From assembly GCF_002946835.1 (NCBI RefSeq), contig NZ_CP026652.1:8477355-8541354 (forward strand): a stretch of DNA of 64,000 nt, read 5' to 3'. This DNA comes from Streptomyces dengpaensis. GTDB taxonomy: Bacteria; Actinomycetota; Actinomycetes; Streptomycetales; Streptomycetaceae. The notes beneath the pieces are model-generated. The model was not told the origin of the DNA and made no database searches. It saw nothing but the letters and a program-made list of their open reading frames with translations. Below are positions 1 through 64,000 of the stretch, piece after piece (the stretch's first letter is position 1; the number at the start of each line of letters is the position of its first letter). The position numbers and the translations under genes were made by a program.

Positions 1-472
1 GCACGGCGGCGAACTCGCACAGCTTGCGCTGGCCGTAGGAGAGGTCGGCGGCCTTGACGTCGGCCTTGGCGGCCAGACCGAAGTCCTCCAGGAGCTCGTC
101 GGCGCGGGCCCGGTCGGCGCGGGCAGCCCGCGGGCCGAGCAGCCCGGTCCAGCGGTGCCCCGCGGCCGCGACCAGGTTCTCCCGCACGCTGAGCGAGCCG
201 AAGATGCGTGCCTGCTGGAAGGTGCGGGTCAGTCCGCGGCGATAGAGCAGCGCCGGGTCCGGCTTGCGGTACTCCGTACCTGCGAACCGCACCGATCCGG
301 CGTCGGCCCCCAGATAGCCGGTGATCATGTTGAACACGGTGGTCTTGCCGGATCCGTTGGGGCCGATCAGTGCTGTCACCGACCCTTCCTCGACCGCGAA
401 CGAGCAGCCCTGGACCGCTCGCACCCCGCCGAAACCCTTGCTGAATGAACGGACCTCGAGCAGCACTGTCAT
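1..472 (-). CDS. livG: ABC transporter ATP-binding protein, LivG-like (partial)
   Basis: ATPase subunit of a hydrophobic amino acid (HAAT) ABC importer, acting on the cytoplasmic face of the membrane. The frame opens at ATG 472 and runs off the left edge of the window. It shows a Walker A motif GPNGSGKTT about 36 residues in and an LSYGQRKL signature near the edge; Walker B lies outside the window. The segment TFQQARIFGSLSVREN after the Q-loop region is typical of LivG rather than LivF. Its start overlaps the livM stop (ATGA), so the genes are translationally coupled. A livF partner is expected beyond the edge but cannot be seen. Confidence 0.93.
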   Translation of the reverse strand, partial: MTVLLEVRSFSKGFGGVRAVQGCSFAVEEGSVTALIGPNGSGKTTVFNMITGYLGADAGSVRFAGTEYRKPDPALLYRRGLTRTFQQARIFGSLSVRENLVAAAGHRWTGLLGPRAARADRARADELLEDFGLAAKADVKAADLSYGQRKLCEFAAV

Positions 473-1527
473 CGCTTGTTCACCCGCCCTCCGAGGCGCA
501 GCCGGTCCGCCACCGACGGCAGGATGCCGCGCGGCAGGACCAGCATGACGGTCAGGAACAGTGCGGCGTACCCGACCAGGTGGAGCGAGTTGGCCCCGAG
601 CCGGTACGCCAGGTACTGCTGGAATGGCACCACCAGGAACGCGCCCAGCACCGGGCCCCACAGGGTGCCCCGTCCGCCCAGGAACACCATCAGCACCATG
701 CCGATGGTGACCAGCGGGTCCACCGCGAACGCCGGGTAGACGAAGGAAACGTAGTACGCCCAGACGGCGCCGACCGCGCCGGTGATGCCGACCGAGAGTG
801 AGAAGGCGGCCAGTTTCGCCACGGTCGTCGGCGCGCCGACGCCCCGGGCCTTGTCCTCGTCATCGCGAACGGTGAGCAGGACCAGTCCCAGCCGGGAGCG
901 GCGGACGTACCAGGTCACAGCGACGGCGAAGGCCAGCACGGCGACCAGCACGTAGTAGAACGGGAACGCGTAGTACGCGGCGCTAAACGGGGCGGGCGCG
1001 ATGCCTACGCCCTGGGCGCCGCCGGTGAGCCCCTTGGCGTTGTATGCGATGGTCTGGGCAAGGAACAGCAGGGTGATGGTGACGATGGCGAAGGTCGTCG
1101 TCCTGGTACGCATCGCCACCCAGGCCACCGGAAGCCCGAGGGCGGCGGTGACGACTGCCACCAGCGGCAGCGCGAGGAAGGGCTCCCAGCCGGAGACCGG
1201 CGGATGCTGGTTGAACCAGATCGCCTGAGTGTAGGCGCCGACGCCGAAGAACGCGGCGTGACCCAGGGAGGGATAACCGGCGAAGCCTCCGACCAGGTTC
1301 CAGGCACTGGCCATGGCCGCGTACATCATGGTGAAGATCAGCAGGTTGACGATCCAGGGCGCGCCGACGGTCCAGGGAGCGGCCAGCAGGGCTCCGAAGA
1401 ACACCACCGGTACCGCGCCGCGCGGCAGCCGTCCGAGCCAGGTAGCAGCACTACGGCCGACGGCGGCGGCCTTCGGTTCGGCGGCCGACGCGGACGTCAC
1501 CGAGGGAGCGGTGGGAGTGGAGGTCAC
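469..1527 (-). CDS. livM: Branched-chain amino acid-type ABC transporter permease LivM
   Basis: Second permease subunit of the HAAT importer, 352 residues from GTG 1527. That start overlaps the livH stop as GTGA and is preferred over upstream in-frame codons, which would extend into livH. A hydrophilic N-terminus of about 40 residues precedes many hydrophobic segments. Conserved LivM features include NLVGGFAGYPSLGHAAFFGVGA (split across about residues 75-97), a charged loop with RDDEDKARGVG, and LGGRGTLWGPVLGA near the C-terminus, the permease loop that contacts the ATPase. Substrate cannot be read from the permease; branched-chain amino acids are the family norm, but urea, amides or aromatic acids are possible. 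Confidence 0.93.
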   Translation of the reverse strand: MTSTPTAPSVTSASAAEPKAAAVGRSAATWLGRLPRGAVPVVFFGALLAAPWTVGAPWIVNLLIFTMMYAAMASAWNLVGGFAGYPSLGHAAFFGVGAYTQAIWFNQHPPVSGWEPFLALPLVAVVTAALGLPVAWVAMRTRTTTFAIVTITLLFLAQTIAYNAKGLTGGAQGVGIAPAPFSAAYYAFPFYYVLVAVLAFAVAVTWYVRRSRLGLVLLTVRDDEDKARGVGAPTTVAKLAAFSLSVGITGAVGAVWAYYVSFVYPAFAVDPLVTIGMVLMVFLGGRGTLWGPVLGAFLVVPFQQYLAYRLGANSLHLVGYAALFLTVMLVLPRGILPSVADRLRLGGRVNKR

Positions 1528-2399
1528 AGCGCACCCCTCAGCTGAGCACCGAACAGCCCGCGGGGCCGTACGAGCAGGACAAGGAGCAGGGCGACGAAGA
1601 AGGTCGCGGAGGCCCATGCCGGGGACCAGGTCGCGGCGACCACCGACTCGGCCACACCCATCAGGATGCTGGCCGCCACGGCGCCGCCGAGGCTGCCCAG
1701 ACCGCCGAGGACGACGATGGCCAGCAGCCGCGCGATCAGGTCGTAGTGGCTGGCCGAGTTGAAGGGGTACACCAGGCCGAACACGGCGCCGGCGGCCCCT
1801 GCGGTCGCCGCTCCCAGGCCGAAGCCGAGTGCGGAGACCCGGTCGGGGTCCACTCCCAGCAGTCGGGCCGCGGTCGGGTTCTGCACCGTGGCCCGGATGG
1901 AGGCGCCGAATCGGGTGCGGTGCAGGAGCACCCACAGTCCGCCGAGGACGGCCAGTGAGAGACCGAAGGCAGCCAGCCTAGTCACCGACAGGTGGTAGCC
2001 GGCCAGCTCCAACGACTCGTCCCGGTAAGTGGCGTTGATGGACCTGTAGGTCGTCTTGTAGGTGGCGGCCAGAACACCCTCGACGGCCAGCGCGACCGCG
2101 AACATCACCATCAGGCTCAGCTCGCCGTCACCGGCCTTCAACGGGCGCAGGAAGACCCGGTGCACCACCACGCCGAGGAGGAACATCAGCGGGGCGAGGA
2201 GCAGGATGGTGAGGAAGGGATCGATTCCCGCCGTCGTGAACAGGGTGCAGGACAGATAGGCGCTGAGAACCACCATGGCGCCCTGCGCCAGGTTGATGAC
2301 GCGCATGATGCCGAAGATCAGCGTCTGGCCGCTCGCCATCAGCGCGTACACGCCGCCGGTGAGGACACCGAGGATGACCGCTTGGACAAGGGTGTGCAT
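1524..2399 (-). CDS. livH: Branched-chain amino acid-type ABC transporter permease LivH
   Basis: First permease subunit of the HAAT importer, 291 residues from ATG 2399. The N-terminus MHTLVQAVILGVLTGGVYAL is the standard LivH start; a longer reading would overlap the binding-protein gene. Hallmarks are SGQTLIFGIMRVINLAQGA near residue 30, the helix-rich centre, and VLGGLGSLGGAVAAS near residue 225. The gene starts 5 bp after the binding-protein stop and overlaps livM by GTGA, so it belongs to one minus-strand operon. Confidence 0.94.
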   Translation of the reverse strand: MHTLVQAVILGVLTGGVYALMASGQTLIFGIMRVINLAQGAMVVLSAYLSCTLFTTAGIDPFLTILLLAPLMFLLGVVVHRVFLRPLKAGDGELSLMVMFAVALAVEGVLAATYKTTYRSINATYRDESLELAGYHLSVTRLAAFGLSLAVLGGLWVLLHRTRFGASIRATVQNPTAARLLGVDPDRVSALGFGLGAATAGAAGAVFGLVYPFNSASHYDLIARLLAIVVLGGLGSLGGAVAASILMGVAESVVAATWSPAWASATFFVALLLVLLVRPRGLFGAQLRGAL

Positions 2400-2404
2400 G
2401 CCGC

Positions 2405-3694
2405 TCACTTCCCCCAGGCCGGCTTCGACGTCAGCGGCTGGACGGCGGCGACTTCGGCTGGGAAGACCGGGGTCAGCCGCCGGTTCTGCCACTGGACCAG
2501 GGTGTAGTTGCTCTGCGGCTCGCCGTAGGCATCCCAGGACAAGTCGCCGATCGGCGTGGTCCAGGTGCCCGAGTGCAGGGTCTTGACGATGGTGGCGTTG
2601 TCGGCCTTACCGGTCTTCTTCGCGACCTGCTCGACCAGTACGCCGACGGAGTACGCCTCGGCGCTGGTGGTGTCGATACCGGTCTCTTCCCCGCCGTACT
2701 TGGCCAGGTACGCCTTGACGAACTCGGCGGCGCCCGGCTGCTTGGAACCGGCGAACCAGTCTCCGGTGGTGAAGATTCCGTTGACGTTGTTCGAACCGAC
2801 CTTGTCGGGGAACTCCACCGGGTTGTTGGCGCCGTTGGACATGAACAGCCACTTGGGACTGAACTTGAGCTGCTTCATGGCCTTGACCTGTGCGTAGGCG
2901 TCCTCGGACTGGGTGCCGGATACCACCAGGTCGGGCTTGCCGGCCGCCACCTTGGCGATCACCGGGGTGAGGTCGGTGAGGCTGTCCGGGTAGGTCTCGG
3001 AGTACACCGTCCTGATCCCGGCGGCCTCCAGGCGCTTGCGGAGGTTCTCGGCGAGCGGCGCGGCGAACGGGTCGTCGAGCGCGGCGTACGCGGCGGTCTT
3101 CGGCCGCTGGTCGGCAGGGAGCTTCAGCAGGTAGTCGGCAAAGATGTCGCCCTGCCTGACGATGGAGGCGGGCTGAACGAAGAACAGGTTGTCCAGGCGC
3201 TGTTCGAAGACCTTCGGCCCGCCGCCGGCGGGCTCCAGAAAGGCGTACCCGTACCGCTTGGCGACCTGCGACGCGGGAATGCTCAGCAGGCTGGAGAACG
3301 GGCCGAAGACGAGGTCGACCTTGTCCTTGGTAATGAGGTTGGTGTAGTTGGTCGTCACCTGGTTGGGGTTGGAGGTGTCATCGACGATCTTGAGGACGAC
3401 CTTGCGGCCCAGCACGCCACCGCGTTCGTTGACGTCGGAGGCCCATAGGTCGTATCCGCGCTTGGCGGCCTTGCCCGGGTCGGCGAAGTCGCCGGTCAGC
3501 GAGAGCGACACACCGACCGTCAGTGTGTCCTTGGCCGCGGCATCGCCGCCCGCGTCCGGGCCCGCGGTTGCGGGGCCGCATGCCGCGAGGGACATGCTGA
3601 CCGCGACCGCGGCCAGTGCCGCCAGCAGCCGCCTGCGGCGGCGCTCCCGAAACAGCAGTTGAACGGCCTCGCCTGACAATCGATTGCCATCCAT
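2405..3694 (-). CDS. ABC transporter substrate-binding lipoprotein (LivK/AmiC type)
   Basis: Extracellular binding lipoprotein of 429 residues, first gene of the importer operon. An arginine-rich n-region (RERRRRR) precedes a hydrophobic stretch and a lipobox ending LAAC with Cys39. The mature part follows the periplasmic-binding-protein type I fold: LTVGVSLSLTGDFADPGKAA at its start, VDLVFGPFSSLLSIPAS near residue 135, and a C-terminal lobe. The family binds amino acids, amides or urea, but the ligand is not predictable here. The start codon lies inside a palindrome resembling those in front of the divergent LacI-type gene, so the operon is probably under that regulator. LacI-type control is unusual for HAAT systems and argues for a ligand other than leucine/isoleucine/valine. 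Confidence 0.9.
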   Translation of the reverse strand: MDGNRLSGEAVQLLFRERRRRRLLAALAAVAVSMSLAACGPATAGPDAGGDAAAKDTLTVGVSLSLTGDFADPGKAAKRGYDLWASDVNERGGVLGRKVVLKIVDDTSNPNQVTTNYTNLITKDKVDLVFGPFSSLLSIPASQVAKRYGYAFLEPAGGGPKVFEQRLDNLFFVQPASIVRQGDIFADYLLKLPADQRPKTAAYAALDDPFAAPLAENLRKRLEAAGIRTVYSETYPDSLTDLTPVIAKVAAGKPDLVVSGTQSEDAYAQVKAMKQLKFSPKWLFMSNGANNPVEFPDKVGSNNVNGIFTTGDWFAGSKQPGAAEFVKAYLAKYGGEETGIDTTSAEAYSVGVLVEQVAKKTGKADNATIVKTLHSGTWTTPIGDLSWDAYGEPQSNYTLVQWQNRRLTPVFPAEVAAVQPLTSKPAWGK

Positions 3695-3699
3695 GGCAA
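3684..3699. promoter_or_regulatory. Putative LacI-type operator over the importer start codon
   Basis: TTGCCATCCATGGCAA is an inverted repeat with arms TTGCCAT/ATGGCAA. It overlaps the ATG of the substrate-binding protein and shares its half-site with the palindromes at 3841-3874. A looser GCAA/TTGC repeat lies near 3777-3788. Repeated half-sites in a divergent intergenic region next to a LacI-family gene suggest shared operators. No binding data; inference from symmetry and position. Confidence 0.6.
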
Positions 3700-3840
3700 G
3701 CGGCTCCCTGACTCAATGAGAGTGGAATACACGGCGTCTCGCGGTCCGGCCCGCGGATCTCGGTGAAGGGCAGTGCAATGGGTTGCCGCGAAGCTACGGC
3801 CGCCTCTAGGGGGTGTCAAGGGTTGCTGCAGAGGTATGCA

Positions 3841-3874
3841 ATCCATTGCCATGGCAATGGATTGCCCTGGCAAT
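3841..3874. promoter_or_regulatory. Tandem palindromic operators upstream of the lacI-family gene
   Basis: Positions 3841-3862 form a perfect 22-bp palindrome centred on CCATGG with half-site ATCCATTGCCA. It is followed with a 2-bp overlap by ATTGCCCTGGCAAT (3861-3874), also symmetric. The second site ends about 25 bp before the likely regulator start, a position suited to autorepression. The shared TTGCC/GGCAA half-site recurs over the importer start codon. Confidence 0.7.
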
Positions 3875-3898
3875 GAGCAGGGCCTAAGGTATGGAGGT

Positions 3899-4912
3899 GT
3901 GACGAGCTTGAGTGACGTGGCGCAAGCGGCCGGAGTCCATCCGGGCACCGCGTCCCGAGCGCTGAATCCTCAGACCCGCCACCGTGTGTCGGCGGAGACC
4001 GCGCAGCGTGTCCAGGAGGCGGCCGACCGGCTCGGCTACCAGCCGAACTCGGTTGCGCGGGCGCTGCGCACCCGGCGCTCGCACATGGTCGCGATTCTCA
4101 TCCCGGATCTGACGAACCCTCTGTTCCCGCCCATCGTCAGAGGTGTCGAGGAGGTGCTGGCGCCCGCGGGCTACTCGGCAATCCTGGTCAACACGGACAA
4201 TGACGAAGCCAAGGAAGGGCATCTCTTCGCCGAGCTGCGCGGTCGCCAGTGCGACGGCTTCATCGTGGCGACAGCGCGGCGCGAGCACCCGCTGCTCGAG
4301 CAGGCCGCAGCGGAGGGGGTAGCGATGGTCCTGGTCAACCGCGTGACGGACAGGCGACCTGCGTCGTCGGTGACGGCCGACGAAGCCGGCGGTGTACACG
4401 CCGCGATCGCCCACTTGTCCTCCCTGGGGCACCGGCGGATCGCGCATCTGGCGGGCCCTCAGAATCTGTCGACCGGTCTGATCCGATACCGGGCGTTCGT
4501 CGATGCCTGTGACCGGGCGGGGCTGGGCCCGGACGACCGCCCGGTCGTTGTCTGCGACTCCTTCAGCGAGACCGCCGGCGAGGCGGCGATGCACCGGCTG
4601 CTGCGGGAATCCGTACGGCCCACGGCGGTGTTCGCGTCCAACGATCTGCTGGCCCTGGGTGCTCTGGACGCTACGAGGGCCGCCGGACTGCGCTGCCCAC
4701 AGGACCTGTCCGTGGTCGGCTTCAACGACATGCCCTTCCTGTCCCGGATGAGTCCAGCGCTGACGACCGTGCACGTTCCGCAGCGGACGATCGGCGCCGA
4801 AGCCGCCCGCATGCTGTTGCAGTCCCTCGAGGACCCGGGCCCACCGCGCTCGTTGCTCCTGGGGTGCGAACTCGTCGTACGGGCCTCGACCGGCCCTGCC
4901 CCGAGGAACTGA
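3899..4912 (+). CDS. LacI-family transcriptional regulator
   Basis: DNA-binding repressor of about 337 residues. The N-terminal helix-turn-helix reads LSDVAQAAGVHPGTASRALN, followed by the hinge-helix segment LGYQPNSVARALRTRRS and a periplasmic-binding-like effector domain (VAILIPDLTNPLFPPIVRGV; later FASNDLLALGALDATRAAG and LSVVGFNDMPF). Start choice is between GTG 3899 and TTG 3908: the GGAGG at 3893-3897 suits TTG 3908 better by spacing, while family length allows either. In-frame codons further upstream would cross the operators and are rejected. It is divergent from the importer operon and probably controls both itself and the importer. The effector is unknown. Confidence 0.9.
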   Translation: MTSLSDVAQAAGVHPGTASRALNPQTRHRVSAETAQRVQEAADRLGYQPNSVARALRTRRSHMVAILIPDLTNPLFPPIVRGVEEVLAPAGYSAILVNTDNDEAKEGHLFAELRGRQCDGFIVATARREHPLLEQAAAEGVAMVLVNRVTDRRPASSVTADEAGGVHAAIAHLSSLGHRRIAHLAGPQNLSTGLIRYRAFVDACDRAGLGPDDRPVVVCDSFSETAGEAAMHRLLRESVRPTAVFASNDLLALGALDATRAAGLRCPQDLSVVGFNDMPFLSRMSPALTTVHVPQRTIGAEAARMLLQSLEDPGPPRSLLLGCELVVRASTGPAPRN

Positions 4913-4972
4913 CCGACCGACAGGCAGGCCCGGTAGGGATTTGCGGGTACTTCACGAGTTGCCGGACGGACC

Positions 4973-5120
4973 TTGACTGCTCCCCTCCCTGAAGGGAGGG
5001 GATTTTCTCCTTCAGAGTTGAGTGGGGATTCCAGGCTCAGGCCGCCTCCTGGCCCAGCGGGCCAGGATGTCTTACGCCCTCGATACCTGCCGGGCTCAGA
5101 CCCGCCCGGACCAGCATCAC
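4973..5120 (-). ncRNA. Putative omega/reRNA overlapping the tnpB 3' end
   Basis: In known TnpB systems the guide RNA spans the 3' end of tnpB and the element's right end, and its guide is copied from flanking DNA. Here the sequence after the tnpB stop folds into a strong hairpin (10-bp arms 4981-4990 and 4993-5002) just before the TCAA end. The RNA's 5' limit cannot be read from sequence, so the stated limit is approximate. No transcription evidence. Confidence 0.4.
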
Positions 5121-6257
5121 GTGCGCGGAGTTCTTGTCCCTGGGGCAGACGGCTCCGCACGCGGTGCAGGCATACGTTCTCTCGGAAAGAGGCAGTGCGT
5201 GCTTGGTTCTCGCTCCGCACTGCGCACAGTCCATCGTGGTGTGCGCGGGGTGCACCAGGTGCACGATGCGCCCGTGCTTGCGCGCCATCTCCAGCAGTGC
5301 CCTCTTCGTGCTGCTGATGGCCGCGTCCGCTGCCTTGCGCGCCATGGTGGTCCTGGCGAGGAACTTGGGCCGGAAGTCCTCTGCCGCTATGGCGTCGTGG
5401 TCGCGCACGACCTTCTTGGCCCACTTGCGGCCGGTGTCTTCCCGCTGCCGGGCGACCTTCTTGTGCAGCTGCGCACGGAGCCGCTGTGCCTCCCGGTAGC
5501 CCTTCGACCCCGCTTGCCCCTTCTTCGGCTTGCGGCGCGCCATCATCCGGTCGTACCGGGTCAGCTTCGCCTGAGCCTTCTTCCCATGCCCGGCATGCGG
5601 AAGGTCGTGGTCGTCGCTGGTGGTGGTTGCGGTCTCCTTCACGCCCCAGTCCACGCCGAGCACCCGGCCCGTCGCCGGGAGCGGCTGGATCTCGGCGGCA
5701 ACGACGAAGGAGCAGTACCAGTGCCCCACACTGTCTTGGTGGACGCGGACGCTGGACGGGTCGGCCGGAAGGTCGCGGGACCACACCACCGTCAGACTGA
5801 TGCCGCCGGCCAGATGCAACCGGCCGTCGTTGAGGCGGAAGCCGCGCTTGGTGTAGTTCAAGGTCGGGCCCGCCTCGCGCTTCTTCTTCCAGCGCGGCAT
5901 CCCTGCCCGCTGCCGCATGGGCAACCGGTCCCTGCTGTCCTTGTGGGCCTTGGCTCGGGATTTCCCGAAGTCGCGGATGATCTGCTGCTGAGGAACCGAG
6001 GATCCGCGGGCCAGCCACGGGGTGGTGCGCCGGGCTTGGGTCAGCATCGTGTCGAGCTGGGCCGGGCCGCATGTCTGCTTCTCGCCGGTCGCCTTGTTGC
6101 GCCGGTGCGCGGCCTTGGACTTGGCCACGCACTCGTTCCACACCCACCGGCAGCGGTCCCACTCGCCGAGAAGGGCCTTCTCGGCGCCGGCCGAGACGCG
6201 AAGACGATAGGTGTACCGGGCGTGCCCCGCACCCTCCGTCATCGCTCCCGCAGCCAT
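5037..6257 (-). CDS. tnpB: RNA-guided endonuclease TnpB (IS1341/OrfB family)
   Basis: RuvC-type nuclease of about 406 residues that, in characterised relatives, uses an omega RNA to cut DNA next to a target-adjacent motif. Counting from the upstream ATG at 6266, the three RuvC acidic residues appear intact: Asp206 in GVLGVDWGVKET, Glu296 in IAAEDF and Asp377 in CPRDKNSAH. The zinc-finger pairs CAQCG and CTACG lie between the last two. ATG 6257 (MAAGAMTEG) is a reasonable start; ATG 6242 is possible. The catalytic set suggests an active protein, unlike many decayed copies. Confidence 0.88.
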   Translation of the reverse strand: MAAGAMTEGAGHARYTYRLRVSAGAEKALLGEWDRCRWVWNECVAKSKAAHRRNKATGEKQTCGPAQLDTMLTQARRTTPWLARGSSVPQQQIIRDFGKSRAKAHKDSRDRLPMRQRAGMPRWKKKREAGPTLNYTKRGFRLNDGRLHLAGGISLTVVWSRDLPADPSSVRVHQDSVGHWYCSFVVAAEIQPLPATGRVLGVDWGVKETATTTSDDHDLPHAGHGKKAQAKLTRYDRMMARRKPKKGQAGSKGYREAQRLRAQLHKKVARQREDTGRKWAKKVVRDHDAIAAEDFRPKFLARTTMARKAADAAISSTKRALLEMARKHGRIVHLVHPAHTTMDCAQCGARTKHALPLSERTYACTACGAVCPRDKNSAHVMLVRAGLSPAGIEGVRHPGPLGQEAA

Positions 6258-6319
6258 GAATCTCAACCTACCCGGGAGGTACGACAGTTGACCCCCATTT
6301 GATCTTTGTGGTGCCTCAC

Positions 6320-6435
6320 CTGCGCGAAGGGCGGACGCCCAATCGCCCTGGCGGCGATTCGGCTTCTCCTGCCCTGCTCCGCAGGAGTCCGAATCCTCCC
6401 CGGCCTGAAGGCCGGGCCATCCTCGGAGGAACCGG
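6320..6435 (-). repeat. Structured left end of the TnpB element (copy 1)
   Basis: Two successive hairpins lie upstream of tnpB: one built on GCCCGGCCTTCAGGCCGGG and one around ACTCCTGCGGAGCAGG, followed by AGCCGAATCGCCGC. The same order and much of the same sequence recur upstream of the other tnpB at 41383-41490. Stem sequences differ by compensated changes (GGCCTGAAGGCC versus GCCCTGAAAGGC), implying selection on structure. Most simply this is the conserved IS left end; a transcribed RNA role is possible. Confidence 0.65.
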
Positions 6436-6622
6436 TGACATGCGGAGCTCCGGGTGAGACGTCAGAACGGGGCCGGCGGCTCATCCGATCGGAGCTACGA
6501 CCCGCGGAGCCGGGAACCCCCAGTGGATCAACGACGCGCAGCGGGATATGGAGGCGGCGCTGAAGAAACTCGATGCGCTCGCCACCGTCACCCGGACCCG
6601 CGTTCCGCGTAATTCGGGGGTT
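6436..6622. other. Short remnant between two insertion sequences
   Basis: Between the TnpB element and the IS630 one plus-strand frame around 6515-6605 has coding-like third-position GC (it contains WINDAQRDMEAALKKLD). There is no start or end, and it stops at the IS630 boundary. It is probably an internal scrap of a chromosomal gene. Family not recognised. Confidence 0.3.
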
Positions 6623-7756
6623 CTAAGCGGCTTTGGTGAAGTTCGCTGCTGATCCTTGAATGCGGGCTCGTTGGCGGGTCAGCGCCTGGTCCACGGCGGC
6701 GCTGATGGCGTCGAGTTCGGTGTGGGCGCGCTGGGGGTAGTCCTCGTACTTGGCCGAGCGCCAGATGAGTTCGATGTCGTTGAGCTCGGGGCTGCGGGGT
6801 GGCAGGTAGAACAGCTCCACCCCGATCTTCGCCAGCTGCTCGCGACGGCCCTTGAACGCCCTGGCCACGTGCGCGGAGGCATTGTCCAGCACCACGGTGC
6901 ACGGTCGGCGCCGTCGCCAGACCGGTATGGGGGTGCCGTCCGCCGCGAGGTCCAAGGCGGCGGCCCCGCCGGGCAGTCGGGCCAGCCGACGGCAGACGAA
7001 CTCCAGCAGCACGGCCGCGTCGATCGAGCTGGTGATGCGCTCTGACAGCAGATCGGGCTCGGTGCCCACGACCAGGGCGCCGAGGACGTTGACCCGCCGG
7101 TTACGGGTGTCCTCGCGGGGCACCACCGCGCGCTGGCCGATGCGTGACCAGGTGTAGCCGGTGGGCATGGTGGGCGCGAAGCCGGACTCGTCGAGGAAAG
7201 ATCAGGTCGTGCGTGCCCGCGTCGGCCTCCATCCGTAAGTCCGCAAGTCCTCCAGCTGGTCCCGGGCGACCTGTTGGAGGACGGGGTCGGCCTTGTGCCG
7301 AAGGCTGTCGCGGGTGCGTTTCCACCGGAAACCCTCCCGGTGCAGCAGCTCGGTCAGCCACGCCGCCGACACGTGCACGCCCCGGTCCTTCTCCAGCCAG
7401 TCGCACAGCTCGGGCGCGGTCCAGGTCACCCCCTCCTCAGCGGAGGCGTCCAGTAACGCGCCCAGTGCCTTCAGGTGTTCGTCAGTGAATGAGGAGGGCC
7501 GTCCCGGACGCGGGGCATCGGCCAGGGCGTCACATCCGCCGTCGGCGAAACGGTGCACCGCCTCGCGCACCGTGACCGGGTTGCATTCCAGCAGGTCGGC
7601 GACCTGCGGCACAGTCAGGCCCCGGCTCAGCAACCGGATGCACTCCAACCGCCGCCGCTCGTTACGCGACAGGTCACGTCTGGCCAGCCGCCGACGCACC
7701 TCGGCCTGCTGCTCGGGCGTCAACTCCACCGTCAGGATCTTTGGCATCAGCACCAC
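6623..7756 (-). pseudogene. IS630-family transposase, two compensating frameshifts and a stop
   Basis: N-terminal helix-turn-helix half (7756 to 7202) and C-terminal DDE half (from about 7200 to 6623; LDESGFAPTMPTGY, VVLDNASAHVA, PPRSPELNDIELIW) lie in the same frame but are separated by TGA at 7202-7204. The join is wrong by homology. An 8-bp tandem duplication (GGACTTGC/GGACTTAC near 7232-7247) shifts the frame, and an extra T near 7195 shifts it back, so the stretch between them is out of frame. Removing both gives LEDLRMEADAG and DLIFLDESGF, the expected IS630 sequence. The net 9-bp gain explains the shared frame. Probably inactive. Confidence 0.85.
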
Positions 7757-7807
7757 TTCCCGTCAAAGCTCCTACCCCAACGAGGAGTTGACTTCACCGA
7801 GACCGCC
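6626..7807 (-). mobile_element. IS630-family insertion sequence, damaged copy (copy 1)
   Basis: An element of about 1.18 kb flanked by the dinucleotide TA (6624-6625 and 7808-7809), the standard IS630 target. The terminal inverted repeats are imperfect: AGCGGCTTTGGTGAAGTT at the left against GGCGGTCTCGGTGAAGTC at the right. The whole element is occupied by one minus-strand transposase gene. Confidence 0.8.
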
Positions 7808-7809
7808 TA

Positions 7810-8247
7810 GACGAGCCTCACCACCAGGCCCCGACTGCAACCCGCAGCCGGGGCTTCGGCGTTGACGGCCGACGACCTGTAACAGGGCTCACCCAGCCCC
7901 AGGCTGAGGCGCGCGCTCGCCGAGGTCGGCCTCATCACTCTGACAGGCGGCGGCAGCTATATCGTGCCCGAACCTTCACAGCACTGCTGGACGGGGTCCG
8001 GAGACCGGTGTGGGTCAGCGCGTTTGTGCTGCGCACGGCCCGTGTTTTCCCTGGACCACCGGGCTTGGTCCAGGGGAAACGCACCGCACCGAACGCACCC
8101 GGTGCACCACATCGGTGCGGAGGATGCACACCAGGTGCGCCGCGGAATGGGAGGCCGCGGGCCTGCCGGACTCTGACGCAGTCTCCGCCGAGCAGCTGCA
8201 GAAGGCACGCACCGGGCTGCAGGTCTGATGCCCGGCGCACCCCAGCT
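7810..8247. other. Mostly non-coding stretch with a possible GntR scrap
   Basis: No complete gene. At 7904-7971 (+) the frame LRRALAEVGLITLTGGGSY resembles the end of a GntR-type winged helix (recognition helix plus wing), without start or continuation. The rest shows no convincing codon bias. The IS630 may have cut the original gene. Confidence 0.3.
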
Positions 8248-8390
8248 CTACTTGGCGGTGAGCAGGAACAGCGCGCTGAGAACCATGAAGGCCACGCTGA
8301 CTGCCGCGCTTATGTCCCCGGCGTTCTGCTGCTGGGTGTGTTTCCAGGTGACGTTCCCGGGTACTGCTGGGCCCAGTAACTGCCGTGTGG
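8248..8390 (-). pseudogene. Possible small membrane protein, C-terminal fragment
   Basis: The minus frame ending at 8248 contains one good hydrophobic helix (ISAAVSVAFMVLSALFLLTA) after a polar stretch WKHTQQQNAGD. No credible start codon or ribosome site is visible near it; the open frame simply continues upstream through low-complexity sequence. It may be the tail of a truncated membrane protein. No family recognised. Confidence 0.25.
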
Positions 8391-8542
8391 TCAGCTTGCC
8401 TCGCGGAAGCGGGCGAGGGCGGCGGCGAGGGCCTGGACGCGGGCTGCCGGAGCGGAACTCGCGTGGACAAGCCTCCGGGTGTGTGACCCGCTCGATCGCG
8501 CCGTGCGGTCGATGCGCTTTCCCGGCCGGTCGGACGGGCGGA

Positions 8543-9376
8543 TCAGCGCAGTCCGGCGAAGAGATCGTTCTCGGGTATGGCCGCGCCGGTGGCGTCCTGG
8601 ACACGTACGAAGGTCTCCATGCCCATCAACTCGCCGAACCTCTCCTTGCCCATCTTGAGGAAGAAGATGTTCTCGCCCTGACTGGCGTGCGCGGCCAACG
8701 CGTCGAACTTCTGACCGCTGAACGCGGTGGTGTCCACCCACGTGGTGATCTCATCGTCGGGGAGGCCGATCTCGGCCATCGCGGCGGCCTCGGCAGGATC
8801 CGGCTCCGGCATGTCCTCATGAAACTCGCGCATGATCTCGCCGAACCGCTGCATCATCGAGCGGGGCATCGTGGTCCAGTACACCTTCGGTGCCAGCGCG
8901 GTCATCTCCAGCGCCGCCATCGTGATGCGGTGGGCCTGGATGTGGTCGGGGTGGCCGTAGAAGCCGTTCTCGTCGTAGGTGACGACCACGTCAGGTCGGT
9001 AGTGGCGCATGAGTTCCGCGAGTCGGGCCGCGCCTTCCTGCACGGGGGTCTGCCAGAAGGATCCGGGGGCGTCGTTGCTCGGCCAGCCCGTCATCCCGGA
9101 GTCGGCATAGTCCAGCATCTCCAGATCGCTGACCTTCAGGACGTCACAGCTCGCCTCAAGTTCTTGACGGCGCATCAAGGCGACCGCCGCCGGATCGTGC
9201 CCGGGATCGCCCGGCTTGACACCCCCCGGTCCGTCACCGCAACCGCCGTCGGTACACGTCACGAGAACCGTGCGGATGCCTTCCGCCGCGTACCGCGCGA
9301 GGACCCCACCGGTTCCGGTGGCCTCGTCGTCGGGGTGGGCGTGTACTGCCATGAGCGTCAAGGGCCGGTCAGTCAT
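8543..9376 (-). CDS. PIG-L family deacetylase
   Basis: Zinc-dependent LmbE/PIG-L-fold hydrolase of 277 residues. Relatives remove acetyl groups from GlcNAc-type sugars or act on mycothiol intermediates and conjugates (MshB, Mca). The metal motif is HPDDEA at residues 14-19, with a second histidine motif HPDH at 142-145 and Tyr/Asp in VVTYDENGFYG. Start ATG 9376 follows an AGGAGGA ribosome site. The gene stands alone, so the substrate cannot be inferred; Mca/MshB-like proteins are close alternatives. Confidence 0.9.
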   Translation of the reverse strand: MTDRPLTLMAVHAHPDDEATGTGGVLARYAAEGIRTVLVTCTDGGCGDGPGGVKPGDPGHDPAAVALMRRQELEASCDVLKVSDLEMLDYADSGMTGWPSNDAPGSFWQTPVQEGAARLAELMRHYRPDVVVTYDENGFYGHPDHIQAHRITMAALEMTALAPKVYWTTMPRSMMQRFGEIMREFHEDMPEPDPAEAAAMAEIGLPDDEITTWVDTTAFSGQKFDALAAHASQGENIFFLKMGKERFGELMGMETFVRVQDATGAAIPENDLFAGLR

Positions 9377-9781
9377 GAAACAGTCCTCCTGCAGAAATAC
9401 GTCTTGGTCCGAGTGCGCGGCGGGCGTACCGCGATCCTGGGGCCCGGATCCTGGTGGGGCGGACGACCTTGTGGTCTCCGTGTTCCCCGCCCGTGCGGCG
9501 CCGGTCCCTCGGTCGATGCAACCGTGCCGGCCGGACCGGCTGTTCCCGGCGCGGCCGCTTGGCCTTCCAGGCGTCGGCGTTTCAACGCGAACGAGGTACA
9601 GGCGCGACCTGCCTGTCTCAGCGCCACGTCGGATCCGACTTCCATCCGGCACCAGCCGTGAGATTCCGACACGAAACTTCTCTGAACCAAGCGCCCGGTG
9701 GGCTCGTGCGGAGCGGGCTCCGCAGGGTGGGCTGGGCGGTCGGCGGGCTGACCTGACCAGCGGCTTGGCGTCTGTGGGTGG
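9377..9781. other. Intergenic, nothing recognised
   Basis: About 400 bp between the PIG-L gene and the cation-transporter fragment. It holds the PIG-L ribosome site at the left edge. Open frames here are GC-driven and lack starts or homology that I recognise. Confidence 0.4.
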
Positions 9782-10070
9782 TCAGTCGCAGCCGGGACGG
9801 CAGCCGCACGCTTCGTCTGAGTCGGCCGCGGCCGGGACCGCTGCGGCGGTGGGGGTCGCGCAGCAGCCTTTGCCTTTCCAGGCGTCGCGGCCTTCTTTGG
9901 CGGCGACGGCCGCGATGACCAAGGCGGCGATCGGGTCGGCCCAGGACCAGCCGAGGGCGGCGTTGAGGATCAGGCCGACCAGGAGCACGGCCGAGAGGCA
10001 GGTACACAGCAGGGTCTGTTTGGAGTCGGCGACCGCGCTGGCGGAGCCGAGTTCGGCCTTGGGACTGGTG
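9782..10070 (-). pseudogene. Cation transporter (CDF-like), C-terminal fragment
   Basis: The minus frame reads SPKAELGSASAVADSKQTLL, then hydrophobic segments SAVLLVGLILNAALGW and ADPIAALVIAAVAAKEG, then a Cys-rich tail with GKGCC and CGCRPGCD. This is the last transmembrane pair of a cation-diffusion-facilitator-type transporter. Everything before about 10070 is missing and no start fits, so it is a truncated remnant. The cysteine/aspartate tail may once have bound metal. Confidence 0.65.
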
Positions 10071-10240
10071 AGCTCGCATGTTCAGGTGTCGCCTCTTCGC
10101 GGCCGACTCCAAATGGGGCTCGCGCTGAGTGATCAGCGCGAGCTCGGCGGACGTCGATCGCCAGGGGCTACCGCTGCCTGGCGCGGACAACGTGCGAAGG
10201 CGCCCGACCATGCCAGAAGGCACCAAGGCAGCCCTTGCTG

Positions 10241-10951
10241 TCAGGGGAAGTCCGGGCACTCCTCGGCAAAGCCCTGCGAGACGGGCTGCCATACGCCGTG
10301 GTCCTCACGCACGCTCAGCCGATCCGCTTCCTCCGCAGTCTCGATCAGCTGAGCGGTGGTCAAGGGGACGGCCGCCGCGAAGACCCTCCCGAGGTGGTGG
10401 CAGTGCAGCATCGGGCGGAGTTCCTCCGAGTACGGCTCATCGGCGACCGCGAAGAGATCGGGCAGGGTCCAGCCCAGCGGACCGGCTACGGCAGATAGCT
10501 GCTGGCGCCGGTGCGGACTCGGCTCCCAGCGCCACACCATCCCGTACAGCGTGCTGAGGGACAGTCCCATGAACGGCAGGTCGCGGATGCCGAAGCCGCG
10601 ATTGCGGATCAACCCGCCGAGTACGGCGGCGAACCTGGTCTCGGCGGGGCGGGGGTACGGCCAGGCCGGCTGCACGAACGGTCCCGGGGCGGCGACGCGG
10701 GGCAGCGAGCGGACGAAAGCCTCCAGCGCGGCGAGCTGCGAGTGGTCGCAGTAACTGACGCGGTATGCGAACTGCCTCATGACCCTGGCGTCGCGCTCCG
10801 GGGGAAGGAGTTCCGCCGGCACCGGGTGGCCTGCGACAACGAGAAGGTCGGCGGCCGGTATGTCGAGTTCGGCGGCAAGTTCGGTGAGTCGCTGCGGGGC
10901 GGTGTCAGTTCCGCTCGCGGCGAGGCTGCTCAGGATGGTGGCCCGTTCCAT
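10241..10951 (-). CDS. Hypothetical regulator-like protein
   Basis: Protein of 236 residues from ATG 10951. The N-terminal part (ILSSLAASGTDTAPQRLTELAAELDIPAADLLVVAG) looks like a helix-turn-helix preceded by an acidic spacer. The middle contains SYCDHSQLAALEAFVRSLP and the C-terminal half has a second putative helical unit (LSLSTLYGMVWRWEPSP). No enzyme motif. I recognise the type as a Streptomyces accessory-region hypothetical but cannot give a function. The codon bias is good, so the gene is real. Confidence 0.6.
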   Translation of the reverse strand: MERATILSSLAASGTDTAPQRLTELAAELDIPAADLLVVAGHPVPAELLPPERDARVMRQFAYRVSYCDHSQLAALEAFVRSLPRVAAPGPFVQPAWPYPRPAETRFAAVLGGLIRNRGFGIRDLPFMGLSLSTLYGMVWRWEPSPHRRQQLSAVAGPLGWTLPDLFAVADEPYSEELRPMLHCHHLGRVFAAAVPLTTAQLIETAEEADRLSVREDHGVWQPVSQGFAEECPDFP

Positions 10952-11013
10952 GTGGTGAAGGTAGCGGGTGGGCTGCCAGGACAGCCGGGGCCGCAGGAGT
11001 TCGCGGTTGGGGC

Positions 11014-11223
11014 TCACCTTCGGTGATCGCCCGGGGCGTATCGGCTCCAGGTTCCACCGGCTTCGACGACCAGGTGGGTGGTGGTCTTGTCGTGGTAGCC
11101 GAGGGCCCGAGCGACGACGGGAGCGGGGGCTTGGAGGACCAGTTGGCGGATCGCTGAGGTCCGGCCGCGCTGGGCGGGAACTCCGGCGGCTCGGAGTTGG
11201 TCGAGCAGGCTGGTCGGATCCAT
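11014..11223 (-). pseudogene. Recombinase-like small protein or C-terminal fragment
   Basis: A 69-residue frame from ATG 11223 (MDPTSLLDQLRAAG). The central helix pair, TSAIRQLVLQAPAPVVARALGYHDKTTTH (split as needed), resembles the end of phage-integrase-type proteins of Streptomyces in which a helix-turn-helix-like region precedes a W-rRY tail. No catalytic residues are present, so it is probably the truncated tail of a larger protein. It ends just upstream of the 10241-10951 gene on the same strand. Confidence 0.4.
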
Positions 11224-11292
11224 CGGATGCCCGGGCTGTCGGCTTGCCTGCCGCTGAGAACCCGAACTGCGGCCTCGCTCGTCCTGCTCCAC

Positions 11293-11632
11293 CCCATGTG
11301 ATCAAGCAGGACCAGGCCCAGGGAAACGAAACTGCTAATGGCTGCAAATCCCTCTGTTGCAGGGGCGATTGGCGTCGCCGTCCGCGCACCCGGGCATGGC
11401 TTCATCATCCCAGGACCGGCCCGTCACGCGCAGACTCAGCCCGGGACCCCATGTCCAATAAGTTGCTTTTGCGGCATCGTTGGTTCGGGAGTGTCCAGGG
11501 GGCCAACTCCGCCCGCCCGCAGGCCCAAGAGCCGCCACCCGGCCCCATCAGGGCTCATGGCTCACGGCCAGGGCGTCAAGCCCCCTCGTTGGTGCAGCCG
11601 CGTCCACACTCCGCTTGCCGCCCGCCCTCTGT
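11293..11632. other. Intergenic flank of the IS1182, nothing recognised
   Basis: About 340 bp with mixed composition and no convincing gene on either strand. It includes an AT-richer patch at 11448-11480. It ends at the CTAG target duplication of the IS1182 copy. Confidence 0.4.
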
Positions 11633-11636
11633 CTAG

Positions 11637-13339
11637 AAGGCTGCTGAAAATCTTGTTGTTGGGGCTGTCCGGCCGTGGGCCGGGCGGCCCTTGTCGCTAT
11701 GCGGTGGCCGGGGTGAGGTGCCAGGTGGTGCCGGTTCGGGTGAGTCCGAGGTTGATCAGTCGGCGGAGGTTGAGGGCGGCGGCGCGGTGGTGGAGCCAGA
11801 TGTTGTTGGCGATGATGCCGCGGTGCGGGACGCGGCGGTTGCCCTTGGCGACCAGCCAGGCGATGGCGCGTTCGACCGGGGGCCGCCATCTGCGGTATTC
11901 GGCCTGCCAGGCTGGGTCGGCCGCCTCTCGCCGGGCGGCGGTCAGCAGTTGGTGCTGGGGATGGACGTTGAGGGTGCGTCCGGTCTTGGAGGTGGTGCAG
12001 CGCCCGCGCAGGGGGCAGTCGGCGCAGAGGTGTTTGAACTGGGCGGTGCGGGCGCCGTCCGCTTTGACCTGGCCGAGGTTGGCGGTGCGTCCGGCCGGGC
12101 AGGTCGCGGTGCCGGCGGCTGGGTCGATGCGGAAGTCGTCGATGGTGAAGCCGCCGGGGATCACCTGTCGCAGCGGCGGTGGCTTGATGACCAGGGTGTG
12201 GCCTGCGGCCTGCAACTGTTCGCGCAGGTCGCCGGTCCCGTAGGCGGAGTCGCCGAGCACGGTTAATGCGCCGTCCTCCCCGTCCAGCAGTTCACCGGCA
12301 ACGGCCGCTTCGTGGCTGCCGGGACCATAGCCGCCGGTGAGGGCGACGGCGGTGAACAGCCCGCTCTCCGGCTCGAAGGAGACGTGTCCTTTGAAGCCGT
12401 CCTGGTGGCGGGTGCGGTTTTTGTGGATGTGCCGGGCGTCGGGATCGACGGTGGACACCGTCCGGTCGGGCACGGTGCGCTGGGCGATGCGCCAGCGCCC
12501 GTCGCGTCCGTCGGAGTCGGGGGCCGGCTCGACGTCCTGCCCGGCGACCAGGGCCAGCAGGCCCACCGCGTTCGCGGCCTTCTCGCCCAGCTCCCGCTCG
12601 GGCAGGTGCCCGAGCAGGTTGAGGGCGTCGGTGACCAGCGCATCGACCAGCGCGGCGCGCGCCTGCTCGTCGTTCCAGGCGATCTTCGGTTTGCCCGGGT
12701 CGGTGTAGTCGTGCGCGTGGCAGTGCTCTGCGGCCACCTCCTGGGCTCCGGGGACCTCGCGGATCACCCGGCGGATGGCGGAGATGATCTGGGTAACGGT
12801 GTCCTGGGTGGCCACCGCGTCATCGAGGACGGTGGAGTCCAGCGCCCGCCGCTGCCTGCCCTTGAGTACGCCGGTCGCGGCCACGACTTCCTTGACCTTG
12901 GTGAAGATCCGCATCGGATCGGCCGAGTGGCGCAGACGGCGCCTAAAGTACGTCAGCAGCGACGGATCGAATGCCATGTCGTACAAGCCCAGCCCGCAGG
13001 CCGCTTTCCACCGCAGATCACACCGCAGTTCCTGGACCGTCTCGAAGTCCGACAACCCCTGCAGGCTCTGCAGCACCACGGTCGCGGCCAGGACCTGCGG
13101 CGGCAGACTCGGACGGCCGTTGGACGAGGGATACATGTCGGCGAACATCGACGGCGGGAACAGTGCCTCCCGGTGCTCGGCCAGGAACGCAAACACGCTC
13201 CCGGCCGGGATCAACTCCCGGCAGGTCTCCCACACATCCGGCCCGGCCATCTCCCCGGCCCATTCCCCCTGCATGCCTACAAGACTGGCCCCGGCCCGGC
13301 CGGGCCGGGGCCAGAACCCGCAACATTTTCAGTGATCTT
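11637..13339 (-). mobile_element. IS1182-family insertion sequence (complete)
   Basis: A 1703-bp element with imperfect terminal inverted repeats (left AAGGCTGCTGAAAATC, right complement AAGATCACTGAAAATG). It is flanked on both sides by CTAG (11633-11636 and 13340-13343), consistent with a 4-bp target duplication. One intact transposase gene fills it, so it is probably a recent arrival. Confidence 0.85.
11697..13274 (-). CDS. IS1182-family transposase
   Basis: DDE transposase of 525 residues. The N-terminus carries FAFLAEHREALFPPSMFADMY and GRPSLPPQVLAATVVLQSLQ (family N-terminal domain). The catalytic core includes ALDSTVLDDAV, then HQDGFKGHVSFEPE and LGDSAYGTGDLREQL. A Cys-rich segment (CADCPLRGRC) and a C-terminal RRWRPPVERAIAWLV with the conserved glutamate follow. 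Length and motif order match complete members and no frameshift is seen. Confidence 0.92.
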   Translation of the reverse strand: MQGEWAGEMAGPDVWETCRELIPAGSVFAFLAEHREALFPPSMFADMYPSSNGRPSLPPQVLAATVVLQSLQGLSDFETVQELRCDLRWKAACGLGLYDMAFDPSLLTYFRRRLRHSADPMRIFTKVKEVVAATGVLKGRQRRALDSTVLDDAVATQDTVTQIISAIRRVIREVPGAQEVAAEHCHAHDYTDPGKPKIAWNDEQARAALVDALVTDALNLLGHLPERELGEKAANAVGLLALVAGQDVEPAPDSDGRDGRWRIAQRTVPDRTVSTVDPDARHIHKNRTRHQDGFKGHVSFEPESGLFTAVALTGGYGPGSHEAAVAGELLDGEDGALTVLGDSAYGTGDLREQLQAAGHTLVIKPPPLRQVIPGGFTIDDFRIDPAAGTATCPAGRTANLGQVKADGARTAQFKHLCADCPLRGRCTTSKTGRTLNVHPQHQLLTAARREAADPAWQAEYRRWRPPVERAIAWLVAKGNRRVPHRGIIANNIWLHHRAAALNLRRLINLGLTRTGTTWHLTPATA

Positions 13340-13343
13340 CTAG

Positions 13344-13741
13344 ATGATGCTGAGCAGCAGATAACAGCGAGGCCGGTTCACCCGGCCCGCGGATGTCCTT
13401 GAACTGCTACTGGCTGCAACGTATCGACAGGGACACACACGGCAGGGGCACGTTGGCGCGTACCCCGCCCGCACCAAGCCGGTACCCCTGCGGGTACGGG
13501 CTTCGTCGTTGCCACCACGCGATTGCCGCCCGGTACGGTGCCGGGATCCCCCTGGTCGAGCCCGGGCCCGCCATGCCCTCATCTATTGCAAGAGCGGATG
13601 CTGTTCGCCTCGCGCAACGCTGCCTCTCTCCGGGCGGGATCGCCAGTCTTCGACGCCCCCCTAGGGCTGGGGGAGTGGGTCGCGCGTAAGGGAGTCCGAG
13701 TGCGGCGATGGGGAGATGCGGGAGTTGATCTCGGCGACGCC
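13344..13741. other. Intergenic between IS1182 and IS21, nothing recognised
   Basis: About 400 bp. A short palindromic stretch CCCCCCTAGGGCTGGGGG sits at 13658-13676. No start-supported reading frame with clear codon bias. It may be decayed chromosomal sequence caught between two insertions. Confidence 0.35.
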
Positions 13742-13832
13742 TGAATTCTGACCCTCTGACGGCGGATCAAAAGTGACCCTCTCGGTGGTCTTCGCCTGAA
13801 CCTGATCTTGATCGGAAGGTCAGGAGGGAAGG

Positions 13833-15074
13833 GTGATCCGCGTGGAGGACTGGGCAGAGATCCGCAGGCTGCACCGGGCCGAGCAGATGCCGATCCGGGC
13901 GATCGCCCGGCATCTGGGCATCTCGAAGAACACGGTGAAGCGTGCACTGGCGAGTGACCGGCCGCCGAAGTACGAGCGGCCGGCCAAGGGCTCGGTGGTC
14001 GACGCGGTCGAGGTGCAGATCCGTGAGCTGCTCAGGGAGACCCCGACGATGCCTGCCACGGTGATCGCCGAGCGGATCGGATGGGAGCGCGGGATGACGG
14101 TCCTCAAGGAGCGGGTGCGGGAACTGCGGCCCGCCTACGTTCCCGTCGATCCGGTCTCCCGCACGACCTATCAGCCGGGCGAGCTGGCCCAGTGCGACCT
14201 GTGGTTTCCCGACGCGGACATCCCGCTCGGCTACGGGCAGACGGGGCGTCCGCCGGTGCTGGTGATGGTGTCCGGCTACTCGCGGGTGATCGCCGCGCGG
14301 ATGCTGCCCTCCCGCACGACCGGCGACCTGATCGACGGGCACTGGCGGCTGCTGAACGGGTGGGGCGCCGTGCCCAAAACGCTGGTCTGGGACAACGAGG
14401 CCGGGGTCGGCCGCGGCAGGCTCACCGCAGAGTTCGCCGCGTTCGCCGGCCTGCTCGCCACCAAGATCTACCTCTGCAGGCCCCGTGACCCCGAGGCGAA
14501 AGGGCTGGTCGAACGCGCGAACGGTTATCTCGAGACCTCGTTCCTGCCCGGCCGCACGTTCAGCGGCCCCGGCGACTTCAACACCCAGCTGACCACCTGG
14601 CTGGCGGTTGCCAACCGGCGCCTGCACCGCACCCTTAAGGCCCGTCCCGCCGACCGCTGGGAGACCGACCGGGCCGGGATGCTCACCCTGCCGCCCGTCG
14701 ACCCGCCCGCCTGGTGGCGGATGCAGACCCGCATCGGGCGTGACCACTACGTCCGCGTCGATACCAACGACTACTCCGTGCACCCCGAGGCGATCGGACG
14801 CACCGTCACCGTGCTCACCGACAACGACGAGGTCATCGCGCTGGCGCCCGGCGGCGTGATCGTCGCCCGCCACCCCCGCTGCTGGGCCCGCCACCAGACC
14901 CTCACCGATCCCGATCACGCCGCTGCGGGCCAGACGATGCGCGGGCAGGCCCGCCATCAGCAGGCCGCCCAGGCCGAGGCCGGCCCGCTCGTCGAGGTCG
15001 AGCAACGCGAACTCGGCGCCTATGACCGGCTGTTCACCGTCATCGAAGGCGGCGGCGACAGGGAGGCCGGCTGA
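13833..15074 (+). CDS. istA: IS21-family transposase IstA
   Basis: Integrase-fold transposase of 413 residues. The N-terminal helix-turn-helix reads MPIRAIARHLGISKNTVKRAL. The DDE core includes GELAQCDLWFPD, LVWDNEAGVGRG and DPEAKGLVERANGYLE, with the last glutamate in place. Its TGA overlaps the istB ATG by one base (TGATG), the usual coupled arrangement. Length matches short IstA variants of actinobacteria. Confidence 0.93.
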   Translation: MIRVEDWAEIRRLHRAEQMPIRAIARHLGISKNTVKRALASDRPPKYERPAKGSVVDAVEVQIRELLRETPTMPATVIAERIGWERGMTVLKERVRELRPAYVPVDPVSRTTYQPGELAQCDLWFPDADIPLGYGQTGRPPVLVMVSGYSRVIAARMLPSRTTGDLIDGHWRLLNGWGAVPKTLVWDNEAGVGRGRLTAEFAAFAGLLATKIYLCRPRDPEAKGLVERANGYLETSFLPGRTFSGPGDFNTQLTTWLAVANRRLHRTLKARPADRWETDRAGMLTLPPVDPPAWWRMQTRIGRDHYVRVDTNDYSVHPEAIGRTVTVLTDNDEVIALAPGGVIVARHPRCWARHQTLTDPDHAAAGQTMRGQARHQQAAQAEAGPLVEVEQRELGAYDRLFTVIEGGGDREAG

Positions 15075-15898
15075 TGCCTCGCACCACCAGTGCCCCGGCC
15101 CAAAGCACCGGAGCGGGCCGCAGGACCGGCTCCCAGACCATCGCCGACCTCGCTTTCCTCGCCCGCGCGATGAAGGCCCCGGCCCTGCTGGACGCCGCCG
15201 ACCGGCTCGCCGAACGCGCCCGCAAGGAGTCCTGGACCCACGCCGAATACCTCGTCGCCTGCCTCCAACGCGAAGTGTCCGCCCGCGAATCACACGGCGG
15301 CGAGGCGAGAGTACGTGCCGCCCGCTTCCCCGCGATCAAGACGATCGAGGAGCTCGACGTCACCCATCTGCGCGGCATGACGCGACAACAGCTCGCGCAT
15401 CTGGGCACGTTGGACTTCATCGCCGGCAAGGAGAACGCCGTCTTTCTGGGCCCGCCGGGCACGGGCAAGACACACCTGGCGATCGGCCTCGCGGTCCGCG
15501 CCTGCCAGGCCGGACACCGCGTCGCCTTCGCCACCGCCGCCGAGTGGGTCGACCGCCTGGCCGCTGCCCACCACTCCGGACGGCTCCAGGCCGAGCTCAC
15601 CAAGCTGAGCCGCTACCCGCTGATCGTGGTGGACGAGGTCGGCTACATCCCCTTCGAAGCCGAGGCCGCGAACCTGTTCTTCCAGCTCATCTCGAACCGA
15701 TACGAACGCGCGTCCGTGATCGTCACCAGCAACAAACCCTTCGGACGCTGGGGAGAGGTCTTCGGCGACGAGACCGTCGCCGCCGCCATGATCGACCGCC
15801 TCGTCCACCACGCCGAGGTCCACTCCCTCAAAGGCGACTCATTCCGCATGCGAGGACGCGAACTCGGACGCGTCCCCGCCACTACCGACAACGACTGA
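15074..15898 (+). CDS. istB: IS21-family helper ATPase IstB
   Basis: AAA+ ATPase of 274 residues that oligomerises on target DNA and activates IstA. Walker A is GPPGTGKTHLAIGLA, Walker B is LIVVDEVGYIPF, and sensor sequence SVIVTSNKPFGRW follows. The C-terminal segment MIDRLVHHAEVHSLKGDSFR is the standard IstB tail. A one-base overlap with istA indicates translational coupling. Intact. Confidence 0.94.
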   Translation: MPRTTSAPAQSTGAGRRTGSQTIADLAFLARAMKAPALLDAADRLAERARKESWTHAEYLVACLQREVSARESHGGEARVRAARFPAIKTIEELDVTHLRGMTRQQLAHLGTLDFIAGKENAVFLGPPGTGKTHLAIGLAVRACQAGHRVAFATAAEWVDRLAAAHHSGRLQAELTKLSRYPLIVVDEVGYIPFEAEAANLFFQLISNRYERASVIVTSNKPFGRWGEVFGDETVAAAMIDRLVHHAEVHSLKGDSFRMRGRELGRVPATTDND

Positions 15899-16156
15899 AA
15901 CGACCGAACCGAAGACACCCGGGTCAGATTTCACCTGTCCAGACTGGGTCCGAGTTCAGCCGCCGCCGACAGTTGATGGCGGCCGCGAAGTACCGTCAGC
16001 CCAGGCAGGGGACGGGCTTGGCTGGTGTGGGGGCGCCGGCGGAGGAAGTGATGGTCAGGGAAGGGATACCCAAGATCCGGTGTGGGGAACGGGAAGGGCC
16101 GGCCGTCGCCGCGGTCGGGTCAGCGGCCGTGACGCCCGAACAGGTGCTGCCAGAAC

Positions 16157-16450
16157 GTGGAGCGTCTCCCGTGCCAGCGTGCCCAGATGAGTTCTTCGCT
16201 GGATGGGCCGGTGAACTGCTGGCGCGGCGACATCTGGACGTACGCCGAGCGCCGCGAGCGTGGAGGCGGCCGCCCGGCCGGAACGACGGATCGCCGCTGC
16301 CCCTACGACGGCGATCCCCGTCTGGACCAGGCCCGCACCGCGGTCAAGGCAAACCCCGGAACTCCTGCAGCCCAACTCGCCGGCCAGCTGGCCCACGAGC
16401 ACGGCGGCACCGCCATCGTCCGCAGCGCGCGACAGCACCCCGAGGACTGA
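16157..16450 (+). CDS. Hypothetical protein (start uncertain)
   Basis: A frame of up to 97 residues. Codon bias is convincing from about 16220 onward (CPYDGDPRLDQARTAVKAN, then LAGQLAHEHGGTAIVRSAR). The first third looks less coding, so the true start may be later, or this may be the tail of a gene disrupted upstream by the IS21 insertion. No recognised family. It stops with TGA at 16450. Confidence 0.4.
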   Translation: MERLPCQRAQMSSSLDGPVNCWRGDIWTYAERRERGGGRPAGTTDRRCPYDGDPRLDQARTAVKANPGTPAAQLAGQLAHEHGGTAIVRSARQHPED

Positions 16451-16673
16451 CCCGCGGCGATGAGCAGAGGGGTGCTTACGCCTTTAGTCGCCCTGGGGAC
16501 CATCCCCGCGGGCGCGGGGACGGTTACATGATCGGCCGGACAAGTCCTGACTGAAGCTCCGGCCAGGATGCATCCACCGGCCGGGGCTCGAGAGGTCCCG
16601 CCCCCCGGGAGCTCACGTGGTTCGGGAACCCCAAGATGGTGCTGTGACGCCACTGCGTAACGGCTACTAACCG

Positions 16674-16955
16674 TTACAGGGCGCGGGCGGTCTTCGGTGG
16701 CTCTTCGAAGAAGAACGGGGTCGGTGCGACGCCAAGCCCAATCCACGAGGGCCCCAGGCCCTGGCCTTTGCGCTTTGCCCGCTGAGCCAGCAAGGCGATG
16801 ATGCCGGCAGACGCCGCCACAACTTTGCTGGCGGTGGAGTCTGGGATCGCGGCAGCCACGATAGCTACGGCAGATGCCGAGTCTGCAAGGTCCTCGGTCT
16901 GTTCCTTGGTGAAGTAGATCGTCAGGCCGAACCGCTTGCGCTCGTAATGCACCAT
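16674..16955 (-). CDS. Small hypothetical protein with hydrophobic core
   Basis: A 93-residue protein from ATG 16955 preceded by a GGGGGA ribosome site. The N-terminus is basic (MVHYERKRFGLTIYFTKEQT), the centre is alanine-rich and hydrophobic (SASAVAIVAAAIP, then VVAASAGIIALLAQ), and a positively charged stop RAKRKGQG and an aromatic tail PTPFFFEE follow. The layout resembles small membrane or bacteriocin-like peptides, but no family is recognised and no partner immunity gene is seen. Lower GC than its surroundings. Confidence 0.55.
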   Translation of the reverse strand: MVHYERKRFGLTIYFTKEQTEDLADSASAVAIVAAAIPDSTASKVVAASAGIIALLAQRAKRKGQGLGPSWIGLGVAPTPFFFEEPPKTARAL

Positions 16956-17060
16956 GGCATCCCCCAGATTTCTGCAGTGGTATGCCCGTTGCCTCTCGCC
17001 CTTAAATGCCCGGACATGGAGCGGCCCCGGCCGGGATTCCGGTCCGGCCGGGGCCGCGGT

Positions 17061-17713
17061 TCAGGCGCGGGCGGCGACGATCAGGGTCCCGATGTGGCCG
17101 GGCTTTGGAGCCTCGAGGACTTCCGCCTTGGCGGTGGCGAAACCGGCCCGGATCAAGAACCGCTCCCACACCTGGGGACGGTAGCTGTACCGGTAGGCGT
17201 ACATCGCCTTCCCCGCGAAGCCGCCCTTGTACATGCCCTGCGGGCCGTAGGCGCCGGGGATGGCCGTCGGGTGGGAGAAGACGAACATCCCATCGGGTTG
17301 AAGCCGGGCGTGGACGAGAGGGAAGAGCCGGCTCGGGTCGGTGAACCAGGCCGCGCCGAAGATGCTGTACACGGCTCGTAGGTCTCGCCGCCGGCCGCCA
17401 GGTACTCGAGGACCTCGCCCTGATGGAAGACGGCTCCCGTCGTCGCCCACTTCTCGGTGGACTTCTTCACCATGACCGGCGACAGATCCACGCCATGCGC
17501 GGTGACGCCCCGCTCGGCCAGGTATGCAAGGGCGCGGCCGGTGCCGCAGCCGAGCTCCAGCACCTCGCGAGAGTCGCCGAGGAGCTCAGGGCCGGGGCCA
17601 TGGCCGGTGTACTGGGTCCAGCAGAAGGACGGCTCGGCGTCGTCCTTGAAAGCGGACTCGGCGTAGGTGTCCCACAGTTCGGTCTCGGCGGCGATGTCGT
17701 GCGGTACGGGCAC
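17061..17713 (-). pseudogene. Class I SAM-dependent methyltransferase, one frameshift
   Basis: The N-terminal half (from 17713) has DSREVLELGCGTGRALAYLA (motif I, SAM binding) and AHGVDLSPVMVKK (motif II). After GGETYE the frame is lost near 17371 and resumes one base off as AVYSIFGAAWFTDPSRLFP through VLEAPKPGHIGTLIVAARA. One missing base in TACGA/GCCGTG explains it (expected ETYDAVYSIFGAAW). It is either a one-base inactivating deletion or a sequence error. The substrate is unknown; a GGFAGKAMYAYRYSY segment suggests a small-molecule methyltransferase. Confidence 0.8.
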
Positions 17714-17790
17714 AGCGCGTTCCTTCGGGTCGTCAGGATGCCGAGCCCCCGCCCTCGGGAGCCGTCAGGGCGGGGGCGACTGTAGCGAGG

Positions 17791-17990
17791 TCAGTGGCTG
17801 TCGGGGACCTTGTCATCGCACGGCGAGCAGTCCGCGCCGTCGATGGCCCACAACTCCTCGTCGATTGCCCAGCCCTGGCTCTTCAGGAAGTCGCCGGTGC
17901 GCAGGCACAGGCCGTCGCGGCGGCGCTCGATGAACGGGGCGTGGTGCTTGAACCGGCCGCCCTTGTACAGGTGGCAGATACCCCACCATG
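17791..17990 (-). pseudogene. Unrecognised gene fragment upstream of the methyltransferase
   Basis: The minus frame ICHLYKGGRFKHHAPFIERR continues to LKSQGWAIDEELWAIDGAD and a Cys-containing tail CSPCDDKVPDSH, with strong codon bias. A stop lies just upstream and no start codon is available, so the N-terminus has been lost. It sits directly upstream of the methyltransferase on the same strand and was probably its operon partner. No family recognised. Confidence 0.45.
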
Positions 17991-18179
17991 GCTACGTTGA
18001 TCTCTAGGAACAGCGTTTCTTGATGGGTTCCGGAGTCAGTTGGTGATCATCCGGTGCGGGAATGTCGAGCAGAAATGACGGCGTTGCCGTGGGGCGGCGA
18101 GAAAAAGGGAAGGCGGAAGCCAACTGGCCGTTGGCAGGATGTCCCCGCTCAACATCCGATGGGAAAGGACCCGACAACC

Positions 18180-18590
18180 GTGGCTCGTGCCATCACTTTG
18201 ATCCGCTCCGCCTCCCTGTCCGAAGTCGCCGAGTACGCCTACGCGGCCACTGCGCCCGCCGAGTCACGCCTGATCTTCCTCGCTGGGGCGTGTCCGCTGA
18301 ACGATGACGGCTCCACAGCAGCGATCGGGGATTACGCGGGCCAGGCAGCGAAAGCCATGGAGAACATGCAGGCCGCTCTCTCTGCCTCAGGTGCGTCACT
18401 GCAGGACGTCATCAGTACCCGGGTCCTCGTCGCATCGGCCCGGCGGGAGGACCTGGTGGCTGCCTGGCGGGTAGTCCGCGACTTGTTCGCTGACCATGAC
18501 GTCCCCAGCACCTTGATGGGCGTCACCGTGCTCGGCTACAAGGACCAACTCGTCGAGATCGAGGCCGTCGCCGCCGTGCTCGATTCTTGA
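18180..18590 (+). CDS. RidA family protein (YjgF/YER057c/UK114)
   Basis: A 136-residue RidA-fold protein; family members hydrolyse reactive enamine/imine intermediates or act in related pathways. Visible features are YAYAATAPAESRLIFLAGACPLN, AAKAMENMQAALSASGASLQDV and a C-terminal ending LVEIEAVAAV. The canonical catalytic arginine position reads STRVLV, so an arginine is present. GTG 18180 is preferred because AAAGGA lies 10 bases upstream; ATG 18159 is an alternative. A second RidA lies at 32467. Confidence 0.85.
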   Translation: MARAITLIRSASLSEVAEYAYAATAPAESRLIFLAGACPLNDDGSTAAIGDYAGQAAKAMENMQAALSASGASLQDVISTRVLVASARREDLVAAWRVVRDLFADHDVPSTLMGVTVLGYKDQLVEIEAVAAVLDS

Positions 18591-18652
18591 GACCTTCTCC
18601 AAAGGACACCGCGAACGTGGGACGGCCAGCCGTCGAGGAACGTAGGCTGCGG

Positions 18653-18802
18653 TCAGCCGGCCTTGGCGGGCTGCTCAGCTCGTGCTCGGGTACTGGCGAG
18701 GCGGTAGGAGTCTGTGCCGGTCTCGATGATGGTGCCGTTGAAGGTGAGACGGTCGACGATGGCCGCGCAAAGCCGGGGATCCGTGAACGTCTTGGTCCAG
18801 CC
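18653..18802 (-). pseudogene. istB C-terminal part, separated by an inserted element
   Basis: The frame GWTKTFTDPRLCAAIVDRLT followed by NGTIIETGTDSYRLA is the conserved IstB C-terminus. It begins exactly where the istB body at 22003-22650 stops (after NESFG). The two parts, both minus strand, were one gene before the 18803-22002 element entered. Confidence 0.85.
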
Positions 18803-18813
18803 ATCTGGGGCTG

Positions 18814-18824
18814 GCACTTGTTCC
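18814..18824 (+). repeat. Left inverted repeat of the recombinase element
   Basis: GCACTTGTTCC, 11 bp inside the left junction with istB. Identical to the complement of 21987-21997 at the other end. Confidence 0.75.
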
Positions 18825-18941
18825 CCATCGAGAGTTCCTGCTGCCACCTGGCCGTATCCCGTTCCTGGGGTCCTCGTTGAATCTCGTGGCGGCACTCAGT
18901 TTCTCCAGGTGCCACCTTGACCGTTCAGGCGCGAGGAAGGT

Positions 18942-20012
18942 GTGCCGGTGGGCGAGGCGAGACTGCAGGTCATCGCAGGCGGTGCCGTTCCGCAGGGGCC
19001 GCTGATGACGGACCCCTGGCAGTTCCAGGCAGTGTGCGTCGATGCGTTCGTCGCCTCATGGCGGGCTCGCGGGTTCAGCCCGGTGACCATCGACAACGAC
19101 ATCGGTCTCCTGGAGCGGACCCTCACGGCTCTGGGACGACCAGCCTGGGAAGTGACGCCCGAGGACGTTGACCGCGTGGTCGGTGACCTCGCGGTGAAGG
19201 GCCGCAAGACCTCAACCCGACGCGAGTACGTGCAGATCTTCAAGGGCTTCCACCGGTTCCTGCAGGCCCGCAAGTCGGCCGAGATCGAGGCGGCCTTCGG
19301 GGTCCGGCTGGTCTGCCCAGTCGACGAGTTCAACGCGTCAAGGCATGTCGGCGATGACTCCCCGGCCTTGGTGCCGCCACCGACCCCGGAACGGGTGGCG
19401 GAATTCTTCGACTTCATGAAACAGCGGATCGCGACCGCCCGGAAGTACGGACCTGCCGCCCGTGACTATGCGATGTTCCGGACGCTCTATCACGCTGGGC
19501 TCCGCTCGGAGGAGGCATCGCTGCTGGAGAAGCCAGACCTGCACTTCACCCGCGGCCCGTTCGGCAAGCTCCACGTCCGCTTCGGCAAAGGCGCCCATAC
19601 TTCGGGACCGCGGCCGCGGTGGGTGCCCATGCTCGACGGCCTCGACCTGGTGCTGCGATGGTTCCTGGAGGACGTGCGGCCCAAGTTCCCTGACTCGCCT
19701 GTGCTGTTCGCCGACGAGTCCGGCGGCAGCCTCCATCGCGGAACCATCCGCAACCGGCTGCGATATCTCATGGAACTCGAAGGCCGGCCAGCGGCCGAGC
19801 GGTTCAGTCCGCATGCCCTGCGGCGGGCCTGCGCGACCCACAACTACGAACGTGGCGTCGACCTGGTCGCGATCCAGCAGATGCTCGGTCACTGGACGGT
19901 CAGTTCGACCATGCGATATGTCCGGCCTTCCGCAACGTTCATCGAGGACGCCTATCAACGGGCTGTCGCCGGCACCCTGGCCGAACTGACCGGGAAGGAC
20001 ACCACCGCATGA
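18942..20012 (+). CDS. Tyrosine recombinase/integrase
   Basis: Site-specific recombinase of 356 residues. A SAM-like N-terminal core-binding domain (about residues 25-115) precedes the catalytic domain. Catalytic residues appear complete: Arg188 in HAGLRSEEA, His291 and Arg294 in SPHALRRACATH, His317 in LGHWTVSSTMRYV and Tyr326. The last base group overlaps the next gene as ATGA. It is expected to carry out strand exchange at the element ends. Confidence 0.93.
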   Translation: MPVGEARLQVIAGGAVPQGPLMTDPWQFQAVCVDAFVASWRARGFSPVTIDNDIGLLERTLTALGRPAWEVTPEDVDRVVGDLAVKGRKTSTRREYVQIFKGFHRFLQARKSAEIEAAFGVRLVCPVDEFNASRHVGDDSPALVPPPTPERVAEFFDFMKQRIATARKYGPAARDYAMFRTLYHAGLRSEEASLLEKPDLHFTRGPFGKLHVRFGKGAHTSGPRPRWVPMLDGLDLVLRWFLEDVRPKFPDSPVLFADESGGSLHRGTIRNRLRYLMELEGRPAAERFSPHALRRACATHNYERGVDLVAIQQMLGHWTVSSTMRYVRPSATFIEDAYQRAVAGTLAELTGKDTTA

Positions 20013-20320
20013 AGATCCAATGGCGGCTGCGGATGGCCGCCGCCCAACGCGAGGTCTGGACGGGCACCGAACTGCGGCGGCTGCTGGCCGAGAAGGCCGG
20101 CCTGGAGTTGTCCTCCGCGTCGGTTTCCGCGCTGTTCACCAAGGAGCCCTCGCAGGTGAAGATGACCACGCTGGCCGCGTTGTGCACCGCGCTGGAGTGC
20201 ACTCCCAACGACCTGATCCAGGTCGACACCACCCCCGTCGGGCCCGTCGCACCACCACGGCCGGTCGCAGATCTTCCGCAGGCCGCCTCCGCCCGGGGCC
20301 GCTCGATGCCACCGTTGTGA
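20009..20320 (+). CDS. XRE/Cro-type helix-turn-helix protein
   Basis: A 103-residue DNA-binding protein. The helix-turn-helix reads LRRLLAEKAGLELSSASVSALF followed by MTTLAALCTALECTPNDLIQV, typical of Cro/C1 folds, then a proline-rich tail. It overlaps the upstream recombinase stop by ATGA and lies 10 bp before the next gene, so all three are one operon. It is probably a regulator or directionality/architectural factor for the recombinases. Confidence 0.85.
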   Translation: MKIQWRLRMAAAQREVWTGTELRRLLAEKAGLELSSASVSALFTKEPSQVKMTTLAALCTALECTPNDLIQVDTTPVGPVAPPRPVADLPQAASARGRSMPPL

Positions 20321-20330
20321 CTCGGAGGGT

Positions 20331-21956
20331 GTGGTGGGCAAGAAGCAACGGGACTGCAGCACCTGCGGTGCCCCGGTGGGATTTCTCGACCGGGACCTGT
20401 GCTGCCTTTGCTTTCGCCGCCTCAAGGAGCAAGCAGCGAGGGCGACTTGTCCGTCCTGCGGCCTGGACCGTGTCCTGCAGGAGGACACCGGCCGGTGTGT
20501 GTTGTGCTCGCGAGTCTGCGAAGAGTGCGGGCATCCGGTGCGATCACCGCAGAACCGGCTGTGTCGGGACTGCCGACGCCGAGCCGAACGGCTGGCCTCC
20601 CAACAACGGTGTCCCCGTTGCGGAAGGGCGGGATATCTGCGCGAGGCGACCGGCTGGTGCGGGTCCTGTTCACGGCCCCGACAGGGGAAACAGCCGCCGC
20701 GGAACTGCCGCGAGTGCGGGCAGCTCAGGCGTCATGCCGGGCTGGGGCTGTGCTCGGCCTGCTGGCAAAAGCACCCCGGCCGCCCCTTCATCCGCGGCGA
20801 ACACCTTCGCGACCAACTACCCGACCCGCCTGCATGGTTGGACGACTTCGTCGCTCATGTCGCGGCCCGCCATTGTGTCGGCCGGGCCTGCGGATTCGTC
20901 GTGGACCTGGGCCGCCTTCTTCAGGACGAGCACTCCAACTCGCCCCAGGCTCTCATCGAACGATCCCGCAGACCGGGTCGGTCCATGGGCTCCTTCGCCC
21001 GCGCGCTTGAGGACTTCTTCACCCTCCGCGGCCTGGCCCTGCCCACTGACCAGTCCGAACGGCTCGCCGCCGGGCGGCGCAAACGCCGCGTCGACACCGT
21101 GCCCGAACCGCTGAGACCGGCCGTTGTCGCCTTCGATGACTCTCGGATGCGAGCCCAGGACCGAGCCCGCCGGGCGGGAACCCGCCCCCGCAGTGATCAC
21201 ACGCTGGAAACGGCCCTGGCCACCATGCGGGACCTCGCGCTGTTCCTCATGAACCATCGAGGCAAGACCGACTGGGCCCTCGTGGATGTGCATGACGTCG
21301 AGGCATTCCTGGTCACGCTGCCCAAGGGACGCAAGCGGCGGCTGACCGTGCTGCGGCAGTTCTTCCGCTTCGCTCGCTCTCAGAAGATGGTGCTGGTGGA
21401 TCCCACCCGGACCCTGACCGCAAAGGAGTCGAACGGCTTCCGCGGCCGGACACTCACCCTCGATCAGCAGCGTGAGCTATTCCGCCGCTGGACCACCAGA
21501 CCCCAAGTCCACCCGCATGAAGCCCTGTTGGGCATGTTCGCCCTGTTGCACGGAGCCTCCAGCTCGGACATCCGCCTGCTGCAGATCGCCGACGTGAACC
21601 CGCTGGCCCAGACGGTCGGGCTCGGCAAACGACCCCGCCCCGTGCCACTGGACCCTGCCTCCTGGGCCGTGCTGCAGAGATGCCTTGACCATCGCGACGG
21701 CTGGCGAACCGACAACCCGCACGTGATGGTCACCAAAGGAACAAAGGCCGGGCGGAGCCCGGCCTCGACTGCCTATCTTTCCCACGTCCTGGACGACTGC
21801 GGATACCCGCCGCGGATGATTCGCAGCACCCGCCTCGTCGACCTGGTGAACACCATGGATCCCAAGCTCGTGGCGGCGGCCTTCGGAATGACGGCCGAAT
21901 CGACTTTGATCTATCTGGCCGATCACATCGACGACGGGCGCCTGCCGAACCCGTGA
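20331..21956 (+). CDS. Zinc-finger protein with degenerate tyrosine-recombinase domain
   Basis: A 541-residue protein. The first about 150 residues hold repeated CxxC units (CSTCG, CCLC, CPSCG, CVLC, CEECG, CRDC, CPRCG, CGSC, CRECG, CSAC), i.e. several zinc ribbons. The C-terminal half aligns by eye with phage integrases, with a core-binding helix bundle (LETALATMRDLALFLMNHRG) and a catalytic-like domain. However, the usual GLR arginine motif reads HGASSSDIRLL, the HxxR box reads RSTRLVDL, and the tail reads AFGMTAESTLIYLAD. The tyrosine may persist but the H/R set is altered. It is probably an accessory subunit rather than an active recombinase. Confidence 0.75.
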   Translation: MVGKKQRDCSTCGAPVGFLDRDLCCLCFRRLKEQAARATCPSCGLDRVLQEDTGRCVLCSRVCEECGHPVRSPQNRLCRDCRRRAERLASQQRCPRCGRAGYLREATGWCGSCSRPRQGKQPPRNCRECGQLRRHAGLGLCSACWQKHPGRPFIRGEHLRDQLPDPPAWLDDFVAHVAARHCVGRACGFVVDLGRLLQDEHSNSPQALIERSRRPGRSMGSFARALEDFFTLRGLALPTDQSERLAAGRRKRRVDTVPEPLRPAVVAFDDSRMRAQDRARRAGTRPRSDHTLETALATMRDLALFLMNHRGKTDWALVDVHDVEAFLVTLPKGRKRRLTVLRQFFRFARSQKMVLVDPTRTLTAKESNGFRGRTLTLDQQRELFRRWTTRPQVHPHEALLGMFALLHGASSSDIRLLQIADVNPLAQTVGLGKRPRPVPLDPASWAVLQRCLDHRDGWRTDNPHVMVTKGTKAGRSPASTAYLSHVLDDCGYPPRMIRSTRLVDLVNTMDPKLVAAAFGMTAESTLIYLADHIDDGRLPNP

Positions 21957-21986
21957 ACTTTCGGCAGCACCTCGCACGAGTTCGCC

Positions 21987-21997
21987 GGAACAAGTGC
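21987..21997 (-). repeat. Right inverted repeat of the recombinase element
   Basis: The complement reads GCACTTGTTCC, identical to 18814-18824. It lies 5 bp inside the junction with istB. Confidence 0.75.
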
Positions 21998-22002
21998 GCT
22001 TT

Positions 22003-22650
22003 GCCGAAGGACTCGTTGGAGGCGATGGCGACGCTGTTCTTCTCCTCGCGCTCGGTCAAAACCTGGAAGAGAAGTTCGGCTCCGTGACGGTCCAGTTCCA
22101 TGTAGCCGAGCTCGTCGATGCACAAAAGATCGACGCGTCCGTAACGGGCGATGGTCTTGTTCAGCTGCTTCTCGTCGGCGGCCTCGACCAGCTCGTTCAC
22201 CAGCTTCGTGGCGAGCGTGTAGCGGACGCGGTAGCCCTTCATCGCGGCCTCGGTGCCCAGGGCGATGAGCATGTGGGACTTGCCAGTGCCGGAGTCCCCG
22301 ATCAGGCAGAGCGGCTGGCTCTTCTTGATCCACTCGCAGCTGGCAAGGGTGTGGATGGTCGCCGCGTCGATGTTCGGGTTGGCGTCGAAGTCGAACGCCC
22401 GCAGCGACTTCTCCCGCGGGAAGCCAGCCGCCTTGATCCGCCGCTCCGAGCGCCGGCGGGCCCGGTCGTCGCACTCGGCCATCAACAGCTCTGCGAGAAA
22501 CCCGCGGTAGCTCATCTGGTCCTTGAGCGCCCGCTCGGCGATATCGGAGAACTCGTTGCGGATCGAGGGCAGCCGCAGCAGCCGGCAGGCGCTGTCGATG
22601 GCGGCGTCGGCGGCCTGCTCGGTCAAGCCTCGCTGGCGGGGCAGAGTCAC
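22003..22650 (-). pseudogene. istB N-terminal part, split by the recombinase element (IS21 copy 2)
   Basis: IstB from ATG 22650: an N-terminal basic region, Walker A GDSGTGKSHMLIALG, Walker B LLCIDELGYMELD, and SVAIASNESFG, where homology stops. The missing C-terminus is at 18653-18802. It overlaps the upstream istA by ATGA. Without the insertion the gene would be full length. Confidence 0.88.
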
Positions 22651-23600
22651 TGTGCTTCTCCCTCACGGTGGTCGCCACCACTGGTGCGGCGGCGTCGGAG
22701 CAATTGGTCATAGGGGGTCACCGAGGGCAGCGGCCTGGTGTCCGGCGGAAGATGCGCGAGCCGCCATTCGTGCAGGGACGTCACCGTCGCCGACGGTTTC
22801 CCGGAAACCAGCTGGTCTGCCGAGGGGGTGGGTTCGATCTCGGCCTGGGCGGCCTTGCGGGCCTCCAGAGCGACCGCGTCCGCGGTCATGGCCCCGGCTC
22901 GCAGAGCCGCGGCCAGGCCGGCGACGACATGCTCGTGAGGAAGATGACGCCCCAGCAGGAGAACCTCGATCAGGGCCCGGGTGCCGTCCCGCTCGCCATG
23001 GATCCGGCGGGCCTGGTCCCACCAAGCGTCGTGGACCGGGGTGAACCTGCCTGCTGAACGGGCCTGTTCGAGGGCAGTGGAGCCCGGGAAGGCACCGGGC
23101 TTGCGAACCAGGACTTCCAAGTAGTGGTCCAGGTCCAGACGGACGGCGCCCTTCGCAATCAGCCGCTCGTGACGGGCCACTTCCACGTTCTGGTCGTAAA
23201 CCACCAGATGAGAGGCGTGCAGTACAACCCGCACGCGTTTACCGATCAGCCGGATCGGGACCGAGTAGCGGTTGGTGCGGACCGGAATCTGGCCGTAGCG
23301 GTCGACCCGCGGGGTGAACACCCGGCCCGTCTCGAACGGTTCCTCGGGCAGCGGCAACAGCAGTGGCTGTTCGAGTGCGAAGTACTCCGCGACCGTCTTG
23401 GGCCTGGACCCGATCCGGCGGGCGTCGTCCTGCCGGTCCCACTGTTCGACCATCTCGTTCAGCTCGGCGAGAGAGGAGACTTCGGGGACGGCAACGAAGT
23501 GGTTGCGGCGGAAGTAGCCGATCATCCCTTCGACGCCGCCCTTCTCATGGGCGCCTTCGATGCCGGGCCGGCAGTAGAAGCTCTCGATGCCGAACCTCCG
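22647..23600 (-). pseudogene. istA: istA C-terminal portion (IS21 copy 2)
   Basis: The frame from about 23595 reads FYCRPGIEGAHEKGGVEGMI (the last catalytic glutamate region), then the long IstA C-terminus to TPYDQLLRRRRTSGG. The helix-turn-helix and first two catalytic aspartates are missing, cut at about 23600 by unidentified DNA. It is closely similar by eye to the istA at 30389 (same EYFA/PLPE/VDRYxQI order), so both belong to one IS21 subgroup. Confidence 0.85.
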
Positions 23601-23715
23601 CGAGTTCAGGAAATCTGAGGCCCCTGAGCTGCGAACTGAGGGATGCGGAGGCCGTTTCGTGGTGTCAAAGGGCCCAGTTCTTGGAACTGTGGGCGGTTGT
23701 CACGTGCTGATTCGA

Positions 23716-24207
23716 TCAGACTGGGGTGGAGAAAGGCATGGCGTCGGCCCACTCCCAGAACGCGCCGGCCTCTGCGACCTCGCGTTCCATGACCTCGAAC
23801 AGTCGGGAAGGGGTTGTCTGGGGCGGGACGTCGACCGCGACGTGACGGTCCCCGCTCCATTCGCTCAGCAGGCCAGCTGCGTCGATTTCCTGCTTGATGC
23901 GAGCGGTCGCCTCGGTCAGCCGTGTCGGGTCCGGGCCGGGCATAAGAAGCATCCGCAAGACGCGGTGCCGGGAGAGCCCCACCACCTCGCTGACCTCGTC
24001 ATCAGCTGAGAGAAGCACGCGGTCTCCCAGGGCCACTCCGTAGACGCGGAAGGGGATGCAGGCAATGGAGAACGTGCCGTCGTTGAGAGGCTTGAGCCAG
24101 AGCTGCTCCATCTGCCCGTTCAGTCCAAAAGGAGCGAGGTTGGCGTGGGCGATGTAGTTGCTCTGAGCACGTCCAACCGGATCGTCGTGGACGATGAACT
24201 CCGTCAT
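23716..24207 (-). CDS. DUF4265 domain-containing protein
   Basis: A 163-residue protein from ATG 24207, with GGGGA just upstream. The family core is visible: MEQLWLKPLNDGTFSIACIPF, VYGVALGDRVLLSADDEVSEVV and HRVLRMLLMPG. These are the DUF4265 patterns (a variable N-terminus, a short beta domain, and an alpha/beta second half WEWADAMPF). The biochemical role is unknown. It is common as an isolated gene in actinobacterial accessory regions. Confidence 0.75.
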   Translation of the reverse strand: MTEFIVHDDPVGRAQSNYIAHANLAPFGLNGQMEQLWLKPLNDGTFSIACIPFRVYGVALGDRVLLSADDEVSEVVGLSRHRVLRMLLMPGPDPTRLTEATARIKQEIDAAGLLSEWSGDRHVAVDVPPQTTPSRLFEVMEREVAEAGAFWEWADAMPFSTPV

Positions 24208-24777
24208 GTGCTTCCCCTTGCTCGATACTGCTGCGCGGCCATGATGCCGTGGCAGTCCATCGAGGAGTGCAGGGGGCTGCCCGTTCAGCGGGTGCGTGAA
24301 TCCTGTTCTGCAGCGGAGAGGGCGACGCCGTACCGGGTCTCTCGGTGCAGGGCACAGAGGGCACAACCATGAAGCTCGTGAGCGGACCTTCATGCCGCTT
24401 CGCCGCGGTGTCATGCGGGAGTTGCTTCACCGCTCCGAGGATGCCCAGCCGCGGACCGGCCGCTGGGCTCCGGTCCGCCGCAGGGGATTGCTGTAAACGC
24501 CGACCGATCAGCGGATCTCGGCGCCTCGCGCCATGCCTTGTTGGTTGTCGGCGATGTCTCGGTGGGCGACCGAGTTGTAGGCGTTCGCGGAGGTCGTCCA
24601 CCGCCGCGAGTTGAGAAAGGGCCGTGTCGGTCTTTCGCGTAGCGAGGCCGGGAGCCGGATCGCACGCGCCAGCGGGGCGTCGACAGTGTTCTCAAGGCGT
24701 AGCGATCATTGGAGCGGGTCGCTACTTTGTGGTGGTGCCGGAGAACGGAGCGCAGTTGCGAGAAATCAAAGGGGATC
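24208..24777. other. Intergenic, no gene seen
   Basis: About 570 bp between divergent genes. The right edge holds the AAAGGGGA ribosome site (24768-24775) for the CHAT operon. A CGCGAGTTGAG motif near 24605 resembles CGCGAGTTCAG near 23600 at the truncated istA, possibly the two ends of a lost or unrecognised insertion; weak. No coding frame convinces. Confidence 0.35.
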
Positions 24778-24780
24778 GTG

Positions 24781-25158
24781 ATGCTTGACAGGCCTGTGGT
24801 GGTGGCCGCTCGAGCGGCGGCGCGGGAAATGTCCGCGCAGTACGGGCCGCGTCTTGAAGCGGATATCGAGGAAGCTCTCCGCGGAGGCGGGACTGGGCCG
24901 CCGGACCAGTATTTCGATCCGGTAGCGGCCGCAAGCCTGATCGTGGCCGTAGCGCAGTTCGCTTACCAGACCTACACCCAGCACAAGAAGGACGGCCGGC
25001 GTCCCGAAGCGGAGCCGGTGGTTGGCGCCGTCCGCATCGAGCGCCGCAGGTACACCGAGCTCACTCGTGCCGAAGAGCAGATCATCGAGATTGTGACCGC
25101 CGAGGTCGTCAGGGCGGCCGCCGAGAACGAGCCCGATGGCGACGCGGCTGGTTGTTGA
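24781..25158 (+). CDS. Small partner protein of the CHAT gene
   Basis: A 125-residue protein from ATG 24781 (GTG 24778 is equally placed), with a strong AAAGGGGA ribosome site. An acidic helical N-terminus (MSAQYGPRLEADIEEALRGG) leads to a hydrophobic helix DPVAAASLIVAVAQFAYQTY, then a basic linker and a C-terminal helix TRAEEQIIEIVTAEVVRAAA. The single hydrophobic segment could anchor it to a membrane or pack in a complex. It overlaps the next gene by 23 bp, so the two products are made together. No named family recognised. Confidence 0.7.
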   Translation: MLDRPVVVAARAAAREMSAQYGPRLEADIEEALRGGGTGPPDQYFDPVAAASLIVAVAQFAYQTYTQHKKDGRRPEAEPVVGAVRIERRRYTELTRAEEQIIEIVTAEVVRAAAENEPDGDAAGC

Positions 25159-28100
25159 TCTCGATGAGGGTGGCCTGCGCAGGTGGCCGCTCGACGCGGA
25201 GGCGCTTGAGGATCTCCGGTGGTATTTGGAGGACTACCTCATTGCTCCCTACGGCGTGTATGAGGACCGAGGCGCGCGCATCGCGGCGAGGCTCCCCGGC
25301 TGGGGCGGCGACGTCTTCGAGGCGGTGCTGCCTCTCGGACCCGCACGCGACGCCTACGCGCGGGGACGGGACGGCGGAGAGCTCGAGCTGGTCCTCCGCT
25401 CCTCGTCCCCTGACCTGCTCGGGCTGCCGTGGGAGCTGATGGCCGATCCCTCGTCTGCGGCGCCACTCGCCCTGGAGGCGGGAGGACTGAGCCGATCGCT
25501 GGCGACCGTGTCCGACGACGCCGCGACGATCTCGGTGGCCCGGGGACGGCTACGGGTGCTGATGGTGATCTGCCGGCCCGCCGGGAGCCGCGACGTCGGC
25601 TATCGGATGATCGCGCGGCCGCTTCTCGAGCGTCTGGAGACGGTTCGGGGAACCGTGGAGCTGGTGGTTCTGAGGCCCCCCACCCTCGACGCGCTCCGCG
25701 CTGAGCTGGCGGCCGCGATCGACGCGGGAACGCCCTACCAGGTGGTCCATTTCGATGGGCACGGAGTGTTCCTCGGCGCGGGTACCGGCAGCGGGGGAGA
25801 AGGGGCCCTGGTCTTCGAGGGGACGCGCGGCGGCCCACAGTATGTGCCGGCCCGGACGATCGCCGCGGCGCTGCGGGACGGTCAGGTGCCGGTCGCGGTG
25901 CTGAACGCCTGCCAGTCTGGAGCGGTCGGCAAGGAGCTGGAGGCCGCGATCGCGACCCGGCTGCTCGCTCAGGGCGTGGCCTCCGTCGTCGCCATGGCCT
26001 ACAGCGTGTACTCGGTGGCGGCTGCGGAGTTCATGACTGCGTTCTACGAGCGGTTGTTCGCGGGCGGGACGGTGGCCTCGGCGGTCTCGGCGGGCCGGCG
26101 GCAGATGGCCCGCCGATCCGGGCGTCCGAGCCCGAAGGGCTTTCTGCCCTTGGCGGACTGGCTGGTCCCGGTCCACTATGTCCGACGGGAGGTGAGCTTC
26201 CCGCGAGCGGTGGTGGCCCGCACCCCTGGCGCGCCGGCGCTGGCCGAGGCCCTCACGGCCGTCGCCGAGACCGCGCACGATCCCGGGCTCGGCCCGCTGG
26301 ATCCGGCCGGCGGCGTCTTCGTCGGCCGCGATGCGCTCTTCTACGACTTGGAGGAGGCAGCCCGCCAGGGCAAGGTCATCGTCTTGGCGGGCCCCGGCGG
26401 GACCGGCAAGACGGAGGTCGCGAAGGCGTTCGGCCGGTGGTGGAGTGACACCGGCGGGGTGGAACGGCCGGACTGGGTGTTCTGGCACTCCTTCGAACCC
26501 GGTCTCGCCTCCTTCGGACTGGACAGCGTCGTCACCGAGATCGGCCTGCGCCTCCACGGCACGGAGTTCGCGGCGCTGACCGTCGAGCAGAGGCGCGGGG
26601 TCGTGCTGGAGGCGTTGGCGTCCCGGAAGATGCTCCTGATCTGGGACGACTTCGAGTCCGTCCAGTCTCTCGCCGGTCAGGCTCCGGGCCTGGACGATGC
26701 CGGGCGCGAGCTGCTGCGCTGGTTCGTCCAGGCCGTCCAGGCACATGCGTCCAGCGTGCTTCTCATCACCAGCCGGACGCCGGAGGACTGGCTGGGCGAG
26801 GTCCACAGGATCACCGTCGGGGGGCTGGCCGGCCACGAGGCGATGGAGTACGCCGACGTCCTGCTGGCCGACCATCCTGAGGCGGCCGAGCGGCGGGCGG
26901 GCCGAGAGTTCAGCGAGCTGATGGAGTGGCTGCAGGGGAACCCGCTCGCTCTGCGGCTGGTGCTGCCGGGACTCGCCCGGGACGAGCCCGCGGAGCTTCT
27001 CTCGCAGCTGCGCGGACGTATGCCCCCGAGCACGGAGGACGGCCGCGCGAGCGTGCTGGCGGCCGGCATTGAGTACTCCTATCGGCACCTGAGCGAGTCC
27101 GGTCACCGGTTGCTCCCGGTCATCTCTCTGTTGGGCGGAGTGGCGGACGCCGCGGTGCTGGGCGGCTTCTCCACGGGCGAGGCCGTATCCGGTGAGCTGA
27201 ACAATGTCCCCGCGCGGTTCTCCGGCGCGCGGAAGGAAGACTGGATGATGGTCCTCGACGAGGCCGCTGGAGTCGGGCTGCTGACGGGTCTCGGCAGCGG
27301 CCTTTACCGGATTCACCCCGCGCTGCCCGGCTATCTCACCGCGCGATGGCGGGAGGAGGAGCCCAATCGGTACGACGCCGCCCGGGACGCTGCGGACCGG
27401 GCGTTGGCATACACCTACGCCAGCTGGGGCTTCTTCATGGACGACCAGATCAAGTCGGGTCGCGCCGGCGTCTCCTTCGAGGTCATCGGGCTGAAACGCC
27501 GGACCCTGCTGACATTCCTCGGCAATGCCGTGGACGCTGGCTGGTGGGAGTGCGCGCAGGGGATCGCCCAGCCGTTGTGGGAATACTGGAAGAGCGCTGG
27601 CCTCGACAACGAAGCAGAGCTCTGGGCCGATAGGCTGCGGCGTGCGACCGAGGGGTCGACGTCGGCGGAACCGCCCGTTGCCTCGCCGGCCGGGCGCCTT
27701 TGGCTGTTCGCCCTCGGCGTGTTGGGCGAGCTGGAGCTCCTGCACCAACGTCTGGACCAGGCTGCGGGCCACTACCGTCGGATGGCCGCGGCCGTCGAGC
27801 CGGACACGACCCTCGTTCCAGAGCTTCAGAAGTTCTATCTCGCGAACATCTACCACGGAATGGGTCAGGTCGAGCAGGACAGGCACCGGCTGCGCGAGGC
27901 GCAGAACTGGTTCCGACAGTCCCTGCCCCTCAGCCAGGAGCTCGACCTCAAACCCCAGATGGCCGCCACATTTCTCCATCTCGGCACCATCGCGCAGCTG
28001 AAGAAGCAGTTCCCGGCGGCGGAGGACTGGTACGGGAGGGCTTCGGCGCTCAGCCAGGAGCTCGGCAACGAGCAGTTGGTGCTCGGCACCCACCATCAGT

Positions 28101-28645
28101 CGGCCCAGCTCGCCCAGGAGCGAGGGCAGCTGATTGTGGCCGAACAGCGATTCCGTGACGTGCTGGCCCTTGCCCGCGATCTCGCCGACATCCGCGTCAT
28201 CTCCAACAGCCTCCACCAGCTGGGAATGATCGCCCAGTTCCAGGGGCGCTTCGCGGTCGCCCAAGAGTGGTTCCGCCAGGCCCTGGCCATCAGCGAGGAA
28301 CTCGGGGACCGGCCCGGCATCGCGCGCACCTACAGCCAGCTCGCGGTGCTCGCCGACATGCAGGGCGATCCGCAGGAGGCGCTGGCCTGGACGGTGCGCG
28401 CCGTGACCCAGTTCGACGAGTTCCCTCATCCAACCATGCCGACCCTGCCCCACAACCTCTTCGTAATCGCCGGCCGCGTGGGTATGCCCGCTCTCGAACG
28501 GTGCTGGCAGGACGTCACGGGCAACCCCCTGCCCCCCGAAGTCCGCACTTACGTCCGCCCCGCCGTGGTCGGCGCCAAGGTCCGCAGATTCCTTCGTATC
28601 AAGGCCCCAGCCGACCGCCCCTCACCTCTGCCACCCTCCGATTAG
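25136..28645 (+). CDS. CHAT-domain protease fused to STAND-type NTPase and TPR repeats
   Basis: A 1169-residue predicted immune-type effector. The N-terminal CHAT caspase-like domain (about residues 90-345) keeps the His209 motif VVHFDGHG and the Cys259 motif VLNACQSG. A nucleotide-binding module follows, with Walker A GPGGTGKT at 419-426 and LLIWDDFESVQ as Walker B, plus an ARC/winged-helix-like part. From about residue 860 the protein is helical TPR repeats (LHLGTIAQLKKQFPAAEDWY, then further copies with LGMIAQFQGRF). The order protease-NTPase-sensor repeats matches bacterial NLR-like conflict proteins: the repeats would sense and the CHAT would cleave. Start ATG 25136 overlaps the partner gene. 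Target protein unknown. Confidence 0.88.
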   Translation: MATRLVVDLDEGGLRRWPLDAEALEDLRWYLEDYLIAPYGVYEDRGARIAARLPGWGGDVFEAVLPLGPARDAYARGRDGGELELVLRSSSPDLLGLPWELMADPSSAAPLALEAGGLSRSLATVSDDAATISVARGRLRVLMVICRPAGSRDVGYRMIARPLLERLETVRGTVELVVLRPPTLDALRAELAAAIDAGTPYQVVHFDGHGVFLGAGTGSGGEGALVFEGTRGGPQYVPARTIAAALRDGQVPVAVLNACQSGAVGKELEAAIATRLLAQGVASVVAMAYSVYSVAAAEFMTAFYERLFAGGTVASAVSAGRRQMARRSGRPSPKGFLPLADWLVPVHYVRREVSFPRAVVARTPGAPALAEALTAVAETAHDPGLGPLDPAGGVFVGRDALFYDLEEAARQGKVIVLAGPGGTGKTEVAKAFGRWWSDTGGVERPDWVFWHSFEPGLASFGLDSVVTEIGLRLHGTEFAALTVEQRRGVVLEALASRKMLLIWDDFESVQSLAGQAPGLDDAGRELLRWFVQAVQAHASSVLLITSRTPEDWLGEVHRITVGGLAGHEAMEYADVLLADHPEAAERRAGREFSELMEWLQGNPLALRLVLPGLARDEPAELLSQLRGRMPPSTEDGRASVLAAGIEYSYRHLSESGHRLLPVISLLGGVADAAVLGGFSTGEAVSGELNNVPARFSGARKEDWMMVLDEAAGVGLLTGLGSGLYRIHPALPGYLTARWREEEPNRYDAARDAADRALAYTYASWGFFMDDQIKSGRAGVSFEVIGLKRRTLLTFLGNAVDAGWWECAQGIAQPLWEYWKSAGLDNEAELWADRLRRATEGSTSAEPPVASPAGRLWLFALGVLGELELLHQRLDQAAGHYRRMAAAVEPDTTLVPELQKFYLANIYHGMGQVEQDRHRLREAQNWFRQSLPLSQELDLKPQMAATFLHLGTIAQLKKQFPAAEDWYGRASALSQELGNEQLVLGTHHQSAQLAQERGQLIVAEQRFRDVLALARDLADIRVISNSLHQLGMIAQFQGRFAVAQEWFRQALAISEELGDRPGIARTYSQLAVLADMQGDPQEALAWTVRAVTQFDEFPHPTMPTLPHNLFVIAGRVGMPALERCWQDVTGNPLPPEVRTYVRPAVVGAKVRRFLRIKAPADRPSPLPPSD

Positions 28646-29009
28646 GGCGCGTATCGAGTCGTGGTCCGCGCGCGGAACCGAGTGCACCACCCCCACCAGC
28701 CGGCCCCTTTCGGAGGCCATGCAGCAACGACGCCAGGTCCACCCCAACTCCCACACCCCCGCCCGGAGGGGGACTCGGGCGCGGCGGCGGGATTAGGGCG
28801 CAGTCTGCGTGGACCCAGTGTCGTGGTCGTGGTCGTAGAGGGCGCGCTGCCGGCTGCGCGCCTCACCGCCGTGCTCCCGTGGGCAGAGGGAGGTCCGGCT
28901 GCGATCTCGTCCTCGGCCTGCCGCGGCTGTCGTCGAGGAGCTGGCTGTCGGGTGCGCCGGTTCGGGCGTCGGTCGTGACCCGCCCGGCCCGGCAGGCGAT
29001 AATCGGGGC
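28646..29009. other. Intergenic with a probable leaderless promoter
   Basis: About 364 bp, GC-rich, no supported gene. GATAAT at 28998-29003 sits 6 bp before the ATG at 29010. That spacing suits a leaderless mRNA, common in Streptomyces toxin-antitoxin-like pairs. The minus-strand open frames here look GC-driven. Confidence 0.4.
28998..29003 (+). promoter_or_regulatory. Putative -10 element for the AbiEii pair
   Basis: GATAAT directly before ATG 29010 with no ribosome site between, suggesting transcription starts at or next to the start codon. The -35 is weak (about GTGACC near 28975). Inference from spacing only. Confidence 0.4.
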
Positions 29010-29378
29010 ATGGCTCTCAGCTCCTCTCGTTTCCCGGTGCCGAACGCGTTCGAGCTGCTCCGCGAGCAGTACGCCAAGCGGCTGCCCGCGCGCCTTCAGG
29101 ACCTGAGGGGCCCCACCCACGGCTCGGTCGACCTGCCGCTGCACGTTGCATGGTCGGGACGCCGGTCCTACGACGTAGAGCAGCCGCGCTCGCGGATGGG
29201 CCTTTACCGCACCGTCCTGGCCGAGGGGCAGCGCCAGGACCTGGTCGCCTTCCTGAACCGGGATCTGCTGCTCGGGCAGTGGCCGGTGCTGCGCACCCTG
29301 ATCAGCCGGCCGCTGCGGGAGGCCTGGGAAGCCGCCTTCCCCGAGCTGGCCGCCGTCCGGAGCGTGCCGGCCGCGTGA
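29010..29378 (+). CDS. Hypothetical partner of the AbiEii-type toxin
   Basis: A 122-residue protein with no recognised domain. It contains NAFELLREQYAKRLPARLQD and LHVAWSGRRSYDVEQPRSRMGLYRTVLAEG. Its last codons overlap the next gene as GTGA. Position and coupling suggest an antitoxin-like or accessory role, as upstream genes of AbiEii toxins often encode the antidote. However, it lacks the winged-helix signature of AbiEi, so this is inference from context. Confidence 0.55.
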   Translation: MALSSSRFPVPNAFELLREQYAKRLPARLQDLRGPTHGSVDLPLHVAWSGRRSYDVEQPRSRMGLYRTVLAEGQRQDLVAFLNRDLLLGQWPVLRTLISRPLREAWEAAFPELAAVRSVPAA

Positions 29379-30046
29379 ACCTGACCGACCTGCACCGCCG
29401 GCTCCTTGCCGACGTCCTCGCGATCGGCACCCCGTACCCCTTGGTGATCACAGGCGGTTATGCCGTCCAGGCCCACGGCCTGGTCGACCGCCTCAGCCAG
29501 GACCTCGACGTAGCCACCGAGAATCCCGCCTCGATCGCCGAGATCGTCGCCGTGGTCAGCGACGGCCTCGCCACCCGTGGCTGGAGCGTCCGCCAGATCG
29601 AGACGGGCGCCCTCTCCGGTCGTCTCATCGCAACCGACCCGCAATCCGGGGAGGAATGCGAGGTGGACGTCCTCAAAGAGGCATTCTGGGGTCCGCCCGC
29701 GGAGACCGAGTACGGACCGGTGCTGGCCCTCGACGACGTGATCGGCACCAAGGTCCGCGCGCTCGCGGACCGCGGCGCGGTCCGCGACCTCATTGACGTC
29801 CACGCCGCCTCCCAGCACCGCACCACCGCCGACCTCGAAACGCTCGGCCGCCGCCACGCACGCTTCGAGTTCAGCCTCCAGGACCTGCGCGACCGCCTCA
29901 ACGGTGCCGAATGGTGGGACGACAAGGACTTCACCGACTACGGCCTCAATCCCGGGCAACTGGCCGACCTGCGCGGCTGGGCCCTCGCCTGGGCGGCCGA
30001 GCTTGACGCCCGCCTGTATGCCGAGGAGAACCCGGACGAGGTCTGA
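29375..30046 (+). CDS. Nucleotidyltransferase AbiEii/AbiGii toxin family protein
   Basis: A 223-residue protein from GTG 29375. The nucleotidyltransferase motif GGYAVQAHGLVDRLSQDLDVAT carries the G-G and D-x-D pattern (SQDLDV). Downstream are EECEVDVLKEAFWGP (third acidic residue) and ALDDVIGTKVRALADRGAVRDLIDVHA, typical of this family. Related toxins transfer nucleotides to tRNA and stop translation, giving abortive infection. It overlaps its putative partner gene by GTGA. The catalytic set looks intact. Confidence 0.8.
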   Translation: MNLTDLHRRLLADVLAIGTPYPLVITGGYAVQAHGLVDRLSQDLDVATENPASIAEIVAVVSDGLATRGWSVRQIETGALSGRLIATDPQSGEECEVDVLKEAFWGPPAETEYGPVLALDDVIGTKVRALADRGAVRDLIDVHAASQHRTTADLETLGRRHARFEFSLQDLRDRLNGAEWWDDKDFTDYGLNPGQLADLRGWALAWAAELDARLYAEENPDEV

Positions 30047-30058
30047 GAGGCGCTCGCA

Positions 30059-30250
30059 CGCCCCCGTCGGCCGGATGACATCCGCCGCTGGTGCGAGGCG
30101 TGCGAGGCAGCCGACCAGGCGCCGGACATCATCGCCCAGTCTCACAACGCCGAGTCCATGTACGTGGAGTGGCGCCGTAGGCTGCGCACCGGACTCAAGC
30201 AGCTGCAGAAGAGCTATGTGCCCCTGTTCAAGTCAACCCGGCTGGCTGTG
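30059..30250 (+). pseudogene. DUF5753 (Scr1-type) XRE regulator, internal fragment
   Basis: The frame DDIRRWCEACEAADQAPDII followed by NAESMYVEWRRRLRTGLKQL and QKSYVPLFKST matches the middle of Streptomyces helix-turn-helix/DUF5753 proteins. The N-terminal helix-turn-helix and the C-terminus are missing. The right break coincides with the start of the IS21 at about 30297. Confidence 0.6.
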
Positions 30251-30296
30251 AACGACTTCTCTGGCCCCAGCGGAACGAACCTTTGGGCCCCAGGAG

Positions 30297-31900
30297 CTTG
30301 ATCGCAGTTTGAGTGTTCGTCAGAAGTGGCCCCAGGGGCGGTCTTGCAGTGGGAGCATCGATGTGCTTCCGACAGTCAGGGGGCCCGCATGGATGGCCCG
30401 AGAACCAAGGTCGAGCTCTTCGCGGCGATCCGCCGCGACTCCCGTACCGAGAAGCTGTCGATCCACGAACTCTCGCGCCGCTACGGCGTCCACCGGCGTC
30501 TGGTGCGCGAAGCTCTGACGTCCCCGTGGCCGACACCGCGCAAGCCGATGCCTCCGCGGCCTTCGGTGATCGACCCCTACAAGCCTCTGATCGACGCGAT
30601 ACTGCGTGCTGATCTGGATGCCCCGCGCAAGCAGCGCCATACCGCCAAGCGGGTCTTCGACCGGCTGGTGGACGAGCAGGGGATGGACAACGTCTCCTAC
30701 GGCCGGGTCCGCGACTACATCAGGCGCCGCAAGCCCGAAATCTGGGTCGAGGAGGGCCGCGGACCACCCAGCGTGTTCATCCCGCAGACGCACCGCCCCG
30801 GCGAGGAGGCCGAGGTCGACTTCGGAGACGTCTACATCACGCTCGACGGCGTGCGCACCCTGTGCTACCTGTTCGTTTTCCGGCTCTCGTTCTCCGGGAA
30901 GGCCGTGCACCACGTGTCGGCCTCGCAGGGGCAGGAAGCCTTCTTCGAGGGCCATGTCCACGCCTTCCAGGTACTGGGCGGCATACCCAGGGGCAAGGTC
31001 CGCTATGACAACCTCACCTCCGCGGTGGCCCGGGTGCTCGGCTTCACCCGGGCCCGGGTGGAGACAGACCGCTGGACCGCGTTCCGCTCCTGGGCGGGCC
31101 TGGACGCCTTCTACTGCCAACCGGGCATCGACGGCGCCCCTGAGAAGGGCGGCGTCGAGGGCGAAGTCGGCCGGTTCCGCCGCAACCACCTGGTCCCCGT
31201 CCCCGACGTCACCACCCTGGCCGAGCTCAACGCCCGGATCGATGAGTGGGACCGGCAGGACGACCAGCGCCGGATCGGCGAGCGCCCGCGCACCGTCGGC
31301 GAGTACTTCGCCATCGAAAGACCCCTGCTCCAACCGCTGCCCGAGGACCACTTCGAGACCGGGCGGCTCCTGACCCCGAGGGTGGACCGCTACGCGCAGA
31401 TCACCGTGCGGCAGAACCACTACTCGGTGCCAGTACGGCTGATCGGCCGCCAGGTCCGCGTCCTGCTGCACGCCTCCGAGGTAGTGGTCTACGACGGCCG
31501 CACCGAAGTCGCCCGGCACGAGCGCCTCGTCACACGCGGCGGGAGCCGCCTCGACCTGGACCACTACCTGGAAGGACTGCTGCGCAAGCCGGGCGCGCTG
31601 CCCGGGGCGACCGCACTGGACCAGGCCCGCGCGGCGGGGAAGTTCACCCCCGTGCATGACGCCTGGTGGGAGGCCGCCAGCCGCGCACACGGCGACGCGG
31701 CCGGCACCCGTGCACTGATCGAGGTTCTGCTGCTGCACCGGCACATGAGCCACGACCACGTCGTCGCCGGGATCGCCGCCGCACTGCGAGCGGGGGCCCT
31801 GACCTCGGACGCGGTGGCCCTGGAAGCCCGCCTGGCCGCCGAACGCGACACTCCCGCCGAGGCGGGCCCGGACACGGCGCTGGGCCGTATCGCGTCGATC
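30297..31900 (+). mobile_element. IS21-family element, truncated (copy 3, no istB)
   Basis: The left end starts near TGATCGCAG (about 30299). istA follows but homology ends near 31890, before the IstA C-terminus and all of istB, so the right part is gone. The sequence from about 31900 is unrelated. Both limits are approximate. Confidence 0.65.
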
Positions 31901-32026
31901 CCCCATGACCAGGGCATTCCCGCTGCCAAACACAGAGGCCGGGGGCTACGCGATCGTGACCGTCACGAAATTCCGCCCAGACCCTTGAAAACGGCCAGCC
32001 CTGCTCTTCGTTCCCCACTCGGTTGA
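30389..32026 (+). pseudogene. istA: IS21-family transposase IstA, C-terminally truncated
   Basis: The frame from ATG 30389 carries the helix-turn-helix (KLSIHELSRRYGVHRRLVREAL), the DDE core (EEAEVDFGDVYITLDG, VRYDNLTSAVARV, EKGGVEGEVGRFRRN) and most of the C-terminal domain. Homology stops after DTALGRIAS near residue 500. The remaining about 45 codons to the stop at 32026 are foreign, and the usual PYDQLL ending is missing. Same subgroup as the fragment at 22647. Without istB it is probably inactive. Confidence 0.85.
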
Positions 32027-32466
32027 GCGATCCACCCAGGACCCAGCCGCCCGCTTGTTGAGTGTGGGGGCCGCGACAGGGTGTGAGTCGTCGAGGGACA
32101 GGAAATCCCGGTGAGATTGATCTTGCTGGGGTTCGCCTACTTCACCTGGGTTTCGAGCTGGTGGGGGATGGCGCCAGCGTGCCCCCCAAGGGGCTTATGA
32201 AGACCCTGCGGGGTTCGAGCGGCTCCACAGAGCGATCTTCAGAAGAAGAAGGTTTACTGAAGGAGCGCGCAGCCTCCGGCGGACCGGCTCCGCGGTCCGG
32301 TCGATCGGGGGCGACTCAGTGGGGTGCTGCATGATGCCTGCCTTAAAGCCCGGCCCTGGTACGGCATGTCCCAGGCCTTCCTCAGTAATCACGGCATAAC
32401 TTCTTCCTTGAAAGAGGACTGTCCGTAACCGGCAGCGCCATGCGTCGTCTCACCAGGAAGTGAGTC
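32027..32466. other. Intergenic upstream of ridA, no gene seen
   Basis: About 440 bp. A hairpin GGACCGGCTCCGCGGTCC lies at 32281-32298. The right edge has the AGGAAG ribosome site (about 32455) for ridA. Reading frames on both strands lack codon bias. Confidence 0.4.
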
Positions 32467-32871
32467 ATGCCTGTTCAGGCGAAGAGATTCGGTTTTGGTA
32501 TGCCGTGGGAGTCGCTCTACGGATACAGCCAGGCAATCCAGGTCGGTGACACGGTGTACGTGGCTGGGCAGGTGTCCCATGACCGTGACGGCAACTTCGT
32601 AGGTGCCGGCGACTTCGAACTCCAGGTCAAAACCACGCTGGCCAATCTGGACCTGGTGCTGGAGCACTTCGGGGCTGAGCGCAGCCAAATCGTGGAGAGC
32701 ACGGTGCTGGTGAGGAACCTGCGGGAGAACTTCGACACGACGGCACACCTTCACGCCGAGTACTTCGGGGAGCACCGGCCCACCAGCACGGTCATGGGTG
32801 TCTCCGACCTGGCACTACCGGACCAGTTGGTCGAGATCGGCGCGCTCGTGCGTCTCGACGTGAAGCCATAG
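32467..32871 (+). CDS. RidA family protein
   Basis: A 134-residue RidA-fold protein with a good AGGAAG ribosome site before ATG 32467. It shows YSQAIQVGDTVYVAGQVSHD, FELQVKTTLANLDLVLEHFG and PTSTVMGVSDLALPDQLVEI with a terminal ALVRLDV. The usual catalytic Arg sits in the STVLVRNL region. It lies 78 bp before a cupin gene on the same strand; the two may act on one small-molecule pathway, but the substrate cannot be stated. Confidence 0.88.
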   Translation: MPVQAKRFGFGMPWESLYGYSQAIQVGDTVYVAGQVSHDRDGNFVGAGDFELQVKTTLANLDLVLEHFGAERSQIVESTVLVRNLRENFDTTAHLHAEYFGEHRPTSTVMGVSDLALPDQLVEIGALVRLDVKP

Positions 32872-32948
32872 GTCGGAGTCTGCCTGGCTCCCACCAGTCC
32901 TTCAAAGCGCTGGCCTGGAACCACCTACTCACGAATTAGGAAGTCGCC

Positions 32949-33443
32949 ATGTCCTACCCAGAGCCCCGCTACCTCGGCGAAAGGGGCCAGGCCAGCGCGC
33001 TGTTCCGACCTGCACCCCCGCAGCCCGACACCGGCTCGGGCGGCACCAACATCAGCTACGTGGCCAAGCAGGAGAACACCAACGGCGAGTTCGGCCTGTA
33101 CAAGATCGACATGGCGCCGAAGACCATGGGCGCCACGGAACACTTCCACCGTACGATCTCCGAGTCCTTCTACGTCCTGTCCGGCGAGGTCCGCCTCTAC
33201 AACGGCGAACGCTGGGTCACAGGAGGCGAGGGAGACTTCCTCTACGTACCGCCCGGCGGGCTCCACGCCTTCCAGAACGACAGCGACGACCCGGTGTCGT
33301 TTCTGCTGCTCTTCACACCGGGAGCTTCCAGGGAGGAGTACTTCGAGAAGGTGGAGAAGTACTCACAGCGCAGCCGCGAAGAGTTGAAAGCCTTCCGGAT
33401 CAGGCACGACCAGTACAACACCACCGACATGCTCGAGGACTAG
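32949..33443 (+). CDS. Cupin domain-containing protein
   Basis: A 164-residue single-domain cupin after an AGGAAG site. Cupin motif 1 is EHFHRTISESFYVLSGEVRL (metal ligands H, H and E), and motif 2 is GDFLYVPPGGLHAFQND with the C-terminal histidine. Family members are dioxygenases, isomerases or binding proteins. Its TAG stop (33441-33443) is formed by the TA target plus the first base of the following IS630, so the original C-terminus may have been slightly longer or the stop may be original. Confidence 0.85.
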   Translation: MSYPEPRYLGERGQASALFRPAPPQPDTGSGGTNISYVAKQENTNGEFGLYKIDMAPKTMGATEHFHRTISESFYVLSGEVRLYNGERWVTGGEGDFLYVPPGGLHAFQNDSDDPVSFLLLFTPGASREEYFEKVEKYSQRSREELKAFRIRHDQYNTTDMLED

Positions 33444-34668
33444 TGCCGCATCAGGCAACGTTCGCCCTGCGGTCATGTGCCGCCCGGTTGCTGCGCCGGG
33501 CGGCACTGGACGGCCAGAATGATCACGTGGCTGAACGCGTGCGGGTCCGAGAGATTGATGACGACGAGGGCAGGCGACTGCTGCGGATCATCCGCAGAGG
33601 CACCGGGTCGGTGGTGACCTGGCGGCGAGCCCAGATGGTGCTGTTATCCGCACAGGGCATGCCCGTGGCGAAGATCGCCGAGGTGACGTTCACCAGTAAG
33701 GACCGGGTCCGGGACGTCATCCACAACTTCAACGCCGACGGCTTCGACTCCCTTTACCCGAAATACAAGGGAGGCCGGCCAAAGACCTTCACCCTCCCGG
33801 AACGCCGTGAGATCAAGAAGATCGCCAAGTCCAGGCCGGCCGAGCACGGCCTGCCGTTTTCGACCTGGAGCCTGGCCAAGCTGGCTGACTTCCTGGTCGC
33901 TGAGGGGGTGGTCGACGACATCAGCCACGAGGGCCTGCGGGTCCTGCTCCGCGAGGAGGGCGTCTCGTTTCAACGCATAAAGACCTGGAAGACCTCCCGC
34001 GACCCGGACTACGCGGCCAAGAAGGCCCGCGTCGAGCATCTCTACGCGATCGCCGACGGCGAGGTCATACCCGAGGAAGGCGAGCCCGAAGTCGTCTTGT
34101 GCATGGACGAGTTCGGCCCGCTCAACCTCCAGCCCCACCCCGGGCGGCAGTGGGCCGAACGCGGCGGCCGGCACAAGGACCCCGGCCGCGAGCCCCGGCC
34201 CCGCAGGCGGGCGACCTACACCCGCCCGCACGGGGTCAGGCACCTGCTCGCCGCCTACGACCTCGGCAGGGACAGGCTCTACGGGCACATCAAGCCGAGG
34301 TAGAACCGCACGAGGTTTCTGGAGTTCTGCCGCTACCTGCGCAGTCTCTACCCATCCAAGATCCGTATCGCGATCGTGCTCGACAACTTCTCCCCGCACC
34401 TGACCACGAAGAGGGACACCCGAGTCGGCGACTGGGCCACAGCCAACAACGTCGAGTTCGCCTACACGCCGACCAACAGCTCCTGGCTGAACCGCATCGA
34501 GGCCCAGTTCACCGCCCTGCGCTACTTCGCGCTGGACGGCACCGACCACGCCAGCCACAAGGAGCAGGGAAGCATGATCCGCCGCTACATCATCTGGCGG
34601 AACAAGCACGCCGCCGACAAACGCCTTCGCGAGATCGTGGACAGGGCGAACGTTGCCTGATGCGGCAC
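33443..34668 (+). mobile_element. IS630-family insertion sequence (copy 2)
   Basis: A 1226-bp element flanked by TA (33441-33442 and 34669-34670). The terminal inverted repeats are perfect over 27 bp, beginning GTGCCGCATCAGGCAACG. The left junction is inside the cupin stop codon. Perfect ends suggest a recent insertion, although its transposase has a stop codon. Confidence 0.9.
33527..34660 (+). pseudogene. IS630-family transposase with an in-frame amber codon
   Basis: The frame from GTG 33527 has an N-terminal helix-turn-helix (GMPVAKIAEVTFTSKDRVRDVIHNF) and DDE residues in VVLCMDEFGPLNL, IRIAIVLDNFSPHL and NSSWLNRIEAQFTAL. A TAG at 34301-34303 interrupts GHIKPR/NRTRFLEFCRYLR. One substitution (AAG to TAG) explains it, and the frame is otherwise continuous. 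Inactive unless the stop is read through. Confidence 0.88.
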
Positions 34669-34710
34669 TAGCTCTACCCTGCTGGTTGGGCAGCACATGG
34701 GAGGGGCGGC

Positions 34711-35826
34711 ATGGCGGAGATGACGGCGGGCATGCACAAAATCTGGCCGCACGTTCTGCAAGCGGTCAAGAACCGGCGACGGTTCACATGGATCCTGCTC
34801 GAGCAGAACACGGACGTGCTCTTCTACGACGGCACCACGCTGACGCTGAGCGCAACGAGCCAGGGCGTGTGCGACAACATCGTCGCCTCCGGCTCTTCGG
34901 CCGTACTCGACGAGGCCCTCGCCGAAGTCCTCAGCACCCGGCCCGCCGTCGAACTGGTCGTGGAGGGACAGACGCCGTTCGCCCTGCCCCGCTCCACGCC
35001 GCAAAGCCCCGCGACCGAGGTGCGGGTGTCCGTTGCCGTCACCACCCCTGAAACCTCCGGCGAGGCCACCGAACCGCCGACGCCCGCCCTGCATCTCGTC
35101 CTGGCCCAGACCGCATTCCTCATGCACGAGCAAGGCAACAACCAGGCCGCCGCACTGCTGGCCGACGTCGAGGACGTGGAGCTGGTGCCCGGAAACCGGT
35201 TCGGGGACTGGCAAGACGCCGTTCTCATCGTGCCGCCCTACCTCGTTCCCCGGTTCACCGAGGAGGTCACCGCGGCGATCCAGCCGGTGTTCGAGCACGT
35301 GGCCGGGCGGCACAGCCTGGAGATCGGCGCCGTCACCGCCGCGCCTGCGCTGCCCGACATCGGTGACGACTGGCGGCAAATCCTCCAGGAGAGGCTGGCC
35401 AAGGGAGCAGCATCCAACCAGGCGTCCCGGACCCGTGCCCGGGGGGTCGTCCCCGGGCTCAGCAGGGAAGGCTTCGTCTTCGACTCCCGTGAGGAAGTGC
35501 TCGTCTACGAGGCGTTGAAGAGAGTGCAGGCATCGCTGCCCGAGGAGTCCACCATCTCTGTCTTTCCCCTGCCGTTGGGGCGCGTCGGTGTCGGCAACGC
35601 GTGGACGCCGGATTTCCTCGTCACCGTTGCCGGCCGGGTGGGGATCATCGAAGTCGACGGCCCCCATCATCACAGGCGCTTCGGCGCGGACGCCACACGC
35701 GACCGGCACTGGCGCAACAGCGGGATCGTCCACATCGAACGCATCCTGGTCGAGGAGACCAGTGCCGACACCGACCTTGATGCACTCGTTCGGCAATTCC
35801 TTACCCGGCTGCGTGAGTACCGCTGA
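34711..35826 (+). CDS. DnaX-like domain fused to a DUF559/Vsr-like nuclease
   Basis: A 371-residue protein. The N-terminus (residues 8-75: IWPHVLQAVKNRRRFTWILL, then TLTLSATSQGVCDNI) resembles the domain of DNA polymerase III gamma/tau that follows the AAA+ region. Residues 250-365 look like a very-short-patch/DUF559 nuclease: Glu261/262, Asp301 in WTPDFLV, and Glu314/Asp316 in GIIEVDGPHHH. The lysine of PD-(D/E)XK is replaced by aspartate, as in Vsr/DUF559. A middle region (120-230) is unassigned. The gene lies 13 bp upstream of the SEC-C gene. The fusion suggests a nuclease directed to replication or repair structures. I know no described system with this pairing. Confidence 0.65.
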   Translation: MAEMTAGMHKIWPHVLQAVKNRRRFTWILLEQNTDVLFYDGTTLTLSATSQGVCDNIVASGSSAVLDEALAEVLSTRPAVELVVEGQTPFALPRSTPQSPATEVRVSVAVTTPETSGEATEPPTPALHLVLAQTAFLMHEQGNNQAAALLADVEDVELVPGNRFGDWQDAVLIVPPYLVPRFTEEVTAAIQPVFEHVAGRHSLEIGAVTAAPALPDIGDDWRQILQERLAKGAASNQASRTRARGVVPGLSREGFVFDSREEVLVYEALKRVQASLPEESTISVFPLPLGRVGVGNAWTPDFLVTVAGRVGIIEVDGPHHHRRFGADATRDRHWRNSGIVHIERILVEETSADTDLDALVRQFLTRLREYR

Positions 35827-35839
35827 AGGCGAGGGCTGC

Positions 35840-36973
35840 ATGAGCTTCGAAGAACGAGTCGTTCGGGCCCTGGGCAAGCAACGGGCCGACCGTGTCCGGG
35901 CGGCAGCCCGGCAACTGATGACGCTGGCCGACCATGACGCCCAGAGCACGCAGGCGGTGGTCCATATCAACGTGCCGCTGCACGCGCACAACGCCCACGA
36001 GGCGACAACCGAGCTCGCCAACCTGCTCAACGCCGCCGCACCGGATGAGACTTGGACTTTCGTCACCATCTCCCATCCCGACGGCACATGGACGGGCAAG
36101 GCGAGCCCGTTTATGCAGGACACCTCAAGACTCGGCTCACGGGACTGGATCGCCCACTTCGCCCTGTCCGACCTGCACATGAGACTGGCCGCCTGGCGAC
36201 TGACCCAGCTGTGGCGCGCGGCCGAACTGGCCGAGCAGACCGTCGAGTCCCTCGGGTGTTGGCGGCTGCTCGTCGCGGCCGCATGCTCCCGCTCCCTGCT
36301 GGAGGGAGCGGCCGCACTCACCCACGAAACGACCCTCCTCCACCAGGCGTGGGACACGTTCAAACAAGCCGGCCCGCCCACCACGGCCTCCCTCACCCAG
36401 TTCAGCGCCGACCTCAACAACCGCCTGGCGAAACTCCAGTACGCCTCACGCGTCGGACAGAGCTCCGGTCGGCCTCCCGTGCTCCAGAGCACCAACGTGA
36501 TGACCTACATCAACAAACTGGCCAAGAACACCACTACCGTCGACGTGCTCGACTTGTACGAATGGCTGTGCGACGCAGTCCACCCCAGCTTCGGCTCCGC
36601 CACCACCTACACCGTGCTGCGGGCCTCGGACCGGCCCAAAACCCATGCCATCGAGCAGTACGCACGTCACCCCCTGCAACCGCTCGCCGCCTCAGGCTAC
36701 GCCGTGCAGCCGACCGTCGCCCACGCCGCCGCCGACGCTCTCGTCCTGGCCGCCGAGGTGGTGCACAACAGTCTCTCGCTCGTGAAGTGGACCATGGACG
36801 ACATAGGCCTGACCGCGGAGATCCAAAGCCTCAACCGTCTCCCCTACGCCGGCAGCAGCGACCAGCCACCCCAGCGCAGTGACCCATGCCCGTGCGGCAG
36901 CGGCCGCAAGTACAAGCGATGCGTACACCGATGGGGCCAACCCGGCACCCCGCCGCCGGCCGCCGAGCAGTGA
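35840..36973 (+). CDS. SEC-C motif protein with helical (possible HEPN-like) body
   Basis: A 377-residue protein. The last 30 residues contain the SEC-C zinc motif PCPCGSGRKYKRC (about 349-361). The body is helical: VAAACSRSLLEGAAALTHET near residue 160 and DLYEWLCDAVHPSFGSAT near 240 recall the helices of DUF5677/HEPN-like proteins, but no clear RNase motif is seen. It follows the DnaX-like nuclease gene closely on the same strand, so they probably form a two-gene operon. SEC-C proteins often act as adaptors in conflict or quality-control systems. Confidence 0.7.
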   Translation: MSFEERVVRALGKQRADRVRAAARQLMTLADHDAQSTQAVVHINVPLHAHNAHEATTELANLLNAAAPDETWTFVTISHPDGTWTGKASPFMQDTSRLGSRDWIAHFALSDLHMRLAAWRLTQLWRAAELAEQTVESLGCWRLLVAAACSRSLLEGAAALTHETTLLHQAWDTFKQAGPPTTASLTQFSADLNNRLAKLQYASRVGQSSGRPPVLQSTNVMTYINKLAKNTTTVDVLDLYEWLCDAVHPSFGSATTYTVLRASDRPKTHAIEQYARHPLQPLAASGYAVQPTVAHAAADALVLAAEVVHNSLSLVKWTMDDIGLTAEIQSLNRLPYAGSSDQPPQRSDPCPCGSGRKYKRCVHRWGQPGTPPPAAEQ

Positions 36974-37111
36974 GAGGCCGCCTTGCACTGGCGGCCGGCG
37001 CCCGCACCGATGCCGCCCGTTCGGCCCGATCCTTACGGCACCGCTACGGCGGGCCAGCCGACCCATCCTCAAACCGGGACTGCTGGGGGGAGTTGAAGAC
37101 CGTTGGGATGG

Positions 37112-37225
37112 TCAGGCGGGAGGCCGTCGCCCGGTGCGCTGCTCCCAGCGGTCGAGCACCGCTTTGAGTTCCGCTTGCGCCCGATTGAGCTTCTCGTCGT
37201 TGTCCTGGAGGGCGCGGAGAGTGGC
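37112..37225 (-). pseudogene. Membrane/coiled-coil gene, C-terminal part (split by IS630)
   Basis: The frame ATLRALQDNDEKLNRAQAEL followed by KAVLDRWEQRTGRRPPA ends at 37112. It continues in frame from the gene body at 38465-39127 once the IS630 and one TA are removed (QHL joined to ATL). Confidence 0.8.
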
Positions 37226-37227
37226 TA

Positions 37228-38464
37228 GTGCTGTGACCGCATAGGTTCGCCGGTTGGGTCAGGCCGCGTCGGCGAGGGCGCGTCCGCCCCAGCGGATGCC
37301 TTTCTCGCTGCGGATGCGGGCGCGTTCTTTGCGTTGGGCGGCCAGGACGTCGGGGTGGCGGGCGTTGGTGTTGCGCCAGCGCAGGTATGCGTGCAGCTCA
37401 CGGGTCTGGACTGTGTGGTTCGGATGGTGGGAGTTGGCGAGGGTGAACTGCCGCAGTGGCCCGAAGTGCGCCTCGATCGGGTTGGCCCAGGAGGCGTTGG
37501 TCGGGGTGAAGCACAGCTCGACCTTGTTCTTCTGCGCCCACCGGCGGATCTTCGTGCCCTTGTGCGCGGAGAGGTTGTCCAGGATCACGTAGATCGGGGC
37601 GCCGTCCGGGCGGGCGGCCCGGACGGACTTGAGTGCGGCCAGGCTGTTGGCCGCTCCCTTGCGACGGCGGTTGACGCCCCACAAGGTGTCGTCGCCGATC
37701 GAGTAGCAGCCGTGGAAGTAGGTGACGCCGTGGGTGCGGTGGTAGGTCGCCGGGACTCGGTCGGGGCGGCCCTGCCCGGCCCAGCAGGCTCCCCCGGTGG
37801 GGCGGATGCCCAGCGGGCCGAACTCGTCAAAAGCGAATACGCGGTCGGGGAAGTTCTCCAGGACGTACTCGATCCGGTCGAGCTTGGCGTCGCGCTCAGG
37901 GTCGGTGGACTCCTTCCAGGTCTTGGTCCGCTGGAAGGTCACGCCGCGGCGGGCGAGCAGGCCGCGTAAGGTCTCGCGGCCGATTCGGATCACCCGGCCG
38001 TGGACTTTGCGCAGGTAGGCGACGAGTTTGCGCAGCGACCAGCGGGTGAAGGGCTGGCCGAGCTTGGCGGGGCGGGTGGTGGCCGTCTGGATGACGAAGT
38101 TCTCGTCGTCAGGGCTGAGCAGGCGGGGACGGCCTCCCGCCCATTGAGGGTCCAGGCAGGCCAGGCCGATCTCGTTGAACCGGTGGATCACATCGCGCAC
38201 GGTGTCGTCGTCGGCCTGCACCAGCTGGGCGATCACCGGCACACGGTTCCCGCCGGCCGAGGCCAGCAGCATCATCGCCCGCCGATAGCGCACCGAACTC
38301 GTACTGCCACGGCGCACGATCTGCTGCAGACGCCGCCCCTCCTGGTCGGTCAGTCTGCGCACACGGACAGGCTCAGCCACCACGCCTCCAGCGATCAGAT
38401 CGGATGTCACCGCACATCCAACCGCCACGACCACCAACCCGGCGAACCTATGCGGTCACAGCAC
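37228..38464 (-). mobile_element. IS630-family insertion sequence (copy 3, intact)
   Basis: A 1237-bp element flanked by TA (37226-37227 and 38465-38466). The inverted repeats are perfect for 26 bp, beginning GTGCTGTGACCGCATAGG. The transposase is intact. Inserted in a minus-strand membrane/coiled-coil gene. Confidence 0.92.
37259..38380 (-). CDS. IS630-family transposase (intact)
   Basis: A 373-residue transposase from GTG 38380 (the frame is open further to 38437). The helix-turn-helix region includes RVPVIAQLVQADDDTVRDVIHRF. The DDE core is complete: VFAFDEFGPLGIRP, IYVILDNLSAHKG and TNASWANPIEAHFGPLRQF. Basic C-terminus. Of the four IS630 copies in the window this is the only one with an undisturbed single frame, so it is the likeliest to be mobile. 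Confidence 0.93.
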   Translation of the reverse strand: MAEPVRVRRLTDQEGRRLQQIVRRGSTSSVRYRRAMMLLASAGGNRVPVIAQLVQADDDTVRDVIHRFNEIGLACLDPQWAGGRPRLLSPDDENFVIQTATTRPAKLGQPFTRWSLRKLVAYLRKVHGRVIRIGRETLRGLLARRGVTFQRTKTWKESTDPERDAKLDRIEYVLENFPDRVFAFDEFGPLGIRPTGGACWAGQGRPDRVPATYHRTHGVTYFHGCYSIGDDTLWGVNRRRKGAANSLAALKSVRAARPDGAPIYVILDNLSAHKGTKIRRWAQKNKVELCFTPTNASWANPIEAHFGPLRQFTLANSHHPNHTVQTRELHAYLRWRNTNARHPDVLAAQRKERARIRSEKGIRWGGRALADAA

Positions 38465-39127
38465 TAGGTGCTGACGGGCGGCTTGCCGGGGACCGGTGTC
38501 CGCCCGGGCGGCCGCCAGCTTCGCTTCGATGGTGCGGATCGACGCGGCACGGTCGGCGCAGGTTTCCTTTTCGCTGATGACCGCGTTGGTGATGGCGGCC
38601 TCAAGATCGAGTACCTGCTGTTCCGTGTACTCGGCGAACGCGAATGACTCGTAGTCCTTGTAGCCCTTGGGCCAGATCAGATACAGGTAGTAGTGGCTTT
38701 CGTCTCTCTTCATCTCCACCGACGACAGATCCTTCAGCGGCATATCCCGCTCCTTGAAGACCAGCACGTGCTTATACAGCGACACCGCGCCGAGTGACCC
38801 GCCGTGCTCGCCCCGGCCGACGTCTTCATGCTCTTGCTGCCATGCCTGCTCAAGCTCCCTGATCTGCCGCGCATACGCCTGATCGACCTCGGCGACACGG
38901 TCTCGAGCAGCCCTGAGTTCCTGCCGAGCCGTGCTACGCAGAGAACGGACAGCGTCGCGGTGCTGGTCCAGTTCCTGCCTCTCGGCCTCATGCGCGGGCC
39001 CGAACGCATCCTCCCGGCTGCCCGGATAGCGGTACAGCCGCCAGCATCTCCTCGTACCCAATGCCACGCCCGCAACGAGCACGATCCCCAAGATCAGCCA
39101 GACCGCATCCACAGGCCCTCCACCCAT
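38465..39127 (-). pseudogene. Membrane/coiled-coil protein, N-terminal part (split by IS630)
   Basis: The frame from ATG 39127 (or the following GTG with GGAGGG before it) starts with one transmembrane helix (VDAVWLILGIVLVAGVALG). A coiled coil of charged heptads (REDAFGPAHEAERQELDQHR through QIRELEQAWQQEHED) follows, then a beta-rich domain, VSLYKHVLVFKERDMPLKDL to YYLYLIWPKGYKDYESFAF, that looks PH- or SHOCT-like. It is interrupted after QHL by the IS630. With the part at 37112-37225 it gives 258 residues. Function unknown. Confidence 0.75.
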
Positions 39128-39215
39128 GCGGACCGGAGACAACACCGGTATGCCGCGTTGTGTCATACCCCACCGAACTCCACGAATATGGGGCGTAGTT
39201 GATGTCGGGTCAACA

Positions 39216-39246
39216 GGGCCCGTCGGCTAGGGGGACCGACGGGCCC
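39216..39246. terminator. Strong hairpin between convergent/divergent genes
   Basis: Arms GGGCCCGTCGG (39216-39226) and CCGACGGGCCC (39236-39246) with a 9-nt loop. No U-tract follows, as is common for Streptomyces terminators. It lies between the split membrane gene's promoter side and the DUF4062-like gene, so it could also be a regulatory hairpin. Confidence 0.5.
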
Positions 39247-39354
39247 GTTGCCGACCACCGGAGCAGCGACGTTGTGGGACCGGACCAGAAGCGCGCGATC
39301 CACGCCGCCCCTTCGTGCGCTGAGACTGTCAGTGGTCCCTCCTAGACTTTTCCC

Positions 39355-40262
39355 ATGGCATTCCAGACCACCACTCTCCCTGTGCTGATTGCCTCCCCCG
39401 GTGACACCACGGGGGAGCGCAAGGCCGTCGAAGAGGCAATCCTGAGCTGGAACAGCGACCGGACCCGCGCAGCGAAGGTGCACTTGCTGCCCTTGCGTTG
39501 GGAGCTGGACGCCACCTCGGAGCTCGGACGCGGTACAGCTCAGGAGGTGATCAACCGGCAGTTCGCCGATGAGGCGGACATCGTGATCGGAATCTTCTAC
39601 AGCCGGCTCGGCCAGCCAACGGCGGACGCCCCGTCCGGAACCGCTGAGGAGATTCAACGCGCCATCGCACGCGGTGCCGCCGCCTCGGTCTACTTCTCTT
39701 CCGCACCGCTGGACCAAGCTCGACTCGACATCGACCAGTTCCAGCGCCTGCAAAGTTTCCGCAAGACGCTGCAGGAACAGGGGCTCGTGGGCACCTTCGA
39801 GTCCCGGAAGACCTCAAGTCGCAGGTCCGCTCGTTCCTTGAGCGTGCGACGCACCAGTTGACCTCCGGTACGGAGCATGACGCGGACAGCGCTGATGCCT
39901 CACCTGCGCCGCGGGCGGTTCTGCGCTGCGAGTATCTCTATGACCGCGAGGCGCGGTCAGACAAGAACGGACGCATCAGCTACCGATCTGCCCGGCAGCG
40001 GCTCCAGGTGAGCAACCTCGGCAGCGGTCCTGCAGACCACCTGCACATCGAGGTCGAACCAGTCGGCGGTGGTGAATCCCCCATTGTCCTGGACGCCCGC
40101 AATGGCGGTGCCGGACTGGTGGTCGAACGGCTCCTCGATCACACCCACATCGACTTCCCGCTCGCCCTCACGATGGGTACCGCCCCTCAGGCCAAGTTGA
40201 CTCTGAGCTGGGAAGAGGCCGGCGAGAAGTTCACGGAGGTGCAGTCCATCCGCTGGATGTGA
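39355..40262 (+). pseudogene. DUF4062-like (TIR-related) protein, one frameshift
   Basis: The N-terminal part (LPVLIASPGDTTGERKAVEE, INRQFADEADIVIGIFYSRL, GTAEEIQRAIARG) is a DUF4062-type domain, a relative of nucleoside deoxyribosyltransferase/TIR folds used as sensors or NAD-processing modules. Near 39808 one base is missing (GTFES then EDLKSQVRSFLERATHQL one frame over). The C-terminal part 39858-40262 holds an Ig-like beta domain (RLQVSNLGSGPADHLHIEV to LTLSWEEAGEKF). Total about 302 codons. A mutation or sequence error; if intact it would be a stand-alone conflict protein. Confidence 0.7.
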
Positions 40263-40393
40263 CTGCTAGCCTCCGCTGCTCCACACTCAGCCCAGATCTC
40301 AAAGACCGGCAAAGACCCGGCCAAGTACGTCGACCGCGAGCGCGGGATCATCGTCAAGCGACGGTCCCGACGCGCCACTGGCGATCGCGTAGG

Positions 40394-40795
40394 TCAGCCA
40401 TTGCGGGTGCGCACCACACCGCGAACGATCATGAGACGGTGGGTGGACCAGGAACTGTGGCAGGTGTCGCACACCGTCTTGCGCCAGCCCATCGGGCTGT
40501 CGTTACGTGTGCGGATGCGGCCCGGCACACCGCAGAACTCGCAGGTGCGCATCGCCTCCGCCTGGGCGGAGGCGATCAGAGGGCGCAGCGTGTCGACGGC
40601 GCCTGCCGGATTCTCCACACGCAGGCGCAGGCCACCGAGCTTTTCCGTGAGATCAACGAGACGGTGGTCGGGGGCGATCGCATGGATGTGTTCGTGTAGA
40701 CGCTCCAGCAACTGCCGCCAGCCAGGCCCTACCGCGTGAGCACGTGCGGGGATCTGTATCGGATGCGGACCGGGCGCCGCACTGGGATTGGACAT
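40394..40795 (-). CDS. Small zinc-binding hypothetical protein
   Basis: A 133-residue protein from ATG 40795. The C-terminal third contains a CxxC...CxxC zinc knuckle (RTCEFCGVPG and KTVCDTCHSSWS). The N-terminal two thirds are helical (PGWRQLLERLHEHIHAIAPDHRLV and VENPAGAVDTLRPLIASAQ). No named family. Codon bias supports it. It is the only minus-strand gene between the DUF4062-like gene and the sigma factor. Confidence 0.6.
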   Translation of the reverse strand: MSNPSAAPGPHPIQIPARAHAVGPGWRQLLERLHEHIHAIAPDHRLVDLTEKLGGLRLRVENPAGAVDTLRPLIASAQAEAMRTCEFCGVPGRIRTRNDSPMGWRKTVCDTCHSSWSTHRLMIVRGVVRTRNG

Positions 40796-41040
40796 ACCGC
40801 CATCGTCGCGCTCACAACACGTGCGTGCACATCGTCTCGGCACCAGTGCAGCCCGCAACGACCCTGCTGCCACGAGCCTGGCGGACGTCCTCACACAGAC
40901 GGCACCCGGTGGGCCCAGCCCAGGCTCGGTTCATCCTCGCCGCCCTGACCGCCCTGGTGGGCCTGCTGAACGGCAACTAGCCCGAGCATGACCCCGCGAC
41001 TGCCTGCCCTCACCGCCACCATCCAGGAGGACATCGGACA

Positions 41041-41378
41041 GTGAAGCGTGACGCCGCCGAAGTCGCCCGTCTCCGTCGCCTCGACGAAGACGGGCCCCGC
41101 CCGCTCGACTTCGAGGAGTTCTACACCACCCACTTTCCGAACCTCGTCGCCCAGGCCTGCCTGTATGCCGATAACAGGGAGTTCGCCCACGACGCCGTCC
41201 AGGATGCGCTAATCGACGTGTATCGGCGCTGGAACGACATCGAGAACCCTGCCGCATACGCAGGAGTTGCTGTCCGCCGCAGCATCTGGACCTACCACCG
41301 AGGCCAGCAAGTTGCACCGCTGACCGCGATCGCGCCGGATGCCGTTCCCCTCGCCCGGGACTCCAGCGGCCGGGTCAT
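41041..41378 (+). pseudogene. ECF-like sigma factor, N-terminal part (region 2)
   Basis: GTG 41041 follows an AGGAGGA site. The frame contains DFEEFYTTHFPNLVAQACLY and HDAVQDALIDVYRRWNDIEN (sigma region 2, core-binding and -10 recognition), ending SSGRVI where the IS1341-type element starts after GTCAT. Region 4 is at 46941-47211 in the compatible frame (GTC ATC GAC TAC GTC after removal). The protein would be about 200 residues. Confidence 0.85.
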
Positions 41379-41382
41379 CTGA

Positions 41383-41490
41383 TTCCTCCGTGGATACTCC
41401 GCCTTTCAGGGCGGAGAGGAAACGGACTCCTGCGGAGCAGGACAGGGAAAGCCGATTCGCCGCATGGGCGGGTCGGCGCCCAACAACCAG
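41383..41490 (+). repeat. Structured left end of the TnpB element (copy 2)
   Basis: It contains TCCGCCTTTCAGGGCGGA and a hairpin around ACTCCTGCGGAGCAGG, followed by AGCCGATTCGCCGC, the same order as the left end at 6320-6435. The paired bases change together between copies. Lies 40-150 bp before tnpB on the same strand. Confidence 0.65.
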
Positions 41491-41533
41491 CTGCCTGCGG
41501 GGAGTTACGAGATGGTTTGCTAGTTTGTGAGCT

Positions 41534-41635
41534 GTGACCACTCACGTGAAGCGGGCGTATCGGTACCGCTTCTATCCGAGCGATGCGCAGGCGGCTGAGC
41601 TGTCGCGCACGTTCGGGTGTGTGCGGAAGGTCTAC
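41534..41635 (+). pseudogene. tnpB: tnpB exon 1 (N-terminus)
   Basis: GTG 41534 opens VTTHVKRAYRYRFYPSDAQA then ELSRTFGCVRKVY, the standard TnpB N-terminus. It ends at 41635 exactly before the group II intron's GTGCGAC. Joined to 44134, the protein reads VRKVYNLALAARTEAW in frame. Confidence 0.9.
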
Positions 41636-42299
41636 GTGCGACGCGAATAGTCGCACTCCGTCAGTGAGGTTCCCGCCGTGAGGATGGAGCCTCCCGGACT
41701 GTGACCTAGGTCCGGTCGGCAGCTGCGGGTGCGTCCTGGGCAACCGGGGGGGTGCTGAGCCGCAGCGAGAAGCCCAAGGAACGGGCAGATCCACTGCCCA
41801 ACACAGGCAAGCCGAAGATGGGACGGGTGAACGAGAGTGAACCCTCGTGGTAAAAGGTCGTAATTCGCACCTCGCGACAGTGGATAGGCAACCGGCGGGG
41901 GATAAACCCAGGGTCTGAGAAGGCCCATGTGGCTCCCGGCAGGTAGACACCGGGAAGCAGGTCACCACAGGTTCGGCCAATAGAGGGCACCCACCCCCAT
42001 CGCATCTGTGGGGTGTGAAACGCGGAAACCCCGTAAGGGTCCGGGAATGGTCTCCCGGTAAGCCGAAGGCAACAGAGGCCCAACCCCCCCGCGGGAACAG
42101 GATGTTCCAAGAAGCGAAGGCCGCCAGGGCGAAAGCCCAGGGGAAACGGTAGGGCACCGGGACTCACCCCGCTACCGATAACCCGGCGGATACCAGACCG
42201 GTGTCTGGCCCGAAAGGGTGCTGACGTGGAACAGGTGGGCCATGTAAGGAAGAAGGCCAACGCCTCAACCGTGGCGCAAGTTGGACAGGGAGGGAACCG

Positions 42300-44060
42300 A
42301 TGACCGTCACGGCCGAGGCGCCCTCTGTGAACGGATCCACGGACATGCTCGACGATGCCGAGTTCTGGTCGTCCATCGACTGGAAGTCGGAAGAGAGACA
42401 TGTAAGGCGCCTGCGTCAACGGATCTACAAGGCCAGCAGGGAAGGCGACCTGAAGAAAGTTCGGAACCTTCAAAAGTTGATGCTGCGCTCTCGTTCGAAC
42501 GCATTGACCAGCATCAAACGGGTCACGCAAGTAAGTACCGGCAAGAAGACGGCAGGCGTCGACGGGAAGGTTGCACTCACACCGTCGGATCGGGGCGAGA
42601 TGGCGCGGCGGATACTCGCGGCACCGCTCATTCCCGCTAGGCCTGTCAAGCGTGTGTACATCCCGAAAGCCAATGGGAAGATGCGCCCGCTCGGAATTCC
42701 CGTCATGGAGGACCGCGCACACCAGGCACGGTTCAAGAATGCTCTTGAACCGGAATGGGAAGCAAAGTTCGAGGGACGGAGCTACGGATTTCGGCCGGGT
42801 CGATCCACGCATGACGCGATCGAAACCATCTTCATTCAGACGGCGAGAAGGGATTCGAAGAGAGTCTGGGTCCTTGACGCAGACCTCTCCTCGGCCTTCG
42901 ACCGCATCAGCCATGAGCACCTCATGACCTCCATCGGCCAGTTTCCAGGGCGACGGCAGATCCAGAGGTGGCTCAAGGCCGGTGTCATGGAAGGACGCAC
43001 GTTCGCGCGCACAGTGGAAGGAACCCCGCAAGGGGGCGTTATCTCCCCGCTGTTGCTGAATGTCGCCCTTCACGGGATGGGGGATGCCATCGGCGCCAAC
43101 AAGCCGACAAAGCACCAAGGCGCAAAGGTGGCTCCTGCACTGGTGAGGTACGCCGATGACTTCGTGGTGATGTGTACCTCGAAGGAGGAAGCGTGGTCCT
43201 ACCGCGAAAAGTTGGCGGTATGGCTGAAGCCAAGAGGTCTGGCCTTCAACGGCGAGAAGACCCGAGTCGTTCACATTGACAAGGGATTCGACTTTCTGGG
43301 TTTCAACGTCCGTCGCTACAACGGTAAGACACTCATCAAGCCGAGCAAGGAAGCCGTCAAGCGCGCGAAGGAACGGATCAGGACCGAGGTACGGAACCTT
43401 AAGGGCGCACCAGCTGCAAGAGTGGTGTCTGCTCTCAACCCGTACGCCAGGGGCTGGTCGACCTACTATCGCCATGCGGTTTCCTCGGCAGCGTTCGCGG
43501 AACTCGACTACTTCACGTTCTGGACTCTCTACCGGTGGGCCTACAGGTCTCATCCTGCTAAGCCGACCGGTTGGGTCAAGAAACGGTACTGGGGAAAGTT
43601 CGAGTCTTCTAGAGGCGACAACTGGGTATTCGGCTCTCCGGAGCACTACCTGCGCAAGTTCGCCTGGACGAAGATCGAACGACACGTGTTGGTCGCCGGA
43701 GGAAACTCTCCAGACGACCCCGCGTTGGTCGAGTATTGGAACAAGCGCCGCCGGAAACGGATGCCTGCGACGGAGTCCAAATGGATTCTGACTCTGGCAT
43801 CCCGACAAAAGGGGCTCTGCGTCAGGTGTGGGCAAGACCTGATCGAAGGGGCCGGTTACGACCCCGATGACGTGAACGACTGGGCCAAGTGGTTCTCTGC
43901 GAACATGCGCGGCCTGCACGTTCACCACAAGGTCTACCGCAGTCACGGTGGCAGTAATGACCGGGACAACCTGGAAGTGATCCACACGCAATGTCACCGA
44001 CAGCTCCATGCTGCTGATATCCGGAATGGCTTGCGCCCTGCGAGCCGTGGGCCTGCTTGA
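42300..44060 (+). CDS. ltrA: Group II intron reverse transcriptase/maturase with HNH endonuclease
   Basis: A 586-residue intron-encoded protein. The reverse transcriptase contains YIPKANGKMRPLGIP, FDRISHEHL and the active site RYADDFVV, the maturase (X) domain ARGWSTYYRHAVSS, and a C-terminal HNH endonuclease LCVRCGQDL...LHVHHKVYRSHGGSN with NLEVIHTQCHRQLH. All domains are present without frameshift, so the intron should be able to splice and move. Its stop overlaps the start of domain V, the usual arrangement in domain IV-encoded proteins. Confidence 0.95.
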   Translation: MTVTAEAPSVNGSTDMLDDAEFWSSIDWKSEERHVRRLRQRIYKASREGDLKKVRNLQKLMLRSRSNALTSIKRVTQVSTGKKTAGVDGKVALTPSDRGEMARRILAAPLIPARPVKRVYIPKANGKMRPLGIPVMEDRAHQARFKNALEPEWEAKFEGRSYGFRPGRSTHDAIETIFIQTARRDSKRVWVLDADLSSAFDRISHEHLMTSIGQFPGRRQIQRWLKAGVMEGRTFARTVEGTPQGGVISPLLLNVALHGMGDAIGANKPTKHQGAKVAPALVRYADDFVVMCTSKEEAWSYREKLAVWLKPRGLAFNGEKTRVVHIDKGFDFLGFNVRRYNGKTLIKPSKEAVKRAKERIRTEVRNLKGAPAARVVSALNPYARGWSTYYRHAVSSAAFAELDYFTFWTLYRWAYRSHPAKPTGWVKKRYWGKFESSRGDNWVFGSPEHYLRKFAWTKIERHVLVAGGNSPDDPALVEYWNKRRRKRMPATESKWILTLASRQKGLCVRCGQDLIEGAGYDPDDVNDWAKWFSANMRGLHVHHKVYRSHGGSNDRDNLEVIHTQCHRQLHAADIRNGLRPASRGPA

Positions 44061-44133
44061 GCCGTATGCGCTGAAAGGCGCACGTACGGTTCTGAGGGGG
44101 GCGGAGCATGGCAACATGCTCCGCCTACCCGAC
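44059..44133 (+). ncRNA. Group II intron domains V and VI
   Basis: Domain V: 44059-44093, GAGCCGTATGCGCTGAAAGG then a complementary arm ending GTACGGTTCT, with the conserved catalytic AGC-like base and GAAA loop. Domain VI: GCGGAGCATGGCAACATGC closing with CCGCCTACCCGAC, with the branch A in CCTACC. The intron ends at C44133. Confidence 0.88.
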
Positions 44134-45163
44134 AACCTGGCGCTGGCCGCCCGCACGGAGGCATGGACGCGGCGGCAGGAGCGGGTCAATTACAACGCGA
44201 CGTCGGCGATGCTGACGGTGTGGAAGAAGACCGAGGAGCTGGCCTACCTGTCCGAGGTCTCTTCCGTGCCGTTGCAGCAGTGCCTGCGGCACCTGCAAGG
44301 GGCGTTCGTCAACTTCTGGCAGAAGCGAGGCAAGTACCCGCGCTTCAAGTCCAGGAAGAAGTCCCGCCGCTCGGCCGAGTACACCTCGTCGGCGTTCCGG
44401 TACCGCAACGGCGTTCTGACGCTGGCGAAGATGACGGACCCGCTGGAGATCGTGTGGTCCCGTCCTCTGCCCGAGGGGTCGGTGCCGACGACGGTGACCG
44501 TCTCGCAGGATCCGGCGGGACGCTGGTTCGTCTCGATGCTGTGTGAGGACGCGTCCGTGAAGCCGCTCCCGGTCACGGATGCGGTGGTCGGGGTCGATGC
44601 GGGGATCACCAGCCTGGTGACGCTGTCCACCGGGGAGAAGGTCACCAACCCGAAGTTCGAGCGCAGGGACCGGGTCCGCCTGGCGAAGGTTCAGCGAGAG
44701 TTGTCCCGCAAGCCCACCGGCGACGGTGCGAACCGGGCCAAGGCGCGCCGCAAGGTTGCCAGGATCCATGCCCGGATCGCTGACCGGCGCCGGGACCACC
44801 TGCACAAGCTGACCACTCGGCTCGTTCGTGAAAATCAAACGATCGTGATCGAGGACCTGACGGTCCGCACTATGGTCAAGAACCACTCGCTGGCCCGCGC
44901 CATCAGTGACGCGAGCTGGACCATGATGCGCTCCATGCTGGAGTACAAAGCAGCCTGGTACGGAAGAAACCTGGTCGCCGTCGACCGCTGGTTCCCCTCC
45001 TCCAAGCTGTGTTCCGCCTGCGGCACCCTCGCCAAGAAGATGCCGCTCAACGTCCGCACCTGGACGTGCGAGGGCTGCGGGACGGCTCATGACCGGGACG
45101 TGAATGCGGCCATCAACCTCAAGGCCGCCGGGCTGGCGGCTTCTGTCTGTGGAGCCGGTGTAA
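44134..45163 (+). pseudogene. tnpB: tnpB exon 2 (RuvC body, 3' end displaced by IS5)
   Basis: It carries the TnpB body: DAVVGVDAGITSLVTL (first Asp), NQTIVIEDLTVRTMV (Glu), CSACGTLAKK and CEGCGTAHDRDVNAAINL (zinc pairs and last Asp). The frame reaches GAGV at 45163, where the IS5 element enters at TAA. The last 68 nt (RPQRSTPGGQS to SQRKP, stop 46907) are at 46840-46907. Reconstructed length is 399 residues, with all three RuvC acidic residues present. Confidence 0.9.
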
Positions 45164-45306
45164 GTAGCTGTTGTCGTACCGATCTTGGGGTTTGTCGATC
45201 GCACGGGAGTCCCGATTGGGTGGTCGCGGGGTGCTCGGCGCATACGAGCAGGGCCTCCTGAACAGCTCGTTGGTGTCGAATCACCGAGCAACATCAGGAG
45301 GCCCTG

Positions 45307-46224
45307 GTGCCGCAGTGTTCCGTGTCGACGGGCGGGCAGTCCAGTTCAGTCATGCTGGAGTGTGACTGTCTGGCTCACCGGTTCGGAAACGCCGCCGACA
45401 ACGGGGTGCGGCAGCCGCGTTATCCGACGGACATGACGGACGCGGAGTGGGCGGCCATCCGGCCGTTGCTGCCGGTGCCTGGCTGGATGCGCGGACGGGG
45501 AGGGCAGCCGGAGGCGTACTGCCACCGGGCGATACTCGATGCGATCCGCTACCTGGTCGACAATGGCATCAAGTGGCGGGCGATGCCGGCCGACTTCCCG
45601 CCGTGGGACCGGGTGTATGCGTTCTTCCGCCGCTGGCGCGACCACGGCATGGTCAAGGAGTTCCACGACCGGCTGCGCGCCAAGGTCCGCGAGAAGTTGG
45701 GCCGCGACGCGGAGCCGACGGCCGGTGTGATCGACTCGCAGTCGGTCAAGGCGGACGCCGTCGTCGGCTCTGACAGCCGCGGGTTCGACGGCGGCAAGTT
45801 GATCAACGGGCGCAAGCGGCACGTCGTGGTCGACACGCTCGGCCTGCTGCTGGGGGTGATGGTCACCGCTGCGGACACCGGCGACCGCGCCGCCGCCCGG
45901 GTCCTGCTGCACCAAGTCGCGGACGCGCACCATCGGTTGGCCCTGGTCTGGGCTGATGGCGGCTACACCGGCAGCCTCGTCGAGTACTGCCTGGCCACGC
46001 TCGCGCTGGTCCTGGCGATCGTCAGACGCAGCGACGACCAGAAGGGGTTCGTGGTGCTGCCCAAGCGGTGGATCGTCGAGCGGTTCTTCGCCCACCTGAT
46101 GCGCACCCGCCGCCTGGCACGCGACTACGAACGCCGCACCACCAGCGCCGAAGCGATGGTCTACTGGTCGATGATCCTGCTCATGACGCGCCGCCTGGCC
46201 CGGCCACACCCTGCGCGAGGGTGA
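45307..46224 (+). CDS. IS5-family transposase
   Basis: A 305-residue DDE transposase. A DUF4096-type N-terminus (MTDAEWAAIRPLLPVPGW, GIKWRAMPADFPPWDRVYAFFRRW) precedes the catalytic core: GVIDSQSVKADAV (Asp), LALVWADGGYTGSL (Asp), and PKRWIVERFFAHLMRTRRLARDYERR (Glu). Full length and in one frame. A longer N-terminal region before MTDAEW may not be translated; ATG 45433 is an alternative start. Confidence 0.93.
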   Translation: MPQCSVSTGGQSSSVMLECDCLAHRFGNAADNGVRQPRYPTDMTDAEWAAIRPLLPVPGWMRGRGGQPEAYCHRAILDAIRYLVDNGIKWRAMPADFPPWDRVYAFFRRWRDHGMVKEFHDRLRAKVREKLGRDAEPTAGVIDSQSVKADAVVGSDSRGFDGGKLINGRKRHVVVDTLGLLLGVMVTAADTGDRAAARVLLHQVADAHHRLALVWADGGYTGSLVEYCLATLALVLAIVRRSDDQKGFVVLPKRWIVERFFAHLMRTRRLARDYERRTTSAEAMVYWSMILLMTRRLARPHPARG

Positions 46225-46729
46225 ACCGGCCCGGCGCGGGCTCGGCCAGCCAGCCGCGCGCGACCAGGCGTTTCGCCTTCGACCGCAGTGCCTCCACCCG
46301 CGCCGGCACCACGTCCATCCCGAACGAGACGGCCATCTCCTGGCAGGTCAGCGGCCCTTGATGGAGCCGGAGACGGTCCGCGAGCGCCTGCAGAATGCGC
46401 TGGTAATCCACCGACAGCACCGACCAGGCCAGCCCCTCACGCCACACCGGCACCTGCGACTTCGACTTCGCCGCGGTCGGCGCTGACGATGTCTCCTCGG
46501 CCTGCCCCATGGCGGGCGCTGTCCCAACGGCCTGGGCGTGGCCTTGCCCGGGCTCGTCCACCGGGGCCAGCACCTCGCCGACCCGTGAGCGGGCGATGGC
46601 CCACTCCCGCCATTCCCGCTCGGCCACGGCCAGTTCGGCCTGGATGCGGTCGGCCTCCTCCCTCAGCCCATCCACGCGACGGCGGGCGGCGACCTCGCGC
46701 TGTTCCAGCAACCCCACGACCGACGGCAT
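46181..46729 (-). CDS. IS passenger protein, helix-turn-helix-like
   Basis: A 182-residue protein from ATG 46729. The N-terminus is a long coiled coil (LLEQREVAARRRVDGLREEA through AVAEREWREWAIARSRV). The C-terminal half resembles a winged helix: SVDYQRILQALADRLRLHQGPLTCQEMAVSFGMD then RSKAKRLVARGWLAEPAPG. It lies inside the IS5 element and overlaps the transposase gene tail by 44 bp in antisense. I recognise the protein as one that accompanies IS elements in Streptomyces; it may regulate or assist transposition. No formal family name. Confidence 0.7.
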   Translation of the reverse strand: MPSVVGLLEQREVAARRRVDGLREEADRIQAELAVAEREWREWAIARSRVGEVLAPVDEPGQGHAQAVGTAPAMGQAEETSSAPTAAKSKSQVPVWREGLAWSVLSVDYQRILQALADRLRLHQGPLTCQEMAVSFGMDVVPARVEALRSKAKRLVARGWLAEPAPGRFTLAQGVAGPGGAS

Positions 46730-46839
46730 CCACGACCTCCACCGAAGCGACGACACGCCACCACTCCCACGGGAACGCCCGCCCTATGCCCGACCAGCGA
46801 AAACGCCGACCTCAGGTTCGGTACGACAACAGCTACTAA

Positions 46840-46907
46840 GACCTCAACGGAGCACTCCGGGCGGGCAGTCGGCGACGAAGCAGAAAACCTCACAGCGCAA
46901 GCCGTGA
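46840..46907 (+). pseudogene. tnpB: tnpB 3' end after the IS5 element
   Basis: Continues tnpB in frame after the TAA duplication: RPQRSTPGGQSATKQKTSQR and stop at 46907, the usual TnpB ending. It is followed by the hairpin at 46911-46935 and the TCAA end of the element. Confidence 0.85.
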
Positions 46908-46940
46908 GAATCTCCCTCGTTCACGAGGGGGAGAAGTCAA
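46908..46940 (+). ncRNA. Right-end hairpin, putative omega RNA 3' part (copy 2)
   Basis: CTCCCTCGTTCACGAGGGGG folds into a hairpin, followed by AGAAGTCAA. Same position and form as the right end at 4973-5002. In TnpB systems the guide RNA would end here and its guide be read from the flank. In this copy the RNA gene body is broken by the IS5 insertion. Confidence 0.5.
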
Positions 46941-47211
46941 CGACTACGTCACCCTCATCACGCATCTCAAGCGCCTGCCCGACATGCAACGAACCGTCAC
47001 CACGCTGCACTACTTCGAGGGCTGGAAGATCAGCGACATCGCGGGCAGCCTGGGGATCGCCGAGAGCACCGTACGCGCGCACCTGGTGCACGCCCGACGC
47101 CGGCTTACTGACTTCGGCGTCTTGGGGTTTGGATCTGTGTCGGGACCGGTGACGCGATCTGTCCGGGCTGGTACGCCGGAGGCATGCGGTATCCAGATGG
47201 GGGCGGGCTGA
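46941..47211 (+). pseudogene. ECF-like sigma factor, C-terminal part (region 4)
   Basis: The frame DYVTLITHLKRLPDMQRTVT continues to FEGWKISDIAGSLGIAESTV and RAHLVHARRRLTDF, a sigma region 4.2 helix-turn-helix for the -35 element. It joins in frame to the region 2 part at 41378. The codons after LTDF probably belong to the IS630 remnant that follows, so the natural C-terminus is lost. Confidence 0.85.
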
Positions 47212-47723
47212 CCGCCCAGCAGCGCAAGCGCCGGGAAGACGTACGGATGCGGGCCGCTGACCTCTTCCAGGAGGGCGTAAAAGTCCCGTGCGTCGCACGG
47301 GAGTTACGGGTGAGTGAGAAGTCGGTCTACCAGTGGCGCCGCTCCTGGAAGGCTGGCGGCCGTAAGGCGCTGCGTTCCCGGGGCCCATCCGGCTCCGACT
47401 GTCGTCTCGGCCCGCACCTGCAGGCCAAGCTCGCCGGCTGGCTGGACGAGGGGCCAGCCGCCCAAGGCTGGGCGGACGACCAGGTATGGACAGCCGCCCG
47501 GGTGCGCACGCTGATCGGCCGGAAGTTCCACCTCTCCTACAGCGTCTCCGCCGTCACCCGGCTGCTGCACCGCATGGGCTACAGCGTGCAGATGCCCGCC
47601 CGGCCCGCAGTTGAACGCGATGAGGACGCAATCACCGCATGGCGGGAGGTGACCTGGCAGGAGGTAAAACCTCCCGGGCGGCGACTGGCGCCTTCATCTG
47701 CTTCGAGGACGAAACGGGTGTGA
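47184..47723 (+). pseudogene. IS630-family transposase, first frame (copy 4)
   Basis: The N-terminal helix-turn-helix half of an IS630 transposase: VKVPCVARELRVSEKSVYQW, a second helix-turn-helix with VRTLIGRKFHLSYSVSAVTR, and a linker to WREVTWQEVK. The next frame is entered at GGTAAAACC by a -1 shift, giving EVKTSRAATGAF, which reads correctly. This could be programmed frameshifting, as known in several IS630 members, or a mutation. The element's right half is missing. Confidence 0.8.
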
Positions 47724-49138
47724 CCGGCCGTCCGCCCAAGGGCCGCACCTGGGGCAGGCGCGGCATCACCCCGACCGTGAAGGTGCCCGGCCGCAGCCGG
47801 GGCCGACTGTCGGCGGCCGGGCTGCTTTGCTTCAAACCGGGCCTGCCCGCCCGTCTGTGCTACCGGCTGCGCTGGCACACAGGCCACAAGGGCGAGCGCC
47901 GCTCTCTCGGCGAGAGCGACTACATCCGCCTGCTGGACGGCGCCCACCATCTACTGAAGGCCCCGCTGATCGTAGTGTGGGACCGGCTGAGCACCCACCT
48001 GTCCAAGACGATGAAGGCTCTGGTGGCCGAGCGAGAGTGGCTAACGGTGGTCCTGCTGCCCGGGTACGCGCCCGAACTGAATCCGGTGGAGGGCTTGTGG
48101 GCGCATATCAAGCGGAGCCTGGCCAACCTGGCCGCCCGCACGCAGGAGGCAGTAATGGAGGTGCACGGGACACGTCGGACAGGATGTACTGCAGCCATGG
48201 CGGAATACCTTCAACGGCACAGTGACGACTGGCTGGCCTACTTTGCCGCGCGGGGCCACCGCGCCCCGCAACCGCTGGCCGCGGGCGTCGAAGGCGCGGT
48301 CTACCGGCTCGGCGAGGGCTTGGTCGCCAAGGTGTGGAGCGGGCGGCCGCCGGCCGGTTTCGGCCTGATTCGTGAGGTCTACCAGGGCATCGCCGCACAC
48401 CCGCTGCCTTTTGCCACTCCGCAGATCCTGGCCACCGAGGAGCGTGACGGCGTGCTTGTCACCTACGAGCGCGAGCTGCCCGGGTCGCCGCTACGAGGCG
48501 GCGCCGGGAACACGCCTCCGGCCCGGGACCTGCCCGCGCGCGAGACCGATGCCCTGCTCACTGTGCTGCGCGGCCTGGCGTCTGTACCGGGATCACCCGC
48601 GATGCGGCGGCTGGCCGTCCAGGGCGACGACCGCCCGCTGTGGGACGGTCACACCCGCTTCCCCGACGCGCTCGCCGCTCTGGCCGAGCGTGGCGCCCGC
48701 CGACACTGGAACGTGCTCGCCGCGGCGGTGCCCCGGTTGTCCTGGGCGGTCGAGTGGACCACCGAATCGTTGCGAGCCCTGCCGACGACCCCCGTCACCG
48801 CCATCCACGGCGATCTGGTCCCGCCCAACATCCACGTCGACGACGCCGCAGTCCCGGTGGCGGTCTTGGACTTCGGCTTCTTCACCACAGCCGGTGACCC
48901 TGCGTTCGAGGCGGCAGTGACGGCGGCGATCTGGGACATGTACGGACCCGACGCGGAGCACCACATGGCCGAGCTGACCAACCTTTTCTCGTCAGCGCTT
49001 GGGTACGACGCAAAAGTGCTCGCGCTGTACCAGGCGGCATACGCCCTGACCACCTACGACCTGTTCAGCCCGGACGGCAGCGACGGCCACTTCCAGTGGT
49101 GCGCGGCGCTGCTGAACCGCCACACGGTTACCGGCTAG
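47639..49138 (+). CDS. IS630 transposase catalytic half fused in frame to an APH-like kinase
   Basis: One open frame of 499 residues. The first about 165 are the IS630 catalytic half (FICFEDETGVTGRPP, LIVVWDRLSTHLSK, ELNPVEGLWAHIKRSL). The rest is a kinase of the aminoglycoside phosphotransferase fold: VEGAVYRLGEGLVAKVW (glycine loop and lysine), TAIHGDLVPPNIHVDD (catalytic HxD...N) and VAVLDFGFF (DFG). The kinase probably has its own start at ATG 48197 (MAEYLQRHSDDW), giving 313 residues. The IS right end is deleted at about 48160. Substrate unknown: an antibiotic, homoserine or choline kinase-like target is possible. Confidence 0.8.
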   Translation: MAGGDLAGGKTSRAATGAFICFEDETGVTGRPPKGRTWGRRGITPTVKVPGRSRGRLSAAGLLCFKPGLPARLCYRLRWHTGHKGERRSLGESDYIRLLDGAHHLLKAPLIVVWDRLSTHLSKTMKALVAEREWLTVVLLPGYAPELNPVEGLWAHIKRSLANLAARTQEAVMEVHGTRRTGCTAAMAEYLQRHSDDWLAYFAARGHRAPQPLAAGVEGAVYRLGEGLVAKVWSGRPPAGFGLIREVYQGIAAHPLPFATPQILATEERDGVLVTYERELPGSPLRGGAGNTPPARDLPARETDALLTVLRGLASVPGSPAMRRLAVQGDDRPLWDGHTRFPDALAALAERGARRHWNVLAAAVPRLSWAVEWTTESLRALPTTPVTAIHGDLVPPNIHVDDAAVPVAVLDFGFFTTAGDPAFEAAVTAAIWDMYGPDAEHHMAELTNLFSSALGYDAKVLALYQAAYALTTYDLFSPDGSDGHFQWCAALLNRHTVTG

Positions 49139-49323
49139 AGCACCCGGCCGATCGATCACGACGGGTCCTGCGCCTCAACAGACTGGACTGACCCCGAAAC
49201 GCCGGAGTCAGTAAGGGACTCCTCACGCCCCAGCCGGACTCCGCCACAGCCGCGCACGCTCGTCGCCCGACCGGCGAACGCCGTACACCGGCAGCCGAGA
49301 CCGTTCCTGCGCCGCAGCCAGCC

Positions 49324-50055
49324 GTGATCACCACACCCGTCGAACGAGCACAGTCCGGCGACCGGGAGGCCTTCGCCAGCCTCTACGACGAACACGCCGA
49401 CACCGTCTACCGCTACCTCTACCTGCGTGTTGGCCAGAAGGACACCGCCGAGGAGCTCACCGCACAGACCTTCCTGAACGCCTTGCGTAACATCCATCAG
49501 TTCACTTGGCAGCACCGGGACTTCAGCGCCTGGCTGATGACCATCGCCCGTGGACTTGTGACCGACCAACGCAAGGACAGCCGCTTCCGGCTCCAGGTCA
49601 CGGCCGATGACATACTTGACACCAGCCCCTCACTGAGCCCTTCAGAGCCCTGCTCCGGCCATCGCGCCGTGCTTCTCCAGGCCATTGCTCAATTGGGCGC
49701 ATCGCAGCAGGGGTGCCTGACCCTGTGCTTTCTCGCTGGTCTGTCCGTGGGAGAGACCGTCCGCGTCATGGGCAAGACTGAAGGCGCCGTCAAGACGCTG
49801 CAGCGCCGGGCTCTGCGCATGCTGCGTCGAACACTCACCCGGGTGTCGGACAGGCCGCCACGTGTGGCGACAGATGGCGCCGCACGAGAGGTATCTCCAT
49901 GTGCAGCACCACCCGCCACGACACCTGCCGATGGAACCGATCTCTCGCGTGTCTTGCACGATGTGGGCGCTCACTGTACCGAGGCCACCCAGCCCACGGC
50001 GCATGCCCACAGGCGAATGCGGGCCAAAGCGGGGGTATGCCAGGCAGTCATCTGA
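49324..50055 (+). CDS. ECF-type RNA polymerase sigma factor
   Basis: A 243-residue sigma factor from GTG 49324. Region 2 is SLYDEHADTVYRYLYLRVGQ to LTAQTFLNALRNIHQFTWQH, and region 4 is CLTLCFLAGLSVGETVRVMG with KTEGAVKTLQRRALRMLRRT. The C-terminal tail of about 60 residues after the helix-turn-helix is proline- and cysteine-containing and may be a regulatory extension. No anti-sigma gene is next to it; the downstream lipoprotein/membrane pair at 50523-52153 is a candidate regulon. Confidence 0.88.
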   Translation: MITTPVERAQSGDREAFASLYDEHADTVYRYLYLRVGQKDTAEELTAQTFLNALRNIHQFTWQHRDFSAWLMTIARGLVTDQRKDSRFRLQVTADDILDTSPSLSPSEPCSGHRAVLLQAIAQLGASQQGCLTLCFLAGLSVGETVRVMGKTEGAVKTLQRRALRMLRRTLTRVSDRPPRVATDGAAREVSPCAAPPATTPADGTDLSRVLHDVGAHCTEATQPTAHAHRRMRAKAGVCQAVI

Positions 50056-50522
50056 CGAGCATCCGGCCTGCGCAGCCAGCCCGGGCGTCCGCCTCCTCAG
50101 GGAGGATCCCGCCGCGCCGCCTTGTCAGCCGGGCGGACCGGTCTGCGCCACAGTCGAGTGCCGCGACGGCGCGGGCCGCCGCGACACGTTCAGCCTGTAC
50201 CCGGTCAGCGAGTCGCTGTCGCTGCCCACCTCCGCCAGCGCGGCCGGCCGCGACCGGCGCGCCGCTGTACGACCGGGCCCGATCTGCCGACGCCCCCGCC
50301 GAGGACCGAGGTCCGTGGTCTCTTCAACGAGTCCCCGGGCACTCTGGTGGAATCGGTCCCGGCACCGATCGGCAAGGTGGCGTACGAGCCGGTCGATACC
50401 CACGCGTACCTGCGCCAGATGCTGAACTCCATCACCGTCGGCTGAGCGATTGCCTGTACGCAGGGTTCCCGTGTATGCCATTCTCCGGATGCCGCGCATT
50501 TTCGGGGGATCGGTGATGTGAT
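50056..50522. other. Possibly decayed gene before the lipoprotein
   Basis: About 467 bp. The frame ending at 50445 (TEVRGLFNESPGTLVESVPA then GKVAYEPVDTHAYLRQMLNS) has good codon bias for about 50 codons but no credible start; an upstream frame differs. It may be the tail of a frameshifted gene. No family recognised. Confidence 0.35.
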
Positions 50523-51131
50523 ATGTGGACATCAACAAGCGCTGCCCGCCTGGCCGTTGTCCTTCTCCTCTGCGTGCCGACAGCACTGGCCTGTGGGGAC
50601 ACGGGGGACGATGCGGGCGGCAGTGCTGACAGCGGAACCAGCGGCGGCGGGATGCCGGCCCCCGGAAGCGGCGGGGGCGGTGGGAGTGGGGACGGAGGCG
50701 GCGCAGATGGTGGCGGAGGCGCCAAACCAGGGCCGCTGAAGATCCCGGAGTGGGGCAAGAATGGTTTCCTGTTCGACGACAGCACCGATGCGGGCAAGGA
50801 CAACTGGGCTGAGATCAAGGACCTGTTCATCACGGAGTGCAAAGACGGCACCCTCTGCGTGAATCTCGTGCGCGTCTACCGCACGGAGGAGGGCCAACCC
50901 AGCAACGGCCCGTGCGGCTACGACCACGTGGAGCCCGCGGCGGACACCTGGGTCAAGCGGCAGAGGACCGTGTATGTGGTCGGCGTCTGCGCCTCGGAGA
51001 CCGGCGGGCCAGGCGAGACCGGAGAGTCCGGCGCGACTGGTGAGACGGGCGCGACTGGTGAGACGGGCGAGTCGGGCGGCTCACCGGACGATGAGCCCTC
51101 GCCTTCCATCGAGACCGTCCCCACCACATGA
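50523..51131 (+). CDS. Secreted lipoprotein with collagen-like tail
   Basis: A 202-residue protein. Signal peptide TSAARLAVVLLLCVPTALAC with lipobox ALAC (Cys24), then a Gly/Ser-rich linker. A folded core follows (about residues 68-155: IPEWGKNGFLFDDSTDAGKD to RQRTVYVVGVC) with four cysteines likely in disulfides. The tail holds Gly-X-Y triplets (GETGESGATGETGATGETGE). The stop overlaps the next start as ATGA. It is probably an exposed surface protein working with the membrane protein that follows. No family recognised. Confidence 0.7.
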   Translation: MWTSTSAARLAVVLLLCVPTALACGDTGDDAGGSADSGTSGGGMPAPGSGGGGGSGDGGGADGGGGAKPGPLKIPEWGKNGFLFDDSTDAGKDNWAEIKDLFITECKDGTLCVNLVRVYRTEEGQPSNGPCGYDHVEPAADTWVKRQRTVYVVGVCASETGGPGETGESGATGETGATGETGESGGSPDDEPSPSIETVPTT

Positions 51132-52153
51132 ACGAAGGCGCCGGCGGCCTCGGGCGGCTCGGAACGATCGTCGGTGCGATCGCCGCGCCGACGAGCCTGG
51201 TCACCGCGCTGCTCTACTACTTCGGCTACTACCACGCGTACTGGTTCTTCGCGTACTTCAGAGTGAACTCCACCGTCCTCGGCTTCGGCACGGCGGACTA
51301 TCTGATGCGCAGTCTGGACGCCCTGTGGGTGCCGATGACGGTGACTGCGACTGTCGGCCTGCTTGCGTTCTGGGGGCACGATCTGTTGCGGCACAGACTC
51401 GCAACGGGTGTGCGGCCACCTGTTCTGCGCTACGTGATATCGACCGTGGCGGGTCTCGGATTCCTGTTGGCTCTCGGGGGACTTTGGTCGACGTTCACGA
51501 GGACCTTCCTCAACCGCGTCCTCGCGTTGGCCCCGCTGAGCCTGTCCGTCGGAGTGTCACTCTTGGCGTACGCCCTGCACCTCAGACGTACGGTCGCGAC
51601 GAACGCGACCGCATCCGACGACCACGCGGATAGTCAGAGCAACGCGGTCGGCCAGAACGACGACTCCGCCGCGCCCTCCAACACCGACAGCACCCCGAAC
51701 AGCGGCACCTCCAACACCGCCCCGCCCCGGCCCGCCACACGGCCCGAATGGGCCGCCCTCGCCGAATGGGCGGTCGTCTTCGTACTCGTGGGGCTCGGAC
51801 TTGTCTGGGCCGCCAATGACTACGCCGCCTCAGTGGGCGTGACTCGGGCACAGCGTTTCGTGGCTGGCCTCTCGGACTACCCGTCCGCCGTGCTCTACAG
51901 CGAGCGCAGCCTCAGCATCAGCGCTCCCGGCGTACGCGAGACCCGCTGCGGTAAAGGCAAAGCCGCCTACGGTTACCGCTACGACGGACTCGCGCTCATC
52001 CTGCAGTCCGGCAATCAGTACGTCCTCCTGCCCTACCGATGGACACGGGCCGATGGAGTCGCTCTGGTCATCCCCCGCAACGACTCGGTACGCCTGGAGT
52101 TCGGACCGCCGCCGAGTTCACTTTCCGGGGCGGCGCAACACCCCGCCTGCTGA
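51128..52153 (+). CDS. Multi-pass membrane protein, operon partner of the lipoprotein
   Basis: A 341-residue protein with predicted helices near residues 12-35, 62-82, 103-125, 130-150 and 213-232, a polar Asn/Ser/Thr/Pro-rich cytoplasmic-type loop (about 155-205), and a C-terminal soluble domain. The latter includes FVAGLSDYPSAVLYSERSLS and GYRYDGLALILQSGNQYVLL, seemingly a beta domain exposed outside. ATGA overlap with the lipoprotein gene indicates coupling. No recognised family; transport or sensing is inference. Confidence 0.7.
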   Translation: MNEGAGGLGRLGTIVGAIAAPTSLVTALLYYFGYYHAYWFFAYFRVNSTVLGFGTADYLMRSLDALWVPMTVTATVGLLAFWGHDLLRHRLATGVRPPVLRYVISTVAGLGFLLALGGLWSTFTRTFLNRVLALAPLSLSVGVSLLAYALHLRRTVATNATASDDHADSQSNAVGQNDDSAAPSNTDSTPNSGTSNTAPPRPATRPEWAALAEWAVVFVLVGLGLVWAANDYAASVGVTRAQRFVAGLSDYPSAVLYSERSLSISAPGVRETRCGKGKAAYGYRYDGLALILQSGNQYVLLPYRWTRADGVALVIPRNDSVRLEFGPPPSSLSGAAQHPAC

Positions 52154-52229
52154 GGTACGCCGGGGGTAGTCGGCGCGTTGAACCTCCCTTCTGAATTCAC
52201 CACGGGCGAAGTGTTGAGACCCAGTGTTG

Positions 52230-52258
52230 GAGGCCCGCACCTGATGGGTGTGGGCCTC
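52230..52258 (+). terminator. Rho-independent-type terminator after the membrane gene
   Basis: GAGGCCCGCACC and GGGTGTGGGCCTC pair around a TGAT loop; CTCTTAG follows. It lies 77 bp after the membrane protein stop. The IS1380 copy inserted directly after it (its CTTAG duplication starts in the hairpin's last base). Confidence 0.75.
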
Positions 52259-52262
52259 TTAG

Positions 52263-53940
52263 CCTCGATCCACCGACGCGCTCTGAAGATGATCTCTTGG
52301 TCGTTTTGTGGGCTGGTTTCGGTCGGTGGTCGTGGATGGGCAGGTTGTAGCTGCTGGTCTGCCCAGCTTTTCCACGGGTTCGGTTCCGGTCGGGCCCTGG
52401 CGGGCGGGGTGGTCAGGGGGGATCAGGCCGGTGCGGGTGGGTCGTGGACAGTGTCGAAGAGGTGTGTCCAGGCGTGCTGCCAGGGCCAGTTGTGTGGCAG
52501 GTGCAGGGTGATGCGTCGTGCGGAGCGGGCGATCCGGGCCGGGACCTGAACCAGGTGGCTGCGGAGGGTGGCGGTGGTGGCCTTGGTATGGAAGGGCGAG
52601 GTCAGTGCACCGGTGGCCCGCAGCAGGTTGTAGGTCATCGCCCACAGGGTCAGCCAGGCGGCGTTGGCGTGGAAGTGCCCGGAGGGCAGGTGGGTCAGGG
52701 CGCCGGCTTTGGTGTCGGCGATGACCTGCTCGACCACCGCGTGGTGCCGGTGTTCCCGCTCGGCTTGCAGGGTTGCGGCGGGCTGGTCGGTGAAGAAGGG
52801 GTGGTAGCGCCAGACGGGAAACAGCTCGCCCTGTTCACCCATGACGGCGGGTTTGGCCAGGTCACGGACGCGGCGCACGATCAGCCGGGCGGTGACCCGC
52901 TCGCTCCTTTTGCGGCTCGCGAAGGCGCTGTATTGGGGTATCTCGGCGACTTCGGCGTCCGAGATGAGTTCACCGGTCTCGGGGTCGGGCACCGCGGTCG
53001 GGTAACTGATGTGTTGCCAGGCGTCGTCGGGAATGCTGTGGACGGCTCGTTTGATGGAGGGGTTCATGCCGGTGGTGATCGAGAAGTGGGCTCCGGCCCG
53101 GTGGCAGGCGGCGATCACCCCGGCGTTGTAGAACTGCGAGTCGGCCCGCAGAATGCGCATGCCGGTGCAGCCGGCCTCGACGGCGGTGGCCAGGGCCTCG
53201 CTCACGAATTTCGGGGCGCCCCGGGAGTCGGCTGCTTTGCCGCGTCGCATCCGGACCCCGGCGATCACCGGCCGCGCGTGCGGGGTGCAGATCGTGGCGA
53301 GGAGAGGGTGCAGGGTGCGGATGCCTTTGAACCGGCCGTACTCGGCGCCCTGCTTGGTCCGGCCGTAGACGCGTTTGTGGGTGGAGTCGACATCGATGAA
53401 CGCCATCGCGTCGGCGCCGGGCAGCAGTGGAGTGTGCGCGGCCAGCGCGGCCAGGAATCTGCGGTGGACGGCGTGGAGTTGGAGGGCGTGACCGTGGGTG
53501 AACGCGCGAAGGAAGGTGCCCAGCGTGGACGGGGCGCGGATACCCGCGAACACGGCCGGCATCGCACCGTGCCGCAGGATGTGAAGGTCGTCGATGCTGT
53601 CCGCGCCCGCAGCCATGCCGCCCACGATGCTGGTGACCTTGGCTTCCGCCGCAGCCCCCGCACCGTTCCTGGCTCCGGTCAGCTTCACCTTCGCAGCCAC
53701 CAGTCGCGGCAGGCCGCACCGCTCGGCCAGCCGCATCACCGGGACCAGCCCGGCATGTGCGATCAGATTCGGGTCATCGAACACAGCGGAGACCGCTGCT
53801 GGAGTGTGGGAAACTTGCATCTACGAGGTGCCTTGCTGATTGTGCGTGCTGGAAGCGTCAGAACTCCCATCATCGCAGGTCAGCAGGCACCTCTTCTTGA
53901 TTACTCATCCACAGGACGCGAGTCACTCGGTGGATCGAGG
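52263..53940 (-). mobile_element. IS1380-family insertion sequence (complete)
   Basis: A 1678-bp element with perfect 14-bp inverted repeats CCTCGATCCACCGA. CTTAG lies on both sides (52258-52262 and 53941-53945), consistent with a 4-5 bp target duplication. One intact transposase. Probably a recent insertion. Confidence 0.9.
52423..53820 (-). CDS. IS1380-family transposase
   Basis: A 465-residue DDE transposase. The N-terminal part VSAVFDDPNLIAHAGLVPVM and catalytic segments ADAMAFIDVDSTHKRVYGRT (Asp), GMRILRADSQFYNAGVIAAC (Asp) and RHHAVVEQVIADTKAGALTHL (Glu) are in order. The Y-(2)-R-like HANAAWLTLWAMTYNLLRA is typical of the family's C-terminus. No disruption seen. Confidence 0.94.
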   Translation of the reverse strand: MQVSHTPAAVSAVFDDPNLIAHAGLVPVMRLAERCGLPRLVAAKVKLTGARNGAGAAAEAKVTSIVGGMAAGADSIDDLHILRHGAMPAVFAGIRAPSTLGTFLRAFTHGHALQLHAVHRRFLAALAAHTPLLPGADAMAFIDVDSTHKRVYGRTKQGAEYGRFKGIRTLHPLLATICTPHARPVIAGVRMRRGKAADSRGAPKFVSEALATAVEAGCTGMRILRADSQFYNAGVIAACHRAGAHFSITTGMNPSIKRAVHSIPDDAWQHISYPTAVPDPETGELISDAEVAEIPQYSAFASRKRSERVTARLIVRRVRDLAKPAVMGEQGELFPVWRYHPFFTDQPAATLQAEREHRHHAVVEQVIADTKAGALTHLPSGHFHANAAWLTLWAMTYNLLRATGALTSPFHTKATTATLRSHLVQVPARIARSARRITLHLPHNWPWQHAWTHLFDTVHDPPAPA

Positions 53941-53941
53941 C

Positions 53942-54065
53942 TTAGAGGACGTTGCGCGCTGGCGTACGCGAGTGGTTGAGCAGTTCGTTGATGAGGTGCT
54001 CCGTCTCCCTTTCCAGTGAGCAGTCCAAAGCCCGGTTGACCTGTTGCACGCGGGTGATGGCTGTG
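53942..54065 (-). pseudogene. Unrecognised gene tail
   Basis: The minus frame ITRVQQVNRALDCSLERETE then LINELLNHSRTPARNVL has coding-like bias and ends at TAA 53942-53944, just inside the IS1380 duplication. No start is visible; GTG near 54050 is possible. Could be a short helical protein or the end of a lost gene. Confidence 0.3.
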
Positions 54066-54273
54066 ACGGAGCAGTGATCTTCAGGGGGCGTGGCTGTTCT
54101 GGTCTGGTGTCCCGTTTTCCAGTTGGGATTTTGAGGTGGGGGAGCGGTCCCTGTCGGGTGTAAGTGGGTTGGCCTGCTGGGGTGTTCGGTTTGGGTGTTC
54201 GGGTGGTTGGCCTGGGGTCTTGTAGTTGGGTGGGAATGATCTTGAGTTTCCTGTGGGTGTAGTGGTGCGCCTG
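54066..54273. other. T/G-rich intergenic stretch
   Basis: GT-rich on the plus strand (repeated GGTGTTCGG-like runs near 54175-54235), lower coding potential and no clear gene. It directly precedes the hypothetical gene at 54274. Confidence 0.35.
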
Positions 54274-54924
54274 ATGGCTGCTACTCCAGCTGGGTTACAG
54301 TCCCGCATGGGCATTGCAGACACATCCATCGCGGCCCTTGCAGCCGCGTTCAGCGGGCTCGCTGCGTTCGGTGCTTGGCAGGCCTCACGTCAGGCAAACG
54401 ACACCGCGGCATCCGTTGCTCAGATCGAGAGGGACCGCTGGCACAACGCTCTGACTCCGCAGCTCCGGCTGAAACTGGAGCAGTCGGATGGGCTGCTCTA
54501 CGTCCGCTTTGATGGGCCGGCCCAACTGGGCCGACTCAGCGTACGACTCACCATCCGTGACGACTTCGACCGTTCCCGGGTGCTCAGCCTTGCCGGCGGT
54601 CCGACGCCTGACGAGATCGCAGGGATCATCTGGGGTCCCTACCGGTTCCGGCCCGGCATCGACGGTGCTGACCGACTCGGTCGGAGTAACGCACCATTCC
54701 CACTGGAAGCAGGCGACCGCACCAGGCTGGCCCTTGACCCTTCTGCAAAGCCGACTTGGTACGAAGGCGCTGATGGTGAAGAACGTTGGCGGCAGCAGTA
54801 CCAGGACGCGACGATCAGGCTGTGGGCCGACTGCGAAGCTGAGGGGCACAAGCCTTGGCGACTGAGCTTCGGGGTCACTCCGGACGGCCGTTGGGCGCAG
54901 ACAGGCCGCACCGTCGGCAGCTGA
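54274..54924 (+). CDS. Hypothetical protein with N-terminal membrane anchor
   Basis: About 216 residues from ATG 54274; ATG 54307 (MGIADTSIAALAAAFSGLAA) is an equally good start. One hydrophobic helix is followed by a polar helix WQASRQANDTAASVAQIERD, a layout often seen in Streptomyces accessory proteins. A beta-rich domain follows (QLRLKLEQSDGLLYVRFDGP, LSVRLTIRDDFDRSR) ending WRLSFGVTPDGRWAQTG. Function unknown. It lies upstream of DNA-repair- and HEPN-like genes. Confidence 0.6.
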   Translation: MAATPAGLQSRMGIADTSIAALAAAFSGLAAFGAWQASRQANDTAASVAQIERDRWHNALTPQLRLKLEQSDGLLYVRFDGPAQLGRLSVRLTIRDDFDRSRVLSLAGGPTPDEIAGIIWGPYRFRPGIDGADRLGRSNAPFPLEAGDRTRLALDPSAKPTWYEGADGEERWRQQYQDATIRLWADCEAEGHKPWRLSFGVTPDGRWAQTGRTVGS

Positions 54925-55072
54925 GGCTGTATGCGCGACGCTGACCGCTGGCGGCGGCAGACGGATCGTCCGCCACTGTGTCAGCTGCGCCTTCCAATGT
55001 TCGGTCTCGGCACGCGCGGTGGACCAGGGCACGATCATTGGGTGCATGTCCACTCCTAGACCTGCTTAGCTG

Positions 55073-55657
55073 CTCGCGGACTACGTTCGGTCTGTCCTCG
55101 GTGACGGCCCATTCCACTCGCCCGGTGGCTGGACGCACATGGGCGCTGTCATCTGCGATGCCAGCTTCCATGCGCGGCGGCCGTACCGATCGACTATCCG
55201 GCCGCGGCTTCTCCGGCTGCAGTCGGTGTGGCCTGATGCCGTCACAGTCCGCGGCTTTCAGGCACGGATCGCTGCGGAAGACCTTGCCGCCGCCATGGAC
55301 TTCAACGCCCCGAGCAGGGTCGCGACGGCCCACGCCATCACCGAATTGCTGGTCGCCCGAGGTGTTGATACCCGGGACGACCTCCATGTGTGGCTCGACC
55401 ACCAGGACAATCGCGCCGCTCTGCGCGCGGTGAAAGGGGTGGGGCCGAAGAGCGTCGACTACATCGGCAACCTCGTCGGTCGGTCGCAGGTTGCAGTGGA
55501 CGTACACCTGCGTGACTTCGCGGTGGATGCCGGTGTCGCGGGTCTGCGGTACGAGGAGCTGCGGGCCGCGTACGAAGAGGCTGCCGCTGTTCTCGGGCAC
55601 GAACCCGGCGGACTGGAGCACGCCGTATGGCGGTTCAAGTCGCAGGCTGGCACGTAG
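55073..55657 (+). CDS. HhH-GPD-type DNA glycosylase-like protein (short N-terminus)
   Basis: The open frame begins after a TAG at about 55068; ATG 55139 is the first ATG but homology starts earlier (ADYVRSVLGDGPFHSPGGWTHM), so a non-ATG start or lost N-terminus is likely. The helix-hairpin-helix is RAVKGVGPKSVDYIGNLVGR, followed by QVAVDVHLRDFAVDAG with the aspartate in the catalytic place for base-excision glycosylases. C-terminal helix YEEAAAVLGHEPGGLEHAVW. About 195 codons. It may act on damaged or modified DNA. The Fe-S cluster of endonuclease III is absent. Confidence 0.65.
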   Translation, partial: LADYVRSVLGDGPFHSPGGWTHMGAVICDASFHARRPYRSTIRPRLLRLQSVWPDAVTVRGFQARIAAEDLAAAMDFNAPSRVATAHAITELLVARGVDTRDDLHVWLDHQDNRAALRAVKGVGPKSVDYIGNLVGRSQVAVDVHLRDFAVDAGVAGLRYEELRAAYEEAAAVLGHEPGGLEHAVWRFKSQAGT

Positions 55658-55727
55658 ACCCTGCGGAGGGCACGCTGCGGTTCTGCGGACAGGGGCGTTG
55701 TCGGTGGCGTGGGGCAGCATCTGGTTC

Positions 55728-56465
55728 ATGACGCAGATGAACAAGGACTGGGCCATCGCAAAGCTGAAGGCTTTCCTCGTCACTGCCCGGGTGACGTACG
55801 TGCCGGACGCCCCGAACACCGTTGGTTTTTGGGGCTACAAGTTCGATCAGCCCAAGGCGGAGGTGCAGGCTGCGGCGCAGATTGTGGAGCAGATTTTGGA
55901 CCGTGTGCTGCCTGTCTGGCGAACCGCGGAGTGGGAGGAGGCCGCGAGGCAGCCGATGTGGCGCCATCGTGAGGCGGCGCACCGTGCGATCGCCCTGCTG
56001 GAGGCGGAGCAGGAGCTGCAGGAGAACCTTGGCAGTGGTGCGCCCCAGCTCGATGCGTCCACGCTGCATCCATGGGTCTGGGGCAGCGTGCAGGGCTTGT
56101 GGGGCAGCGGCCACTTCCGTGAAGCGGTCGGAGCTGCTGCGAGGGCGGTGAACGCCCAGGCTCAGGCGAAGCTCGAGCGCAGGGATGCTTCGGAAGCCAA
56201 GCTCCTGTCCGACGCCTTCTCTACCAACGCACCCGTTGCGGGGCACCCTCGTCTGCGCCTGAGTGCGAACGACGGAGGCGATACGTTCCGCAACCGTCAC
56301 GACGGTGCCGGGAACTACGCGCGGGGCGTGTATGCGGCCATCCGGAACCCCATCGCCCACGAAGAGGACGAGGAACTTCAAGAGAACGAGGCCCTGGAGC
56401 AGCTCGCCGCTTTCAGCATCTTGGCGAGGTGGATAGACACCGCCACGGTCGAAAAGGCCGGTTGA
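55728..56465 (+). CDS. TIGR02391/Ymh-type HEPN family protein
   Basis: A 245-residue protein from ATG 55728 (or 55737). The C-terminal half carries the family pattern: LHPWVWGSVQGLWGSGHFRE, AVNAQAQAKLERRDASEAKL and the HEPN RNase-type motif RNPIAH at 206-211 (R-x4-H). The N-terminal half is a helical region (IVEQILDRVLPVWRTAEWEE). HEPN Ymh proteins are found in phage-defence and toxin contexts as RNA cleavers. It ends before the Tn7-like operon, convergent to it. Confidence 0.75.
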   Translation: MTQMNKDWAIAKLKAFLVTARVTYVPDAPNTVGFWGYKFDQPKAEVQAAAQIVEQILDRVLPVWRTAEWEEAARQPMWRHREAAHRAIALLEAEQELQENLGSGAPQLDASTLHPWVWGSVQGLWGSGHFREAVGAAARAVNAQAQAKLERRDASEAKLLSDAFSTNAPVAGHPRLRLSANDGGDTFRNRHDGAGNYARGVYAAIRNPIAHEEDEELQENEALEQLAAFSILARWIDTATVEKAG

Positions 56466-56478
56466 CAGCCGGGCCGTC

Positions 56479-56505
56479 CACCCCGGAGGGACCCCCGCCG
56501 GGGTG
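56479..56505. terminator. Hairpin between convergent HEPN gene and Tn7-like operon
   Basis: CACCCCG (56479-56485) pairs with CGGGGTG (56499-56505) around a 13-nt loop, placed between two convergent 3' ends. A possible bidirectional terminator. No U-tract. Confidence 0.45.
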
Positions 56506-56570
56506 AGGCGCCCCCGGCCGGCCGTCCCATCTGCGACCACGCTGCGCGAGGGTTGCGGCATGGGCCTGGT

Positions 56571-57671
56571 TCACGGGGTGCTGCTGTTCCCGCCCTTACG
56601 GGGGCGGTGGTGTTGTTCGGCGAGGTGGTCCAGGCGGATGGCGTCGAGGGTGGTTTTGGTGATGCGTTCGGTGCCGTCGCTGATGGCGGTGATGGCGGCC
56701 TGGCGGATGAGGCGGGCGAGGCTGCCGATGCGTCCGGCGGTGCGCTCGTGGAGGTAGGGGGCCAGGTGGGGGAGGGTGCCGGGTTTGTGGTGGCGTAGGT
56801 CGAGTGCGTTTTCCATGGCGGTGATGAGGTCGCGGAAGGGCTCTGCCTCGCCGAGGCGGGCGGGGAAGGCGGCGCAGTCGATGAGGGAGGCGCGGCCGGC
56901 GAGTTGGGCGCCGCGGACGCCGGTGAACAGGGGTGTGGTGGTGACGTCGATGCCGGCGTAGATGAAGGTGGCGCCGATGCGTTCGGTGAGGTCTTTGATC
57001 CAGTCGGCGGTCTGGGCGCCGGTGGTGGTGCGGGGGTTGAGGCGGTGGATTTCGTCGATCATGACCAGTTCGACGTGGGCGGCTGTGTAGGTGTGGCAGA
57101 CGGCGCTGGTGATCTGGGCCTGGGACATGCGGGTGGTGGCGGGGATGCCGAGGTAGCGGGCGAATTCGAGGGCGAGGGTTTTGGCGGTGGCGGCGGGCGG
57201 GACCAGGACGTAGGCGACGGGGACGTGTCCGGCTGTGGCTGTGGGGCCGTGGCGTCGGGTGTGGGCGAGGTGGCAGACGCGGCCGACCTGCAGCAGGGCG
57301 GTGGTTTTCCCGGCGCCGGCGGGGCCGGTGACGATGAGGGAGGGCCGTGCGGTGACGGTCTGGTGGCGGCCGAGGATCATCAGGGTGCGCACGTTCTTGG
57401 CGAGGGTGTCGATGGCCGGTGTGCGTACGGTGACGAACCGCGAGTGGTAGGCGAGGCGTTCGGCGAGGCTGCGGGGCGGCGCTCCGGGCGGGGGAGGGGC
57501 CGCTGCGGGTGTGGTGGCGAAGGCATGGAAGCCGTCCCAGGTGGTCACCGACTGGTCCTGCGCGCGAGGGGCCTCGGCGTCCGTAGGTGCCGCGACACCA
57601 GGCAGCCGGTCGGTCGTTGGCGGGTGTCGGCCGGACGGCGCATCTTTTGTGCCTGGTGGGGTGTTCACCAT
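56571..57671 (-). CDS. TniB/TnsC-like AAA ATPase of a Tn7-like transposon
   Basis: A 366-residue ATPase from ATG 57671, overlapping the tnsB stop by ATGGTGA. Walker A GPAGAGKT is at residues 116-123, Walker B ELVMIDEIHRLNPRTTTGAQ, and sensor region ATFIYAGIDVTTTPLF. The C-terminus ERTAGRIGSLARLIRQAAIT is typical of TniB/TnsC adaptors. It regulates the transposase and marks target DNA. A proline/alanine-rich N-terminal tail of about 65 residues is lineage-specific. No TniQ gene follows. Confidence 0.88.
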   Translation of the reverse strand: MVNTPPGTKDAPSGRHPPTTDRLPGVAAPTDAEAPRAQDQSVTTWDGFHAFATTPAAAPPPPGAPPRSLAERLAYHSRFVTVRTPAIDTLAKNVRTLMILGRHQTVTARPSLIVTGPAGAGKTTALLQVGRVCHLAHTRRHGPTATAGHVPVAYVLVPPAATAKTLALEFARYLGIPATTRMSQAQITSAVCHTYTAAHVELVMIDEIHRLNPRTTTGAQTADWIKDLTERIGATFIYAGIDVTTTPLFTGVRGAQLAGRASLIDCAAFPARLGEAEPFRDLITAMENALDLRHHKPGTLPHLAPYLHERTAGRIGSLARLIRQAAITAISDGTERITKTTLDAIRLDHLAEQHHRPRKGGNSSTP

Positions 57672-59911
57672 TGCTCGGCCTCCGCTTCGGCGTCCCACAG
57701 CCCGTATCCGTCTACCCCCGCCGGCCTCATGTCCGTACCGTCCTGTTTGTGTGTGCCGGTGCCGGTGCCGGTGCCGGTGCCGGTCGCCGGGTCGGCGCCG
57801 ATGGGATCGTCCAGGCTCTCGCTCCAGTCCAGGCCCGGCGTCGGGCCGCCGTGCGCACTGTGCGTTCCGCTGTCTGCCTGGGTGACCGGCGCATGGCCGG
57901 CGGTCTCTACGGCCGGGTCGGCGGTCTGTGTATCGCGTGCTCCTTGCTGACCTGGCAGGTCGGGCAGTGTGGACAGCTGTGCTGCGCTGCTGGTGGGGCG
58001 GGTTTTCCTGCGACGGCTGCTGTGGTCCGTTTCTGCGGGGCCGCGGGTGCGGCGCAGGAGCTGGTCGAGTGCGTCGGCGAGGTCGGCTTCGTGCTGGTCG
58101 CGGCCTGCGCGTTGTTCGACTTCGCTCTGGACGTGGCGCCAGGTCTGCTCGTCGAAGGGCTGGTGGACGTGGTCGCGGTGGATCCAGGGGATTGCGTGGA
58201 GCTGTCCGTCGGTGAGGCGGATCCAGATCTGGCGGGCGTCGTGCGGATTGTGGTGGATTTCCCACTTGCCGTCCTTGCCGGCGTGGGGCGAGCGCCGGCC
58301 GCGGTAGGGGTTGAGGACGGGGTGGTTGTAGGTGCGGTGGTTCAGACGGATACCGCGGTCGGTGATGGGCTGCCAGCGCACGGGCAGCAGTTCGAGGTAG
58401 TCGGCCCCCGTCAGCGGCACGGGGACGTATCCGCTGAGGGTGATCAGCGCGGCCCACATCTGGTTCGGTGTGAGGGCGGTCTTGGGCAGGACGGGGTGGC
58501 GCAGTCCGTCGTGGGGCCGGTTCTGCCACCCGCAGGTGATCCATTCGTCGAGGAGGTCCTGCAACTGCGGGACCGTCCACCGTGCCTCGGCGGCCACGTC
58601 AGGGCCGCGTCTGAGGGGGCTGGAGCCGGTGTGGCCGGCGACGTGCTGGCAGAACAGGTCGTTGATCGCGCCGAAGGTCCGTTCCACCACGGCCTTGGCC
58701 TGCGGGCGTCGGGGTGGGGCGGGCTGCACGCTCACTCCGAGCATCTCGCAGGCGGCGACGAAGCAGGCGGAGAGGTAGATCTTGCCGCGGTCGACGACGA
58801 TCGTCTCGGGCACGATGACCGGGCGGGCGGCCGCGCCCTCCAGCCGTTCGTCCAGCGACAGCATCCGCTCGTAGGGCACCTCGGCCCGCGACAGATGCAG
58901 CGACTGAGGCCAGGTGGGCCGTGCTGGGTGGGGGACGGCCATCTCGGCCAGGAGCAGGGCGGCGTCGACGGCTTTGGTGCTGTGCGGGCGCAGCACGGCG
59001 GCGAGGATGGAGCGGGTGGCGACGTCGACGGCGATGGTCAGCTCCGGCCGCCCGAGGGTGCCGTCCTCGAGGACGGCCATGATGTCCAGGCGGGTGGTGT
59101 CGATCTGCACCTGTTCCCCGGGCCGTAGCACCAGCGGCGCTGAGGGCATGCGGGCGGGTGCGGTGGCCGTGTGCGCCGCCCGGCCGGGCAGCTCGGCCGG
59201 GTCGGCGAGGGCGTTGACCAGCCGGTAGAACGACGACGGCGGCGGCAGCGCCACCGCTTGCGGCCCGTGCAGGTCGTCGAGGATCTGCCCGGTCAGCACC
59301 CGCAGTCCCTTCACGGTGCCTCTCGACCGGCCGCGCTGACGCCGCAAGGCCTCCAGTACCGCGGCCACGACCCGTTCGTCGGCGCGGCCGGCCGGGCGGG
59401 CGGAGCGGACGGTGCGTTTGTCGACCAGCCCCCACAGGCCCTGCCGGCGGTAGGCGAGCCGCATCCGCTCCACCGTCGTGCGGGTCACCCGGGCAAAGCC
59501 CAGCAACGTCAGTTCCCTGGCCTTGGCAGCGTCCCGCTCGGCCAGCGTCCACCGCTTCGGGTCGTACTGCGGCCTCATCGTCTGGCCGGCGCGGCTTCCT
59601 GGCGGATGCGGCCACCCGGTCTCCACCTCCCGGATGTGGGGCAGCCACGCCAAAGCCCGCTGCTGGGCGGCCGCCGGCACGGTCTCGAACAACCCCCACT
59701 GCGGGACCGCTTGCGGCGCCCGCGCGCCCACTACCTCGAAGCCGGGATCGGCGAACAAATGACCCATCAGCAGGGTCTTCTCGGCACCGTTCTCCTGCAC
59801 CAGACAGAGCTGCTGGCCCTGCAGAGCGGCCACCTGCCAGGTCTCTCCCCGGTGGACAACATGTGCTCCGACCGCCACCACCGGCCGCCACCGCTCTTGC
59901 TGCCCTGTCAC
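57665..59911 (-). CDS. TnsB-like Mu-type DDE transposase
   Basis: A 748-residue transposase from GTG 59911, overlapping the tnsA stop (GTGA). The DDE residues appear as Asp271 (GEQVQIDTTRLDIMAV), Asp374 (IVVDRGKIYLSACF) and Glu410 (KAVVERTFGAIND). N-terminal helix-turn-helix domains include TLLGFARVTRTTVERMRLAY, and the C-terminal Mu beta-barrel region includes HHNPHDARQIWIRL. A long disordered tail contains a (TG)n run encoded by a hexanucleotide repeat. Catalytic residues are intact. Confidence 0.93.
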   Translation of the reverse strand: MTGQQERWRPVVAVGAHVVHRGETWQVAALQGQQLCLVQENGAEKTLLMGHLFADPGFEVVGARAPQAVPQWGLFETVPAAAQQRALAWLPHIREVETGWPHPPGSRAGQTMRPQYDPKRWTLAERDAAKARELTLLGFARVTRTTVERMRLAYRRQGLWGLVDKRTVRSARPAGRADERVVAAVLEALRRQRGRSRGTVKGLRVLTGQILDDLHGPQAVALPPPSSFYRLVNALADPAELPGRAAHTATAPARMPSAPLVLRPGEQVQIDTTRLDIMAVLEDGTLGRPELTIAVDVATRSILAAVLRPHSTKAVDAALLLAEMAVPHPARPTWPQSLHLSRAEVPYERMLSLDERLEGAAARPVIVPETIVVDRGKIYLSACFVAACEMLGVSVQPAPPRRPQAKAVVERTFGAINDLFCQHVAGHTGSSPLRRGPDVAAEARWTVPQLQDLLDEWITCGWQNRPHDGLRHPVLPKTALTPNQMWAALITLSGYVPVPLTGADYLELLPVRWQPITDRGIRLNHRTYNHPVLNPYRGRRSPHAGKDGKWEIHHNPHDARQIWIRLTDGQLHAIPWIHRDHVHQPFDEQTWRHVQSEVEQRAGRDQHEADLADALDQLLRRTRGPAETDHSSRRRKTRPTSSAAQLSTLPDLPGQQGARDTQTADPAVETAGHAPVTQADSGTHSAHGGPTPGLDWSESLDDPIGADPATGTGTGTGTGTHKQDGTDMRPAGVDGYGLWDAEAEAEQW
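57756..57785. repeat. Hexanucleotide repeat in tnsB
   Basis: Five tandem GCCGGT units (plus strand) encode a Thr-Gly run in the disordered C-terminal tail of the TnsB-like protein. In-frame copy-number change would alter the tail only. A slippage-prone tract. Confidence 0.7.
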
Positions 59912-60705
59912 CGGGCTCCTCCCTCACCGCGCCCACCCGCGCCCGCCGCCAGGGCAGAGGCATGCCTGCCGCTGCCGCTGGCGGCGCAGGTGCGGAGCAC
60001 CGTCTGCTGGCCGAGCGGTTCATCGAGCGACGCCACCAACTGCCCGGCCCACAGGGCGTGGTACAGGGCCGGTAAGACCTGCAGCGGATCGCCCGCCAAC
60101 GCCACCCCGTCCCCGAGCGGCCGCGGCACCGCGAACACGGCGGCCAGCGCGGACCGCAGCCAGGACGGTCCCTGGTGGCGAGGATGCCGGTAGCCGGCCA
60201 GCCACCGCAGATTCGCCGTCCTCACCGCCCCCGGCGGCTCCAGACTCCGGTAGACCCAGCCCACCCGCGCGCACGCCGCCTCCAGCACCATCCGAGCGCG
60301 CTGCGTCAGCTCGCTGCCCGCGGTGGGGCTGGAGGGACAGTCGGCCAGCAGGCCGGTGCCGTCCGCGTAGCGGGCGAACAGCTGCGGAACCCACGCACGT
60401 ACGCCCCCACCGGCTGGATCCCGCCACAGGAACCGTGCAGGTCGTGCGGACAGGCCGGTCACCTCGGGGTCGCGGTCCAGCACCATCAACTGGGTGCGCA
60501 TTGCGACGGATCCGTGCACCACGTGCCGACCGGTGGTGGCCGACCACCACCATCCGGGCGCACGGCGGCCCCCAGGCGCCACCGGGAAAGCCGATACCGG
60601 GGACAGCTCCTCAAAACGCACCGAGCCGGCTGCCAGGTCCCAGGGCAGCTGAGTGAAGCGGCCCCACTCCTCGGTGAAAGCCACTTCCACAGCCAGGCCG
60701 TGCAT
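59908..60705 (-). CDS. TnsA-like endonuclease subunit with degenerate active site
   Basis: A 265-residue protein from ATG 60705 (MHGLAVEVAFTEEWGRF); the frame continues upstream but less like coding. The TnsA pattern is visible: SVAMRTQLMVLDRDPEVTGL, SARPARFLWRDPAGG and WVPQLFARYADGTGLLADC. The usual catalytic Glu in the first, the Asp of hxPDhhxR (here VPQLFAR) and the second acidic-lysine pair are not visible. It may be a non-cutting structural subunit, so transposition could be replicative unless another nuclease helps. GTGA overlap with tnsB. Confidence 0.75.
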   Translation of the reverse strand: MHGLAVEVAFTEEWGRFTQLPWDLAAGSVRFEELSPVSAFPVAPGGRRAPGWWWSATTGRHVVHGSVAMRTQLMVLDRDPEVTGLSARPARFLWRDPAGGGVRAWVPQLFARYADGTGLLADCPSSPTAGSELTQRARMVLEAACARVGWVYRSLEPPGAVRTANLRWLAGYRHPRHQGPSWLRSALAAVFAVPRPLGDGVALAGDPLQVLPALYHALWAGQLVASLDEPLGQQTVLRTCAASGSGRHASALAAGAGGRGEGGAR

Positions 60706-61089
60706 CCCGTGCACCTCGCCGGCACGGCCTAAGGCACGGTCTGCGCCTTCATCTCGTGTCACCTCGCCACTCAAGTCGGGGCCGACTCCACGACGCACAC
60801 GGATCTGCCCGCTCCCACCCGAACGAGCGGTTCTCAGCTGAACAGCCGGACCGGCCCGCTCACCAGTGCTTTCCAGCACAACTTGGTGGCGCAGGTACGG
60901 CAGCGCCCGCCGCCGGAGGAGTCCTTGCAGGGCCACGACGCGCCGAGGCCATGGTGCGGCGTAGCCGGGCTGACGGCAGTCGGCCAGTACCTGACGGCAC
61001 CTGCGAATGAAGCGGGCCGGGGCGCTGCCCCCGGCAATCACGCCGGGATAGCCTGCCGGGCAACTGCGGCCCTGAGACGGACACAGATA

Positions 61090-61140
61090 CAGGTGAAGCC
61101 GATGTCCCGTCCATACGGGCACGGGAATCGGCTTCACCTG
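61090..61140. promoter_or_regulatory. Perfect 14-bp inverted repeat
   Basis: CAGGTGAAGCCGAT (61090-61103) pairs with ATCGGCTTCACCTG (61127-61140) around a 23-nt loop that holds a smaller TCCCGT/ACGGGC pairing. Lies 385 bp upstream of tnsA. Could be a terminator, an RNA structure or a recombination site. Confidence 0.5.
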
Positions 61141-61707
61141 GGCAGGTGCGCCAACACCTGCCCGTTCCCTGCTGCAGTGGTTGGAGCCAGTAGCAATCAG
61201 GGCGGGCGGGCCGTTTCGCGGCTGCCCGTGATGAGAAGTCTCCCTCTCCAGGGAGGCAAAGGAGAAACCCGGATGGCGTGATCCTGAATCAACGCAGGCC
61301 AGCGCCCTGCCCCTGGTGGACGCCACCATGCGAAGCTGTCACCCGAAATACCTCCACGAATCCGCCCCGAACGACTACGGAACCCGCCCTGACCTGCGCC
61401 GTTTCCTCGATTGTCGGCCCGGAACGCATTGTCAGCAGCACGTGGTAGGCCCGCTCGCAGCGCCGTGACCTGCGCGACTTCTGCCTGCCCGGGCCCGTCC
61501 GGGCCGTCCTGGCGGGTCTCGAACCGCCGTGGGTGACGTCCTCTTCGACAAAAAGGACTCGTTGGCGCGTTGATGAGGCAATTGACTGATGCCCCCTCAG
61601 GAGTGGCGTAGGGGCTGGGAAACTGGCGGCAGTAGCAGCCCATTTGCGCGCAGGGAGCGCCAACTCCCCTTGACCGCACCGGTGGGCCCCGGTTGGAGCC
61701 ATAGAGC

Positions 61708-61739
61708 ACCGTCCGGCGATCGGCTGGTCGCCGGACGGT
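61708..61739. promoter_or_regulatory. Perfect 12-bp inverted repeat upstream of a small membrane gene
   Basis: ACCGTCCGGCGA (61708-61719) pairs with TCGCCGGACGGT (61728-61739) around an 8-nt loop. It ends 4 bp before the AGGAGA ribosome site (61744-61749) of the following gene, so the folded RNA could affect translation, or the site could be an operator. Confidence 0.5.
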
Positions 61740-61755
61740 AGTCAGGAGATTGTTC

Positions 61756-62046
61756 ATGGGCAGCAAGCCCCCGGCTGCGTCGCGTACCGCGACACCTTCT
61801 TCAACATCGCCACAGAACACCGTCCCGTCCGTTCGGCTAGGCATGCCGCACGCGTTCGTGATCGTGGCCTTCGTCGTCACCGCGGCCTGCCTGGCACCCG
61901 ACGCGCACAACGTCCAGGACGTTTTGAGGCTGCTGGCGGGAGCCGGAGGCATCGGCGCCGCGGTCGTCGTCCTGGCCGTCATGCCGAGCCGCGGCGGCGG
62001 TCGGCTCAGCCGCATCGTGCGCGCCTACTTCAATGCCGGGAACTGA
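61756..62046 (+). CDS. Small two-helix membrane protein
   Basis: A 96-residue protein from ATG 61756 with AGGAGA 7 bp upstream. A polar Ser/Thr/Pro N-terminus of about 30 residues precedes helix 1 (PHAFVIVAFVVTAACL) and helix 2 (LLAGAGGIGAAVVVLAVM) with a short loop, then a basic tail. It resembles small Streptomyces accessory membrane proteins. It is followed after 10 bp by the XRE pseudogene on the same strand. Confidence 0.6.
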   Translation: MGSKPPAASRTATPSSTSPQNTVPSVRLGMPHAFVIVAFVVTAACLAPDAHNVQDVLRLLAGAGGIGAAVVVLAVMPSRGGGRLSRIVRAYFNAGN

Positions 62047-62056
62047 GGTGGTGGTG

Positions 62057-62660
62057 ATGGGACGCCGCGAGAACCCTGTCGACCGCACCGTGCCCGCCCG
62101 GGCGACGCTCGCCGACTTCCTGCGCGCACGCCGGCATCAGGCGCAGATGACCTACCAGCAGATGGCTCGACGCAGCACATCAGTGTCTGCCGCGACGTTC
62201 GAGCGTGCCGCATCCGGCGCTGTCGTGCCCTCCTGGGAGACGGTCGAGGATTCATCCTCGCGAACATCAGCGACCGGGACTTCTACCTCGATATCTCATC
62301 GACGAGGCCCGCCAACTGTGGATCAGGGCCCGCCGGGCCACGCGCGCCCCGTACTACGTTCGCACGGCACCCGATCCCACGCTGCTGGCCCCCCAGCCGA
62401 CTTCCTGCGCGCCCTGCGCCGGCAGCACGTGTGGGCCGGTTACCCCTCGCCGGCGAGATGGAGCGCGCCTGCGGGCCCGGCCGGCTGCCCGCGACCACCG
62501 CGCGCCGCATCATCGCCGGCGACGTTCTGCCGTAGACCCCCAGCAGGCCGTCGCCTTCCTGAGAGCCTGCCATGTGGTCAAAGCGGTCGATCTGGAGCGG
62601 TGGCTGGCTGCCGCGGTCCGGATTCTCAGGACGTCCCGTCCCGGCCAGGAACCTCGACAA
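62057..62660 (+). pseudogene. XRE-family regulator, multiple frameshifts
   Basis: ATG 62057 starts TLADFLRARRHQAQMTYQQM and RRSTSVSAATFERAASGAVV, a Cro/C1 helix-turn-helix with the PSWETVE ending. From about 62245 the frame changes repeatedly: EARQLWIRARRATRAPYYV, then DFLRALRRQHVWAGYPS, then ATTARRIIAGDVLP and AVAFLRACHVVKAVDLERWL, each in a different frame. The order matches Streptomyces XRE proteins with a second helix-turn-helix-like half. Clearly decayed. Confidence 0.7.
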
Positions 62661-62728
62661 GTGGATCCAGGCCCACGAGCATTGGTCCAAAGGCCCGGAC
62701 CGAAACCGTGGCCGCTTCGGTCAGCCGA

Positions 62729-64000
62729 CTACCCGCGCCCCACGAGGGGAGGGCGGCCGCTTAGCCGGACGCCACAGCACCCACCGACACACGAGAGAGC
62801 CGGATGCGCGCTGCCTGTCCCGCTGCAGCGCCCCTCCTCAGCCACCATGCGGAGCGGACACGAGCCAGGCGGCCAGAGGCCGCTGCCAGCGAGTGTCGGG
62901 TTCGGGCAGGCGGCACGGCAGATGCGCTCAAGGGTGCCGTCCTCGCGCCAGCGGCCGAAACGCTGCTGGCAGGTCCAAGCGGACCCCAGAGCCTGGGCAG
63001 ACGCCTCCACGTCGTCTTCGTGCAGGCGATATGGACGATGGCTTCCAGGATCTGTCGCTCGCAGCGTCGGCGGCCACCGCTATGCGACAGCGGAGGAAGA
63101 AGAGCGGACACGGCCCGCCAGGCGGCGTCGCTGATCCGCGGCTGCCACACCGGCGCCTCACCGGCCAGCGGCAACAACTGCTCGACCATGCTCCGCTGGC
63201 CGGGCTGCAACAGCGGCCGCCGCGCCAACTGCTCCCGCAGCCACACAGCGGTGTACTCAGTTCGGGAGCATCGGGCCACCACCCGTCCCCTTGGGGAGCC
63301 CGGTGAGGTGATCCGGGCAGCCCACCAGGTGCGCTGCCAAACACCGGCCAGGACGGGTTCCACCCGGCATCGATGGCGTCCAGCTGCCGTCCCAGGCGGG
63401 TGGGACGGCCGGCGCTGCGCTGGCGGCAGCGCGCCTCGTTCAGCCAGGCCCCAGAGCGAAACCGTCGACGCAGGTCGGCTTGGAGACGGCGAGGTGGCCG
63501 TGCCGGGCAGCGAAGGCGCCCGCAACCTCCAGGCCGTCTGCAGCGGCGCGACGGCGACCGGGCCACGCATGAAACGCCGCACCTCCGCTGGGTGTGGCCG
63601 AGCTCACCGAGCAGACCGCTGCTCTCGCGCAGGTGCCCGTACTGGCTGATCTGCAGGCGCAGCCACCGCTCCAGCACGTCGGCAGCCCTGCGAGGTTGCT
63701 CCCGCCATCGACCGGCCCGTGCTGATCAACGAAGGCCCGGGCTCGATACCAGGCGCGCTGCCAGTCGACGGGCCAGGGCGGATTCCACCACCTGTCCAGC
63801 TCACGCAGCTGCGCTGCCTGCTCCACGGTCAACGCCGCGGCTTCCGCTCGCCGGTTGGCCACCCACCGCCCCAGATCGAACCCCTCCCGTACACGCCGAA
63901 CCGGTGTGCGCGAGGGCCAGATGCCCGACCTCGCGCACGTGACGGCGAGCATGCTCGAGCCCTTCAGCGAACTGCTGAGCACGCCGCTGCTGCAAGTTGC
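62729..64000 (-). pseudogene. Helicase-associated-repeat protein with DUF4096-like tail, decayed
   Basis: Runs off the right edge. In at least three frames on the minus strand there are helicase-associated (HA) repeats: FDLGRWVANRRAEAAALTVE with LRELDRWWNPPWPVDWQRAW; VLERWLRLQISQYGHLRESS; LGRQLDAIDAGWNPSWPVF. The C-terminal part ISDAAWRAVSALLPPLSHSG, TTWRRLPRLWGPLG and, one frame over, QQRFGRWREDGTLERI is a DUF4096/IS5-type domain. Full proteins of this type carry an N-terminal DEAD/DEAH helicase, which would lie beyond the window. At least three frameshifts make it non-functional. Confidence 0.65.

Follow-up and report, generated by a model that had tools for sequence, protein, structure and literature searches.

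Gene A of Streptomyces dengpaensis encodes a chimera in which the globular C-terminal (tau) domain of DnaX is joined to an unnamed middle domain and a predicted PD-(D/E)XK nuclease. We tentatively propose, with a confidence that falls somewhat short of probable, that A alone is the unit, a solitary mobile accessory nuclease for which the captured DnaX domain serves as an address tag. The DNA analysed here, referred to as the window, is the final 64 kb (64,000 nucleotides) of an 8.54-Mb contig in a genome of 8.7 Mb and three contigs; its features are listed in Table 1. The initial annotation had described two open reading frames of 371 (A) and 377 (B) residues separated by 13 bp, and both frames and the gap were confirmed, with real homologs found for each protein; the nearest named relatives of A and of B were from Streptomyces. 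It had also regarded the architecture as undescribed. This holds for the fusion of a DnaX domain to a nuclease, of which no description was found in a literature search that most subscription papers lay outside. The placement of the pair amid conflict genes and mobile elements was borne out for the region.

Both genes are enclosed by two transposase elements, which we take to be of the IS630 type. The terminal repeats are 30 bp and perfect in the upstream element and 35 bp and 94% identical in the downstream one. The upstream element stops immediately 5′ of TACCCT, and the leader around this hexamer resembled the leaders of other A loci when five upstream regions were compared by eye, suggesting a possible −10 element. 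A sigma-70 scan gave no promoter for A and did not pick up TACCCT.

Table 1. Positions in the window of genes A and B, their domains and the flanking elements.
Feature	Position	Strand	Remarks
Element upstream of A and abutting it, presumably IS630-type	33440..34671	+	HTH_32 and DDE_3 (Pfam); transposase pieces in two frames
TACCCT, possible −10 element of A	34675..34680	+	Five upstream loci compared by eye
Gene A, 371-aa chimera joining a DnaX tau C-terminal domain, a middle domain and a predicted PD-(D/E)XK nuclease	34711..35826	+	
A residues 2-88, probably captured globular DnaX (tau) C-terminal domain, DnaA-domain-I-like fold	34714..34974	+	
A residues 89-125, disordered linker	34975..35085	+	pLDDT under 50 at residues 97-123
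A residues 126-245, unnamed middle domain	35086..35445	+	Found with DnaX, without DnaX and in the Zn form
A residues 250-369, predicted Vsr/I-Bth0305I/DUF559-type PD-(D/E)XK nuclease	35458..35817	+	
Putative catalytic-motif stretch TPDF (D301) ... IEVDGPHH (E314, D316, H320)	35605..35670	+	Conservation, 58 rows
A/B gap, 13 bp, holding the homology junction	35827..35839	+	A block ends at 35829, B block starts at 35831
Gene B, 377-aa SEC-C protein, possibly with HEPN-like helical core	35840..36973	+	
B residues 346-365, SEC-C zinc motif region	36875..36934	+	PF02810, 4e-7 at residues 346-361
Element downstream of B, presumably IS630-type	37225..38467	−	HTH_32 and DDE_3 (Pfam)

Residues 5-127 of A matched three NCBIfam gamma/tau models (PRK07764 type) at 3e-9 to 2e-8, and residues 11-85 were 51% identical (38/75) to residues 572-646 of the host's own DnaX, a protein of 772 residues by our gene call in which the matching stretch comes after a long Pro/Ala linker. 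When this part of A was compared with DnaX profile to profile, the match had a probability of 99.95%; the Pfam family DnaX_C (PF20964) scored 15.8 bits on A, under its cut-off of 26.2. The N-terminus had been annotated as the post-AAA domain of DnaX, and the match to DnaX stands while the assignment to the region does not, for the domain is the globular C-terminal one and not collar domain III. Only this DnaX domain matched in A, which resembles DnaX in having it and differs in lacking the AAA+ clamp-loader module, collar domain III and the C-terminal tail and in being fused to a nuclease.

We found that the C-terminal part of A has a Vsr/I-Bth0305I-like fold, with a homing endonuclease domain as the top match. 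The nuclease residues TPD...EVDG reported there in the initial annotation proved to be conserved: D301, D316 and H320 were each kept in 98%, and E314 in 100%, of 58 rows, one of which is the window protein (34 of the 91 hits lie outside this alignment, namely 20 Zn forms, three DnaX proteins and 11 sequences that are truncated, frameshifted or partial). Their catalytic role is presumed from the Vsr and DUF559 families. Fold and conserved residues together suggest that A is likely a DNA nuclease. A shares the fold and the acidic/His motif with nucleases of the Vsr, I-Bth0305I and DUF559 types and differs from them in carrying a middle domain of its own and a captured DnaX domain, and in scoring below the DUF559 cut-off of Pfam (12.3 bits for the window protein against 20.6; 28.9 bits for the distant relative P0091). 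Profile comparison showed no relationship between the middle domain and the tau domain. In one fused subclade (P0029-P0034 and L006) EVDGPHH is replaced by EVD(E/Q/D)PHH or changed further, and the nuclease of these proteins may be altered or dead.

To describe the family, we sorted the 91 database hits for A, of which P0088-P0090 were DnaX proteins and P0091 was a distant DUF559 protein. The other 87 were of the following kinds: DnaX domain, middle domain and nuclease; middle domain and nuclease; DnaX domain, middle domain and a Cys-rich C-terminus; and truncated or frameshifted forms. When the middle domain was used to build a tree (78 rows, with 14 of the 91 hits outside the alignment), 54 of the 55 rows labelled as having tau fell in one clade of 58 (90/96), the odd one being P0084, which was labelled by misalignment and carries no tau motif. 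Rows counted as tau-less in this tree include P0017, which starts at residue 29, P0024, a frameshifted gene, and P0038, which is unverified in DNA. The Cys-rich (Zn) forms, in which a domain with weak resemblance to FYVE_2 or a B-box is followed by a helical-looking tail, nest inside the DnaX-bearing clade. By the hand list, the DnaX and middle domains are joined to another C-terminal domain in 20 of the 78 rows; this count of Zn forms is 10 in a regex tally. Sequences in which the Cys-rich domain stands in place of the nuclease are P0042, P0045, P0054, P0058, P0060-P0070, P0076-P0080, L064 and L077.

Genes of the A type, fused or not, were present in at least 26 of 394 genomes of the family, our own included; the genome searches scored few candidates per genome, and the genome counts for A and for B are lower bounds. 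Outside the window there were 62 distinct A-family places, told apart by the length of their contigs, 13 of them with the DnaX part and 49 with no tau match, and proteins composed of the middle domain and nuclease without tau were also present in other actinobacteria. No match for A was found among phage sequences or in IMG/VR, and no family of PADLOC-DB 2.0.0 matched it. In S. odonnellii (L003) a partial second copy of the middle domain and nuclease (4365-4862) precedes the full A gene by about 2.1 kb, and at another locus an extra nuclease piece is found on the opposite strand (L013, 7828-8175).

The origin of the captured domain was examined in a tree of 77 columns (midpoint root, many inner forks open, P0084 left out), in which the 54 A rows formed one clade (99/99) against 38 DnaX rows. 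This clade branched among Streptomyces DnaX rows, a placement that was weakly supported (77/87). Because the DnaX parts of A form a single clade, a single capture from a dnaX of streptomycete type is the most likely origin. We then compared evolutionary rates. In seven fused genes, one of which (L062) is a broken copy, with medians taken by hand, dN/dS of the tau part had a median of 0.39 (range 0.24-0.87; 21 pairs), compared with 0.26 for the middle domain (21 pairs) and 0.21 for the nuclease (15 pairs without the Cys-rich form). The corresponding domain of host dnaX had a median of 0.18 (range 0.03-0.86; 171 pairs from 19 sequences). The tau part of A is under purifying selection, about twofold looser than that on host DnaX, with overlapping ranges.

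In some lineages the tau part has been severed. A frameshift cuts it off in S. echinoruber and leaves the remainder open, the same is true of three plasmids that share one identical protein record, and at the locus of P0036 (L007) no tau match was found within 7 kb; the tau part is therefore dispensable there. These frameshifts and the loose selection would suit a rather improbable account in which the tau part is a passenger, or a solubility or dimer module, with no role in replication, and A is an ordinary restriction or homing-like nuclease of the Vsr/DUF559 type that works through its middle domain. The abundance of tau-less relatives, at 49 of the 62 places, and the homing endonuclease domain as top nuclease match point the same way. 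Opposed to this account are the confinement of the tau part to one clade, where it occurs in 54 of 58 rows, a dN/dS under 1 in all 21 pairs, and the retention in A and DnaX alike of eight positions (W12, P13, L16, R24, W27, N33, G41 and L44), each above 90%, in a comparison that reached position 85.

The captured domain was next considered together with the part of DnaX that A lacks. DnaX proteins of the same genus continue for 111-169 residues beyond the globular domain and end in a conserved tail (20/20, with 3 of 23 loci unreadable), and this tail was absent from A itself and from its family members (0/87). According to the available part of PMC4703070, it is through its C-terminal part that E. 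coli tau attaches to Pol III alpha, with the extreme end bound to the tail of the polymerase and the globular domain in contact with the fingers. By analogy, A would have taken the globular domain without its likely polymerase hook, and with the tail missing, binding to Pol III alpha in the manner of E. coli is unlikely. The same part of PMC4703070 states that the tau C-terminal domains of E. coli and Taq have no homology, so no binding partner can be transferred to Streptomyces. In the accessible portions of the literature, no direct account of a binding partner of the actinobacterial C-terminal DnaX domain was found.

The helicase gp40 of phage SPP1 binds host DnaX and DnaG and thereby recruits the host replisome (available parts of PMC6316719 and PMC5615212), which makes a decoy reading possible. 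We consider it rather unlikely that the DnaX domain of A is an integrated decoy, a bait whose binding by a phage protein brings the nuclease to phage DNA or switches it on there; it is similarly doubtful that phages or rival elements which grab host DnaX to copy their DNA would pull the nuclease onto that DNA. Apart from the gp40 precedent, such a decoy would be consistent with the presence in A of only the globular domain without the tail, with a tau part about twice as loose as that of host DnaX, as an arms race could give, and with the restriction genes that adjoin certain A genes. Against it, SPP1 infects Bacillus, dN/dS remains below 1, and loose selection alone fits equally well. We know of no Streptomyces phage protein that binds the DnaX C-terminal globular domain.

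We wanted to see where A genes lie in their replicons. On contigs over 5 Mb, the fused forms lay no farther than 77 kb from a contig end (4/4 contigs), and tau-less forms were within 110 kb of an end at 1/10 places among the matches listed (Fisher p 0.005, with the distance limit set post hoc); this comparison leaves out at least one tau-less place (G375), counts a second G390 place as tau-less without DNA confirmation and includes L005, whose contig end may not be a telomere. All eight plasmid records with A, fused or not, were linear (8/8, with no background rate for linear plasmids). In Streptomyces chromosomes, variable genes cluster in the arms (available part of PMC8627663), and the nearness of A to the ends may reflect just these variable arms. 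The position of fused forms near contig ends and of plasmid forms on linear plasmids, together with the Vsr-like fold, would also agree with replication-coupled repair, in which the DnaX domain would direct a mismatch or lesion nuclease to the fork and the enzyme would serve the ends of linear replicons. This is distinctly improbable, as A is accessory and patchy (at least 26/394 genomes), some rows are truncated or have the nuclease replaced, and 9 of the 10 tau-less places counted on large contigs are far from an end.

The neighbours of A at other loci include genes of the restriction type. In L005 a GmrSD_N/GmrSD_C/RAMA gene lies 68 bp upstream of A on the same strand, and a 77% identical relative of it lies 67 bp upstream of A in L062 (right end of G197), where the A copy is broken in the nuclease. 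The gene lists of the fused loci L003, L004, L006 and L064 and of the tau-less loci showed no GmrSD gene directly upstream. GmrSD/BrxU type IV restriction enzymes are thus neighbours of A in two genomes and not its relatives, and Pfam gave no GmrSD match within A. A DUF262 gene was found about 3 kb downstream of A on two plasmids, and further neighbours were AlbA_2, DUF559-helicase with TerD, and TIR-NB-ARC genes.

The relationship between A and B was then analysed. The designation of B as a SEC-C protein was upheld, SEC-C being found in 56 of 59 aligned rows at E up to 0.1; the alignment leaves out 5 of the 63 database hits for B, among them the window's own copy (P0092). C350, C352, C361 and H363 were conserved at 90% or more, and R151, E155, Y240, H248 and S250 were invariant in the 59 rows. 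The nearest known counterparts of B are proteins named SEC-C/YecA and, for its possibly HEPN-like helical core, the HEPN/AbiV fold. PADLOC-DB 2.0.0 gave six partial matches for B, all of them C-terminal.

The initial annotation had proposed A and B to be a conserved two-gene system, a proposal that was to fall if the pairing was absent from other genomes. We found neither B nor anything matching a distant B query at the 62 A places outside the window (0/62; at least 1.4 kb of downstream flank for 61/62), and no piece of A at five other B places (0/5; flanks of G030, G386, G115 and plasmids L070 and L071, a count that does not cover the close B relatives P0093-P0097). The B of G030 is 89% identical to that of the window, and the B of L071 is a mere remnant. 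In addition, the DNA homology that A shares with other loci stops at 35829, and the block shared by B and G030 starts at 35831, so that the two homology blocks meet between the genes. B was also rarer than A, in 4/392 and 1/394 genomes (own included; lower bounds). On these results, and by the terms it set itself, the proposal is not supported, and B is best read, from the comparison of loci, as a separate gene that was probably joined beside A in this lineage, a chance neighbour.

A system in which the nuclease A is controlled by the SEC-C protein B is accordingly left highly improbable by the absence of the pairing at 0/62 and 0/5 places, by the junction of the homology blocks and by the rarity of B. 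What speaks for it is the local arrangement: the genes are on one strand with a 13-bp gap, no terminator was found on that strand, and A and B are therefore likely co-transcribed here. Relatives of A and of B also share a divergent neighbour in two genomes. This gene X (177 aa; L004 5867-6400 and L059 6618-7151) stands upstream of A in S. echinoruber and upstream of B in G030, in both cases divergently, which hints that A and B have used one common site. Gene X had no Pfam match, and its RNRVVH stretch looks HEPN-like.

Returning to A as a solitary nuclease with an address tag, we infer its nuclease activity, the partner of the tag, the direction of domain gain and a role in defence or element conflict as follows. 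The ancestral protein would have had two parts, the middle domain and the nuclease, and an ancestor within or near Streptomyces/Kitasatospora would have acquired from host DnaX its globular C-terminal domain. This domain could then dock the nuclease on a partner of DnaX in the replication machinery, and DNA under copying by host Pol III, whether it belonged to a phage, a plasmid or a competing linear element, would be cut. Recruitment to the fork, as put forward in the initial annotation, is a plausible candidate mechanism. In favour of the address tag are the identity to DnaX, the single clade, a dN/dS under 1, the conserved nuclease residues, the reuse of the DnaX and middle domains with another C-terminal domain, the end position, the linear plasmids, the conflict neighbours and the patchiness. 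Against it are the missing tail, the E. coli/Taq non-homology, the frameshifts that lose tau, the broken L062 copy, the variable-arm position and the lack of a phage or IMG/VR match and of a PADLOC model; furthermore, a tau part evolving about twofold more loosely is odd for a domain that docks on a conserved host protein. If the domain binds replication proteins, the nuclease would choose its targets by the copying machine and not by sequence or base modification. The address tag would then exemplify how a domain of host replication is put to new use in genome conflict, and it would offer a handle on the binding partner of the actinobacterial C-terminal DnaX domain.

Several other genes in the window and around A loci were recorded. 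TniB and TniA (Mu-type transposase) genes occupy window positions 56571-59911. In G000, G197 (both ends), G1056, G549 and W02, fused A genes have a relative of TniA some 1-22 kb away; none was found near fused A in G097, G1054, G1055 and W01. A weak TniA relative (26% over 167 aa) lies 4.4 kb from A in L003 (12531-14123), and in our own genome a broken TniA copy is also found near the opposite chromosome end. Possibly A is carried as cargo by a Tn7/Tn5053-like element. At 39355-39861 of the window a 168-aa protein has a weak DUF4062 match below the Pfam cut-off, and at 29037-30046 an AbiEii-type nucleotidyltransferase gene is immediately preceded by a small gene, with which it may form a type IV toxin-antitoxin pair. 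A protein of 1169 aa (25136-28645) combines a CHAT domain, an NTPase-like part and TPR repeats, a make-up familiar from conflict systems.
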